Virus record (IMG/VR): IMGVR_UViG_3300044637_002990
Coordinates: 1 to 25,902 of that record
Length of the DNA: 25,902 nucleotides
Reading direction: 5' to 3' (one strand)
Source of the DNA: a virus
Numbering within the stretch: position 1 is the first letter of the stretch; the number at the start of each line of letters is the position of its first letter. This document shows, one piece after another, positions 1-25,902 of this stretch. The notes below the pieces were generated by a model, which worked only from the letters and a program-made list of their open reading frames with translations, was not told the origin of the DNA and did no database searches. A program made the translations under genes and the position numbers.

Positions 1-1
1 A

Positions 2-331
2 GACACTGATGATGTTTGGAAGAACATTCTTATGAATGGAGGAAGTGTTCAGCATCTTGATTTCCTTTCGGAAAAGGAAAAGGATGTTTTCAAGACATTT
101 GCTGAAATCAGTCCAAAGGAAATTATTATTCAGGCAGCACAGAGACAACAGTTTATTGATCAAGGACAATCGCTTAACTTAATGATCCATCCAAGCATTT
201 CAACTAAGGATGTCAACACCTTGTTGGTTGAGGCTTGGAGAATGGGCATCAAATCATTGTATTATCAAATTTCCGTGAATGCGGCCCAAACATTTGCACG
301 AAATATTCTTGAGTGCAAAAGCTGCGAGTAA
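2..331 (+). CDS. nrdA: Ribonucleoside-diphosphate reductase large (alpha) subunit, C-terminal fragment
   Basis: The reading frame is open from the left edge, so this is the last ~109 residues of a gene that starts outside the window; the ATG at position 32 is internal. Class I ribonucleotide reductase alpha subunits reduce NDPs to dNDPs. Three stretches identify it: a GSVQHLD segment near the edge, then QRQQFIDQGQSLNL followed by a short linker, then the helix ending AWRMGIKSLYY typical of the end of the alpha barrel. The last residues are ECKSCE, a CxxC pair matching the C-terminal redox-shuttle cysteines that reduce the active site. A terminator follows directly. Phage copies normally boost dNTP supply during replication. 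The catalytic cysteines and allosteric sites lie outside the window, so subclass (NrdA or NrdE-like) cannot be settled. Confidence 0.93.
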   Translation, partial: DTDDVWKNILMNGGSVQHLDFLSEKEKDVFKTFAEISPKEIIIQAAQRQQFIDQGQSLNLMIHPSISTKDVNTLLVEAWRMGIKSLYYQISVNAAQTFARNILECKSCE

Positions 332-363
332 TTTTTAAGTTATTGATTTTAGATCAACGAGTC

Positions 364-396
364 ATATTTGCCGTCACTAAGATGGCAAATATTTTT
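364..396 (+). terminator. Rho-independent terminator after the ribonucleotide reductase gene
   Basis: A perfect 9-bp stem, ATATTTGCC at 364-372 and GGCAAATAT at 384-392, encloses an 11-nt loop and runs into a five-T tail at 392-396. It lies 32 bp after the nrdA stop, and the ribosome binding site of the next gene begins immediately downstream at 397. It should insulate the reductase transcript from the methyltransferase. Confidence 0.85.
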
Positions 397-409
397 AAGG
401 GGAATAGTT

Positions 410-1042
410 ATGCAATTTTCAGATTTTCAAATCAATCAAAATTGGAACGATGATATAAAATTAAATTATGAAAAATATTATAGGGAAATTTGGGAAGATA
501 AAGAATATTTCAGGCATGGACTTGAAATAAAAGAAGGCGATGTTGTTTTAGATCTGGGTGCCAGCATTGGATTGTTCTCTTTGCTTGCTCTTGAAAAAAA
601 GGCAAAAAAAATTATTTCATTTGAGTCAAACAAGGAAACTTATCAATATTTGAAAGAAAATTGTAAAAAATATAAAAAAATTACACCTGTAAATGCATTT
701 GTTTGCCACAGAAACGTAAAAGTTACTGATAAAAATGGTTTTATAGAAACAATTGATCTGAAAAAAATCATAGAAAAATTCAAATTATCAAAAATTGATT
801 TTCTTAAATTAGACATTGAAGGATTTGAATTTGCGTTTGTTTTGAATGAGTCTGATGAAAACATTAAGATGGTTAAACAATGGGCGATAGAGGTTCATAC
901 TTGTGGTTTATTTTGCGATAAAACAAAGGAATGTGAATTTGCTATTGGAATGGTTGATAAATTTGCCAAATTAGGTTATGAATGCATTCTTGAAAAATTA
1001 CACTTAGAAACTTGTTGTTACATGATTTACGCCAAAAAATAG
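410..1042 (+). CDS. FkbM-family SAM-dependent methyltransferase
   Basis: About 210 residues. The SAM-binding motif I reads VVLDLGASIG, motif II ends in the acidic FES, and the segment KLDIEGFE is the hallmark of the FkbM (Methyltransf_21) family, which typically O-methylates sugars or polyketides. The start is set at ATG 410 because AAGGGG at 397-402 lies at normal spacing; an upstream GTG/TTG-type start would run through the terminator stem. There is no signal peptide, so it is cytosolic. The gene is very AT-rich. The target is unknown: plausible substrates are host surface glycans or a modified sugar made by the phage. The GT2-like protein at 12139-13110 is the only other glycan-related gene here. 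The family call is firm and the substrate is not known. Confidence 0.85.
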   Translation: MQFSDFQINQNWNDDIKLNYEKYYREIWEDKEYFRHGLEIKEGDVVLDLGASIGLFSLLALEKKAKKIISFESNKETYQYLKENCKKYKKITPVNAFVCHRNVKVTDKNGFIETIDLKKIIEKFKLSKIDFLKLDIEGFEFAFVLNESDENIKMVKQWAIEVHTCGLFCDKTKECEFAIGMVDKFAKLGYECILEKLHLETCCYMIYAKK

Positions 1043-1110
1043 TTAGACTTGTTAATTTTACTGTCCTTTGTTAGACTGCTTCTACTCTTTTAAAAGCAGA
1101 GGTGATTTTA

Positions 1111-2748
1111 ATGTCATGCAAGTACATCATTGTGGTTGGTGGAGTTTATAGCGGTACTGGCAAAGGTGTTTCTGCTGCCAGTATTGCGCTTCTTCTTAAA
1201 TTTCGGGGCCATCGCATTGATTTAATTAAATTTGATCCATATTTTAATCTTAATGCTGGTATTCTTGCGCCCAAAGAGCATGGGGAATGCTTTCTTTGTG
1301 ATGATGGCACCGAGACAGATCTTGATCTTGGCCATTACGAGAGAATTGCAGGCATCAGTATGAATAAAAACAACATTTGCACTCAAGGAACTTTATTGTT
1401 TGAGTTGAATGAAGAACAACAATTAGGCAAGTATCTTGGGCAAACGATTCAAGTAAGTCCTCATGTCACAGATAAAATTCAAGAAAGATTGCTTAATCTT
1501 GGGGCAAACAAAGATATAGTTATTGCAGAAATTGGAGGAACTGTTGGCGATAGTGAAAGCTATGCTTTTTTTGAAGCTATGCGACAGTTTAAGCAAAGGC
1601 TTAAAGATGACGTTTTAATTGTTATGGTGGCACCAATCATTTGGGTAGATACCATTAAAGAATTTAAATCTAAACCATTACAATTTGCCGTTAAAGAATT
1701 GCAACGTCATGGTTTGCAAGCAGATTTAATTTTTTGTCGCACAGGATTGCAATTGTCAGAGAAAATTTTGAGTAAGGTTAGTCAACTTACAAACGTGAAA
1801 AGAGAATGTATTTTTGAAGCTATTGATGTGGCAAGCATTTATCAAATTCCTTTAGAATATTACAATCGTCATGTTGACGATCTTTTTGTTGATTTATTTA
1901 GATTAAGCAGAAGTGCTTGCCGTATTCATAAGTACCGTGAAGTTGTTGAAAAATATCTTGGAAATCAGGCGGAAGCAGTGCAAATAGGTGTTTTTGGAAA
2001 ATATGATAATTGTGATGAAGCATATATGAGTCTAAAAGAAGCATTGATGCATGCTGGCGTGGCAAATGATGTAAGAGTGAATATTCGTTGGATCAAAGCA
2101 GAAGAGCTTGAAAAATATAAAGACAGTCGGGGTCTTCACAAATATTTTGAAGGTTTAGATGGAATTGTTATTCCCGGTGGATTTGATAATCGTGGAATAG
2201 AAGGAAAAATTAAAGCAATTCAATATGTTCGTGAAAAGAAAATTCCATTTCTTGGAATATGTCTTGGCTTGCAAATGGCCGTAGTTGAATTTGCTAGGCA
2301 TGTTTGTGGTTTTGAAAATGCAAATAGTATTGAATTCAACACGCAAACAGAGTATCCAGTTGTTCATTTTATTGAAGGACAGCAGCAACTTGAGAAAAAA
2401 TCTGCAAGTATGCGTTTGGGGTCATATGAATGTGAATTAATTAAAGATTCATTGGCTTTTGAACTTTATAATTCAAAGTTGATTAAAGAAAGACATCGTC
2501 ATCGATATGAAGTTAATCCCAAATATGTTGAAGATTATCGGAAAAAAGGCTTTCGTGTTTCTGGGATCAGTTCAATTTCTGGACTAATTGAAATTATGGA
2601 ATTAGAAAAAACAATTCATCCATATTTTATTGGCACACAAGCTCATCCAGAATTTCGCTCGCATCTTATGGCAAGTTCTCCTCTTTTTAGAGGACTTATT
2701 GCTGCTGCAAATAAAAATAAAAACGCTTTATCTATAAATAAATCATGA
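1111..2748 (+). CDS. pyrG: CTP synthase (glutamine-hydrolysing)
   Basis: A complete 545-residue enzyme, the same length as the bacterial one, converting UTP to CTP with ATP and glutamine. The synthetase domain has the P-loop GGVYSGTGKG near residue 15, then KFDPYFN, the Mg/ATP region DDGTETDLDLGHYER and GGTVGDSES. The class I glutaminase domain has its nucleophile in GICLGLQ (Cys384) and the His512/Glu514 pair in AHPEF, so both half-reactions look intact. The start is ATG 1111, with AGAGGTGA at 1098-1105 as ribosome binding site; the GTG at 1102 lies inside that site. A hairpin, CTGCTT 1076-1081 with AAGCAG 1094-1099, overlaps the left edge of the site and could modulate initiation. The gene ends in an ATGA overlap with the next gene. 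CTP synthase is uncommon in phages; beside ribonucleotide reductase it suggests expansion of the cytidine nucleotide pool. Confidence 0.96.
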   Translation: MSCKYIIVVGGVYSGTGKGVSAASIALLLKFRGHRIDLIKFDPYFNLNAGILAPKEHGECFLCDDGTETDLDLGHYERIAGISMNKNNICTQGTLLFELNEEQQLGKYLGQTIQVSPHVTDKIQERLLNLGANKDIVIAEIGGTVGDSESYAFFEAMRQFKQRLKDDVLIVMVAPIIWVDTIKEFKSKPLQFAVKELQRHGLQADLIFCRTGLQLSEKILSKVSQLTNVKRECIFEAIDVASIYQIPLEYYNRHVDDLFVDLFRLSRSACRIHKYREVVEKYLGNQAEAVQIGVFGKYDNCDEAYMSLKEALMHAGVANDVRVNIRWIKAEELEKYKDSRGLHKYFEGLDGIVIPGGFDNRGIEGKIKAIQYVREKKIPFLGICLGLQMAVVEFARHVCGFENANSIEFNTQTEYPVVHFIEGQQQLEKKSASMRLGSYECELIKDSLAFELYNSKLIKERHRHRYEVNPKYVEDYRKKGFRVSGISSISGLIEIMELEKTIHPYFIGTQAHPEFRSHLMASSPLFRGLIAAANKNKNALSINKS

Positions 2749-3329
2749 GATCTAAAGAATTTATGCTTAGCTTCAAATCTTTCCTTATAAATGAGACGCA
2801 AGTTTATCTCGCTCAAAAAGTTGGCGATATCTTAGCGGCTGTTCAAGAATTGCGAGATGATTCCCAAAACATGGGAACTCGTGATCTTACTAACTATTCA
2901 ATGCGAATAGTTAATCTTATAAGAAGAGTTTTGCATAGTAGTTGGCCAAAAGAAGAGCGAAACAGTTTAATTGCTTTGCAAAAAGTTGGCGTTGCCTTAA
3001 TGAAAGCTATTGATGAAAAAAGTGACTTGCCAGCAACAATTTCGGCAGTAGCCGGAACATTAGAAAAATTAGTTGAAGATTTAGGCGTTCCAATTAATAA
3101 ATTAAATCCAACCGAATCACCTAAAAATCAACCCCAAGAAGATAAGTCTACAAGTCCTACTGAAAATCAACCGCCAGAACCGGCTCCCGGTCCTGCAAAC
3201 GATAAAATGCCACCAGATCCTCAGCAAATGGCATCTGCTGGGCAAATTACACCTCCAGTTGGAGGTACGGGACAAGATATGGCAGCACCACCTTTAGGTG
3301 GATCTACAGGCGGACTTGATGCTTTTTAA
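2745..3329 (+). CDS. Unknown protein with T4 capsid-targeting-like N-terminus and Pro/Gly-rich tail
   Basis: No family recognised. The ATG at 2745 overlaps the CTP synthase stop (ATGA) and has no Shine-Dalgarno site, so translation is probably coupled; a second ATG at 2763 would give an N-terminus MLSFKSFLINE. Residues ~20-115 look helical, and the last ~75 residues are low-complexity, rich in Pro, Gln and Gly. The 2763 N-terminus resembles the T4 internal-protein capsid-targeting pattern MKTYQEFIAE, and I-N-E followed by T fits the (I/L)-x-E site cut by the T4 prohead protease gp21. The same layout occurs in the Ala/Pro-rich protein at 19944-20351. I infer a packaged or prohead-core protein; this is unproven. 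A TATAAATA octamer sits at 2733-2740, just upstream. Confidence 0.75.
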   Translation: MRSKEFMLSFKSFLINETQVYLAQKVGDILAAVQELRDDSQNMGTRDLTNYSMRIVNLIRRVLHSSWPKEERNSLIALQKVGVALMKAIDEKSDLPATISAVAGTLEKLVEDLGVPINKLNPTESPKNQPQEDKSTSPTENQPPEPAPGPANDKMPPDPQQMASAGQITPPVGGTGQDMAAPPLGGSTGGLDAF

Positions 3330-3334
3330 TATAA

Positions 3335-3348
3335 AGAGGTGAGTTATT
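3335..3348 (+). promoter_or_regulatory. Ribosome binding site and ATT start codon of the amidotransferase
   Basis: AGAGGTGA at 3335-3342 is identical to the site before CTP synthase. Three bases later comes ATT (3346), directly followed by codons for C-G-L-A-G-F-I-G. Class II amidotransferases begin Met-Cys-Gly-[IL]-[AV]-G and need that Cys, so ATT is in the exact place of ATG. The frame has a stop at 3340-3342 and no ATG, GTG or TTG before 3415. Confidence 0.7.
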
Positions 3349-4455
3349 TGTGGACTAGCAGGATTCATTGGTGAATCCAAAAAACCAACAATCAGTTACA
3401 ATGTAATCACCAGATTGTTTGAAAAAAGTGATTCTAGAGGAGTTGACGCCAGTGGTTATTGGGGCGTCGAAACAGGTTCTAATGGCTCAATTGTTTTTCA
3501 CAAAGAACCTATTCGCTCAAGAGACTTTGTGAAAAAAGATAATTGGCAAAATATCAGCAAAATTAATCTTAATATTTTATTGTGCCACTCTAGAGGTGCT
3601 TCTAAAGGTTTCGGAGATCCATTACAAAATAAAAATAATCATCCTTTCATTAATTCAGATGAATCTTTAGCTTTGATTCATAATGGACGTATTGATGATT
3701 GTGAATATCACGCTCTTAAAAAAAAATATGCCGTTTATTCTGATTGTGATTCAGAAATACTTTTAAGAATTATTGAAAATTCAGAAAACAACCAAGATGA
3801 AAATGATTACTCTGAAATTATTTCAGGAATAAAAGAAGTTTATAGCTTAATCAACGAAGGTCATATGGCTGTTGCTGTTGGCAAAAAAGGCAATGATAGT
3901 GAAAGACACCTGTGGCTGTTTAGAAATCAACACAGGCCATTGTGGGTGATTGACACAAGAGAATCATTAGGACAAGTTTTTTTTATTTCTGACCCTAATA
4001 TATGGGAAGAGTCAATCAGAGACAGCAACTTATTCAAAGGCATCGCAAAGTCTCACAAATTAATTGAAATTCCAGAAAATCAAATTTGGTATTTTAAAAC
4101 ATCTTGTGATATAAAGCACATAAAAAGTGTTGTTAAGTTTGAAGTCGAAAAAGGCGAAAAAAAACCATGGAATTTTGATGGTAAAAGATTTGAATTGAAA
4201 AATGTTAAAGTTGAACAACCAATTCCTTTAAAAGAAAAAAAAGAAATAATGGAAAATAATTTTTTAAACTTGCGCCTTGATCTTTTGGATAAAAAATGCG
4301 ATCAAATTATTGATGTCGTAAACAATATTAGACAATATGCTGAACAATTGGCTGTTGAAAATTCTATAAGTAAAATTGAATATGAAGCACTTTTAGCTGA
4401 TATGGAAAGTAAAAGAAAAGAATTAGAGGAGATGAGTTTGATTATAAATCGATAA
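3346..4455 (+). CDS. Class II (Ntn) glutamine amidotransferase domain protein
   Basis: Read from ATT 3346, the 369-residue product starts (M)CGLAGFIGE, with the N-terminal nucleophile Cys of the GlmS/PurF/AsnB amidotransferase fold. Other family features follow: RGVDASGYWG, LCHSRGAS (equivalent of CHTRWATHG in GlmS), HPF, ALIHNGRIDD (the HNG glutamine-binding motif) and a DSEILLRIIE segment. A start at TTG 3415 would remove the catalytic Cys. The glutaminase part covers roughly residues 1-240. No sugar isomerase, phosphoribosyltransferase or asparagine synthase domain follows; instead the last ~80 residues form a charged coiled-coil-like tail. The ammonia acceptor is therefore unknown and may be a partner protein. 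It shares a strand, and probably a transcript, with CTP synthase. The fold is confident, the pathway is not. Confidence 0.85.
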   Translation: MCGLAGFIGESKKPTISYNVITRLFEKSDSRGVDASGYWGVETGSNGSIVFHKEPIRSRDFVKKDNWQNISKINLNILLCHSRGASKGFGDPLQNKNNHPFINSDESLALIHNGRIDDCEYHALKKKYAVYSDCDSEILLRIIENSENNQDENDYSEIISGIKEVYSLINEGHMAVAVGKKGNDSERHLWLFRNQHRPLWVIDTRESLGQVFFISDPNIWEESIRDSNLFKGIAKSHKLIEIPENQIWYFKTSCDIKHIKSVVKFEVEKGEKKPWNFDGKRFELKNVKVEQPIPLKEKKEIMENNFLNLRLDLLDKKCDQIIDVVNNIRQYAEQLAVENSISKIEYEALLADMESKRKELEEMSLIINR

Positions 4456-4471
4456 ACTACTCAATTAAATC

Positions 4472-5014
4472 ATGAAACACGACTTTGAAGAATTTGATGA
4501 TTTTGTTCAAGACGATAGTTTGCTTGCAAACAAAAAAAAGAAAAAAGTAAATGGCAAGAAAAAAGGTAGCCGTACAGAACTTGATTTGACTAAAATTTTA
4601 ACAAAACGATTTGGGCAACCTTTTAGCAGAACTGTTGCGTCTGGCGCTCGATGGAGTCAAGCAGTGCTTCCAGACCATGCACGAGAAGTTTTTTCTGGCG
4701 ACATAGTTGTTATGAAAGGTTTTAAATTTGTCATTGAATCTAAAGGTGGTTACGATAGTATTGACATGAGTTCTGTTTTCACACATGGCAATAGTGAATT
4801 AGATAGTTTTTTAAATCAAGCTACTAATGACAGCAAAAGATGCAATAGAAAACCTATGATGTGTTGGAAAAAAACTAGAAAACCTTGGTTAGCATTTATT
4901 TTAACAGAAGAATTAATGGGAAAAGAATTTGAATACTCAATGAAATACCGTGAATGGACAGCAGTTGCTCTTGATAATCTTTTAAAACTTGAAGATTCAT
5001 TTTTTATAGATTAA
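4472..5014 (+). CDS. Putative PD-(D/E)XK endonuclease (Holliday-junction-resolvase-like)
   Basis: 180 residues with a Lys-rich segment at ~21-33 followed by a probable nuclease core. The order of likely catalytic residues, Glu36 in RTELDL, a conserved-looking RTVASGAR segment, Asp77 in SGDIVV, then Glu89-Ser-Lys91 in FVIESKGG, matches the E...D...ExK layout of Hjc-type resolvases and other PD-(D/E)XK enzymes. Such enzymes cut branched or replicating phage DNA. The start ATG at 4472 has no clear Shine-Dalgarno site and follows the amidotransferase stop by 16 bp; a T4-late-promoter-like TATAAATC lies at 4443-4450. The gene overlaps the convergent minus-strand gene by 4 bp. The superfamily is likely and the exact activity is inferred. 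Confidence 0.65.
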   Translation: MKHDFEEFDDFVQDDSLLANKKKKKVNGKKKGSRTELDLTKILTKRFGQPFSRTVASGARWSQAVLPDHAREVFSGDIVVMKGFKFVIESKGGYDSIDMSSVFTHGNSELDSFLNQATNDSKRCNRKPMMCWKKTRKPWLAFILTEELMGKEFEYSMKYREWTAVALDNLLKLEDSFFID

Positions 5015-5658
5015 TTTTTATATTCAAAAATTCTATGAGTAAGATTGCTTGCCATCATTCCCTTTTTTTCATTTCCCACAATATTGATTAAAACATCAGT
5101 TGGTAAACTAGAGCCAGTAAATCTTGATGTGAAAAAATTACCAAAAATAATCATATAGTAAAACCAAGATGGAACTATGTCTTTTAAAAGATAAGAGCCG
5201 CCAAGATCATAACCGCAATTCATATAAATTGATTTAACAGATTCAGTGCAGTAAAATGCATGTGGATCATTGAAATTAAAATCATAACTTGGATCTTCTT
5301 GTAAAAATTGTTTGATTATTTTTTCTAGACAATCTTCATCTTCTTTTTTTTTGTCTTTAAGTCTATAAACGCAAAAATCAGTCATGTACCAATTATCAAA
5401 CCAATCAATAATTCTTAGTTTTCTTGTTCCCCAATCAGAAACGTCTACTGCATAAGTTTCATCTTTTTCCACAATAATTACTGTTCCATGTGAATAAACA
5501 GATTTGGTGAAATGCTGTATAAGTTTGCTAAAAGGAATGTTAAAAGGACCGGCAACATTTGCTGCATTATAAACAATATCACCTGTTTGCAGTGGTATTT
5601 CTTTTAATTTTTCAACAATGTCTTTTCTTTTTTCGTATAAAGGTCCGGGTCTAAACAC
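5011..5658 (-). CDS. Permuted papain-fold (YiiX/YaeF, NlpC/P60-like) amidase-type protein
   Basis: 215 residues. The features fit the circularly permuted NlpC/P60 families (YiiX/YaeF, poxvirus G6R): LQTGDIVYN near residue 27, a His in YSHGTVI (His57) after the first strand, and the nucleophile Cys later, in FYCTESVKSIY (Cys137), preceded by YDFNFN. Members cleave amide or ester bonds of peptides, lipids or cell-wall fragments. No signal peptide; there is a hydrophobic aromatic patch near residues 160-180 (WFYYMIIFGNFF). The start is GTG 5658, with AAGGGGGA close upstream that overlaps the stop of the VWA gene, so the two are translationally coupled. It is the last gene of the MoxR-VWA trio. 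Endolysin-like, lipase-like and toxin-like roles are all possible. Confidence 0.75.
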   Translation of the reverse strand: MFRPGPLYEKRKDIVEKLKEIPLQTGDIVYNAANVAGPFNIPFSKLIQHFTKSVYSHGTVIIVEKDETYAVDVSDWGTRKLRIIDWFDNWYMTDFCVYRLKDKKKEDEDCLEKIIKQFLQEDPSYDFNFNDPHAFYCTESVKSIYMNCGYDLGGSYLLKDIVPSWFYYMIIFGNFFTSRFTGSSLPTDVLINIVGNEKKGMMASNLTHRIFEYKN

Positions 5659-5666
5659 AATCCCCC

Positions 5667-6989
5667 TTATTCATAATCTTCTAAATTATATATGTTGCAA
5701 TCTTTGTGAATAAAATTTTTAATTCCACCTGCTGTTAAAAACCAATGCCACTTGGCAGGTTGTGCCGGATAAACATTATCGCCGTATCCATCTGAAATAA
5801 CAAATATTGCTTGTGGATATTTATTATTTTCTTTTTTTATAATATTTTGAATATGTTGTTCAATAATCTTAAATGATGTGCCTCCACCGCCATAAATTTT
5901 ACGACTTTCTAAAGTTGTTTCTTCAACTCTTGTGTCAAAACAAAAAAGACGCACTTTAAATCTTTTTTCTGGAATAGATTCAGCAGCAGAAAAGAACCGA
6001 TCTTTTAAATCCCAACAAGAACCACTGGTGTCTAAAAAAAACCAAACATCAATTTTTGATTCTTCATCGTAATAATCATCGTTTTCCATTTCACTTGGTA
6101 AAATCATAGTTCTAGGCAACATTGTCATGCGCCTATTCATTCTTGCCCATTGTTCTATATCTTTATCATTTTCACTAATGTGGCGAAGCACCCATTTTTT
6201 TATAATTGATTCCCACTTGCGTTTTTTAACAGGCTTGGAGCCATTAGAAAACACCCACTGCCCACCAGTACCTTGACCAGAATCTTTTTCTTGTTCTTTT
6301 TTTTGAAAATGTTTTTTAATTGTTGATTTTAAACTTTCTTTTTCTTCATCATTCATTTTTTCATCAAGATAATCAATCATTTTTTCCCATTTTCCTGATG
6401 CAAGCCCTTCATGATCATCAACAGTCGATGGAGCATTGCTTCCATCACCCATTCCCCCATCACCATAAGTTTTTTCAAATAAATTCATGTAGTATTCAAA
6501 CATTTCATTGTCGTTTGGAATCACATCACGGTCTTTAAAAACCGTATCTACCCAACAATATTCTTCTGCATTTGTTATGTCTTGTCGATTGAAGCCAAAA
6601 TTACGCACCAAAGTGTGATTAACCACAATGTCCATGGCTGTATTTGCAGCCATGCCATTTACACTGGCAATAGCTTGTCTGGCACGCAATCCATGATTAA
6701 GAATTATATGTAGAGATTCGTGACAAATAACAAATAATTTATTTTTAAAATCTAAACTTTTCCAAAACAATGGATTAAATTTGAACAAAACAAAACGACC
6801 TTCTTCGTCAAAATTAACACATGCAGTAGAAATGCTTTCATCAAATATTGGCTTACCCATTTGCCAAACTTGATAAAAAACCGCATGGTGCGGTTCTAAA
6901 GCATTACTGATTTCAAACCATTCTTCATTTGTAATACGGATGTTGTGAGCTTTTGAAACAGCAACATCCGTTGTATTATTATTGCTCAT
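5667..6989 (-). CDS. Metallopeptidase-like / VWA domain protein (DUF2201 type)
   Basis: 440 residues in two domains. The N-terminal part has an intact zinc-peptidase motif at residues 90-99, HESLHIILNH (HExxHxxxxH), followed by the NTAMDIVVN segment usual for this family. The C-terminal part (~313-440) is a von Willebrand A fold with a complete metal-ion adhesion site: DTSGS at 320-324, Thr in GGGGTSF near 371 and Asp400 in VISDGYGD. A charged, Gly-rich linker lies at ~180-255. VWA proteins of this kind act as substrate adaptors for MoxR AAA+ ATPases in complex assembly or metal insertion. It overlaps the upstream MoxR gene by 11 bp, which supports a stoichiometric pair. Both catalytic motif sets look intact, so protease activity is possible but not shown. 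Confidence 0.88.
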   Translation of the reverse strand: MSNNNTTDVAVSKAHNIRITNEEWFEISNALEPHHAVFYQVWQMGKPIFDESISTACVNFDEEGRFVLFKFNPLFWKSLDFKNKLFVICHESLHIILNHGLRARQAIASVNGMAANTAMDIVVNHTLVRNFGFNRQDITNAEEYCWVDTVFKDRDVIPNDNEMFEYYMNLFEKTYGDGGMGDGSNAPSTVDDHEGLASGKWEKMIDYLDEKMNDEEKESLKSTIKKHFQKKEQEKDSGQGTGGQWVFSNGSKPVKKRKWESIIKKWVLRHISENDKDIEQWARMNRRMTMLPRTMILPSEMENDDYYDEESKIDVWFFLDTSGSCWDLKDRFFSAAESIPEKRFKVRLFCFDTRVEETTLESRKIYGGGGTSFKIIEQHIQNIIKKENNKYPQAIFVISDGYGDNVYPAQPAKWHWFLTAGGIKNFIHKDCNIYNLEDYE

Positions 6990-8607
6990 GATTGTTCTCT
7001 TTAATTAATTGATGGCCAAGACCCGCTCGTTGAATCTTGACGAACAATTCGCTAGAACCAGATAATAAATCTTGATATAAAACACTATCTTCTTGATTTA
7101 TATTTTTAATACAATGATTAATGGTTGGAATTAATTTTTCAAAAGCAGGAGAAACAAGAATTGAAGCAAATTTCCAATTGTCTTTATCTTTTGTGTCATA
7201 TATATTTTCACATTTTCCTATGATTTTGTTTAACAGTTTCAACACTTCCACTGCTTCTTTATTTGTTATTTTTTCAGGTATATTGTTTATAATATTATCG
7301 TAAATTTCTAATCTTTGATTTATTGTGTCTGTTGGATATTTATTCATCTTCAACAAATCAGCATTGAAATTTTTGTTTTTATTGCGATTAAAATGAAATT
7401 TTGGTTCTGTTATTTTTTTTTCTTGCGGAACATCTTTTGCAAAAGCATCTGCAAGTTGTTCGTTTTCTGTTAAAGTTCTTTTAATTTTTTTGCACAAAGA
7501 AGCATCCATATTTGCCTTTAATATTTCCTTGCCTATTCTGTGAAACAAAGGCACAGAAGCGATGTTGTTGATTACAAAAGAGCAGAATTTTTCTTCAGAA
7601 GCCATTGTTGAAGCTATTTTTTCACTGTTCATCAATGGGGCAAAAAACATCATTAGCTTATCTGATTTTACAATCAATTTAATGGCGGATGAAAAATTAT
7701 TTTCATTTTCTAAAAATTTTTGTGCTGATTCGGTTGCATTATTTTGAATAAATTCAGCGAGTTTTTCGCTGATCGGTCCAGTGTTGAGCGAAGAAACTAA
7801 TTTACTGACATTAGTGCTAGGCGGCAGAATATCACGCATGTCACCTTTTTCATGATACACATCTAGTGCATATTGCAAGCGGCGAGGACTCACATTATTC
7901 TTTTCTTCAGTAGACAATTCGTCCCACCATTGAATGGCAGAATCAGCCACACGTTGACCATAAGTTTGACGAAACCATTCAATATTTGGTTTATAAGGAA
8001 TGTTCACGGCAACTTCAAATCTGTCAAGTTGAGCCGGATCTATAACTTCAACATCGTACTTTAGTTGATTGTCTTCTTCAGGATTAATTGCAGCCCAAAT
8101 AAAACGAAGATTCGGGAATTTCACACCATTTATGCTGCGTAATTGAATCAATTCCATAACAGCATTTCTGACTTTTTTGGGACTACGATTAAATTCATCA
8201 AAAAATAAAGCTTCAATTTCACCGCTGGCAAAAACATGTGGTCGAACAATGTCAAGATAAGTAACACCTTCTGAATGAAGGCAATGTGAAATTATTTCAT
8301 TTGCAGCTTTTTCATCAAGCTTCCAATTGCCCATGATATAAGAAACAGCAGAATTTTTATTTACTTCGGCAATTGCCTTGATGACTTTTAATTGTTCAGG
8401 CAAAGCATTTTCAGTTTTTTCTCGTGGACATCCTATAAAATCCACCCAAGGGTCCATTGTTGCTGCACTGAAATATCGCCATTTCAAGTTGTGACGATCA
8501 AAAGCTTGTTTGACCATGGCTGTTTTTCCAACACCATGGCGACCAACAAATAAAACATTTTTATTGTGACTGATCCACCAATCAAGCTTAGTGTTTACAA
8601 CACTCAT
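6979..8607 (-). CDS. MoxR-like AAA+ ATPase
   Basis: 542 residues. Walker A is GRHGVGKTAM at ~22-31, Walker B is ALFFDEF at ~133-139, sensor 1 lies in FIWAAINP (~169-176), and PAQLDRFEV at ~191-199 carries the Arg typical of MoxR/RavA proteins. The ATPase core ends near residue 270; the remaining half is mainly helical and lacks a family I recognise. MoxR ATPases remodel protein complexes with a VWA partner, here encoded immediately downstream with an 11-bp overlap. The start is ATG 8607; its Shine-Dalgarno sequence AAGGGG lies inside a hairpin (8612-8633), so initiation may be structure-dependent. It is the first gene of a three-gene minus-strand unit that sits between plus-strand metabolism genes and virion genes. 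Confidence 0.9.
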   Translation of the reverse strand: MSVVNTKLDWWISHNKNVLFVGRHGVGKTAMVKQAFDRHNLKWRYFSAATMDPWVDFIGCPREKTENALPEQLKVIKAIAEVNKNSAVSYIMGNWKLDEKAANEIISHCLHSEGVTYLDIVRPHVFASGEIEALFFDEFNRSPKKVRNAVMELIQLRSINGVKFPNLRFIWAAINPEEDNQLKYDVEVIDPAQLDRFEVAVNIPYKPNIEWFRQTYGQRVADSAIQWWDELSTEEKNNVSPRRLQYALDVYHEKGDMRDILPPSTNVSKLVSSLNTGPISEKLAEFIQNNATESAQKFLENENNFSSAIKLIVKSDKLMMFFAPLMNSEKIASTMASEEKFCSFVINNIASVPLFHRIGKEILKANMDASLCKKIKRTLTENEQLADAFAKDVPQEKKITEPKFHFNRNKNKNFNADLLKMNKYPTDTINQRLEIYDNIINNIPEKITNKEAVEVLKLLNKIIGKCENIYDTKDKDNWKFASILVSPAFEKLIPTINHCIKNINQEDSVLYQDLLSGSSELFVKIQRAGLGHQLIKENNHEQ

Positions 8608-8633
8608 GAAAAGGCCCCTTGAGTTATGGGCCT
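8608..8633 (-). terminator. Hairpin with T tail that also covers the MoxR ribosome binding site
   Basis: On the minus strand AGGCCC (8633-8628) pairs with GGGCCT (8617-8612) around a 10-nt loop, followed by TTTTC and then the MoxR ATG at 8607. The form is that of an intrinsic terminator for the virion gene upstream, but the right arm and adjacent G contain the AAGGGG Shine-Dalgarno site of MoxR. It can act as terminator, translational switch or both. Confidence 0.6.
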
Positions 8634-8679
8634 ATCATACTTGAATTAATTAAGAATGCAAACAGATTTGGCGAACTGT

Positions 8680-9420
8680 TTAACTGTAGATCTGAAGAGC
8701 AAATTTTTCAGAAACATAAGTGCTTTCACCTGATATTGTTTCAAACCAAATGTTGTAAATCCCTTCATCAAACTGAGTCGTATCAAGAAACCAATATGCA
8801 TAGTTTGCTTCCCTATGCTCCACAAGGTGTCGATCCACAACGAGCCGGAGATCAATTTCTGCGGGTACACATTCGCCGCAGGCTATCTCCATAGATACTC
8901 GTAGCTCAGAGACTATGGCGAGATTTTCATAATAGGATAGTAAATCAGCACCTCGTGGAACATTCGGAGTCACAGAAATAAGCACATATCTTTTAGTGCC
9001 TTTTCTAATTCGGTTTGGTCTGAAGGAATAGTTAAAATCGTAAATTGGAGGAGTCGGAGTTGTGAACCAAAGATCTGAACAAATTTTAAACGTATTGTTT
9101 ATTTGATCTGTTGAACATTCTTCGTTTTCAAATCTAACTTGCCAAACATCAACAAATTGTCCAATACTATAAAATTCAGAATCAAGAAAAACAGTCAAAA
9201 GGTACTCACCAGTTCCTTGTTTTGAAACTGATGAGCCATCTATTTCTTGAATCAAGCGAAAACCTTGCGGATTAGATTCGCTTTTTTCATTTTCATCAAT
9301 GATGTAAATTTTCACATCAATGATTTCGCTTACATCCCTGCGAGTATTACTGTTGTAAGTAAAAAGTCGCAGGTTTAATTCATCGCCACAAGTCGGATTT
9401 TGGTATCGTTCTTTCGACAT
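8680..9420 (-). CDS. Beta-rich putative virion protein, unknown family
   Basis: 246 residues, no recognised family. The sequence is rich in alternating hydrophobic and aromatic beta-strand patterns, with two apparent halves: one around residues 10-120 (CGDELNLRLFTYN to FKICSDLWF), and one around 130-246 beginning RPNRIRKGTKRYVLISV and ending in a strand-rich WFETISGES segment. This suggests two Ig-like or jelly-roll domains. It follows the gp26-like gene and the 40-codon gene in the same direction with a 3-bp gap, so it is probably co-transcribed with baseplate genes. There is no signal peptide or membrane segment. A structural or receptor-contact role is inferred from fold pattern and position only. 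Confidence 0.8.
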   Translation of the reverse strand: MSKERYQNPTCGDELNLRLFTYNSNTRRDVSEIIDVKIYIIDENEKSESNPQGFRLIQEIDGSSVSKQGTGEYLLTVFLDSEFYSIGQFVDVWQVRFENEECSTDQINNTFKICSDLWFTTPTPPIYDFNYSFRPNRIRKGTKRYVLISVTPNVPRGADLLSYYENLAIVSELRVSMEIACGECVPAEIDLRLVVDRHLVEHREANYAYWFLDTTQFDEGIYNIWFETISGESTYVSEKFALQIYS

Positions 9421-9423
9421 ACT

Positions 9424-9546
9424 TTACCTGCCCCTTGCTTTCCTTTGTTGCGATTCCATCGACTTGTTTTCTTGTTCTTTTTGCTGAATAAATCTTTCAA
9501 TCATCCATTTTCTAAGATTGATTGGCAGACTCATTGACCCTGACAT
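9424..9546 (-). CDS. Small 40-residue basic protein between the gp26-like and virion genes
   Basis: A short frame fills most of the otherwise empty interval between the gp26-like stop and the next start. It begins MSGSMSLPINLRKW and continues through a highly charged helix rich in Gln, Glu, Lys and Arg, ending ARGR. A second ATG lies at codon 5 (9534). The next gene starts 3 bp after its stop, a spacing typical of a translated operon member. No Shine-Dalgarno site is obvious for the first ATG. Small helical proteins at such places in T4-like phages are often conserved assembly factors, but I cannot name this one. Confidence 0.55.
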   Translation of the reverse strand: MSGSMSLPINLRKWMIERFIQQKEQENKSMESQQRKARGR

Positions 9547-9566
9547 ATCCAAGTGAAGGTGATATT

Positions 9567-9586
9567 GGAAGAAAAATATTTCTTCC
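9567..9586 (-). other. Intergenic 8-bp hairpin after the gp26-like gene
   Basis: GGAAGAAA pairs with TTTCTTCC around a 4-nt loop in the 59-bp gap before the small gene. There is no T tail, so it is not a standard terminator. A similar stem (TTCTTCC/GGAAGAA, near 9626-9645) lies in the last codons of the gp26-like gene. It may mark an mRNA processing or stability element. Confidence 0.4.
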
Positions 9587-9605
9587 GCTAACCCCTTCCA
9601 TGTTT

Positions 9606-10745
9606 CTATGCTTGGGTCTTTGCCTTCTTCCGCCGAGGGAAGAAAAAATTTGCTTCAAGTGGCAGATCAATGCCAAACTCCGCAAGACAACTTGGGCAAA
9701 CAATTTCAACATTTGTGTCAACACCAAAAGGAGGTTCGTTGATGCAGTTGCGAATGTGAGAAACATCGTTAATCGGAAGATTCTTCAAAAGAATTTGAAG
9801 TTCATTCTTGTTTGTGATTCCATCAATATCATACAAAAGTTGAGCAGTTCGATAAGTCAAAGTATCATCAACGCCATTGTCGCCAAACGCCTTGATTCTT
9901 CTGTCTCTGTGGTCTTGAATTTCCTGCTCATCTTTTCCAGTTGACAAACGATAACTGAATGGAAGCTTGCTTGTTGGAAGAACATCCTGTAGTGTTGGGC
10001 CATATTCATCAGGAGTGTATTCAACAAAAAGACTGTTTAAATCAATACTGGTGCTGAATTTTGTTTCACATTCAGGACACTTGATTTCTACATCGTAATT
10101 AGGACCGTAAGAAATACCACGCAAGTAAATCAAAAGATATGTTCTGTCAATAGTTAAAAGTTGATCAGGGCGAAAACCTTCTTTCAAGCACTTTTGAAAG
10201 ATCATGTTGATTGCTTGCCCCTTCTTCACAAATCGTGGGGTAGCAAGAATTTGCTCTTCTTCACCTGTCATTGGCCTGATTGAAATAATTCCGCTGCTAG
10301 GCCCATTTGTGCCATCGTAAAAACGACCCTTAGAAGGAAGCTGAACTTCTTCGTAGATTGTAGTTGAACCACGAAGACCTTCCAGAAGTTCTTTCAAGTG
10401 GCCAGTTGCACTGCTTGTCATAGAATTTGATGGCTGAACATAAGGAGGCGCTTCTCCTCCAGCACTCATATTGTTAAATCCACGCTTTGGAGGCGCACCA
10501 CTAAGATTTTGCGGAACAGCCTGCGATGTTTGTTGGCCACTTTTTGCTGCTTGTATTGCTGCTGCGAATGCAGGAGGAATGTTTCCTTGAATCGAAATAG
10601 GAGCGCCGCCTTCTGTTGCAGCAACCCCTGCCTCATTATTGACACTTTGTCGCACCTGATTAATAGCATCCATTGGATTGCTCATGTTGTTCTCCTGATT
10701 GTTTATTTCATTTAGCTTGCGTGGACGAAAACTTTCTTCGCTCAT
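9606..10745 (-). CDS. T4 gp26-like baseplate hub protein
   Basis: 379 residues. The C-terminal ~250 residues match the T4 gp26 baseplate family: VQLPSKGRFYDG (LPSKGkfY is the family opening), SIRPMTGEEEQIL, a helix with MIFQKCLKEG, LLIYLRGISYG, and two metal-binding-like pairs, CPECETKF and CPSCLAEF. The first ~125 residues are a low-complexity, Gln/Ala/Pro-rich extension. Gp26-type proteins help assemble the central hub of the contractile-tail baseplate. Two in-frame starts each have a good ribosome site: ATG 10745 after GGGAG and ATG 10685 after AGGAG. I list the longer form; the shorter form would lack 20 residues. The rest of the baseplate cluster is not in this window. Confidence 0.85.
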   Translation of the reverse strand: MSEESFRPRKLNEINNQENNMSNPMDAINQVRQSVNNEAGVAATEGGAPISIQGNIPPAFAAAIQAAKSGQQTSQAVPQNLSGAPPKRGFNNMSAGGEAPPYVQPSNSMTSSATGHLKELLEGLRGSTTIYEEVQLPSKGRFYDGTNGPSSGIISIRPMTGEEEQILATPRFVKKGQAINMIFQKCLKEGFRPDQLLTIDRTYLLIYLRGISYGPNYDVEIKCPECETKFSTSIDLNSLFVEYTPDEYGPTLQDVLPTSKLPFSYRLSTGKDEQEIQDHRDRRIKAFGDNGVDDTLTYRTAQLLYDIDGITNKNELQILLKNLPINDVSHIRNCINEPPFGVDTNVEIVCPSCLAEFGIDLPLEANFFFPRRKKAKTQA

Positions 10746-10765
10746 TATTTTCTCCCGTATCCGAC

Positions 10766-10784
10766 ACTCTTATAATAAAAGAGT
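10766..10784. promoter_or_regulatory. TATAAT within an inverted repeat between divergent genes
   Basis: The 62-bp divergent gap holds ACTCTT (10766-10771) and AAGAGT (10779-10784) as an inverted repeat. The octamer TATAATAA at 10771-10778 reads toward the plus-strand gene at 10808. The same octamer lies upstream of the tail sheath gene on the minus strand. I see no -35 box. It is a candidate promoter for the gp55-like sigma or the host enzyme. Confidence 0.4.
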
Positions 10785-10807
10785 CTTAGTGATAAATTAG
10801 TGATAGT

Positions 10808-11170
10808 ATGATTGAAATAAATTTCAAAAACATTGAAGAACAAATTTTTCTAAACAAAGAAGTTAGAGAAATTCTGCCAGAATTTAGACCACAATTTGAT
10901 CTTTGGCGATTATCTCAAATGTTGCCGGGAATGCGCTCTATGGCGCAAAAAAGCATATTTGAAGTTTTAAACGGCTTGGAACAAGTTCATATTGAAAAAT
11001 TAAAAGAATATTTTAAACAACCAGTTTTAATGAACAGGTTGAACGATAAGCTGGTTGATCATTATAATTTTTCATTAGAAGGGGAAAACGAACTTTGTAA
11101 AAACACGGGTTTTCAGGAGTTCTGCATAACCCGAAACAAAGATGAAGTAAAAGCAACTTTTTGGCGTTAA
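10808..11170 (+). CDS. Conserved-looking unknown protein (120 aa)
   Basis: No recognised family. Acidic N-terminal ~25 residues, then an amphipathic region with FDLWRLSQMLPGMRSMAQKS and an apparent helical hairpin to about residue 75; the C-terminus ends in KATFWR. No signal peptide or membrane segment. It is the first of four plus-strand genes separated by 11 bp or overlapping, and TATAATAA lies 30 bp upstream, so it probably heads this small operon. The ribosome site is weak. Codon use is AT-rich like its neighbours. Function unknown. Confidence 0.75.
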   Translation: MIEINFKNIEEQIFLNKEVREILPEFRPQFDLWRLSQMLPGMRSMAQKSIFEVLNGLEQVHIEKLKEYFKQPVLMNRLNDKLVDHYNFSLEGENELCKNTGFQEFCITRNKDEVKATFWR

Positions 11171-11181
11171 GGTGAAATAAA

Positions 11182-11517
11182 ATGAATTTTACAAGTTTTT
11201 TGTTTTTTGTTTTGGCAACTGTTGGAATGAGCCACATTATTGTTGATGGCAGTATTCTGCAATGGTTTCGTGATGGAGTTAAAAAAATCGCAGTAAAATT
11301 AAACATGCCAAAAATTGGCGGTGTAGTTGACTGTTACTTGTGTTGTGGAACTTGGTGCGGGTTTTTTATGGGATGGGTTTGGATCAGCAACAATCCATTT
11401 GAAATTTTTGCTTGTGGTTGCGCAGGTGGTTTTTTGTCTAATTTCGCAGCAGTATTTTTAAATTGGATTGAATCAGCAACTATTGTTAACTTACCAACGG
11501 AAGACAATGAATCCTGA
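11182..11517 (+). CDS. Small Cys-rich membrane protein, DUF1360-like
   Basis: 111 residues with a hydrophobic N-terminal segment (FLFFVLATVGMSHIIV), a charged amphipathic loop with GVKKIAVKLNMPKIGG, then VDCYLCCGTWCGFFMGWVW and a further hydrophobic helix to ~residue 95. The cysteine cluster after an amphipathic loop followed by G-x-W-x-G recalls the DUF1360 membrane proteins seen in bacteria and phages. Probable topology is two to three inner-membrane spans. A GGTGAA sequence precedes ATG 11182. It overlaps the zinc-ribbon gene by 11 bp. The role is unknown; a membrane-located host takeover or superinfection function is conceivable. Confidence 0.75.
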   Translation: MNFTSFLFFVLATVGMSHIIVDGSILQWFRDGVKKIAVKLNMPKIGGVVDCYLCCGTWCGFFMGWVWISNNPFEIFACGCAGGFLSNFAAVFLNWIESATIVNLPTEDNES

Positions 11518-11776
11518 AGATAAAAAATATGTTCTGCATTGCAACAAATGCAGCTTTAAAAGGTTTACAAATGGCGATGACTTGAATGATTTAATTCAAG
11601 TCAAAACAGTGGATGTTCAACGATTTATACCAAGATTAGATCCAGAAACAAAAAAATCTGTAAATTCACCAGATAAACCACGAAGAAAAATGTTTCGTTG
11701 CCCTGAATGTGGATTTACATTAAAAGCATTTTCTTCACTTCCATCTTTAGAAAAACAGGAAAAAATTGATGAGTAA
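11507..11776 (+). CDS. Small zinc-ribbon protein
   Basis: 89 residues. Two CxxC knuckles, CNKC at ~residues 10-13 and CPEC near residue 67, frame a zinc ribbon with a central insertion. The segment KPRRKMFRCPECGF is typical of the second knuckle. The start ATG 11507, with GGAAG upstream, lies inside the end of the membrane-protein gene; a longer frame from 11468 would overlap it by 50 bp and is less likely. Small phage zinc ribbons often bind nucleic acid or RNA polymerase, but no target can be read here. Confidence 0.75.
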   Translation: MNPEDKKYVLHCNKCSFKRFTNGDDLNDLIQVKTVDVQRFIPRLDPETKKSVNSPDKPRRKMFRCPECGFTLKAFSSLPSLEKQEKIDE

Positions 11777-12149
11777 GCCAATTGGATTAATGGACGTAAA
11801 ACAAGCTTTGCGTGACAGCAGGTTCAGAGACAGCTTGCCACAATCATTTCAAAATGATATTCAAAAATATTTAAACAATCCCGGATGTGCTTGCAATATT
11901 CCTATTTACAGAAAAGTCATGACCGAAGCACGACAACAATTACAAGAATATTTTCCAAATAGGGCAGTTACAAATACTGAAGAAGAAGCTTCAAAACTAG
12001 CTGAAAATCATTGGCGTGTTATAAATTGTCATAAAAATGAACTTGAAGCAGAATTGAGAAAATTACCAAGTGGGCGCAAACAAATTGCAGTCACCAGATT
12101 TGAAGATCAAGTCACTGTTGTCGTAAACGAACTAGATGTTATTTTTTGA
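11769..12149 (+). CDS. Unknown protein (126 aa)
   Basis: No recognised family. Starts at ATG 11769, overlapping the zinc-ribbon stop by 8 bp, with AGGAAA upstream. It begins SKPIGLMDVKQAL; the middle has NNPGCACNIPIYRKV with two closely spaced Cys, then a helix with EARQQLQEYFPNR; the C-terminus is a beta-like VTRFEDQVTVVVNELDVIF. Soluble, with no membrane segment. It ends in an 11-bp convergent overlap with the glycosyltransferase-like gene. It may be a small conserved T4-like accessory protein. Confidence 0.75.
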   Translation: MSKPIGLMDVKQALRDSRFRDSLPQSFQNDIQKYLNNPGCACNIPIYRKVMTEARQQLQEYFPNRAVTNTEEEASKLAENHWRVINCHKNELEAELRKLPSGRKQIAVTRFEDQVTVVVNELDVIF

Positions 12150-13110
12150 TAACATCATCTAGCCGCTCATAAACTTTTGTGTTTAACATTATTTTTTTGC
12201 ATGATTCTATCATTTTTTCAGGATATTGTTTGTATTTGCTTATTTCCATTGGCCATTCAGAATTTATTTTTCTTCTGCTGCCTAAAATTACAGCATTATC
12301 ATAAAAATCAATAGCTTTTTCATATTGCTTAACAGCACAGTGAATATCGCCAAGCAAACACCAAAACTCAGCCATTGTTGGATTTTTAATTATGCAACTG
12401 AAAATATGCTGCATGGCATTTTGATAATTTTTTTTAACGTAACATTGTATCATGCTTAAATAATATTCAGTCATATATGTTGACATGGTTTTCTTTTTTT
12501 GTTGATGTAAAAAAAGTTCTGCATAATTTATAAAAGAATCCCAATTATTATTGGTCAATTCCCAACAAGCCATATAGTAAAAAGGATCTGGAGATAATGG
12601 ATTTTTATTTATCCATTGACTGATAATTCTTTTTTCAACAGGCCTGTTGCCTTTGCAAGAAACATAAACATCAAGAGCAATTGAGGGTTTTTCAATTGTT
12701 TCAAATACAGGATTTTTATAACAAAGGTTTTTTGATCGATGCCATAATCTAATTTCTTTTGATAAAATGTCGCCTTGAATAATATTAAAGCTGTAAATTT
12801 CTGGCTTTCCACACGCAGCTTTTAATATATTTTCTTGTCCAATAATTATTTTTTCCCATGGCTCAATAAACAATATCCATTCACTGTCTGTTTGTTGAAT
12901 CATATTATTTTTCAATTCCGACATATCATCTTTGCAAGAAAGTCTTATGATTTTTGCCTTTTTTTTATCAATATTTTCTATCGTCTTATCTCCACATCCT
13001 AAATCTGCAATTAAAAAATTACAGTTAATTGATTCAAAAGAAGAAATGCAATCTTCAATAGTGCTTTCATTATTCTTGACTATCATGTGTATTGTTAATT
13101 GTTGTTTCAT
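12139..13110 (-). CDS. GT2-like glycosyltransferase with TPR-like C-terminus; DxD degenerate
   Basis: About 323 residues. The N-terminus follows the GT-A glycosyltransferase family 2 pattern: LTIHMIVKNNESTIEDCISS, then FLIADLGCGDKTIEN (normally VDtGStDgT). The usual LDADE metal-binding site is replaced by WILFIEPWEKI, lacking DxD. After residue ~170 there are repeated helical pairs, including AEFWCLLGDIHCAVKQYEKAIDFY in TPR style. The start is set at ATG 13110; a TTG at 13122 is also in frame. It is cytosolic. The family normally transfers sugars to glycans or protein; the missing DxD suggests altered catalysis or a binding role. It overlaps the small upstream gene by ~40 bp. Confidence 0.75.
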   Translation of the reverse strand: MKQQLTIHMIVKNNESTIEDCISSFESINCNFLIADLGCGDKTIENIDKKKAKIIRLSCKDDMSELKNNMIQQTDSEWILFIEPWEKIIIGQENILKAACGKPEIYSFNIIQGDILSKEIRLWHRSKNLCYKNPVFETIEKPSIALDVYVSCKGNRPVEKRIISQWINKNPLSPDPFYYMACWELTNNNWDSFINYAELFLHQQKKKTMSTYMTEYYLSMIQCYVKKNYQNAMQHIFSCIIKNPTMAEFWCLLGDIHCAVKQYEKAIDFYDNAVILGSRRKINSEWPMEISKYKQYPEKMIESCKKIMLNTKVYERLDDVIKK

Positions 13111-13261
13111 TATTTTTCTCAAACTTCTTCTCTATTAAATACAATATCGCCGATGCTTCTTCATTAAGATTGTTGTTTTCATAATAAGCTTTCAAATCCC
13201 TATAAGGACGTGGAACATTTGGTCGGTTGAGAATTGAAAAAAATATTTGTGCAACATCCAT
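13070..13261 (-). CDS. Small unknown protein (63 aa)
   Basis: Begins MDVAQIFFSILNRPNVPRPY, then RDLKAYYENNN and an acidic/hydrophobic helix EEASAILYLIEKKF; the last ~15 residues are polar. The NRPNVP-Y..L..YY pattern looks like a conserved short phage protein, not a chance frame. It starts 27 bp from the divergent gp55-like gene and overlaps the next gene by ~40 bp in another frame, probably with translational coupling. No function can be assigned. Confidence 0.6.
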   Translation of the reverse strand: MDVAQIFFSILNRPNVPRPYRDLKAYYENNNLNEEASAILYLIEKKFEKNNETTINNTHDSQE

Positions 13262-13288
13262 ATTTTATTTTAGCGCAAAAGGAGCCAG

Positions 13289-13834
13289 ATGGCTACAGAA
13301 TATTTAAATAATAAAAATTTTGAAAATTTAATTGTAAAATTTCAAAAGTCAAAGAAAGAAAAAATCAAATACCAATTGCTAATGGACGATATAATAGATG
13401 CACAAAACAGAACAACAAAACGTGAAAAATATAAAAAACCTAAAAGTTGGATCGTTATAGAAACAGATTTTAAAACAATATCATCATTTTACAAAGAAAC
13501 ACAAGATGAATTGGCTCTTGCTTTTTATACATTATCTGAAAATATTGTGCGCTATGCAAAATTTAATCTGATCGATCAAGACGATGCGGTTCAAGAAGGT
13601 GTAATGATTTGTTTTGAAAAAATTGACCGATTCGATCCAGAAAAAGGCAAAGCTTTTAATTACATGACAACATGTATTTTAAACCATTTTAGACAACTTT
13701 ATCGCACCGCTAGAAATTATAATGAATTAAAAAGAAAATATTTAGAATTTGTACAAATTCAATATGATCAAAAAATACCTGCTGGAAAAACAAAAAATTT
13801 ATATAAAAAACACAATATTGTTTGCGATCCTTGA
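13289..13834 (+). CDS. T4 gp55-like late-transcription sigma factor
   Basis: 181 residues, close to the 185 of T4 gp55. Residues ~98-141 form a sigma region-2 core: DDAVQEGVMICFEKIDRFDP, then GKAFNYMTTCILNHFRQLYR. This matches the gp55 layout of an N-terminal helix bundle, a DNA-melting helix and a short C-terminal tail without region 4. Gp55 binds host RNA polymerase and directs it to late promoters (TATAAATA in T4) together with the sliding clamp and gp33. The start ATG 13289 has AAGGAG at 13279-13284. Few other phage proteins have this shape, so the assignment is good though similarity is low by eye. It would control the tail cluster. Confidence 0.8.
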   Translation: MATEYLNNKNFENLIVKFQKSKKEKIKYQLLMDDIIDAQNRTTKREKYKKPKSWIVIETDFKTISSFYKETQDELALAFYTLSENIVRYAKFNLIDQDDAVQEGVMICFEKIDRFDPEKGKAFNYMTTCILNHFRQLYRTARNYNELKRKYLEFVQIQYDQKIPAGKTKNLYKKHNIVCDP

Positions 13835-13836
13835 TT

Positions 13837-13864
13837 AAATAAATATAATATTATATAATTATTT
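13837..13864. promoter_or_regulatory. AT-rich palindrome upstream of the small gene after the sigma
   Basis: The core TATAATATTATA (13844-13855) is a perfect 12-bp palindrome flanked by AAATAA (13837-13842) and TTATTT (13859-13864). It includes -10-like TATAAT on both strands and AATAAATA (13838-13845), which resembles T4-type late promoters. It lies just after the sigma stop and ~25 bp before the next start, so it could be an operator-promoter for that gene. Confidence 0.4.
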
Positions 13865-13887
13865 AGGTTCTTTTTTTTGGTAAAAAT

Positions 13888-14151
13888 ATGACAAAACAAG
13901 CTAAAAGTTCTTTTGAACAAATTGAAAATCAGGAATTAATTCAAAAACTTATTGATAGTGGCCATGGAAAATTAGTGGACGCTTTTCTTCTGAATGACGG
14001 AAGAGTCTACACAAAAAAAGGCAGACTCAACAAAAGTGGAGCTTGCAGAGTTTTAAAATGCAAGCCAAAAGACCTTGAAGACACTATAAAAGCTTGTCAA
14101 GAATTGCTTAAACAAGAAATGAAATTAGAAGAACATGAATCTGAAGATTAA
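13888..14151 (+). CDS. Small charged protein next to the sigma factor (87 aa)
   Basis: No recognised family. The middle has LNDGRVYTKKGRLNKSGACR followed by VLKCKPKDLEDTIKACQELL, a basic beta-hairpin-like patch then helices; the C-terminus is acidic (EEHESED). The order after the gp55-like gene, with its own AT-rich promoter-like palindrome, suggests a partner in transcription (as gp33 is for gp55), but I see no convincing gp33 similarity. It overlaps the convergent tail-tube gene by 4 bp. Confidence 0.7.
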   Translation: MTKQAKSSFEQIENQELIQKLIDSGHGKLVDAFLLNDGRVYTKKGRLNKSGACRVLKCKPKDLEDTIKACQELLKQEMKLEEHESED

Positions 14152-14654
14152 ATTGTTGTATAAGCACGATCATATCTAAGCGTTACATCTACTGTCACAA
14201 TTTCACTCATTGACATGTCTAATTCGCCAAATTCAATGGAAGTCGGCCAAACGGCTTCCATTACCCAACTTTCTATCACAGTGCCACAACCATCATAAAG
14301 CTCTAAAACTGCTCGATCTTTTTTAAAGCCAACAGTATATTTGTATCTAGACTCATTTTTTACATCATAAATACTAGAAAGCCACTTTAAAATTGGATTT
14401 TCATTTTGCTTTGTATCATATAAAGTTAATGTGATAGGTTTCCATTCAATTTTGCCGGGAAAATAAACAGTCTCAGTTATATGTTGCATTTCTAATTCTT
14501 TGATGCTTAGAGATGGCCTGCCAGCTTTTGATGGCGGCAAAGCATTTATGCCTTGGGCGCTAACACCATCAATTTTCAATAACCAACGATTTTTTCTTTT
14601 AAAACACACATCTGGGCCAGAAATTCCGATTCCAAGTCCCATGCTTTGAGCCAT
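14148..14654 (-). CDS. Second tail-tube-like protein (gp19 paralogue)
   Basis: 168 residues from ATG 14654, where AAAGGAA gives a good ribosome site; upstream in-frame codons run through the terminator and the end of the main tube gene and are not used. It matches the neighbouring tube protein along its length: GPDVCFKRKNRW, GRPSLSIKELEM, YFPGKIEWKPITLTLYD, LYDGCG, then WP-SIEFGELD and TLRYDRAYT. These are features of the T4 gp19 tube fold. It lacks the Cys-rich tail of the first copy. It follows a terminator-like hairpin, so it is likely made in smaller amounts. It could form a special ring, such as a tube-initiator or tube-completing protein. Confidence 0.82.
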   Translation of the reverse strand: MAQSMGLGIGISGPDVCFKRKNRWLLKIDGVSAQGINALPPSKAGRPSLSIKELEMQHITETVYFPGKIEWKPITLTLYDTKQNENPILKWLSSIYDVKNESRYKYTVGFKKDRAVLELYDGCGTVIESWVMEAVWPTSIEFGELDMSMSEIVTVDVTLRYDRAYTTI

Positions 14655-14664
14655 AATAGTTCCT

Positions 14665-14706
14665 TTAAATAAATATAGACCTCGTATTTTATATACGAGG
14701 TCTATA
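14665..14706 (-). terminator. 14-bp hairpin between the two tail-tube genes
   Basis: The arms 14706-14693 and 14687-14674 pair perfectly over 14 bp (TATAGACCTCGTAT with ATACGAGGTCTATA) around a 5-nt loop, followed on the minus strand by TTTATTT. It lies 24 bp after the first tube stop and just before the ribosome site of the second. It probably ends most transcripts after the abundant tube gene. On the plus strand it may also block antisense transcripts. Confidence 0.82.
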
Positions 14707-14730
14707 GTTGGATTTTTATAAAAATGATTT

Positions 14731-15324
14731 TTAGTCCACGCAACCAATACAAAGTGCTTGTGGTAATGGTATGCCGCATCCGGGCTGGTAAGTTGCTTCA
14801 CTGAACCTGAGAGTTAGTTCCAAAGTTGCTTCTTCGGAGCTACCATAATCAAGATCACCAAAGTTAATCGACTGTGGCCACAAGTTGCCAAGTGTCCAAA
14901 CTTCCATATCACTTCCACAGCCATCATACATAGTCAGGGTGCCAATAGCAGCCCAACCTGTTTGAATGCCGTCTTGGCCTCTTTTAGATGTTTGAGTAAG
15001 ACTGGTTGGATCAGTAAAGTTATAAACTGTAGCAAGCCAATCCCACAAAGTACTCATCTGTGAAGCACCGGGGCCACCGATGTCATAGTATGTTACAGTC
15101 AAGTTGTCCCAAGTACCCTTGCCGGGAATCCACATCTTGCCGTGCAAGTAGTTGATTTCAGTTTCTTCGATTGTCAGGCTAGGACGCTTGGCAACCTTAA
15201 CAAATGCTGTTGGAACGACTTTCCCAGCACCACCCCATTGAACCTCAAAAGTCCATCGATACTTTCGTTTGAAAACGATATCTGGGCCTCCGATTTGTCC
15301 AAGTCCCATTCCTGCTAATGGCAT
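14731..15324 (-). CDS. Tail tube protein (T4 gp19-like)
   Basis: 197 residues. It is the beta-rich tube protein whose hexamers stack to form the inner tail tube: GPDIVFKRKYRWTFEV, RPSLTIEETEINYL, a segment TYYDIGGPGASQMSTLWDWL with the conserved helix, TLTMYDGCGS, then WPQSINFGDLDYG and ATLELTLRFSEATY. It directly follows the sheath gene in the T4 order (18-19). AAGGAG precedes ATG 15324. The last ~15 residues are Cys/Pro-rich (GCGIPLPQALCIGC), absent from the paralogue. Base composition is less AT-rich than neighbouring accessory genes, as expected for an abundant virion protein. Confidence 0.9.
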   Translation of the reverse strand: MPLAGMGLGQIGGPDIVFKRKYRWTFEVQWGGAGKVVPTAFVKVAKRPSLTIEETEINYLHGKMWIPGKGTWDNLTVTYYDIGGPGASQMSTLWDWLATVYNFTDPTSLTQTSKRGQDGIQTGWAAIGTLTMYDGCGSDMEVWTLGNLWPQSINFGDLDYGSSEEATLELTLRFSEATYQPGCGIPLPQALCIGCVD

Positions 15325-15346
15325 TGTAGTGTCTCCTTTTTAGTAA

Positions 15347-17725
15347 TTAAAATGCTTCTGTTCCTGTTGCAAAACTACCAGTTCTGTGAATTGAAAATTC
15401 AATAAAGATAAATTCAGCAGCACGAGTTGGTTGTACTCCGATTCTGGCCCTGAATTCATTACGGTCAATCACATCAGGTGTGTTTAGTTCCTCATCAGCC
15501 TGAATTCTGAAGTCATTAATGCCACGTCCAACTTTAACATTATTAAGAATGTTGGTTGCAAGATTGATAAACTTCTGACGGAAGATTGCGTCATTTGGAT
15601 CGAACAGCAAACCACGGCTAGATGTGCGAATTGCTTTTTCAATATAGAACATTAAGCGTCGAACATTAACACGATCTAAAGCTGTAGGCAGGCGCTGAAG
15701 AGTTTTCTGGCCGAATACCACAAAACCATCGGTATCTGCAAATTTTACAATTGGATTGACGCAGTTACGGTTTCCATACATTGTGTCACGTTCTTCCAAA
15801 GTTGGACGATTGTAAACATCAGTGATGTTAGGAACCAAACCACGAGTCAAACCAGCTGGAGCGAACCAAGGTGCTCCTAAAAAGTCGCTACGAGCAATAA
15901 CTGCCATTACAGAGCCGCTTGGTGGACACCACACATCAACCTTGTTGTAAGAATCATAAATCTTAACCCAAGGCCAATAAAGTGCGCCAAAGTCACTGTC
16001 GAAACGAGTGTTATTAAGAGGATGAGTGCCATTTTGCCATGCAACAACTTCTTTCACAGTCAAGCCGAAAGGAGAATCAATGATTGCAAGGCAATCTTGA
16101 CGATAATCTCGGCAGAAAGCTAGAACTTCTTGAACAACAGCTGTGCTTGAGTGACCGGGAACAGCAATCAAGTCAATGTTTACTTGTTCTGGTTCGCTGA
16201 GAGTGTAAATGCCTGTGTAGCCAAGAGCATTGCCCATAAGCAAAACATCTTGTTTATCTGGATCAGCTGGAATACCATCTGTGCCACCTGCAAGATTGTA
16301 AGTGCCAGCAGTAGGACCGGCTCCTACACTTGTATCATCAATAACACGAATGTAATCGGAAACTAGAGACATATATGTTTCGACATAATAGCTGCTTGCC
16401 TGATTTTTAGTAACATTTCCCCAAGCTTCAACTTGAACACCATTAGAATATATTTCTATATTAAATGAGTCTTGTGATGTACTGTTAACGATTACAACTT
16501 CTGTATCGTTGCCATCTACACCGGGAGAATCTGCATTTATAACGAATGAAACAGAACCGTCAGGATCTCCACCTATAACCAAACCATATGTGTCAGTTCC
16601 TGAGATATTGCCAGTTTGACCTTCAGGTGTTGTTCCAACTTTAGTTGTAGTCACGAAAACAAAAGCAGGGCTTCCATTAGGTTTAATGCGAAGACGAGCA
16701 TCAGCACCATGATGTTTGGTGACCAATTTAAGTTGGTCGCCAGCAGCAAGTGCTTCCCAACCACCGGGAAGAGTGCCTGCGTTTTCAACTTTTTGATCGT
16801 TGATTGCAGTTAAAACATCGTTAATTGTTGCATAAGAAACTGCATCAAGCTGAATAGTTTGAACAACTTGATCAATTAAAATATTGTCAGTGCCATCAAT
16901 CACAATTTGAATTTGTAATTCTTCGCCACTTAGGCCAGAAAGGTCATAAACTCCGGCTACATAACCACCAAGCGGGAACATATCGTTGCTTGCAGTCACT
17001 GAGGCACGAGTCATGCCTGTGCCAAAACCAGTTGGGTTGTCACGAATGCTGTCTGTGTCAACTACATCACCACCGTAAATTGCATCTTGAATTGATACGA
17101 ATTCCAAAGCAGCAAGAGGACCATATGCCCAAATTGTTCTTACGCCCATTGGTGAATTATCATCAGTGGTGTCTGTTAAATAGAATTCAATACCATCGTT
17201 TTCAAAATCAATTTGTGAATTAAGAGTTTCCACTACTTCTTGAGATGTCCATCCAAGTGCGTTCTCTGGAACAACTAAAGTTTTAGTAGAAAGTTCACCG
17301 TTAAGTTTCCAGCGAAAAAATGAATCTTCATCAAAAGAGTGTGGTCCACTCTTGCCTGATTCGATTTCCACAACAGTACCTGCTGCTGGAACATCTACAG
17401 ATGCTGTAAGAGCTTGTTCGTCAGAAACAGGATCTGTGTCACCTACTCGCACAACATAAAGTTCGTTAGCCACAAGCAAATACTGATCAGCAGCGTAAAT
17501 TAGGAAAGGATCGCCCGAATCAGGGTGAGGATTTCCAAATACGGTGTGCAATTGACGAGAAGTGCTAATTGCGATAGGTAGATTTATTGGTCCTTTTGAA
17601 GCAAAACCAACAAGGCCTGCTCTGTGGGCGGATTGCTCAGCGGTAATAAAGCTGAGATCTTTTTCAGCAATCCTGACGCTTGGACTGATAGTGTTCGATG
17701 GTGGAAAACCTCTTAGAATCGCCAT
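15347..17725 (-). CDS. Tail sheath protein (T4 gp18-like)
   Basis: 792 residues against 659 in T4. The N-terminus has SPSVRIAEKDLSF and GLVGFASKGPINLP; the C-terminal half has the conserved sheath core: LIAVPGHSS, RQDCLAIIDSPFG, VKIYDSYNKVDVWCPPSGSVMAVIAR, PWFAPAGLTRG, FVVFGQKTLQRLPTALDRVNVRRLM, then EKAIR and FRARIGVQPTRAAEFIFIEFSI. The extra length lies in the middle (~residues 110-490), a beta-rich, Gly/Asp/Thr-rich surface region. The protein forms the contractile sheath around the tube and its hexamers contract on infection. AAAGGGAG precedes ATG 17725, and TATAATAA lies ~27 bp upstream. It is followed 22 bp later by the tube gene. Confidence 0.95.
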   Translation of the reverse strand: MAILRGFPPSNTISPSVRIAEKDLSFITAEQSAHRAGLVGFASKGPINLPIAISTSRQLHTVFGNPHPDSGDPFLIYAADQYLLVANELYVVRVGDTDPVSDEQALTASVDVPAAGTVVEIESGKSGPHSFDEDSFFRWKLNGELSTKTLVVPENALGWTSQEVVETLNSQIDFENDGIEFYLTDTTDDNSPMGVRTIWAYGPLAALEFVSIQDAIYGGDVVDTDSIRDNPTGFGTGMTRASVTASNDMFPLGGYVAGVYDLSGLSGEELQIQIVIDGTDNILIDQVVQTIQLDAVSYATINDVLTAINDQKVENAGTLPGGWEALAAGDQLKLVTKHHGADARLRIKPNGSPAFVFVTTTKVGTTPEGQTGNISGTDTYGLVIGGDPDGSVSFVINADSPGVDGNDTEVVIVNSTSQDSFNIEIYSNGVQVEAWGNVTKNQASSYYVETYMSLVSDYIRVIDDTSVGAGPTAGTYNLAGGTDGIPADPDKQDVLLMGNALGYTGIYTLSEPEQVNIDLIAVPGHSSTAVVQEVLAFCRDYRQDCLAIIDSPFGLTVKEVVAWQNGTHPLNNTRFDSDFGALYWPWVKIYDSYNKVDVWCPPSGSVMAVIARSDFLGAPWFAPAGLTRGLVPNITDVYNRPTLEERDTMYGNRNCVNPIVKFADTDGFVVFGQKTLQRLPTALDRVNVRRLMFYIEKAIRTSSRGLLFDPNDAIFRQKFINLATNILNNVKVGRGINDFRIQADEELNTPDVIDRNEFRARIGVQPTRAAEFIFIEFSIHRTGSFATGTEAF

Positions 17726-17751
17726 AGTCGTATTCTCCCTTTCATAACTTG

Positions 17752-17759
17752 TTATTATA
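17752..17759 (-). promoter_or_regulatory. TATAATAA box upstream of the tail sheath gene
   Basis: TATAATAA on the minus strand ends 27 bp before the sheath ATG and 10-15 bp before its ribosome site. It overlaps the stop of the small gene upstream. It equals the octamer at 10771-10778 and resembles the T4 late promoter TATAAATA. Candidate late promoter for sheath and tube; no transcript data. Confidence 0.4.
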
Positions 17760-17952
17760 TATATCTTATGGAAATCAATCCATCTTTTTCTGCTCTCTCT
17801 ATATATGGTGTTGATCTTTCATCTTCCAAAACAAATTTATTTTTTCCCTTACCAACTCCCGGAAGGTTTAATGTTGTGAAAGATTTAATGGCTCTCCTAG
17901 ACCTAATGATCAATTGCACAGGAAACCGCTTTTTATTTTCAATTTCTAACAT
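17755..17952 (-). CDS. Small tail-cluster protein (65 aa)
   Basis: 65 residues between the gp15-like and sheath genes. It overlaps the gp15-like stop by 7 bp and has AAAGGAA before ATG 17952. The sequence NKKRFPVQLIIRSR, then FTTLNLPGVGKGKNKFVLEDE and a C-terminal beta strand, looks like one small beta domain and contains no membrane segment. It has no T4 counterpart that I recognise. Its place in the neck-tail operon suggests a virion or assembly role. Confidence 0.75.
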   Translation of the reverse strand: MLEIENKKRFPVQLIIRSRRAIKSFTTLNLPGVGKGKNKFVLEDERSTPYIERAEKDGLISIRYI

Positions 17953-18935
17953 TCTAGTTCCTTTACTGATTCTTCTATTCTAGCCAATACCGCTGTTATT
18001 TCTTCCTCTGTAAGACCGTCAACAAAGTCAACTTTCATTTTAAGGACTGCTTTTTTGCGTTCAATTGGCTGTGGTATATATGTCTGTGCTGTCATATTAA
18101 ATTCGTATTTTATTATTCTTATTTGTTGGTCACCGGGTTCTGCATTTATGTTATTTGCAACAGAATCCAATTTAACAATTACCTCCCATGGCACACCAGT
18201 TACTCTTATGTATGCTACTTGAGAAAATTTTGTCATTATTTGTTCTACAATTTGGTTCATATCTTCACGATACATTGTCCAAGCAGTTAACGTGTAGCCC
18301 ATATTGACTGGAATTCCTCTTGCCATTCCTAAAACTGTATCTTTTTTATATTTTTCGCTAATTGTCATTCCGGGTTTTCCGTCTGCTCCACGAAACAAGT
18401 TTAAGGCTTTATGATATGTGTATCTAGAAAGATCGTATTCTATGCTTGTTTGAGTGAGTGCAAGCATTGGCAAGCGTAGTCTGTTTACAACAAGTGTTTC
18501 ATCTTTTCTAACATTTTCTTGAATTAGTGCTGCAACTGCTTTTTCTGGAGGTCCAAGTAGAATTGGAATAGGCCAAGCTTTTCCATCTTCGTCAATCACT
18601 ACAACATTACTGAAGGTGTCCAATAGTGCTTCGTCGTTGCCACGCAATGCTTTTGAATATCTGTAAAGAACTGTTCTGTCGGGATTGTCGGGATCGTTGA
18701 GAATTTTGCCTGTTTGCATTGGATCGCAATCAACTTTTGCGCCAAAACCAGTTTTTTTCATGGTTTGGTCTTTGAGCCAATTCATGCTTTCGTCATTTAT
18801 TGCACGAAGATTTGATGGATCATTGTTGGGTTCGCAATAAGGTGGAGCTTTGTCAAGAATTGGATCAGGACCACTTGCAATATCATTGCATTGATCGTAT
18901 GGTCTTTGTTGGTGATTTGGTCCTTCAGTGTTCAT
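17946..18935 (-). CDS. Tail sheath stabiliser/completion protein (T4 gp15-like)
   Basis: 329 residues. The best signature is PVNMGYTLTAWTMYREDMNQIVEQIMTKF, matching T4 gp15 PYKMIYELSIFTRYEDDMFQIVEQILPYF in pattern; then comes IIKYEFNMTAQTYIPQPIE, like the T4 strand WSLTFEVNGWMYPP. Gp15 caps the tail, stabilises the sheath and joins the tail to the head. The N-terminal ~90 residues are polar and low in order, beyond the T4 length of 272. AAGGAG precedes ATG 18935. It is transcribed before the sheath and tube genes, as gene 15 is in T4. Confidence 0.85.
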   Translation of the reverse strand: MNTEGPNHQQRPYDQCNDIASGPDPILDKAPPYCEPNNDPSNLRAINDESMNWLKDQTMKKTGFGAKVDCDPMQTGKILNDPDNPDRTVLYRYSKALRGNDEALLDTFSNVVVIDEDGKAWPIPILLGPPEKAVAALIQENVRKDETLVVNRLRLPMLALTQTSIEYDLSRYTYHKALNLFRGADGKPGMTISEKYKKDTVLGMARGIPVNMGYTLTAWTMYREDMNQIVEQIMTKFSQVAYIRVTGVPWEVIVKLDSVANNINAEPGDQQIRIIKYEFNMTAQTYIPQPIERKKAVLKMKVDFVDGLTEEEITAVLARIEESVKELEC

Positions 18936-18972
18936 GATTTCTCCTTTTTAATTATTCATTTGGTGATCAATT

Positions 18973-19812
18973 ATGGAAGCAATAAATATAAAATACCGAA
19001 AATGGTATGAAGGTTTTGCTCCAAGATCGATTAAGCTGCAAATACCCGGTTGGTCTGGCGAACAAAACCAACATGTTAGTGGCGACAAGCCACAACCATG
19101 GCACTGCATACCATTTGTTGAAGCTTCTACATATGGTCTTGAGTTGTTGTATTCTTTTAATACAGAGTGCCATGTAAAATTGATTGATGGAAAAATAAAT
19201 TTTATTGGTGATTTTTCCAATGAAAATAAAAATATACCAAAAAATCTTTTGCCGCCATTCAGTAGTTTTGCACCGGGACATTTCGGAACCACTTCATGTT
19301 TAGATATCGAAGTGCCAGAGGGATATATCGTTCGTGTCGAGCCACATCCATGTTATTATACGGATGAAACAAACACAGTTCCTCTTGCAATCCCCGGACA
19401 TCTTAACACAAGTATGTGGCCAAAAATATTTTTCATTGTTTTTAAAAATCCGTTGCCGGGACAAACTTTAATATTTAAAAAAGGTGAACCAATTGCTCAA
19501 ATACTTATACTTCCTCGTAAAATATCATATGATATCATGGAAATGACACAACAAGAAAAAGAAAGAAGAAATTTTACAGAAGAATCTATAGAAAAATCTC
19601 ATAAAAAGTTTGTTACAAATGATTGGTTTGATTACTTAGGTCATAATTTTGATGATAAATATAAAATTTTAAACAATGTTTTTGTTAAAAAAGGTAAAAA
19701 AGGTGTTCAAGAATTTTTAGAAAATGTTTCTGAAAAAATAAGGCTGAAATCATCATGCAAAGTTAAACGTAAACTAATAATAAAGAAAAAAGGAAAAAAT
19801 GAAATCATTTAA
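18973..19812 (+). CDS. DUF6065-like beta-rich protein
   Basis: 279 residues on the opposite strand to the tail genes. The first ~185 residues fit my recollection of the DUF6065 pattern: a W/P-rich opening with PWHCIPFVEASTYGLELL, a region with GTTSCLDIEVPEGYIVRVEP, then PLAIPGHLNTSMWPKIFFIVF and the closing GEPIAQILILP. The last ~90 residues are Lys/Glu-rich and helical, possibly nucleic-acid binding. GGTGAT lies before ATG 18973. It shares a 37-bp divergent gap with the gp15-like gene. The function of this family is not known; a jelly-roll fold is likely. Confidence 0.6.
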   Translation: MEAINIKYRKWYEGFAPRSIKLQIPGWSGEQNQHVSGDKPQPWHCIPFVEASTYGLELLYSFNTECHVKLIDGKINFIGDFSNENKNIPKNLLPPFSSFAPGHFGTTSCLDIEVPEGYIVRVEPHPCYYTDETNTVPLAIPGHLNTSMWPKIFFIVFKNPLPGQTLIFKKGEPIAQILILPRKISYDIMEMTQQEKERRNFTEESIEKSHKKFVTNDWFDYLGHNFDDKYKILNNVFVKKGKKGVQEFLENVSEKIRLKSSCKVKRKLIIKKKGKNEII

Positions 19813-20125
19813 AATTAAAAAAAGAGAAAACAGAATCATCCCGTATATTGCAGGAGATCCTGTTTCTTCTTTTAAAAAACCGGTTTTTCCTTTTCGTTTT
19901 TTATCGAAAATTAATTGCCCAAATTTAAATAGATTGCAAAATTTTACCTTTGAGGAGGCGCACCAGCAGCAGGAGCCGCAGGTGCAGCAGGAGCAGCAGC
20001 AGGAGCAGCAGGAGCGGCTGGTGCAGCAGCCGCAGGGCGACCTGCTGCTCCTGCCTTCGGTGGAGCCTCTAGTGAGCCAAGAAAATTTTTCACTTTCTCT
20101 TGATTCTCAGGACTCAGCTTGTTGA
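19799..20125 (+). CDS. Doubtful ORF overlapping the Ala/Pro-rich gene antisense
   Basis: ATG 19799 has AAAGGAAAA upstream and lies inside the end of the DUF6065-like gene. The first ~50 codons (MKSFKIKKRENRII onward) use AT-rich codons like real genes here. From ~19944 the frame is only the antisense of the low-complexity Ala/Pro-rich gene and turns into Gln/Glu repeats. Either a short real gene has lost its stop, or the frame is open by chance. Its N-terminus MKSFK resembles the capsid-targeting-like starts elsewhere in the window. Confidence 0.3.
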   Translation: MKSFKIKKRENRIIPYIAGDPVSSFKKPVFPFRFLSKINCPNLNRLQNFTFEEAHQQQEPQVQQEQQQEQQERLVQQPQGDLLLLPSVEPLVSQENFSLSLDSQDSAC

Positions 20126-20351
20126 GTCCTGCTTTTGCGGCAGCAGCAATTTTGTTTACCTCTGCTTGGTCTTGAGGTTGGGGAGGACTTGTTCCTGCTG
20201 CACCAACAGCAGGTTTTGCACCACCAGCAGCAGCAGGGGCGGCACCAGCAGCGGGAGCAGGAGCGCCCGGAGCGGCAGGAGCAGCAGGAGCGCCCGGAGC
20301 GGTAGCTGCTTCTTTTTGAATCTGAAGGAAAAACTCATAGAAAGATTTCAT
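19944..20351 (-). CDS. Ala/Pro-rich low-complexity protein with capsid-targeting-like N-terminus
   Basis: 135 residues. N-terminus MKSFYEFFLQIQKEA, then two Ala/Pro/Gly-rich blocks (APAAPAAPG-type repeats, ~residues 15-55 and 98-130) around a central helical part with AEVNKIAAAAKAGLNKLSPENQEKVKNFLG. GAGG lies before ATG 20351; an upstream ATG at 20363 overlaps the neck stop (ATGA) and is the alternative start. The DNA is markedly GC-rich against its AT-rich surroundings. The N-terminus resembles the T4 internal-protein signal MKTYQEFIAEA. The setting among neck genes supports a virion or prohead-core protein; function inferred only. Confidence 0.75.
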   Translation of the reverse strand: MKSFYEFFLQIQKEAATAPGAPAAPAAPGAPAPAAGAAPAAAGGAKPAVGAAGTSPPQPQDQAEVNKIAAAAKAGLNKLSPENQEKVKNFLGSLEAPPKAGAAGRPAAAAPAAPAAPAAAPAAPAAPAAGAPPQR

Positions 20352-20359
20352 ATACAACC

Positions 20360-20902
20360 TCATACAATTTTAATTTTTAAATCTGGTTCCTTTTGTGTTA
20401 CTTTACCATTTCCGGTAACAACATCTTCTTGGAATCTTTGACAGATTAACTCAATCCTCAAAGCGCCCCAAAGTTTAAATTCTCCTAAATTCCTTTGAAC
20501 AATAACCCAGTTTTCTCTTAAATGTGGCGTAAAAAGCCTTGAGCCAATTTTAGGCGGATGACCAACATTTTGTAAAACTGATCGATAATTTAACTCAAAT
20601 TTCATTTCGTCTGGGGCATCGATTCCAAATTGATTCAACATATTTTGACTTGGAATCGGCTCATAAGTACACCACAATTGCACAGGATTATTTGAAAATA
20701 ATTTATTTCTTGCTTCCAAATAAATCGGGTCAATCATATCAGGAGTAATAATAACCTCATAATAAAATATTGGAGAACCCCCACGAATAATCGCCTCTTG
20801 ATCCCACATGTTAAAAAGATCATGTGTACGATCATTAGGATCATACATCTGAACAGAACCTCTTAGTTCATATGGAGTTCCATCACATTTTTTAAGTGCC
20901 AT
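20360..20902 (-). CDS. Neck protein (T4 gp14-like)
   Basis: 180 residues against 256 in T4. After the N-terminal MALKKCDGTPYELRG comes a beta-rich domain with the gp14 order: NQFGIDAPDEMKFELNYRSV (T4: NFGMQVQDEVTLSIN), then P-x-IGSRLFTPHLRENWVIVQ (T4: PKEGDLIYFP...FEINWVE), GEFKLWGALRIELICQRFQ. Gp14 joins the head portal to the tail. AAGGAG precedes ATG 20902. It lies two genes upstream of the gp15-like gene in transcription, with the Ala/Pro-rich gene between them. The similarity is moderate but in line with position. Confidence 0.72.
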   Translation of the reverse strand: MALKKCDGTPYELRGSVQMYDPNDRTHDLFNMWDQEAIIRGGSPIFYYEVIITPDMIDPIYLEARNKLFSNNPVQLWCTYEPIPSQNMLNQFGIDAPDEMKFELNYRSVLQNVGHPPKIGSRLFTPHLRENWVIVQRNLGEFKLWGALRIELICQRFQEDVVTGNGKVTQKEPDLKIKIV

Positions 20903-20920
20903 CTTTCTCCTTGGCTAAAA

Positions 20921-22012
20921 TTAATCTTCATCATCATCATTGCTCATTAATTCGTCTAAGAAATCGGGTTCTTTTTGTGCAATCTCTGCTTTATATGATT
21001 GGGGCATAGCGCCATATGCTCTTCTTGCAATATGTTTTGGGAAAATATGAATAATAGCATCTTTTACATCCAGCATTATTTTGTTCATATAATCTTGATT
21101 TATAGGTGAATCATCACGTTTTTTAAGGTCGGCATGTTTTCTAAGCAGTTCAGGCAAGCCAAGTCCGCTCATAATATCTTTAGCAACAATAGCAGAAAGT
21201 CCAAGACGATATTGTTTATCGATGTGAACACCACTTGAAGCTTTTTCATGAAGATATGTTGTGATTTTTTTTAAATATTCAGATTCAATTGGATCTGATT
21301 GCCCACCACCTTCTTGATCGCCTTTGTATTCGTCTTTGTCTCTGCTGCTTGGATTAACTTGAGAAGGTCTTTTGGGATCACCACCTTCTTTTTCTACTCT
21401 TCCTAATTGTTCTGGCTCACTAAGGCTAAACATTTGGCCTTTTCTTGTAAGCACTTCTTTGTGTTTCGCTTCTTTTTGCACAATTCTTTGTATTTCTCTG
21501 GTTATTTCTGAAACAAAATAATTAATTGGGCGGTCAAAAAACAGTTCTTTTTTTTGTTTTAACTCTGGCGAGTCAGTTTCTTTGATTTCATGTGCATGTC
21601 CATCTGGTAATTTGTAAAGAGGGCCATTTCTTTGAAAAAACCCTACTTCATCTCTAACAGGGCCTCTGGTGATATTTTTTGAAAAAAGATTACTAATCAC
21701 ATCGGTGATAAGTTCTTCTAAGTTATGCTCTGCATACCCTTTGGCCATTGTTCTGGCTGTTCGCACAATTTGATTGACCCAATCAAATTCTCTCATTTTA
21801 TTTTCAGTAATTTCATCACGATTAATTTTTTCACTTGAAGTATTATTGAATAAAATTTGCGTCATGCCTTTGAATATTTCATTGTTTATATTATTTCTAA
21901 AAGAAGCTTGTTCGTAATTTGATTCATTTATTGATTCAAACAAAAACAGTTCACGCAACAACGACTGAATTTCTTCGTATTCAAGCCAAAGTTTAAAATT
22001 AGATTCAAGCAT
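20921..22012 (-). CDS. Unknown acidic-tailed protein in the neck region, with a sigma-like helix pattern
   Basis: 363 residues from ATG 22012, which has AAGGAG at 22018-22023; a longer frame from a GTG at 22069 would run through the terminator and is rejected. The N-terminus is MLESNFKLWLEYEEIQ. Residues ~75-110 (IVRTARTMAKGYAEHNLEELI) and a later part, INYFVSEITREIQRIVQKEA then MFSLSEPEQ, resemble a split sigma region-2 pattern, but with an insertion and no proof. A polar Gly/Asp/Lys stretch (~residues 215-250) precedes a helical C-terminal region and an acidic end (DDDED). No T4 gp13 similarity is clear, though gp13 would be expected about here. Function unknown. Confidence 0.78.
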   Translation of the reverse strand: MLESNFKLWLEYEEIQSLLRELFLFESINESNYEQASFRNNINNEIFKGMTQILFNNTSSEKINRDEITENKMREFDWVNQIVRTARTMAKGYAEHNLEELITDVISNLFSKNITRGPVRDEVGFFQRNGPLYKLPDGHAHEIKETDSPELKQKKELFFDRPINYFVSEITREIQRIVQKEAKHKEVLTRKGQMFSLSEPEQLGRVEKEGGDPKRPSQVNPSSRDKDEYKGDQEGGGQSDPIESEYLKKITTYLHEKASSGVHIDKQYRLGLSAIVAKDIMSGLGLPELLRKHADLKKRDDSPINQDYMNKIMLDVKDAIIHIFPKHIARRAYGAMPQSYKAEIAQKEPDFLDELMSNDDDED

Positions 22013-22055
22013 AGTTAGCTCCTTGATTTTATTTACTATTTTCCATTCATTTCTC

Positions 22056-22089
22056 AAAAAAAAACCCACTTCATTAAGAAGTGGGTTTT
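22056..22089 (-). terminator. Strong rho-independent terminator
   Basis: GAAGTGGGTTTT and AAAACCCACTTC (22061-22072 and 22078-22089) pair perfectly over 12 bp with a 5-nt loop; on the minus strand the transcript ends in a run of nine T (22064-22056). It separates the decoration-like gene from the 363-residue gene. The plus strand also carries TTTT after the stem, so weak activity in both directions is possible. Confidence 0.93.
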
Positions 22090-22108
22090 CTTATAGTAAT
22101 AAAAATTT

Positions 22109-22540
22109 TTAATCTAAGGTAAGTCGTGGGACTATTGCGATCTCGCCACCACCGGCTGGTAAGATGAACGGAGCCGTGGAAAATCTTTCCACCCACAATA
22201 AATTTGGTGTCATTTCAGTTGTTGTAACATAGTAACCATAAATCGTTGTTGCTGATGAAAACGAAAAAGTTTGTTCGCTATAAACTGCTGTGTTGGTTCC
22301 TGTAGAAGATGTGGCTACCGTCCAATTACTACCAATAAGTGTAATTGCCGTGTATCCACCAACAGTAGTTTCAGTAATATTACTGGTTAAATCAGTAGTT
22401 TTTGACGGTGTTAAATTATTTGAAAACAAACGCAAAACACGCTGCCCACCAACTGGTGGCGAACCACCATCTTGAGCAAGTTGGTTTACGATATACTTCA
22501 GCATCAGCACATCGCTGTCATTTGGTACTACAAGTGCCAT
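22109..22540 (-). CDS. Putative decoration/minor virion protein (MALVVPND type)
   Basis: 143 residues. The N-terminus MALVVPNDSDVLMLKY, the middle VLRLFSNNLTPSKTTDLTSNITETTVGGYTAITL, and YGYYVTTTEMTPNLLWVERF then FILPAGGGEIAIVPRLTL are typical of a beta-rich protein family I recall from many phage and metagenomic virus genomes, often near head genes. It is Thr/Ser/Gly-rich, without membrane segment. AAGGAA precedes ATG 22540. It is followed by the strong terminator, so it probably has its own promoter in the 102-bp divergent gap. Whether it decorates the capsid or tail is not known. Confidence 0.72.
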   Translation of the reverse strand: MALVVPNDSDVLMLKYIVNQLAQDGGSPPVGGQRVLRLFSNNLTPSKTTDLTSNITETTVGGYTAITLIGSNWTVATSSTGTNTAVYSEQTFSFSSATTIYGYYVTTTEMTPNLLWVERFSTAPFILPAGGGEIAIVPRLTLD

Positions 22541-22642
22541 ATGAATTCCTTTTTTGCGTTTTAAATCATCAACAGTTGAATGTTGACATTTTTATTTAGT
22601 TGTTTTGCTTAATATTCTTAATTCTTTTCTATAACTAATATT

Positions 22643-23299
22643 ATGGCTCTTAAAAACAAAGATGGTTCATTTTATAAATTATCTGGACCGAACCCAATAA
22701 TGAAAGATCAACAATTGTGGGCAGATGGAAATTATGAGCTTCACAATATGAATTGGGATGTGGAAACACAAAAGGCAAAAAGCGAATCAAATTACAATGT
22801 AAAAGCGCCAATAAAAGATTCTTTTTTGCAAGAACTTGAAAAAACAAAAAATGAAGAAAAAACAAGTGATAATCCTATAGTTGAAGAAAAATTACCAATA
22901 AAAGTTTATGAAATAGAAAAAAAAGAAGAAATTATTGAAAGAAAATCAATTGTGAGTCCAGATCCTAAAAAACAAGAGGAAGAAAATGATTCTGAACTTG
23001 AAAAGATATTTATTCATTGCCTTCCAGCAACTATAAGAACCACAAAAGATGATCTTTACGGAGATGTTTATCAAACTATAAAATATGGTCAGCCAACTTC
23101 ATTTGAAGCTATTATTTTAGATCAGCAAGATTTAACCATGACAATATGGACAGATACTGACAAGATTTCAATTGGTTCTGTTCTTTATCCAAAATGTAAT
23201 TTCAAAAGATGGTGGAGAGTAAAAACAAAAGAAAAAAAAGCAAACGGCTGGATTATTGTTTCGATACCATCTGATTATCAACCATCTTTTGAAGGATAA
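22643..23299 (+). CDS. Unknown protein sharing its N-terminus with the neck protein
   Basis: 218 residues. The start MALKNKDGSFYKLSG matches MALKKCDGTPYELRG of the gp14-like protein (pattern MALK..DG[ST].Y.L.G). Residues ~50-120 are a charged Glu/Lys linker. The C-terminal ~95 residues (IFIHCLPATIRTT to the end) look like one compact beta domain with Trp-rich KRWWRVK. There is no Shine-Dalgarno site at ATG 22643; TATAAC at 22630-22635 would place transcription start close to the ATG, so the mRNA may be leaderless. A 102-bp divergent gap separates it from the decoration-like gene. It overlaps the convergent gene by 22 bp. Function unknown, possibly a head-tail component. Confidence 0.75.
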   Translation: MALKNKDGSFYKLSGPNPIMKDQQLWADGNYELHNMNWDVETQKAKSESNYNVKAPIKDSFLQELEKTKNEEKTSDNPIVEEKLPIKVYEIEKKEEIIERKSIVSPDPKKQEEENDSELEKIFIHCLPATIRTTKDDLYGDVYQTIKYGQPTSFEAIILDQQDLTMTIWTDTDKISIGSVLYPKCNFKRWWRVKTKEKKANGWIIVSIPSDYQPSFEG

Positions 23300-23559
23300 T
23301 CAGATGGATCAACAATCCTTGCTGATAAACCTAATTTTTTCAATTGATCTTTGTGATCATTTACAGCTTTCATGTAAGCCTTTTCGTAAATGTCAGTTAC
23401 AATTTTAAAGAATGATTGCATGTCATAGTCTGTTGTTAAACAAGTTGAAATTCTTTCGATTATTTGTTCGTTATTTCCATATCTTTCTTTTAAAATTTCA
23501 TACATAACTTTTTTTATTTGTTGTGATCTTGGGTTGCCCATCATTTCAATTAAATTCAT
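23278..23559 (-). CDS. Small helical protein (93 aa)
   Basis: Begins MNLIEMMGNPRSQQIKKVMYEILKERYG, then a helix with ERISTCLTTDYDMQSFFKIVTDIYEKAY and a C-terminus with LGLSARIVDPSDYP. The start ATG 23559 has AGGAG six bases upstream; a TTG at 23565 is too close to that site. It follows the large gene with a 2-bp gap, so the two are co-translated. Highly helical, soluble, no known family. It might be an assembly chaperone for the large neighbour. Confidence 0.75.
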   Translation of the reverse strand: MNLIEMMGNPRSQQIKKVMYEILKERYGNNEQIIERISTCLTTDYDMQSFFKIVTDIYEKAYMKAVNDHKDQLKKLGLSARIVDPSDYPSKDG

Positions 23560-23561
23560 TT

Positions 23562-25902
23562 TCAACTCCTGTCTTTTATTGTTTTATTCAATTTGTCAAT
23601 TGCTGAATGATAGTCGTCAGGATTGTAAGTGTCTTGATTGCGTTCGATTTCAGTTTTCACATGTTTTAACATGCCTAAGCTTGCATAATCATGAAAATCA
23701 TCAACGTGAGCAACTCGCATCATATTTTCGGGAGTGTGATTGCCACGAAGAAGAACTCTGTAATTATCATTTGGACTCATCGCTAATTTTGGTGGTTTTT
23801 CAGCAGGAGTTTGTGCGGCAGTTGTTGGTGTGAGTTTCTTGTTGATTTGTGTTTGAGCAGCAACAAGAACTTTTCTTAAATCATCTGCGCCATCATCAGT
23901 ACTTAACCATTGATGTTGACTTTTTATTATTCTTTCCAAGCTTCCAGTGACATATGGGCTTAATTCATCATTTGTTTTTGTGAAAAATTTGCCACGAATT
24001 CTTGAATTTTGTATGTCATTTCCAACTGAAGCTAAATCGCTATCCAATTCTGCGAGTGCAATTTCTTGTGCTTTTTGCATTTCAAGATTTGGCATTTCAG
24101 ACAAAGCTTTGTCGCCTGCCCTTATTGGTTTAGCATCTGGAATTTGTTGCATAGCAGATTTAACGTCATCTAAATTAAAAAAAGCAGCAACCATTGCCTC
24201 TGCATTTTTTCCTTGTTCGACCCAAGACTTGACCGTGTCTTCTGCCCATTGTTGTGAATCAATGTCAGTATTGCCGTAATGGGCATTAAATGCCGCAAGC
24301 ATACTTGTTAGTCTCAAGCCGATTTCAATTTTATCATCAATTCCTTTTTCAATTAAATTTCTTAAATTTTCAGTGGCTTCTTGTGCCGATTTTGCAATCT
24401 GCAAAACTTGCTGAGCTTGTTGGTCTGCTTGGGAGGCTTGCGCTCGTAAATTATTCATATCAGCCATGAATTTATTTAAATTTGTAATATTATAAGGGAA
24501 GGCTAATCCTGATGTATCAAATGTGCGATATTGTTTTTCGCCTTTTCTGAGTTTTTCTTGTCTTGCAGATTGTGTAAGCGATCTTGTTCTTGCTGTTCCG
24601 CCGCCACCGCCCCAACTTTTTTGAGCAAATAAACTAGTTTTGTTTTTAGAAAAAAGTCTTCTTTGTGAACCTTTTGTCAAATTAAAAGTTTTAGTTCTTA
24701 AACTGCTTACCATTTCAAGATAAACACCTTGATACAATAAATTTATACTTTGAAGCATCAGATTTTGTTCGTGTTTGGTTTTTTTGCCGCAACTATCTGA
24801 TCTGATGCATTGCATTATTCCTAAAAATATATCTTCGTACATTCCTTTTTCTGACTCTCCGGTTTGCAAAATTCCATTCATAAAATAATGTTGAATTCTT
24901 CTTTGGGAGCCAAAAACACGATTGAATTTTTCTTCATAATCTCTGGTTCCAGAAACATAGTTTTCACGGGTTGTGGTGTTGTGATTATAATCAAAAGCTC
25001 CATCAAACTGAATTTTTTTACCGTAGGGTCTGTCCACATTTGATTTTACCCATTTTTTATCCCATCCACGAATATCTTCTTCTGGAACTTTTAATCTTGT
25101 TTTTTCAACTTTTCTTCCATCTGGCATTTCTTCAATGTATGTCTCATAATCTTGTGAATTAAGTTCTCTGTAAAAATGAGCAGGATTAACAATTGGAACC
25201 CAATTACCTTTTTCTTTTTTAAAAGGAAGATACAAAGGAGGGTTAGCAATATCTTTGTAAACCAAAGCGGGTCTGTTTCTTTTTTTAACTACTTTGCTGA
25301 TTATTTTAACAGGAATTCCTTCAGGAAATTTTGGATTTGGAGGACCATGAAGCTTAATTTTTCCGCTTTCAATATCGCCAACCAACATTTCAATAGCTTT
25401 ACTTTCTATTGCACTTCTTCTTTTGCTTGCGGTGTTGAGTCTTGACCATTTGTCTTTGTCTCTTTTTAAAAATTCTTCTGCTTTTGGTAGATATTTTCTA
25501 ATTGCATTTGCTCTTGTTTCTGTGTCTTTAAAAGCTGTTTTCATCCATTTAGCACCTTCTGGCAATTCTCCAAACATTCTGTGGCCATTCATCACTAAAA
25601 AAGAACGAATTCTTTCAGAAATAGCTCCCACAGTAGGAAATTTAAATCCCGCTGTTACATGAGCATTTTTTTCATCACCTTCTATTGGGTGAAAAAGATA
25701 ATATCCATATTTTGCTTTTTCACCTTCAAGACCAGATCCTTCAATGTGATCTTCTCCGGCATTATGCTGAAGCTTGTGATAAAGTCTGTTTAAAAATGGA
25801 TTTGCATTAATCGTAATTGTTTTAGATGTTTTTTTGGCAGGGTTTTTTTCAGTTTCTGGATCATATGCAATGTCCTTAAACGTAAATGTTACTGATTTGG
25901 GA
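23562..25902 (-). CDS. Large unknown protein, 5' end beyond the right edge (at least 779 aa)
   Basis: The minus-strand frame stays open from its stop at 23562 to the window edge, so the GTG at 25631 is internal and at least 90 further residues precede it, including TINANPFLNRLYHKL near the edge. No family recognised. Order along the part seen: a basic N-terminal domain to ~residue 430, with NPPLYLPFKKEKGNW and WVKSNVDRPYGKK; a Gly run (WGGGGG, about residue 435) followed by RTRSLTQSARQ; a long Gln/Ala-rich coiled-coil-like section (MADMNNLRAQASQADQQAQQ); then helical domains and a C-terminal RVLLRGNHTP...DFHDYASLG. The absence of membrane segments and the coil suggest a virion-internal or DNA-associated protein. 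Function not assignable. Confidence 0.85.
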   Translation of the reverse strand, partial: PKSVTFTFKDIAYDPETEKNPAKKTSKTITINANPFLNRLYHKLQHNAGEDHIEGSGLEGEKAKYGYYLFHPIEGDEKNAHVTAGFKFPTVGAISERIRSFLVMNGHRMFGELPEGAKWMKTAFKDTETRANAIRKYLPKAEEFLKRDKDKWSRLNTASKRRSAIESKAIEMLVGDIESGKIKLHGPPNPKFPEGIPVKIISKVVKKRNRPALVYKDIANPPLYLPFKKEKGNWVPIVNPAHFYRELNSQDYETYIEEMPDGRKVEKTRLKVPEEDIRGWDKKWVKSNVDRPYGKKIQFDGAFDYNHNTTTRENYVSGTRDYEEKFNRVFGSQRRIQHYFMNGILQTGESEKGMYEDIFLGIMQCIRSDSCGKKTKHEQNLMLQSINLLYQGVYLEMVSSLRTKTFNLTKGSQRRLFSKNKTSLFAQKSWGGGGGTARTRSLTQSARQEKLRKGEKQYRTFDTSGLAFPYNITNLNKFMADMNNLRAQASQADQQAQQVLQIAKSAQEATENLRNLIEKGIDDKIEIGLRLTSMLAAFNAHYGNTDIDSQQWAEDTVKSWVEQGKNAEAMVAAFFNLDDVKSAMQQIPDAKPIRAGDKALSEMPNLEMQKAQEIALAELDSDLASVGNDIQNSRIRGKFFTKTNDELSPYVTGSLERIIKSQHQWLSTDDGADDLRKVLVAAQTQINKKLTPTTAAQTPAEKPPKLAMSPNDNYRVLLRGNHTPENMMRVAHVDDFHDYASLGMLKHVKTEIERNQDTYNPDDYHSAIDKLNKTIKDRS

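Follow-up and report, generated by a model that had tools for sequence, protein, structure and literature searches.

A conserved and repeatedly evolved ATT as the putative translation start of phage class II glutamine amidotransferase genes

Introduction

The 25.9-kb virus record analysed here (the window), which includes a contractile-tail sheath gene, contains a reading frame in which an ATT codon directly precedes the codon for the catalytic cysteine of a class II glutamine amidotransferase. A first-pass annotation had proposed that translation begins at this ATT and that the start is missed by standard rules. Is the ATT a genuine start, and if so, how would ribosomes use it? From the sequence of the locus and its relatives we assign a probability of roughly 0.78 to the reading in which translation initiates at AUU 3346 and the product is a working class II glutamine amidotransferase of the phage.

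The start site in the window

The features of the locus are as follows.

1111..2748, plus strand: CTP synthase gene (pyrG), with its ATG 5 nt after AGAGGTGA
2745..3329, plus strand: gene for a 194-aa protein of unassigned function with a Pro/Gly-rich tail, immediately 5' of the amidotransferase gene
3335..3342, plus strand: Shine-Dalgarno (SD) sequence AGAGGTGA, read directly from the sequence
3340..3342, plus strand: in-frame TGA stop, two codons 5' of the ATT and overlapping the SD
3346..3348, plus strand: putative ATT start codon, aligned spacing (DtoStart) 14
3346..4455, plus strand: class II glutamine amidotransferase coding sequence, Ntn-hydrolase fold, related to PurF and GlmS
3348..3374, plus strand: out-of-frame TTG, a putative competing start (ATTTG overlap), whose frame ends at a TGA after 8 codons
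3349..3351, plus strand: TGT, codon for the catalytic Cys at the N terminus of the class II amidotransferase
4472..5014, plus strand: PDDEXK_15 phage nuclease gene, immediately 3' of the amidotransferase gene

Positions 3335-3354 of the window read AGAGGTGA, GTT, ATT, TGT, GGA. Direct reading confirmed the ATT at 3346, immediately before the catalytic Cys codon, as well as the earlier claim that neither ATG, GTG nor TTG lies between it and the in-frame stop upstream: the TGA at 3340-3342 leaves GTT (3343-3345) as the sole intervening codon. TGA serves as a stop in this phage, ending pyrG and other genes of the window. Over its 7 nt, GAGGTGA (3336-3342) matches the common bacterial anti-SD perfectly (that of the host may differ), and its GGTG (3338-3341) is separated from the ATT by a gap of 4 nt. 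The first-pass annotation had pyrG using the same site; the identical AGAGGTGA is indeed found there, but the pyrG ATG at 1111 sits 5 nt behind it and not 3. Not until TTG 3415, 23 codons 3' of the ATT, does a canonical start occur in frame. Initiation at this TTG was rejected: it would cost the enzyme its nucleophile, as had been argued before, and the codon is not conserved, the first canonical start falling elsewhere in each relative.

Identity of the enzyme

Read from the ATT, the amidotransferase frame (CGLAGFIGES...) is open to the TAA at 4453-4455, a total of 369 codons including the ATT. Pfam, PHROGs and NCBIfam all group the gene with class II glutamine amidotransferases (PHROG 4736). 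A sequence search of the PDB with the amidotransferase returned no match at E 0.01; an AlphaFold model built from 23 sequences (pLDDT 82) found PurF and GlmS as its best PDB structure matches, with E about 1e-11, the identity to the best solved relatives being about 13-20%. Cys1, encoded directly after the initiator codon, is invariant in all aligned relatives, and across 23 relatives the same holds for R82, N112-G113 and D134 (counting Cys1 as residue 1); we take the latter residues to correspond to the Arg, Asn-Gly and Asp of the GlmS glutamine site. The phage protein thus has in common with PurF, GlmS and PHROG 4736 the N-terminal Cys, the Ntn fold and the conserved Arg, Asn-Gly and Asp, but unlike PurF and GlmS it stands alone, its roughly 369 aa including a helical C-terminal region but lacking a synthase domain. 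Codon-position divergence, fold and conserved catalytic residues show that the protein is under selection.

Conservation and recurrence of the probable ATT start

The family was assembled by IMG/VR searches for phage class II amidotransferases. The first-pass annotation had proposed asking whether homologues carry ATG at position 3346, and the answer depends on distance: the clade of the window retains ATT at 52-69% identity to the window, while more distant relatives start with ATG, GTG or TTG. The ATT is kept in relatives that differ from the window at 45-51% of third codon positions, more than chance would explain, and it occurs independently in contigs from many metagenomes. With GGTG obligatory and the gap free between 2 and 9 nt, a pattern scan yielded 33 amidotransferase loci, with a gap of exactly 4 in 30 ATT and 2 ATC loci and of 5 in a single ATT locus; the remaining matches were not amidotransferase starts. 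When GGTG was not required and a narrower protein motif was used, 22 loci were recovered, all of them within the GGTG set. Scanning bacteria and archaea (about 85 thousand species) with the pattern Ile-CGIAG[FY]IG gave two matches, both non-amidotransferase by context.

On a 54-sequence tree, parsimony requires at least six changes between ATT/ATC and NTG starts, and seven when the start residue is omitted. One pair of close sisters comprises an ATT gene (L037) and an ATG gene (L047), whose ribosome binding sites differ. No convincing ATT start was seen among the other genes of the same contigs, so the ATT start is a property of the amidotransferase gene. ATA is absent at the start position, yet it makes up 38% of internal Ile codons; ATATG would yield an out-of-frame ATG. 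Judged by the aligned genes, several phage lineages have AUU (rarely AUC) in place of AUG at the codon preceding the catalytic Cys, and have retained it.

Shine-Dalgarno geometry

GGTG is present upstream of 25 of 25 distinct ATT/ATC genes as against 2 of 29 relatives with canonical starts; the ATT/ATC set comes in part from the GGTG-requiring pattern, and a protein-based set and the GGTG-free scan agree with it. The gap from GGTG to the start is exactly 4 nt in 24 of the 25 (DtoStart 14) and 5 nt in the other, and the base at -1 is T or C in all 25. The duplex formed by positions -22 to -1 with the common bacterial anti-SD, which may not be that of the hosts, has a mean energy of -12.9 kcal/mol in ATT/ATC genes versus -7.1 kcal/mol in canonical ones (p=4e-10, a value that treats related sequences as independent). 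Restricting the comparison to phylogenetically independent pairs leaves five. All of them show the same trend for GGTG (sign test, p=0.06); for the -1 pyrimidine such pairs give no significant result. Some ATT/ATC genes (those of the L064/L069 group, for example) also possess an AAGGA-type match of equal or greater length, at DtoStart 15. GGTG is uncommon before ATG genes on the same contigs, where 259 genes yielded 14 occurrences, with spacings anywhere from 3 to 14 nt. As in extended SDs of the Staphylococcus aureus type, pairing in the phage genes reaches towards the start at a fixed spacing, the host anti-SD being assumed. Folds of 11 loci had no conserved hairpin at the start in common, and Rfam gave no match.

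The register that puts the ATT at DtoStart 14 puts the out-of-frame TTG at 16. A DtoStart of 14 is the optimum reported for E. coli, where the 5' codon is preferred in AUGUG overlaps with starts at 14 and 16 (PMC9841429). The first-pass annotation had overlooked the fixed GGTG-N4-AT[T/C] register, its recurrence across the family and the out-of-frame TTG at 3348. Its central claim, that the ATT is the true amidotransferase start missed by standard rules, is well supported by conservation, ribosome binding site geometry and fold, and the ATT start of this gene is very likely to be real.

Proposed mechanism and regulation

The best-supported mechanism, we infer, is one in which a register-fixed SD compensates for the AUU and excludes the UUG. 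An extended SD:anti-SD helix, fixed in register, would provide the optimal aligned spacing and hold the AUU in place in the P site. It would make up for the mismatched AUU codon-anticodon pair and prevent initiation at the out-of-frame UUG, which lies two bases 3' (AUUUG overlap). Formylmethionine would be inserted at the AUU and later removed, thereby exposing Cys1. The weak start may limit the amount of the enzyme, which is a potential glutaminase; low enzyme output is likely by analogy with the non-AUG starts of S. aureus, and on the same analogy the earlier suggestion that translation is "deliberately low" seems plausible.

Whether the AUU also acts as a switch is a separate matter. The AUU start of E. 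coli infC is discriminated by IF3, and the phage start recurs in one enzyme family, not in neighbouring genes, both of which are consistent with an IF3-sensitive regulatory role beyond the mere setting of dosage. A static low rate accounts for the sequence equally well, however, and we consider an IF3 switch unlikely. We are similarly doubtful that lineages repeatedly turned ATG to ATT/ATC and fixed an extended SD because the AUUUG overlap is a regulated start, with the choice between AUU and out-of-frame UUG depending on the host's initiation factors or type of ribosome. Were this the case, enzyme output would follow the state of the host.

Alternative starts

Both the GTG found 7 nt upstream of the ATT (GTG NNN YAT YTG) and its register with the ATT, fixed in 24 of 25 genes, could be explained if translation began at this invariant GTG, underwent a +1 shift and gave a short propeptide whose removal freed Cys1; class II amidotransferases with propeptides do exist, examples being PurF of Bacillus and glutamate synthase. 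In most lineages, however, the GTG is not preceded by a separate SD (mean -1.9 kcal/mol upstream). YAT is no slippery codon, the register in which this GGTG pairs with the anti-SD is the optimal one for ATT, and ATG relatives start at exactly the ATT position. This scheme therefore appears very unlikely.

An in-frame TTG or GTG does occur 6-24 codons upstream in a minority of ATT/ATC lineages (L037, L064, L085 and L108, for example), as expected if the frame opened further upstream at a canonical start, the ATT being an ordinary Ile codon and the Cys being exposed by processing. Other lineages have an intervening in-frame stop and no such start. In the window and its nearest relatives this stop is a TGA directly at -2, which for the window refutes an upstream start, barring recoding; if TGA is taken as a sense codon, a canonical upstream start is still missing from about half of the lineages, and none is shared. 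We regard an upstream start as extremely improbable. Two related candidates were rejected: decoding of the TGA as Cys, Sec or Trp (TGA acts as a stop here, and the lineages have no upstream start in common), and a frameshift from the upstream gene, whose relative frame differs in L013 and whose stop precedes the site. Finally, although the records are metagenomic, a sequencing or assembly error is refuted by the ATT in contigs from many metagenomes at 52-69% identity, and gene decay by the intact frame and third-position-biased divergence, so that the chance of either is negligible.

Gene neighbourhood

The order CTP synthase, small protein, amidotransferase, PDDEXK_15 nuclease recurs in relatives; in distant ones the nuclease still adjoins the amidotransferase, and a ribonucleotide reductase upstream replaces the CTP synthase. 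In L043 an S-adenosylmethionine decarboxylase domain (3555-3983) lies directly 5' of the amidotransferase, and in L037 a single ORF (1985-2521) combines a Pfam dUTPase domain with a sub-cut-off intein splicing domain. An FkbM-family methyltransferase gene in the window (410-1042) is by eye nearly identical to the copy in L001 (61-693), unlike the amidotransferases of the two, which share only 64% identity; the contrast suggests recombination. The last 89 amidotransferase residues of IMGVR_UViG_3300032243_001562 (L002 / L028) are 100% identical to those of the window; as this record begins 3' of the start site, it provides no evidence on the ATT. The ORF at 5667-6989 of the window is an HNH endonuclease according to PHROG 1314, a name in conflict with that of the same-position ORF of L064 (5327-6574), which matches the putative metallopeptidase domain DUF2201_N. 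The window also contains a 139-aa Ala/Pro-rich low-complexity ORF on the minus strand (19944-20363). No tRNA genes were found in the window.

Discussion

The ATT examined here is, as far as sequence can tell, a translation start that has been conserved and has evolved repeatedly, and genes that use it are truncated by standard gene finders. Gene callers limited to ATG, GTG and TTG deprive an entire group of phage enzymes of their catalytic Cys. The family further offers a natural, recurrent series of ATG-to-ATT replacements in one gene, and since the ribosome binding site geometry is the same each time, the rules for AUU initiation become directly testable. No earlier report of ATT-started phage amidotransferases was found in searches that covered open-licence papers.

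AUU starts are already known from infC, pcnB and cvfC1, and the phage amidotransferase would be a further variant of that kind. With these genes and ccpN it shares a conserved non-AUG AT[TA] start and a strong or extended SD; it differs from them in being a phage enzyme family in which the start recurs across the tree with one invariant GGTG-N4 register. When infC loci from two phyla were examined, AT[TCA] candidates with strong SDs and mostly a -1 pyrimidine were obtained, their spacing being variable in contrast to the fixed phage register; these are automatic best-SD picks, partly noisy, and many loci gave none. The S. aureus genes infC (AUA), cvfC1 (AUU) and ccpN (AUA) each pair a non-AUG start with an extended SD; in reporters such starts yield about 10% of AUG levels, rising to as much as 30% for ccpN in rich medium (PMC13009471). 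Reduced output has been measured for cvfC1 and ccpN (PMC13009471). The closest parallel to the overlap itself lies in the AUGUG and GUGUG starts of E. coli, among which the Cys-initiated amidotransferases glmS, purF and asnB are listed (PMC9841429). There, as in the phage AUUUG, two starts lie two bases apart in different frames, the in-frame codon at DtoStart 14 and the competitor at 16; what sets the phage overlap apart is that the weaker AUU occupies the in-frame position, with UUG (or CUG) as the putative competitor.
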